Shown one piece after another: positions 1 through 13,032 of a stretch of DNA of 13,032 nt (position 1 is the first letter of the stretch; every line of letters begins with the position of its first letter). The position numbers and the translations under genes were made by a program. The notes beneath the pieces were generated by a model, which saw only the letters and a program-made list of their open reading frames with translations, was not told where the DNA came from and made no database searches. Source of the stretch: Christensenella sp. UBA7707 (GTDB lineage Bacteria; Bacillota; Clostridia; Christensenellales; CAG-138); assembly GCA_002482435.1 (NCBI GenBank), contig DLFZ01000220.1:12317-25348 (forward strand). The letters are read 5' to 3'.

Positions 1-898
1 TTTCGCCGATGTCAACGCCAATCCAGCCTTCGGGCATCTTGTCGATGTCCACGGTTTTGTATTCCGCATCCTCGGCAAAACGGTCGGCAATCACGGTATC
101 AAACGGTAAAAGAAGCTGCACGCCGCGCTCTTTCGCATCGGCCATGAGCTCTTTGGCAAGTTCAATGTTTTCCGCGTCCAAAAGCGACTTGCCGATTTCG
201 TAACCCTGCGCCTTTACAAAGGTGTAGGCCATGCCGCCGCCGATCAAAAGCCTGTCGCACTTGGTAAGAAGGTTTTTGATAACGCCGATTTTATCGGATA
301 CCTTCGCGCCGCCCAAAATGGCCACGAACGGGCGCTTGGGATTATTGAGCGCTTCGCCCATCACGCTGAGCTCCTTACCGATCAAGAAACCCGCCACAGC
401 GGGGAGATAGGCCGCAACGCCCGCGGTGGAAGCATGCGCGCGGTGTACAGTGCCAAACGCGTCGGAAACGTAAATTTCCGCAAGAGCGGCAAGCTTTTTT
501 GCAAACTCGGGGTCGTTTTTCTCCTCTTCCTTATGGAAGCGGAGGTTTTCAAGCAGCAAAATTTCACCGTCTTTCAGTTCGGCGGCTTTCTTTTCGGCTT
601 CTTCGCCGATGCAGTCGGACGCGAAGGAGATCTTCACGTTTGGCAGAAGCGCTGCGAGGCGCTTGGCGACGGGCGCCATGGAAAATTCCGGCGCAACAAC
701 GCCCTTGGGGCGGCCAAGGTGCGAGCACAGGATAATGCGCGCGCCATGCTCGAGCAGGTAGTTTACCGTGGGAAGCGAGGCGACGATGCGCTTATCGTCG
801 GACACTTCGCCGTTTTCGTTGAGGGGCACGTTGTAGTCAACGCGCACAAGCACGCGCTTGCCCTTTACGTCGATATCGGTTACGGTTTTCTTTGCCAT
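1..898 (-). CDS. pgk: Phosphoglycerate kinase, N-terminal 299 codons (runs off the left edge)
   Basis: Cytoplasmic glycolytic enzyme that makes ATP from ADP and 1,3-bisphosphoglycerate. The reverse-strand translation begins [20 protein letters not shown] and then carries the PGK signature [11 protein letters not shown] at residues 16-26. Further family landmarks are CSHLGRPKG (about 58-66), ENLRFHKEE and [14 protein letters not shown] in the N-terminal substrate domain, and [10 protein letters not shown] followed by [11 protein letters not shown] in the nucleotide-binding domain. The ATG at 898-896 is preceded on the minus strand by a GGAGGG ribosome site at about 909-914. PGKs are usually near 395 residues, so roughly 95 C-terminal residues lie outside the window. 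It is the first gene of its transcription unit. No defect is seen. Confidence 0.98.
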
Positions 899-979
899 GA
901 TACAATCCCTCCGAAACATAAATTTTATTGTAAAATATGGCCGCGGCCAACCGCAGCCCGTTTGACTATCTTTGTCGTT

Positions 980-1008
980 ATTTTACCACAATCCGAGCGT
1001 TTTACCAA
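980..1008 (-). promoter_or_regulatory. Probable sigma-A type promoter of pgk
   Basis: On the minus strand there is a TTGGTA -35 box (1008-1003), a 17-bp spacer and a TAAAAT -10 box (985-980). A TGn extended -10 element (TGG) directly precedes the -10. Predicted transcription begins near 973, giving a leader of about 75 nt before the pgk start codon. Assigned by consensus match only. Confidence 0.6.
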
Positions 1009-1064
1009 TTTCGAGATAAATGTTGCCGTATTGTTAAATTGAATACCGCCGCCGCCGTCTATTG

Positions 1065-1093
1065 TGGACGGTTTGAGTGCGCCGTGTTATAAT
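1065..1093 (+). promoter_or_regulatory. Promoter of the lipoprotein gene, placed for leaderless transcription
   Basis: A TGGACG -35 (1065-1070) and a perfect TATAAT -10 (1088-1093) are separated by 17 bp. The expected +1, seven bases after the last T of the -10, is 1100, which is the A of the lipoprotein ATG. The only purine run before the start is GGGG at 1095-1098, too close to the ATG to act as a normal ribosome site. Confidence 0.5.
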
Positions 1094-1099
1094 CGGGGC

Positions 1100-1882
1100 A
1101 TGATGAAAAAAGCCGCGTTTCTTAGCTTTGTTTTGCTGCTTACCGCATTTTTCGCGTTTGGTTGCGCGAAGGAGGCAGTTGAAAATGTTTCTATCACAGG
1201 TCCTTCCGCGTCGCAGGACGCGCAAGGCGGTGTGGTTTTTACGCCGTTTGTAACCGAAGCGCCTACAAACGCAGGCAAGGCCTCCGTGGAAACGACGGCT
1301 TCGGTCGCCTACGCCTACGAAGCAGCCGGAAGCCCCGCTCTTTACGGCGCGGTCGCCTACAAAAACACCGGCACGGCAAACGTTATGATCACCAAAGCCG
1401 CATTTACCTTCCGGGCGGGCGAAACCACGGTGGAACACGAATTTGAGCCCGTGCTTGCGCAGTACGACGTGGTCGCCCCCGGCGAAACCTCGTTTGTAAC
1501 GCTTTGGCTAACGGATTCCACAATCGCCGCCGGTACCGCGGTAACACTTGAAGCAAAGCTTACCTGCGCCGCCGCGGAAAACCCCCGCGTCGATTTGGAG
1601 GTAACGAACCTCTTTTTAGCCGACAACTACCCCAAGTTCACCACCATGAGCGGCACCGTAACAAACGCCGCCTCAACGGAATGCGTCTTTTTCATGACCT
1701 ATGTTGGCTTTTACGACGAAAGCGAAAACCTTCTTGGCGTGTGGTATTTTACCAAAAACGTGCGCCTCGAAGCAGGCGGTGGCATTGATTTTGTGACCCG
1801 CATGGAGGATTTGCCGATCAACGGCCTTTCCGAAACGGCCAAAACCATGGTAGCAGGCGCTTTCGGGTTCAATTACGAGTAA
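1100..1882 (+). CDS. Putative secreted lipoprotein of unknown function (260 aa)
   Basis: The first 20 or so residues form a classical lipoprotein signal peptide: MMKK, a hydrophobic stretch (FLSFVLLLTAFFAF), then the lipobox AFGC, with Cys22 as the expected lipidated residue. The mature protein should be tethered to the outer face of the cell membrane. The rest (about 235 residues) is rich in Thr, Ala and Val, with alternating hydrophobic and polar stretches. Segments such as LYGAVAYKNTGTANVMITKA and VTNAASTECVFFMTYVGFYDESENLLGV suggest one or two Ig-like beta-sandwich domains, as in FxLYD-type proteins; this is an impression, not a match. The frame is open from a GTG at 1064, but that start would put 12 polar residues before the signal peptide and overlap the promoter, so ATG 1100 (or 1103) is preferred. 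The gene is transcribed alone and divergently from pgk. I cannot assign a function. Confidence 0.8.
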   Translation: MMKKAAFLSFVLLLTAFFAFGCAKEAVENVSITGPSASQDAQGGVVFTPFVTEAPTNAGKASVETTASVAYAYEAAGSPALYGAVAYKNTGTANVMITKAAFTFRAGETTVEHEFEPVLAQYDVVAPGETSFVTLWLTDSTIAAGTAVTLEAKLTCAAAENPRVDLEVTNLFLADNYPKFTTMSGTVTNAASTECVFFMTYVGFYDESENLLGVWYFTKNVRLEAGGGIDFVTRMEDLPINGLSETAKTMVAGAFGFNYE

Positions 1883-1902
1883 GAATAATACGTGGATATA
1901 GT

Positions 1903-1941
1903 AAGCCCACACCGAGAAATTCGGGGTGGGCTTTGTGTTTA
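1903..1941 (+). terminator. Rho-independent terminator after the lipoprotein gene
   Basis: AAGCCCAC at 1903-1910 pairs with GTGGGCTT at 1926-1933. After one A/G mismatch, CCGA pairs with TCGG across a five-base loop. A T-rich tail (TTTGTGTTT) follows. The hairpin begins about 20 bases after the TAA. Confidence 0.75.
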
Positions 1942-2385
1942 CTGGGGCGGCGCGATTGTTTGCTGCCTTTTTAACTTTACTGCCGCTTTTATCTCACTTA
2001 GCAAGACTTTCTTGGTGAATTATGGTATGATTTGGATGCATTCTAATGTTGTGTATGTTTATTTGTTTGTAAATTATGTTGTTTCAAGTTATAGCAATAA
2101 TGGGAAGTTAAATTGCAATATGTTATGTCTATAACGCAAAGTAATCCTTTCTGTTTAGCAATGTAAATGCTTCGTACCAAACAATCTACCTTATCAATGG
2201 TATACGACAAAGAACAGACATCTCGTACGGGAAGCCTGTTCTCTTTGGTCATTTTCGCAGAGCTTGAAGGGCGGATTTGCATGCGCCCAATAACACGTTT
2301 GCCCATCTCGGGATTTCGCATTAAAGCCGTTTTGTTTGCGTGCGCATGACGGTAGAATAGATCGCTGTAAATTCCGGCTAAATAT
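1942..2385. other. 444-bp gene-poor intergenic stretch
   Basis: No gene can be supported here. About 1960-2180 is strikingly AT-rich compared with the coding DNA. About 2190-2350 returns to average composition and stays open for 60-80 codons in more than one frame on both strands, but these frames lack ribosome sites and recognisable motifs. GAACAG (2212-2217) and CTGTTC (2236-2241) form a small imperfect inverted repeat. The balanced block could be a dispersed repeat or a decayed gene; I could not decide. Confidence 0.5.
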
Positions 2386-2414
2386 TTGACAACCCTTGAT
2401 TCCAGTATTATAAT
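2386..2414 (+). promoter_or_regulatory. Consensus promoter of the rex1-lysR operon
   Basis: A perfect TTGACA (2386-2391) and a perfect TATAAT (2409-2414) are separated by exactly 17 bp. Expected transcription starts near 2421, giving a leader of about 50 nt before the rex1 ATG. An unregulated promoter this good would be very strong, and the palindrome over its -10 box implies repression. Confidence 0.85.
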
Positions 2415-2430
2415 ATCGATATTGCAATAC
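2405..2430. promoter_or_regulatory. 26-bp palindrome over the -10 box of rex1: candidate operator
   Basis: The two 12-base arms GTATTATAATAT and ATATTGCAATAC flank a central CG and are inverted repeats at 10 of 12 positions. The site covers the -10 box and the predicted start of transcription, the usual position of a repressor site. Its centre, ATATCGATAT (2413-2422), recurs twice before the adh gene. It does not match the usual clostridial Rex consensus. The binder could be Rex1, the co-transcribed LysR protein or something else. Confidence 0.6.
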
Positions 2431-2469
2431 TGAATTTTTTATAGAATATGCGCGAGGGGGTCAAAAAAC

Positions 2470-3123
2470 ATGGTCGTTCTTTCGCCGCAGGCGCTTCAGC
2501 GCATGCCATATTATTTACAATACTTAAAGTCGCTTAGCGCCTGTGGTACAGCGGTAATTGCTGCCCCCGCCGTCGCGGAAGCAATGCGCCTGAACGAAGT
2601 ACAGGTGCGAAAGGACTTTGCTGCCGTAAGTCCTTCGAAGGGCAAACCCAAAACGGGGTTTGTGGTGACGGAATTGATTGCGAACATGGAGGGAATTTTA
2701 GGCTATCATAACACCAAAGACGCCGTGCTTGTGGGCGCGGGCTCGCTTGGGAAGGCCCTGCTTTCTTACCGAGGGTTTCAAAGTTACGGGCTTCGCATCC
2801 TCGCCGCGTTCGACGTGGATGAGCGCATCGTCGGAACGCAGATCGAAAACAAGCCGGTTTTTTCGGTAAACAAGCTTGGTGAACTGTGTGAAAGGCTTCG
2901 AGTACAGATCGGCATCATTGCGGTTCCAGATCGTGAAGCCCAACGCGTTTGCGATGCACTGGTGCAAAGCGGCATACGAGCCGTTTGGAACTTTGCACCC
3001 GTCCACTTAACCGCACCAAAGGATATTTTTATCAAAAACGAAAACATGGCCGCCTCGCTCGCGGTGCTCTCCAATTATCTGGAAGCAGGTGCGGCAGGCG
3101 TTACGGAGGAAAGCAAACCTTGA
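2470..3123 (+). CDS. rex: Redox-sensing repressor Rex, divergent paralogue 1 (217 aa)
   Basis: Rex proteins are dimeric repressors that leave DNA when NADH is high and so derepress NADH-consuming pathways. The N-terminal winged helix (about 10-65) contains NEVQVRKDF at 42-50, matching the AAQVRKDL recognition helix of the family. The Rossmann domain has GAGSLG at 89-94 and the acidic AAFDVDE at 112-118. The C-terminal helix (NENMAASLAVLSNYL, 190-204) corresponds to the domain-swap helix. Length is typical (about 210). After QVRKD the usual loop LSYFGEFGxRGVGY is replaced by FAAVSPSKGKPKTGF, so the minor-groove contact region is atypical. ATG 2470 follows a GAGGGGG ribosome site at 2454-2460. 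The gene overlaps lysR by four bases (TTGA). Rex identity is secure; target specificity is not. Confidence 0.93.
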   Translation: MVVLSPQALQRMPYYLQYLKSLSACGTAVIAAPAVAEAMRLNEVQVRKDFAAVSPSKGKPKTGFVVTELIANMEGILGYHNTKDAVLVGAGSLGKALLSYRGFQSYGLRILAAFDVDERIVGTQIENKPVFSVNKLGELCERLRVQIGIIAVPDREAQRVCDALVQSGIRAVWNFAPVHLTAPKDIFIKNENMAASLAVLSNYLEAGAAGVTEESKP

Positions 3124-4058
3124 ACACACTGCATTTAAAATATGCCGTAGAAGTGGAAAAAACGCGTTCCATTTCACAGGCTGCGGAAAACCTGTACATG
3201 GCACAGCCCAACCTGAGCAAGGCCATCAAGGAACTTGAGGACTCCTTGGGTATTACGATCTTTGAGCGTTCCGCGCGCGGCGTCGCACCAACCAAAAAAG
3301 GAGCAGAGTTTTTGGTCTACGCCAGAGACATTTTGCGTCAGATCGATAAAATGGAAGGTCTTTCCGTCCCAGAAAACGACGAGCGGCAGGCCTTTCGTAT
3401 TTCCATGCCGCGTGGCAGTTACATTGCCCGCGCGTTTACAAACTTTGTAGCGGAGCTTGATGCGCAGAAGGAAATTGATGTGAGCGTGCAAGAAACCAAC
3501 TCCATGCAAGCTATCGCAAACGTGGCGGAGCACAGGCACGGACTTGGGATCATTCGCTACCCGACGGATTATGAAAACTACTTTCTCGACTACTTGCACG
3601 AAAAAAAGCTTTTGCACGAACCGATTTGGGAATTCGAATATCTCGCGGTAATGTCAAAAGCGCACCCTTTGGCAAGCGTGCCCGAGGTGCAGTACGCGAA
3701 ACTGAGCAAATTTGTGGAGATTACACACGGTGACAACATCGTTCCCTACCTCAGTGCGCGCACAGCTTCAAATTCGAGCGTTAGCGCAAAAACCAAACGG
3801 AAAATTTATGTGTACGAACGTTGCAGCCAGTTCGATATGCTTTCCAACATCCCCTCCACGTATATGTGGGTGTCACCCATTCCGGAGGAGTTTCTTTCCC
3901 TCTACGGGCTCGTGCAGCGCAAGTGCAGCGGCGCGCACCACAAATATAAGGATGCGCTTATTTACGAGGAAGGCTACCGCCTTTCACAACTGGACGAACG
4001 GTTCTTAAAAAAGCTGTACGAGTCAAAAGACAAAGTGTCTCAAAAGGTATATACATAA
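3120..4058 (+). CDS. LysR-type transcriptional regulator (312 aa), TTG start
   Basis: The N-terminal winged helix-turn-helix is clear: MNTLHLKYAVEVEKTRSISQ then AAENLYMAQPNLSKAIKELE, with the helix-turn-helix at about 18-37 and SLGITIFERSARGVAPTKKG at 42-61. A linker helix to about residue 80 and a LysR substrate-binding domain (about 91-300) follow. The open frame extends upstream into rex1, but family alignment begins at the TTG at 3120, which overlaps the rex1 TGA as TTGA and has GGAGG at 3105-3109. The ligand is unknown. Because it shares an operon with Rex1 and precedes an alcohol dehydrogenase, it plausibly controls the adh promoter and/or its own operon through the ATATCGATAT palindromes; that is inference. 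Length is normal for the family (about 300). Confidence 0.92.
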   Translation: MNTLHLKYAVEVEKTRSISQAAENLYMAQPNLSKAIKELEDSLGITIFERSARGVAPTKKGAEFLVYARDILRQIDKMEGLSVPENDERQAFRISMPRGSYIARAFTNFVAELDAQKEIDVSVQETNSMQAIANVAEHRHGLGIIRYPTDYENYFLDYLHEKKLLHEPIWEFEYLAVMSKAHPLASVPEVQYAKLSKFVEITHGDNIVPYLSARTASNSSVSAKTKRKIYVYERCSQFDMLSNIPSTYMWVSPIPEEFLSLYGLVQRKCSGAHHKYKDALIYEEGYRLSQLDERFLKKLYESKDKVSQKVYT

Positions 4059-4088
4059 CGTACATTCCTCAAATCGTCTCGTTCCAAT

Positions 4089-4133
4089 ACCGGCATATCG
4101 ATATTTATATATCGATATGCCGGTTTTATATTT
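4089..4133 (+). terminator. Strong hairpin after lysR: terminator, with two copies of ATATCGATAT
   Basis: ACCGGCATATCGATAT (4089-4104) is a perfect 16-bp inverted repeat of 4109-4124, separated by the loop TTAT. TTTTATATTT follows, so it fits an intrinsic terminator for rex1-lysR. Each arm contains the self-complementary decamer ATATCGATAT (4095-4104 and 4109-4118), the same decamer that lies at the centre of the rex1 promoter palindrome. It may therefore also act as a double DNA-binding site just upstream of the adh promoter. Confidence 0.75.
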
Positions 4134-4160
4134 CTCAACAAAGCGCGCGATTGTTAAGAT
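4132..4160 (+). promoter_or_regulatory. Probable promoter of adh (extended -10)
   Basis: TTCTCA (4132-4137), a 17-bp spacer and TAAGAT (4155-4160) make a moderate promoter, helped by a TGn element (TGT, 4152-4154) immediately before the -10. It starts just after the lysR terminator stem. Expected transcription starts near 4167, about 40 nt before the adh ATG. The Rex-type operator lies directly over the -10 box. Confidence 0.5.
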
Positions 4161-4168
4161 GGTAACAA
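4151..4168. promoter_or_regulatory. Rex operator (ROP) upstream of adh
   Basis: The 18-mer TTGTTAAGATGGTAACAA matches the clostridial Rex consensus TTGTTAANNNNTTAACAA at 13 of 14 fixed positions; the single deviation is G in place of the first T of the right arm. It covers the predicted -10 and start of transcription of adh, so bound Rex would block initiation and high NADH would release it. The consensus is quoted from memory. Confidence 0.8.
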
Positions 4169-4207
4169 AGAAAGGCGCAAATAAAATTCATCATTGGAGG
4201 CTTAACA

Positions 4208-5398
4208 ATGGCACGCTTTACATTACCGAGGGATTTGTACCACGGAAAAGGCGCAATCGACGCGCTCAAAACGCTCAAAGGAAAGCGGGCGTTCGTGGTG
4301 GTTGGCGGCGGAAGCATGAAACGCTTCGGCTTTTTGGATAAGGTAACGCAAAACCTGAAGGATGCCGGCATGGAAGTCCGCCTGTTTGAGGGCGTGGAGC
4401 CCGACCCTTCCGTGGAAACAGTGATGAAGGGCGCGGCCGAAATGCGCGCGTTTGAGCCGGATTGGATCGTTTCCATTGGCGGCGGCTCGCCCATCGACGC
4501 GGCAAAAGCCATGTGGGCGTTTTACGAATACCCCGAAACCACGTTTGAAGCGCTTTGCATCCCCTTCAACTTCCCTGCCCTTCGTACCAAGGCCCGTTTT
4601 TGCGCCATTCCTTCCACCTCCGGCACCGCGACCGAGGTAACGGCGTTTTCGGTGATTACCGACTACGCAAAGGGCGTAAAGTACCCGCTGGCTGATTTCA
4701 ACATTACGCCGGATGTGGCGATCGTTGACCCCGACCTTGCTGAAACCATGCCCCAAAAGCTTACCGCGCACACCGGCATGGACGCCATGACGCACGCCAT
4801 TGAGGCCTATGTTTCCACGCTGCATTGCAACTATACAGACCCGCTGGCGCTCCACGCAATTGAGATGATCAGCCGCTATCTCATCCCTTCCTACAACGGC
4901 GACATGGACGCGCGTGCAAAAATGCACGATGCACAGTGCCTTGCGGGTATGGCTTTTTCCAATGCGCTGTTAGGCATCGTCCACTCGATGGCGCACAAAA
5001 CCGGTGCCGCTTACACGGGCGGGCATATCGTACACGGCTGCGCCAACGCCATGTACCTGCCAAAGGTGATCCGTTTCAATGCCAAAGAGCAGGAAGCCGC
5101 GGAGCGTTACGCTAAGATCTCCCGCTTTTTGCACCTGAAGGGCGACAGTGTTTCAGAGCTTGTGGATGCGCTCATCGCGCACATCAACGGCCTCAACCGC
5201 ATGCTCGAAATTCCCTCCTGCATCAAGGAATATGAGGGCGGCATCATCGACGAAAGGGAATTTCTTGAAAAGCTTCCAAAGGTTGCCGAGCTTGCCGTAG
5301 GCGACGCGTGCACCGGCTCCAACCCCAGGCAGATTGTGCCGGAGCAGATGGAAAAGCTTTTGCGGTGCTGCTACTACGACACTGAAGTGGATTTTTAA
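4208..5398 (+). CDS. Iron-containing (group III) alcohol dehydrogenase (396 aa)
   Basis: Cytoplasmic NAD(P)H-dependent reduction of an aldehyde such as acetaldehyde or butyraldehyde to the alcohol. The N-terminal nucleotide-binding half contains VVGGGSMKRFG (31-41), VEPDPS (63-68) and the family motif GGGSPIDAAK (91-100). The C-terminal half supplies the expected metal ligands: Asp192 and His196 in GMDAMTHAIEAY, His259 in GIVHSMAH, and a fourth His in GGHIVHG (His276 by alignment, possibly His273). Length is usual for the family. ATG 4208 follows GGAGG at 4196-4200. It shares many blocks with the C-terminal half of the AdhE downstream (VEPDP, MRAF, VKYPLAD), so it is a stand-alone paralogue of that domain. 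It sits behind a Rex operator, implying induction at high NADH. Substrate and cofactor choice (NADH or NADPH) cannot be read from the sequence. Confidence 0.95.
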   Translation: MARFTLPRDLYHGKGAIDALKTLKGKRAFVVVGGGSMKRFGFLDKVTQNLKDAGMEVRLFEGVEPDPSVETVMKGAAEMRAFEPDWIVSIGGGSPIDAAKAMWAFYEYPETTFEALCIPFNFPALRTKARFCAIPSTSGTATEVTAFSVITDYAKGVKYPLADFNITPDVAIVDPDLAETMPQKLTAHTGMDAMTHAIEAYVSTLHCNYTDPLALHAIEMISRYLIPSYNGDMDARAKMHDAQCLAGMAFSNALLGIVHSMAHKTGAAYTGGHIVHGCANAMYLPKVIRFNAKEQEAAERYAKISRFLHLKGDSVSELVDALIAHINGLNRMLEIPSCIKEYEGGIIDEREFLEKLPKVAELAVGDACTGSNPRQIVPEQMEKLLRCCYYDTEVDF

Positions 5399-5411
5399 AC
5401 CGATAACAGCT

Positions 5412-5449
5412 AAAAGCCGGCTGTCAAAATCTACGGCAGCCGGCTTTTT
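5412..5449 (+). terminator. Intrinsic terminator or attenuator between adh and rex2
   Basis: AAAAGCCGGCTG (5412-5423) pairs perfectly over 12 bp with CAGCCGGCTTTT (5437-5448), with a 13-base loop and a run of five T at 5445-5449. It begins 14 bases after the adh stop. No convincing promoter is seen in the 43 bases before rex2, so part of the transcription of the downstream genes may be read-through of this hairpin. Confidence 0.8.
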
Positions 5450-5492
5450 ACACGCCGCGCACCCCCTCCAAACAAGGAAAAGGAGCTTAGCT

Positions 5493-6134
5493 ATGCAACC
5501 GTCGTCCATCCCGCTGCAAACCCTCAAACGCCTACCCCTTTATGTAAAGTACCTCAAGTCTCTGCCGCAAAACGGCGCGCTCAACATTTCCGCAACCGCC
5601 ATTGCCGAGGCGCTCAGCCTCAACAGTGTGCAGGTGCGAAAAGACCTCGCGCTTGTTTCAAGCGGTGGCCGCCCAAGGATCGGCTACATCACGCAAGATC
5701 TTTTGTTTGACATTGAACAGTATCTGGGCTATGGCGATACGCGAAGCGCCGTGCTCGTGGGCACCGGAAACCTCGGAAAAGCGCTTCTTTCCTACAAAGG
5801 CTTTTCCCAGTACGGCCTAGAGATTGTAGCGGCGTTCGATACCGATCCAACCCTTGCAGGCACGTTCGTACACGGCACGCGGGTGCTCAACGCGCAGAAG
5901 CTTTCTGATTTGTGCAAGCGCATGAACATCCGCACTGGCATCATCACCGTGCCGGAATCCGCCGCGCAGCGCGTATGCGACACGCTTGTGGAAAGCGGCG
6001 TGCTCGCCATATGGAACTTTGCCCCCACCAAGTTGAAGGTGCCTCAAAACGTACTCGTACTCAACGAAAACATGGCAAGCTCGCTTGCGGTGCTAAGCAA
6101 GCATCTTAACGAGCAGCTTTATGAAGCAAAGTAA
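5493..6134 (+). CDS. rex: Redox-sensing repressor Rex, divergent paralogue 2 (213 aa)
   Basis: Second NADH-responsive Rex. The winged helix (about 10-65) has LSLNSVQVRKDLALVSSGGR at 41-60. The Rossmann motif is GTGNLG (90-95) and the acidic dinucleotide-contact strand is IVAAFDTDP (111-119). The C-terminal swap helix is NENMASSLAVLSKHL (191-205). Like Rex1 it lacks the canonical FGEFG segment after the recognition helix; the loop here is one residue shorter than in Rex1. The open frame runs upstream into adh and the terminator, but ATG 5493 has AAAGGAG at 5479-5485 and starts where the family starts. Its stop overlaps the ribosome site of adhE, so the two are tightly coupled. It probably controls adhE and the hydrogenase genes, though no operator is visible directly before it. 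Confidence 0.93.
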   Translation: MQPSSIPLQTLKRLPLYVKYLKSLPQNGALNISATAIAEALSLNSVQVRKDLALVSSGGRPRIGYITQDLLFDIEQYLGYGDTRSAVLVGTGNLGKALLSYKGFSQYGLEIVAAFDTDPTLAGTFVHGTRVLNAQKLSDLCKRMNIRTGIITVPESAAQRVCDTLVESGVLAIWNFAPTKLKVPQNVLVLNENMASSLAVLSKHLNEQLYEAK

Positions 6135-6144
6135 GGAGAGCGAT

Positions 6145-8820
6145 ATGAGAAACATGCAGCTTGTTACAGGCAACAAAACCGTGGAAACCGTGGATGCACT
6201 CGAAAAGGCCTTTGAACGGCTCGAAACCGCGCAGCGCATTTTTTCCGGCTACACCCAGCAGCAGGTGGATAAAATTTTTGCCGCGGCCGCCGCAGCGGCT
6301 GCACATGAGCGCATCCGCCTTGCAAAGCTCGCCGTAGAGGAAACCGGTATGGGCGTGGCAGAGGACAAGGTCATCAAAAACCATTTTGCCTCGGAATACA
6401 TCTACAACGCTTATAAAAACGAAAAAACCTGCGGCATCATCGAAGAGGATGCAGCTTTTGGCGTTCAAAAAGTCGCGGAACCCGTGGGCACCATCACCGC
6501 CGTCATCCCCACCACCAACCCGACCTCCACGGTAATTTTCAAAACCCTGCTGGCACTCAAGACCCGAAACGGCATCATGGTTTGCCCGCACCCGCGCGCA
6601 AAGGCATGCACCGCGGCGGCAGCACGAGTCGTGCTGGAAGCTGCCGTAAAGGCGGGCGCGCCTGCGGGTATTATCGCGTGGATCGACGCGCCCTCGTTGG
6701 AGCTTACGGATCTCGCCATGAAAAGGGCCAATCTCATCCTTGCGACCGGCGGCCCCGGCATGGTGAAGGCCGCCTATTCAAGCGGCAAACCCGCGCTTGG
6801 CGTAGGCGCCGGCAACACCCCCGCACTCATCGACGAGAGCGCGGATGTTATGTTGGCGGTCAATTCCATCATCCATTCAAAAACCTTTGACAACGGCATG
6901 ATCTGTGCCTCCGAGCAATCGGTCGTCGTATGCTCAGGCGTCTACGACGCCGCAAAAAAAGAGTTTTCCGCGCGTGGATGCTATTTTTTGAACGCCGTGG
7001 AAACCGAAAAGCTCCGTAAGGTTATTCTTGTAAACGGCGCGCTCAACGCGAAGATCGTTGGACAAAGTGCGCATACCATTGCGGCGCTTGCGGATGTGAA
7101 CGTTCCCAAAGAAACGAAAATCCTCATCGGCGAGGTGGAAAGCGTTGCGTTGAGCGAGCCCTTTGCCCACGAAAAGCTCTCACCGGTGCTCGCCATGTAC
7201 CGCGCCAAAACCTTTTCCGATGCGCTCGGCAAGGCCGAAAAACTCATTGCGGACGGCGGCTACGGGCATACTGCGTGCGTTTATTTGAACACCGTCACCG
7301 AAAAAGCAAAACTGGACGAATTCGTTTCGCGCATGAAAACCTGCCGCATTCTCGTCAACACACCCTCCTCACACGGAGCGATCGGGGACCTCTACAACTT
7401 CAAGCTCGCTCCCTCACTCACGCTCGGGTGCGGCTCGTGGGGCGGCAATTCGGTTTCCGAAAACGTTGGCGTGAAGCACCTTTTGAACATCAAAACCGTT
7501 GCTGACCGGCGCGAAAACATGCTATGGTTCCGCGCACCCGAAAAAGTCTACATCAAAAAAGGCTGCCTTGGGGTTGCGCTCGATGAGTTGAAAACCTTGC
7601 TTGGTAAAAAGAAGGCCTTTATCGTGACCGACTCGTTCCTTTATCACAACGGTTACACGAAGCCTGTCACAAAAAAACTGGACGAAATGGGATTACGGCA
7701 CGTCACATTTTTTGACGTAGAGCCGGACCCCACCCTCGACTGCGCCAAAGCGGGCGCCGAAGAAATGCGCGCTTTCGCTCCGGATGTGATCATTGCAGTA
7801 GGCGGCGGCTCTGCCATGGACGCAGCGAAGATTATGTGGGTGCTTTACGAACACCCCGAAGTGGACTTTATGGATATGGCGATGCGTTTTTCCGACATCC
7901 GCAAACGTATTTACGCTTTCCCGAAAATGGGTGAAAAGGCGTATTTCATCGCTGTGCCCACCACGGCGGGCACCGGTTCGGAGGTAACGCCGTTTGCTGT
8001 GATTACCGACGGAGAAACCGGCGTGAAATATCCGCTCGCCGATTATGAGCTGATGCCCAAAATGGCAATTGTGGATGCGGACATGATGATGGATGCACCG
8101 AAGGGGCTTACGGCTGCCTCCGGCATCGATGCGCTGACACATGCGCTCGAAGCGTACGCCTCCATGCTCGCGACAGACTATACCGACGCGATGGCGCTCA
8201 AGGCGCTCAAAGTGATTTTTGAATACCTGCCCCGCGCCTACGATAACGGCGCGAACGACCCCTTGGCGCGTGAAAAGATGGCCAACGCCGCAACGATGGC
8301 GGGCATGGCCTTTGCAAACGCATTCTTAGGCATCTGCCATTCCATGGCGCACAAGCTTGGGGCCTTTCACCACCTGCCCCACGGCGTGGCGAACGCGTTG
8401 ATGATTGCTGAGGTAATACGCTTCAATGCCTCCGAAACGCCCGCAAAAATGGGCACTTTCCCGCAATACGGCTACCCGCATACCCTCGAAAGATACGCTC
8501 AGATCGCGGATTATCTGGGCCTTGGCGGAAAGACGAACGCGGAGAAGCTTGAAAGCCTGATTGCGGCTGTCGAAGCGCTCAAGCAAAAGGTCGGCATCAA
8601 GAAAACCATAAAGGAGTACGGCATTGAGGAAGCCGCGTTCAGCAGCCGCCTTGATGAGATGGTGGAACAGGCGTTCGACGACCAGTGTACCGGCGCGAAC
8701 CCGCGCTACCCGCTGTTTAAAGAACTACGCGAAATGTACCAAAACGCCTACTACGGCAGGCGGGAAACCACCAGCGCGCAAGCACCGCGCGAAGATGCGC
8801 TCAGGAGGGTAAACGAATGA
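6145..8820 (+). CDS. adhE: Bifunctional aldehyde-alcohol dehydrogenase AdhE (891 aa)
   Basis: Converts acetyl-CoA to acetaldehyde and then ethanol, using two NADH; AdhE characteristically assembles into helical filaments (spirosomes). The N-terminal CoA-acylating aldehyde dehydrogenase (about 10-430) has IPTTNPTSTVIFK, the nucleotide motif GVGAGN (219-224) and the catalytic Cys254 in ICASEQS. A linker (about 440-470) leads to the iron-type alcohol dehydrogenase, with GGGSAMDAAK (553-562) and metal ligands Asp662 and His666 (GIDALTHALEAY), His732 (ICHSMAH) and His746 (PHGVAN). All expected residues are present and the length is normal (about 870-900). An upstream in-frame ATG at 6121 lies inside rex2; ATG 6145 is chosen because AAGGAG (6133-6138) precedes it by six bases. 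Its stop overlaps the next gene as ATGA. Confidence 0.97.
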   Translation: MRNMQLVTGNKTVETVDALEKAFERLETAQRIFSGYTQQQVDKIFAAAAAAAAHERIRLAKLAVEETGMGVAEDKVIKNHFASEYIYNAYKNEKTCGIIEEDAAFGVQKVAEPVGTITAVIPTTNPTSTVIFKTLLALKTRNGIMVCPHPRAKACTAAAARVVLEAAVKAGAPAGIIAWIDAPSLELTDLAMKRANLILATGGPGMVKAAYSSGKPALGVGAGNTPALIDESADVMLAVNSIIHSKTFDNGMICASEQSVVVCSGVYDAAKKEFSARGCYFLNAVETEKLRKVILVNGALNAKIVGQSAHTIAALADVNVPKETKILIGEVESVALSEPFAHEKLSPVLAMYRAKTFSDALGKAEKLIADGGYGHTACVYLNTVTEKAKLDEFVSRMKTCRILVNTPSSHGAIGDLYNFKLAPSLTLGCGSWGGNSVSENVGVKHLLNIKTVADRRENMLWFRAPEKVYIKKGCLGVALDELKTLLGKKKAFIVTDSFLYHNGYTKPVTKKLDEMGLRHVTFFDVEPDPTLDCAKAGAEEMRAFAPDVIIAVGGGSAMDAAKIMWVLYEHPEVDFMDMAMRFSDIRKRIYAFPKMGEKAYFIAVPTTAGTGSEVTPFAVITDGETGVKYPLADYELMPKMAIVDADMMMDAPKGLTAASGIDALTHALEAYASMLATDYTDAMALKALKVIFEYLPRAYDNGANDPLAREKMANAATMAGMAFANAFLGICHSMAHKLGAFHHLPHGVANALMIAEVIRFNASETPAKMGTFPQYGYPHTLERYAQIADYLGLGGKTNAEKLESLIAAVEALKQKVGIKKTIKEYGIEEAAFSSRLDEMVEQAFDDQCTGANPRYPLFKELREMYQNAYYGRRETTSAQAPREDALRRVNE

Positions 8821-9056
8821 AAGTAACCGTATGTCTGGGAAGCTCGTGCCACCTCAAGGGTTCGAAAGCGGTCGTTGAGGCGTTACAGCGCATGGCCGAG
8901 GAACATGGGGTTTCTGAAAAGCTCAAACTATGCGGGGCATTTTGCATGGGCAACTGCACCGGCGGGGTATGCGTGAAACTTGAGGAAAAGATTTTTTCGC
9001 TATGCCTGGATAACCTTGATGTCTTTTTTGAAAAAGAGATCATGACGCGGCTTTGA
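8817..9056 (+). CDS. Small thioredoxin-like [2Fe-2S] ferredoxin (79 aa)
   Basis: The compact protein matches the C-terminal thioredoxin-like [2Fe-2S] domain of NuoE. It starts MKVTVCLGSSCHLKGSKAVV, and the four expected cluster cysteines are Cys6 and Cys11 (C-x4-C) and Cys39 and Cys43 (C-x3-C, in LCGAFC). Cys47, Cys52 and Cys63 are extra. It lacks the N-terminal helical domain of full NuoE. Family role: one-electron carrier or a stand-alone electron-transfer subunit. Its ATG overlaps the adhE stop (ATGA) and is preceded by AGGAGG within adhE, so it is translationally coupled to AdhE. It lies directly before the sensory hydrogenase, which suggests it passes electrons to or from that protein; the partner is inferred. 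Confidence 0.88.
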   Translation: MKVTVCLGSSCHLKGSKAVVEALQRMAEEHGVSEKLKLCGAFCMGNCTGGVCVKLEEKIFSLCLDNLDVFFEKEIMTRL

Positions 9057-9094
9057 CGCCGCTCGTGCCATAGGCGCACAGAGGAGGAAGCACC

Positions 9095-10771
9095 ATGGAG
9101 GACTGCCTGCAACTAAAAAAATCCAACTGCAAAAACTGCTACAAATGCATCCGCAACTGTCCGGTAAAAGCCATACGCTTTTTTGACGCGCAGGCCAACA
9201 TCATCGGCGACGAATGTATTTTGTGCGGCAGGTGCTTTGTGGTGTGCCCGCAAAACGCGAAGGAGATCCGCGACGACCTCCCTGTTGCGAAGGCGCTCAT
9301 CGCCTCCGGCGTGCCCGTTTACGCGAGCGTCGCCCCTTCATTTGCGGCAAGCTTCGACGGCGTTACCATTACCGCCATGGAGCAGGCGCTCAAAAAACTG
9401 GGCTTTGCGGGTGCGGAGGAAACTGCACGCGGCGCAACAGTCGTAAAAAAACAGTACGACGTGCTTGTTGACCGCGACGAAAGCGACGTGATCATCTCCT
9501 CCTGCTGCCCCACGGTAAACCTTCTCATCCAAAAGCATTATCCGGCAGCGCTCCCCTTTCTTGCGCCGATCATCTCCCCCATGCAGGCGCACTGCATGGA
9601 CATCAAGCAGCGCGTTCCGGATGCTAAAACCGTTTTTATAGGTCCCTGTATTTCAAAAATAAACGAGGCCGCGCAATACCCCGGTTCCGTGGATTGCGTG
9701 CTTACCTTCGAGGAGCTTACAAATTGGCTCGCCGAAGAAAATATTGAATTTGAAACGGTTGGGGATGTGGCGGAACACGGCAAAGCACGCCTGTTCCCCA
9801 CGGCAGGCGGCATTCTTCGCACAATGGCTGCGGATAACCCTAATTATACCTACTTCAGCGTAGACGGCATCGAAAACTGCATCGATGCCATTCAAGACGT
9901 ATTGAACCACGGTCTTTCAAAATGCTTCATCGAGATGTCCGCCTGCGCAGGTAGCTGCGTGGGCGGGCCGGCGATGGCAAGCAAGCGACGTTCCCCCATT
10001 AAGGACTTTGCCACGATCACCCGCGGCGCCGGCAAGGAAGATTTTAGCGTTTACTTCCCGCCCGAAGCTGCGCTCAAGAAGGAAATGCCCTCGCTTGCAA
10101 AAAGGGTCATTCACATTGGCGGTGCGGCCATCGAGGAGATTCTCTTGAAACTTGGCAAATCCACGCCCTCCGACGAGCTCAATTGCGGCAGCTGCGGTTA
10201 CAACTCCTGCCGCGAAAAAGCGGAGGCGGTGCTTCTTGGCAAAGCCGATCTCACCATGTGCCTGCCATACCTAAAGGAGAAGGCGGAGTCCTTTTCCGAT
10301 AACATCATCCGCAACACACCAAACGCCATTCTAGTGCTCAACGAAAGCCTTGAAGTGCAGCAAATCAACGGCGCGGCATGCAGTCTAATGAACATACGCG
10401 ACCCCAAAAGCGTGCTCAACCAGCAGGTCGTTTGCATTCTCGACCCCACGCCCTTCCTCGACGTATACCAGAGTTCAGCAAGCATCCGCGACAAGCGCGT
10501 GTACCTTGCCGAATACGGCAGGTATGTGGATCAAACAGTGGTGTACGACAAGAGCTACCACATCATCATCTGCTTCATGCGCGACGTGACCGAAGAGGCG
10601 CGCGCGCGCATGAGCCGCGAGGAAATCAGCCGCAAAACCATGGAAATCGCCGACAAGGTGATCAACAAGCAGATGCGCGCCGTGCAGGAAATCGCCTCGC
10701 TTTTGGGCGAAACAACTGCCGAAACGAAAGTTGTGCTTACCAAGCTAAAGGAGTCGCTGTCGAATGAATGA
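9095..10771 (+). CDS. hydS: Sensory-type [FeFe] hydrogenase with C-terminal PAS domain (558 aa)
   Basis: Domains in order: two [4Fe-4S] ferredoxin motifs (Cys12/15/18/22 and Cys41/44/47/51); the H-cluster domain (about 65-350) with SSCCP at 135-139, PCISKINE at 184-191 and EMSACAGSCVGG at 280-291; a further four-cysteine Fe-S domain (Cys364/367/372/389); a PAS domain (about 400-500); and a C-terminal helix (about 500-558). This order is that of group C (HydS, HfsB-like) hydrogenases, considered H2 or redox sensors rather than main H2 producers. All H-cluster cysteines are present. Two second-sphere methionines of catalytic enzymes are replaced: Gly183 where MPC is usual, and Ser282 where VMAC is usual. 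The first Cys of SCCP, the proton-transfer cysteine, is kept. GAGGAGG at 9081-9087 sets the start. The gene overlaps the phosphatase gene by 8 bp, so signalling through it is likely. Confidence 0.92.
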   Translation: MEDCLQLKKSNCKNCYKCIRNCPVKAIRFFDAQANIIGDECILCGRCFVVCPQNAKEIRDDLPVAKALIASGVPVYASVAPSFAASFDGVTITAMEQALKKLGFAGAEETARGATVVKKQYDVLVDRDESDVIISSCCPTVNLLIQKHYPAALPFLAPIISPMQAHCMDIKQRVPDAKTVFIGPCISKINEAAQYPGSVDCVLTFEELTNWLAEENIEFETVGDVAEHGKARLFPTAGGILRTMAADNPNYTYFSVDGIENCIDAIQDVLNHGLSKCFIEMSACAGSCVGGPAMASKRRSPIKDFATITRGAGKEDFSVYFPPEAALKKEMPSLAKRVIHIGGAAIEEILLKLGKSTPSDELNCGSCGYNSCREKAEAVLLGKADLTMCLPYLKEKAESFSDNIIRNTPNAILVLNESLEVQQINGAACSLMNIRDPKSVLNQQVVCILDPTPFLDVYQSSASIRDKRVYLAEYGRYVDQTVVYDKSYHIIICFMRDVTEEARARMSREEISRKTMEIADKVINKQMRAVQEIASLLGETTAETKVVLTKLKESLSNE

Positions 10772-11939
10772 CCTTTGTACCGACGTTGGATATATGAGCG
10801 TCAACAAGTTCGCCGAGCAGCTTTGCGGCGATCATGTAGAGGTTGTACGGCAGGATGAAAACGCTTTGGTGGCGGTGCTTGCGGACGGGCTTGGCAGCGG
10901 TGTGAAGGCAAGCATTCTATCCACGCTTACCGCAAAGCTCATCTCGACGATGGTCGCCAATTCGCTGTCACTTAAGGAATGTGTGGAAGCCATGGCCGCC
11001 ACGCTCCCCATATGCAAAACCAGGCAAATCGCCTATTCCACCTTTACCATACTGCGCATCGACGAGAATCTTGAAGCGGAGCTTATCCAGTTCGACAACC
11101 CGAAGGCAATCCTTGTTCGCGGCGGAACAAGCTTCGACTACCCGCAAACCTCCGAGATCATCGGGGATAAGACCATTTTTAAATCAAAGCTGCAGCTCCA
11201 TGAGGGCGATACCTTCGTTGCGTTCAGCGACGGCGTGGAACACGCAGGCGTGGGTCTTTCGCTCAACTTCGGCTGGAGGCGCGAGGAGATAACGGCATTT
11301 CTCGAAGCGATACATGACCCAACGCGCACAGCAAAAACCATAAGCGCGATGCTTCTTGATGAATGCCGCACGCTTTATGAAGGAAAACCCGGCGACGATG
11401 CCACCGTCTGCACCGTAAAAATACGCAGGCGCACGCCCATGAACCTTATGATTGGCCCCCCCTCCGATCCCGCAGATGTAAACCGCATGATGGCGCTCTT
11501 TTTTTCCAAAGAGGGCAAGCACATCGTCTGCGGCGGCACAACCTCCACGCTCGCCGCGGACTATCTTAAAAAGCCGCTCAGCACCTCGATGCCATGCTAT
11601 GTGGCCCCCGACATTCCTCCGACTGCCGAAATAGAGGGCGTTGATCTTGTGACAGAGGGCGTTATTACAATCAACAAGGTTTTGGAGTACGCCCGCGACT
11701 ATGCGGGGCCAAACACACGCTATGAACAGTGGTGTGCGCGCGAGGACGGCGCGTCGAAAATTGCGTGTCTGCTTTTTGAAGAAGCAAGCGACATCAGCTT
11801 TTTTGTGGGCAGAGCCGTAAACCCCGCGCACCAAAACCCACATCTCCCCATCAACTTTAGCATTAAGATGAACCTAGTGGAAGAGCTCTCTCAATGCCTT
11901 AGGCAGATGGGCAAAAACGTTAAGATCAGTTACTTTTAA
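10764..11939 (+). CDS. SpoIIE/PP2C-type serine phosphatase with an extra C-terminal domain (391 aa)
   Basis: Predicted Mn/Mg-dependent phosphoserine/phosphothreonine phosphatase. The catalytic domain (about 1-222) shows the metal-binding aspartates of the family: LADGLGSG (Asp41), FSDGVEHAG (Asp156) and GDDATVCTVKI (Asp211, Asp212). Residues about 225-391 form a second domain I cannot name, beginning NLMIGPPSDPADVN and containing IVCGGTTSTLAADYLKK. ATG 10764 overlaps the end of hydS by 8 bp and is preceded by AAAGGAG at 10747-10753. Pairing of a PAS-hydrogenase with a PP2C phosphatase is the known layout of a putative H2 signalling unit (HydDB group C3, as I recall). Its substrate is unknown: no kinase, anti-sigma factor or STAS antagonist gene is seen in the window. 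Confidence 0.92.
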   Translation: MNDLCTDVGYMSVNKFAEQLCGDHVEVVRQDENALVAVLADGLGSGVKASILSTLTAKLISTMVANSLSLKECVEAMAATLPICKTRQIAYSTFTILRIDENLEAELIQFDNPKAILVRGGTSFDYPQTSEIIGDKTIFKSKLQLHEGDTFVAFSDGVEHAGVGLSLNFGWRREEITAFLEAIHDPTRTAKTISAMLLDECRTLYEGKPGDDATVCTVKIRRRTPMNLMIGPPSDPADVNRMMALFFSKEGKHIVCGGTTSTLAADYLKKPLSTSMPCYVAPDIPPTAEIEGVDLVTEGVITINKVLEYARDYAGPNTRYEQWCAREDGASKIACLLFEEASDISFFVGRAVNPAHQNPHLPINFSIKMNLVEELSQCLRQMGKNVKISYF

Positions 11940-11958
11940 TTTTTAAAGGAGCCTACGT

Positions 11959-12435
11959 ATGAACAACGCCGACTATTGCGCCGAATTGGACCGCATCGTT
12001 GCGGATCACGGCGGCCGCCAAAGCGCTGTGATCGCCATTTTGCAGGACATTCAGGAGAAGTACCGTTACCTGCCGCGGGAGGTTTTCCCGTTGCTGTCAA
12101 AGAAGCTTGCGCTGAGCGAAGCGAAAATTTACAGCATCGCCACCTTCTACGAAAACTTCTCGCTTGAGCCAAAAGGCAAATTTATCATCAAAGTGTGCGA
12201 TGGCACTGCCTGCCACATCCGCAAGTCCATCCCTATCCTCGCGAGGCTTCGTGAGGAACTTGGGCTGAAGGAGGGCGAACACACCTGCGGCGACCTTTCG
12301 TTTACGCTTGAAACCGTAGCCTGTTTGGGCGCGTGCGGGCTCGCACCCGTCATTACGGTAAACGACAAGGTGTACCCCGCCATGACGCCCGAAAAGGCAT
12401 CGGAACTGATCGCAGCACTCAGGAGGGAACTATAA
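11959..12435 (+). CDS. hydC: NuoE-like [2Fe-2S] subunit of a multimeric [FeFe] hydrogenase (158 aa)
   Basis: Homologue of the 24-kDa subunit of complex I and of the gamma subunit of HydABC hydrogenases. An N-terminal helical bundle (about 5-70, including VIAILQDIQEKYRYLPREVF and IYSIATFYENFSLEPKG) precedes the thioredoxin-like [2Fe-2S] domain. The four ligands are Cys80 and Cys85 (CDGTAC) and Cys122 and Cys126 (CLGAC). Length is typical (about 155-165). The start at 11959 has AAAGGAG at 11945-11951. It stands between the phosphatase and a NuoF-like gene, the order usual for hydCBA operons, so hydrogenase rather than complex I or formate dehydrogenase is the likelier assignment. hydA would settle this and lies outside the window. 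Confidence 0.93.
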   Translation: MNNADYCAELDRIVADHGGRQSAVIAILQDIQEKYRYLPREVFPLLSKKLALSEAKIYSIATFYENFSLEPKGKFIIKVCDGTACHIRKSIPILARLREELGLKEGEHTCGDLSFTLETVACLGACGLAPVITVNDKVYPAMTPEKASELIAALRREL

Positions 12436-12439
12436 CACT

Positions 12440-13032
12440 ATGTTAAAAAATCGCGAAGACCTTTGTTCGTGCCGCAAAGCTTACGCCGCTTCCCTTTCGG
12501 CCCAAACAAAAAAAATACTTGTTTGCGCGGGAACCGGCTGTATATCGAGCGGCTCCCTCGAAATCCACGACAGGCTCCAAACCCTTTTGTCCGATAGAAA
12601 CATTCCCTGCACGGTCGAACTCGAAAAAGAACCGCACGGCACAAGCGTGGGGCTCAAAAAAAGCGGCTGCCATGGTTTTTGCGAATTGGGGCCGCTCGTG
12701 CGCGTTGAACCGCAGGGGTACCTGTATACCAAGGTAAAGCTTGAGGACTGCGAAGAGATTGTAGAAAAAACCATCGTGCGTGGCGAGCACATTGCGCGCC
12801 TCGCTTTTTGCGACGGCAGCATTGTTTACAAAAAGCAGGATGACATTCCGTTTTATCACAAACAGACGCGGCTGGTGCTAGGTCACTGCGGGCACATCGA
12901 TGCGACCTCCATCCATGAATACCTTGGCTTTGGTGGCTATGCGGCGTTTGAAAAGGCGCTATTTGAAATGACGCCCGATGAGGTGATTCAGGAAATTTCC
13001 CTTTCCAATCTGCGCGGGCGCGGGGGCGGCGG
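12440..13032 (+). CDS. hydB: NuoF-like flavoprotein subunit, N-terminal 197 codons (runs off the right edge)
   Basis: Beta-type subunit of NAD(P)-linked bifurcating hydrogenases, expected to carry FMN and NADH sites and Fe-S clusters. The visible part has a short Cys-containing lead (CSC at 9-11), then a thioredoxin-like [2Fe-2S] domain with Cys29 and Cys34 (CAGTGC) and Cys77 and Cys81 (CHGFC). The beginning of the NuoF domain follows (YLGFGGYAAFEKAL, then LRGRGGG at the edge, the start of the glycine-rich FMN loop). This N-terminal [2Fe-2S] extension distinguishes HydB-type subunits from plain NuoF. The ATG at 12440 follows AGGAGG (12421-12426) at a rather long 13-base spacing. Family members are about 590-630 residues, so roughly two thirds is missing. 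The gene follows hydC by four bases. Confidence 0.93.
   Translation, partial: MLKNREDLCSCRKAYAASLSAQTKKILVCAGTGCISSGSLEIHDRLQTLLSDRNIPCTVELEKEPHGTSVGLKKSGCHGFCELGPLVRVEPQGYLYTKVKLEDCEEIVEKTIVRGEHIARLAFCDGSIVYKKQDDIPFYHKQTRLVLGHCGHIDATSIHEYLGFGGYAAFEKALFEMTPDEVIQEISLSNLRGRGGG

Follow-up and report, generated by a model that had tools for sequence, protein, structure and literature searches.

Two kinds of described site come closest to the element reported here: that of LysR-type activators, whose centre lies near -60 to -65, and the operator of Rex, a repressor that senses NADH. The classical Rex operator (ROP) is given as TTGTGAANNNNTTCACAA or TTGTTAANNNNTTAACAA in excerpts of two papers (PMC6391272, PMC8457756). 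An excerpt of a third describes the contacts of T. maritima Rex with its DNA: Arg48 reads G5 and Lys49 reads G7/A8, and the wing residues Arg60-Gly61 touch the outer T4 and T3 in the minor groove (PMC8836258). In Clostridium thermocellum, a second Rex, Rex_1799 (a Cthe_0422 homolog), occurs beside the standard one, with 34-36% identity to characterised clostridial Rex proteins (excerpt of PMC8457756). We think it probable, from sequence comparison, that the decamer ATATCGATAT is the core of a predicted operator recognised by a divergent branch of this repressor, a branch that includes Rex1 and Rex2 of the present locus; these two proteins are the likely readers of the sites described below.

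The window (the whole stretch of 13,032 nucleotides analysed here) carries rex1-lysR, adh, rex2, adhE and [FeFe]-hydrogenase-type genes, in this order. Both rex genes lie on the plus strand (rex1, 2470-3123; rex2, 5493-6134) and their products match PF06971 and PF02629 above cut-off, i.e. an N-terminal winged helix and a C-terminal Rossmann domain, as well as NCBIfam NF003994 (263 bits for Rex1 and 277 bits for Rex2, cut-off 130); solved Rex structures are sequence matches to Rex1. The GxGxxG nucleotide loop reads GAGSLG in Rex1 and GTGNLG in Rex2, its three glycines being invariant across nine aligned members. The plus-strand lysR gene (3120-4058) codes for a LysR-type regulator (PF00126 HTH_1, 66 bits; PF03466, 26.7 bits, which is below its cut-off of 28), and since its inferred TTG start overlaps the stop codon of rex1, the two genes likely form one operon. 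They are followed on the same strand by adh (4208-5398), which codes for an iron-containing alcohol dehydrogenase and is the presumed target of site B, and, downstream of rex2 and in the same direction, by adhE (6145-8820), coding for a bifunctional acetaldehyde/alcohol dehydrogenase (NF010378, 1371 bits).

Rex1 and Rex2 share the helix VQVRKD, with the wings GKPKTGF and GRPRIGY, respectively. Sorted by their wing motif, 152 Rex proteins fall into 112 divergent (G-[KR]-P-[KR]) and 40 standard ones. The helix is VQVRKD in 90 of the 112 divergent proteins, and the wing [KR]-P-[KR] in 107; standard proteins have SQ[VI]RQD (35/40) and a wing of the QGYGY type. The Arg-Gly of the standard-type wing (Arg60-Gly61 in T. 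maritima numbering) is absent from the [KR]-P-[KR] wing, and we therefore speak of a divergent branch and not of standard members. In a FastTree tree of the 152 proteins, the 40 standard sequences make up one side of a branch with support 99.

The decamer ATATCGATAT occurs exactly at 2413-2422, 4095-4104 and 4109-4118, just where the preliminary description had placed it, and nowhere else in the window. The description had put the chance expectation at about 0.01 copies, and our own estimates, based like the genome-wide ones on the composition seen in 43.5 kb of the source genome, bracket this value (0.005 per 13 kb with a first-order Markov model and 0.014 with a second-order one). However, ATATCGATAT is its own reverse complement, so that the copies in both arms of the hairpin at 4089-4124 count as a single event, which leaves two independent sites instead of three. 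Ten matches with at most two mismatches are found in the window against a shuffle mean of 2.5. The genome-wide count that had been proposed as a check gave six copies in the 2.07-Mb draft (68% complete), where between 0.8 (first-order) and 2.2 (second-order) would be expected. A chance origin of the repeats was rejected from these two comparisons. Half of the six genomic copies are those of the window; the other three lie inside open frames, C79:7477 in one of 149 codons and C136:478 in one of 224, both running off the end of the sequence, and C234:1517 in one of 770 codons. By the criterion applied, the window has no strong palindromes besides those at the two sites, A and B, and a search of Rfam at gathering thresholds gave no match.

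Site A lies on the rex1 promoter (2386-2414, plus strand), whose -35 TTGACA (2386-2391) and -10 TATAAT (2409-2414), separated by a 17-bp spacer, match the consensus at 12 of 12 positions. The preliminary description had seen here a 26-bp palindrome, which is indeed present, if imperfect (11/13 pairs); it can be drawn as a 30-bp palindrome (2403-2432, 13/15 pairs) over the -10, with 37 bp between its end and the start codon of rex1. Because a degenerate unit stands 14 bp on either side of the exact decamer (CCAGTAT before 2413-2422 and ATACTGA after it), we read this palindrome as a putative three-unit operator array with units 14 bp apart (2399-2436), a reading based on the palindrome and on array scores. 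The same arrangement, TTGACA..CAGTATTATAATATCGATAT, precedes rex in loci L010, L012 and L014, and in slightly changed form in L011 and L013, all five from one related genus. In the 300 bp scanned before rex1, no classical Rex operator scored above 10/14. The position of the array on a perfect promoter suggests autorepression, and its most likely role, to judge from the sequence, is to let divergent Rex shut off rex1-lysR until NADH relieves the repression: a Rex1 or Rex2 dimer bound to NAD+ would cover the -10 and the start region and silence the operon, and rising NADH would release it.

Site B (4095-4118) is a putative operator array of two exact decamers 14 bp apart from start to start, ATATCGATAT-TTAT-ATATCGATAT, and the only zero-mismatch array in the source genome. 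With a matrix derived from 53 arrays that precede divergent rex genes, which makes the scores favour such sites (counts of exact patterns are unaffected), it has the window's maximum score, 36.3, followed by the two overlapping halves of site A (25.4 for 2399-2422 and 21.0 for 2413-2436). It lies within a 36-bp palindrome on the plus strand (4089-4124, 17/18 pairs) with a perfect stem of 16 bp, the loop TTAT and, downstream, the T-rich tail TTTATATTTC; the predicted fold has -26.2 kcal/mol (z -8.2). The palindrome is matched by a scan for terminator-like hairpins, such matches being no commoner in the window than in shuffles, and it probably doubles as the terminator of rex1-lysR. A further pattern match elsewhere in the genome (C233:2418), tried as an operator, was set aside as it looks like a terminator hairpin instead.

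The best-scoring promoter near site B (TTTATA-17-TATATT, 4104-4132, score 10.5) overlaps the array. We prefer for adh the second-best candidate, TTCTCA-17-TAAGAT (4132-4160, plus strand, score 8.0), because its register recurs in relatives: the array lies upstream, with 48 bp from its centre to the start of this -10. The LysR-like spacing of about 60 bp is seen at site B with the second-best promoter only, and site A does not show it. Over the same candidate -10 lies a site resembling the classical Rex box, TTGTTAAGATGGTAACAA (4151-4168), which agrees at 13 of 14 fixed positions, as read from the sequence, with the consensus quoted in an excerpt of PMC8457756. This near-perfect box suggests that the standard Rex of the source genome (G000:C18) acts there too. 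As a regular feature of standard rex genes, the classical box was tried and dropped, few of them scoring 12/14 or more. Control of adh by divergent Rex, and perhaps by LysR as well, is the most likely role of site B. The same Rex would act on the adh promoter from about -60, where it might either block the co-encoded LysR activator or cooperate with it, and the separate classical box would serve standard Rex; we are less sure of these steps than of those proposed for site A. A position near -60 is unusual for a repressor.

Both sites can be reduced to one pattern, TATCGATA units 14 bp apart, and the functional element would be two such units rather than one decamer. Paired units contain the 18-bp dyad TCGATA-N6-TATCGA, and the data fit either a Rex dimer lying across two units or one dimer per unit. 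The intergenic regions of related genomes, whose comparison the preliminary description had recommended, do hold units with 14-bp spacing before adh, adhE and rex, and the element is found again mostly in Clostridia, preceding rex, adh, adhE and hydrogenase genes. Among the listed matches to TAYYGATA-N6-TAYYGATA (at most one mismatch, 101 related genomes), many lie just 5' of rex, some of them in genomes without a lysR ortholog. A further sample consisted of 80 named loci with close relatives of Rex2, the best 80 of 568, mostly from Clostridia but also from Pelolinea and from one bin each of Anaerolineae and Deltaproteobacteria; 49 of them have TATCGATA at most 300 bp 5' of rex (shuffles, 0.5). 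Since these loci partly overlap with the genome set (L130/G120:C42 and L131/G156:C214), this count and the 101-genome table given below are not independent.

The distribution follows the type of Rex. Within 300 bp upstream, 72 of the 112 divergent rex genes have TATCGATA and none of the 40 standard ones; nine of the remaining 40 divergent genes lie closely behind another long open frame and 31 do not. A dyad with a gap of 6 bp (one half exactly CGATA or TATCG, its partner CRRTA or TAYYG) was observed 62 times upstream of divergent rex against 0.2 expected, and 0/40 times upstream of standard rex. Thirty-one of the 93 dyads with gaps of 5 to 8 have a gap other than 6, which is 8 in 23 cases. 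Away from rex, the gene starts adjacent to arrays include those of adh, adhE, an [FeFe]-hydrogenase-like gene and a thioredoxin-like ferredoxin, and such targets correspond to the repertoire expected of a redox regulator of fermentation. One more array-adjacent start resembles, by eye only, a ferredoxin-NADP reductase subunit.

The preliminary description had proposed an operator for a regulator encoded in the window, either LysR or the atypical Rex1. The first part of this proposal is well supported at the level of sequence, and of the two regulators the evidence favours the atypical Rex: the exact element tracks divergent rex whether or not lysR is present, and LysR alone is not predictive. 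Among 101 genomes (drafts, the related ones not independent of each other), 22 of 34 with divergent rex and 4 of 67 without have an exact array of the form TATCGATA-N5..7-TAYYGATA (p = 5e-10), Rex being typed here by wing sequence, which replaced typing by bit score (31 genomes, hand count). Split by lysR, the array is found in 14/18 genomes with both genes, 8/16 with divergent rex only and no lysR ortholog, 0/9 with lysR only and 4/58 with neither. The effect of Rex type is significant both within lysR-positive (p = 0.00015) and within lysR-negative genomes (p = 0.00027), and once Rex type is fixed no significant effect of lysR is seen in either class (p = 0.15 and 1). A site of LysR alone should be present with lysR and lost without it, and the 0/9 and 8/16 just given, together with four genomes (G062, G067, G069 and G017) that carry exact arrays with zero matches to the window LysR at E <= 1e-3, argue against this. 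In a larger set of 396 genomes, where Rex was typed by score cut-off and not by wing, the figures are 19/23 (both genes), 5/23 (lysR only), 22/92 (divergent rex only) and 4/258 (neither). The five lysR-only genomes that have an array here were considered as support for LysR and discarded: in four (G153, G244, G324 and G411) the array is followed by a rex whose wing is of the Pro-Lys kind, and in the fifth, G330, the array has a 5-bp gap and lies on another contig than lysR. The idea that LysR alone reads the decamer, regulating its own operon at site A and activating adh from site B, can still call on the placement of arrays next to lysR discussed below, but this cross-tabulation led us to reject LysR as sole reader, and we consider the idea very improbable. 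Standard Rex seems dispensable, given exact arrays in 11 of 19 genomes with divergent Rex and no detected standard Rex; with standard Rex only, they are present in 3 of 25. Exact elements are absent from 12 of the 34 divergent-rex genomes, and exact arrays are present in four genomes (G020, G066, G090 and G100) in which no divergent rex was detected. These four are what could be expected if the element were bound by a third regulator, whose gene lies elsewhere and is inherited together with divergent rex; against it, the exact element lies upstream of rex itself, at its promoter, in many genera, and the dyad fits the geometry of Rex, and we find this explanation unlikely. That site B should be just the intrinsic terminator of rex1-lysR, its resemblance to site A being incidental, agrees with its 16-bp stem, T-rich tail and stable fold. 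Yet the word also stands over a promoter, at site A, several arrays in relatives lack a G+C clamp, and L064, with the order rex-lysR-adh, keeps the array plus a separate terminator-like hairpin upstream of it (seen by eye); we give this explanation the least credit of all.

A more serious rival, which we regard as a possibility to be kept well in mind though not as the leading one, is that Rex and LysR share the word, Rex repressing over promoters and LysR activating at -60, where the two would compete. It would account for two kinds of placement (with promoter weights set by hand). Arrays without lysR directly upstream resemble site A in that the best -10 lies over or just before the array (59/79), 50 of these 59 falling in six registers (-2, -16, -30 and -5, -19, -33). 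With repeats removed, such overlap is seen in 57/76 arrays without lysR directly upstream (shuffles, 42; part of this overlap is to be expected, as the A/T-rich bases of an array contribute to a -10) and in 0/16 with lysR directly upstream (shuffles, 3.7). The other placement, a -10 at 47 to 49 bp from the array centre, is found in 20 of 92 arrays against 1.3 in flank shuffles (repeats removed); it includes 8 of the 16 arrays with lysR directly upstream, and corresponds to the usual distance of LysR activators. Moreover, rex and lysR adjoin in several genera, and three genomes with lysR and no divergent rex (G059, G008 and G025) keep a drifted array at the site B promoter distance, or at most 1 bp off, from which we think that LysR may also use site B. 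On the other hand, none of the remaining six LysR-only genomes has a good array with this spacing (G014, G034 and G045 are uninformative, the stretch after lysR being coding-like), and eight genomes that lack a lysR ortholog (G069, G120, G146, G156, G181, G295, G346 and G417) show the +47 to +49 placement as well, four of them with a single exact unit only. Divergent Rex may thus use this placement alone, and LysR is a plausible, not a defining, user of site B.

If both regulators are nevertheless admitted, the data can be drawn together in a more specific proposal, which we put forward tentatively and with more doubt than belief: one word would serve two unrelated regulators of one operon, the divergent NADH-sensing Rex displacing the co-transcribed LysR activator at alcohol dehydrogenase genes. 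Under this proposal, Rex would repress where the array overlaps a promoter and LysR would activate from 48 bp upstream of the -10; the self-palindromic units, spaced by 14 bp, would allow dimers to sit in overlapping registers; and in the source genome one operator would also terminate the operon that encodes both of its readers.

Returning to divergent Rex as the probable reader, this branch would, if the prediction is true, control its own gene together with genes of alcohol and hydrogen fermentation in many anaerobic bacteria, in many of which divergent rex adjoins adhE and hydrogenase genes. Scans with the standard Rex box would miss its sites, and a defined operator would make the regulon of divergent Rex predictable, perhaps including that of the second Rex of ethanol-producing Acetivibrio. 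At the level of titles and opening lines of abstracts, we found no published trace of a ATATCGATAT/TATCGATA operator; Ravcheev et al. 2012, reportedly the main comparative study of Rex, may hold an earlier mention. The string TATCGATA does occur, in an excerpt of PMC3146418, within a listed site before ppdK that is unrelated to Rex.

How, then, does this element compare with the known systems? It resembles the sites of LysR-type activators in the position of site B directly after lysR and, if the second-best promoter is the one used, would do so in the placement of this site too; it differs from them in that it also lies over promoters and in genomes without the window LysR. The comparison with the classical Rex operator is closer. 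The preliminary description had noted a motif different from the standard one, which is true of the bases: the half-site is TCGATA and not TTGTTAA, sites A and B fail to match TTGTKAANNNNTTMACAA, and repeats at 14 bp make neighbouring dyads overlap. It does not hold for the geometry of the dyad, since TCGATA-N6-TATCGA spans 18 bp as does TTGTTAA-N4-TTAACAA, with 13 bp from the G of one half-site to the partner C in both. The element also keeps the G and A contacted by Rex and, like the classical operator, precedes rex, adh(E) and hydrogenase genes. As we read it from a mapping made by hand, the divergent helix would keep the Arg-Lys pair just as the new dyad keeps the contacted G and A, and the wing Arg-Gly would become Pro-Lys or Pro-Arg (107/112) where the operator swaps the second outer T for C; this would make a clean case of a change in specificity, from Arg-Gly to Pro-Lys in the wing and from T to C in the operator. 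Finally, divergent Rex occurs, like Rex_1799, as a second Rex beside a standard one, and an array-bearing divergent rex lies directly 5' of adhE in Acetivibrio mesophilus and A. straminisolvens, so that we would infer a place for Rex_1799 in the divergent branch.

A near-perfect classical Rex box, TTGTTAAGATGGTAACAA, lies at positions 4151-4168 of the window, where it overlaps the candidate -10 element of adh (TAAGAT), and a standard Rex is also encoded in the same genome (contig C18, locus L190). Between adh and rex2 there is a hairpin, AAAAGCCGGCTG..CAGCCGGCTTTTT (5412-5449), terminator-like by eye, which would set adh apart from rex2-adhE.

The count of half-site gaps upstream of divergent rex genes includes 23 cases with a dyad gap of 8; at the divergent rex promoters of L161, L165, L170, L176 and similar Oscillospiraceae loci the units are spaced by 16 bp, not 14 bp. 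Four genomes carry exact arrays (L231 in G020, G066:C311, G090:C1 and G100:C7) and no divergent rex was found in them; in G020 the array stands upstream of a hydrogenase-like gene, with a lysR fragment on that same contig.

The divergent rex is preceded by TATCGATA in Pelolinea submarina (L113), an Anaerolineae bin (L128) and a Deltaproteobacteria bin (L158), possibly through horizontal transfer; for the two bins, and for these only, a binning error is also possible.

In the draft genome of Acetivibrio straminisolvens, adhE (L121, 4677-7256) was matched as four pieces, which looks like the effect of frameshifts or sequencing errors. Elsewhere in the window's own genome, TTACTGATATAGCTCTATCAGTAA (L008, 2417-2440; contig C233), A/T-rich on both flanks, resembles a terminator hairpin.
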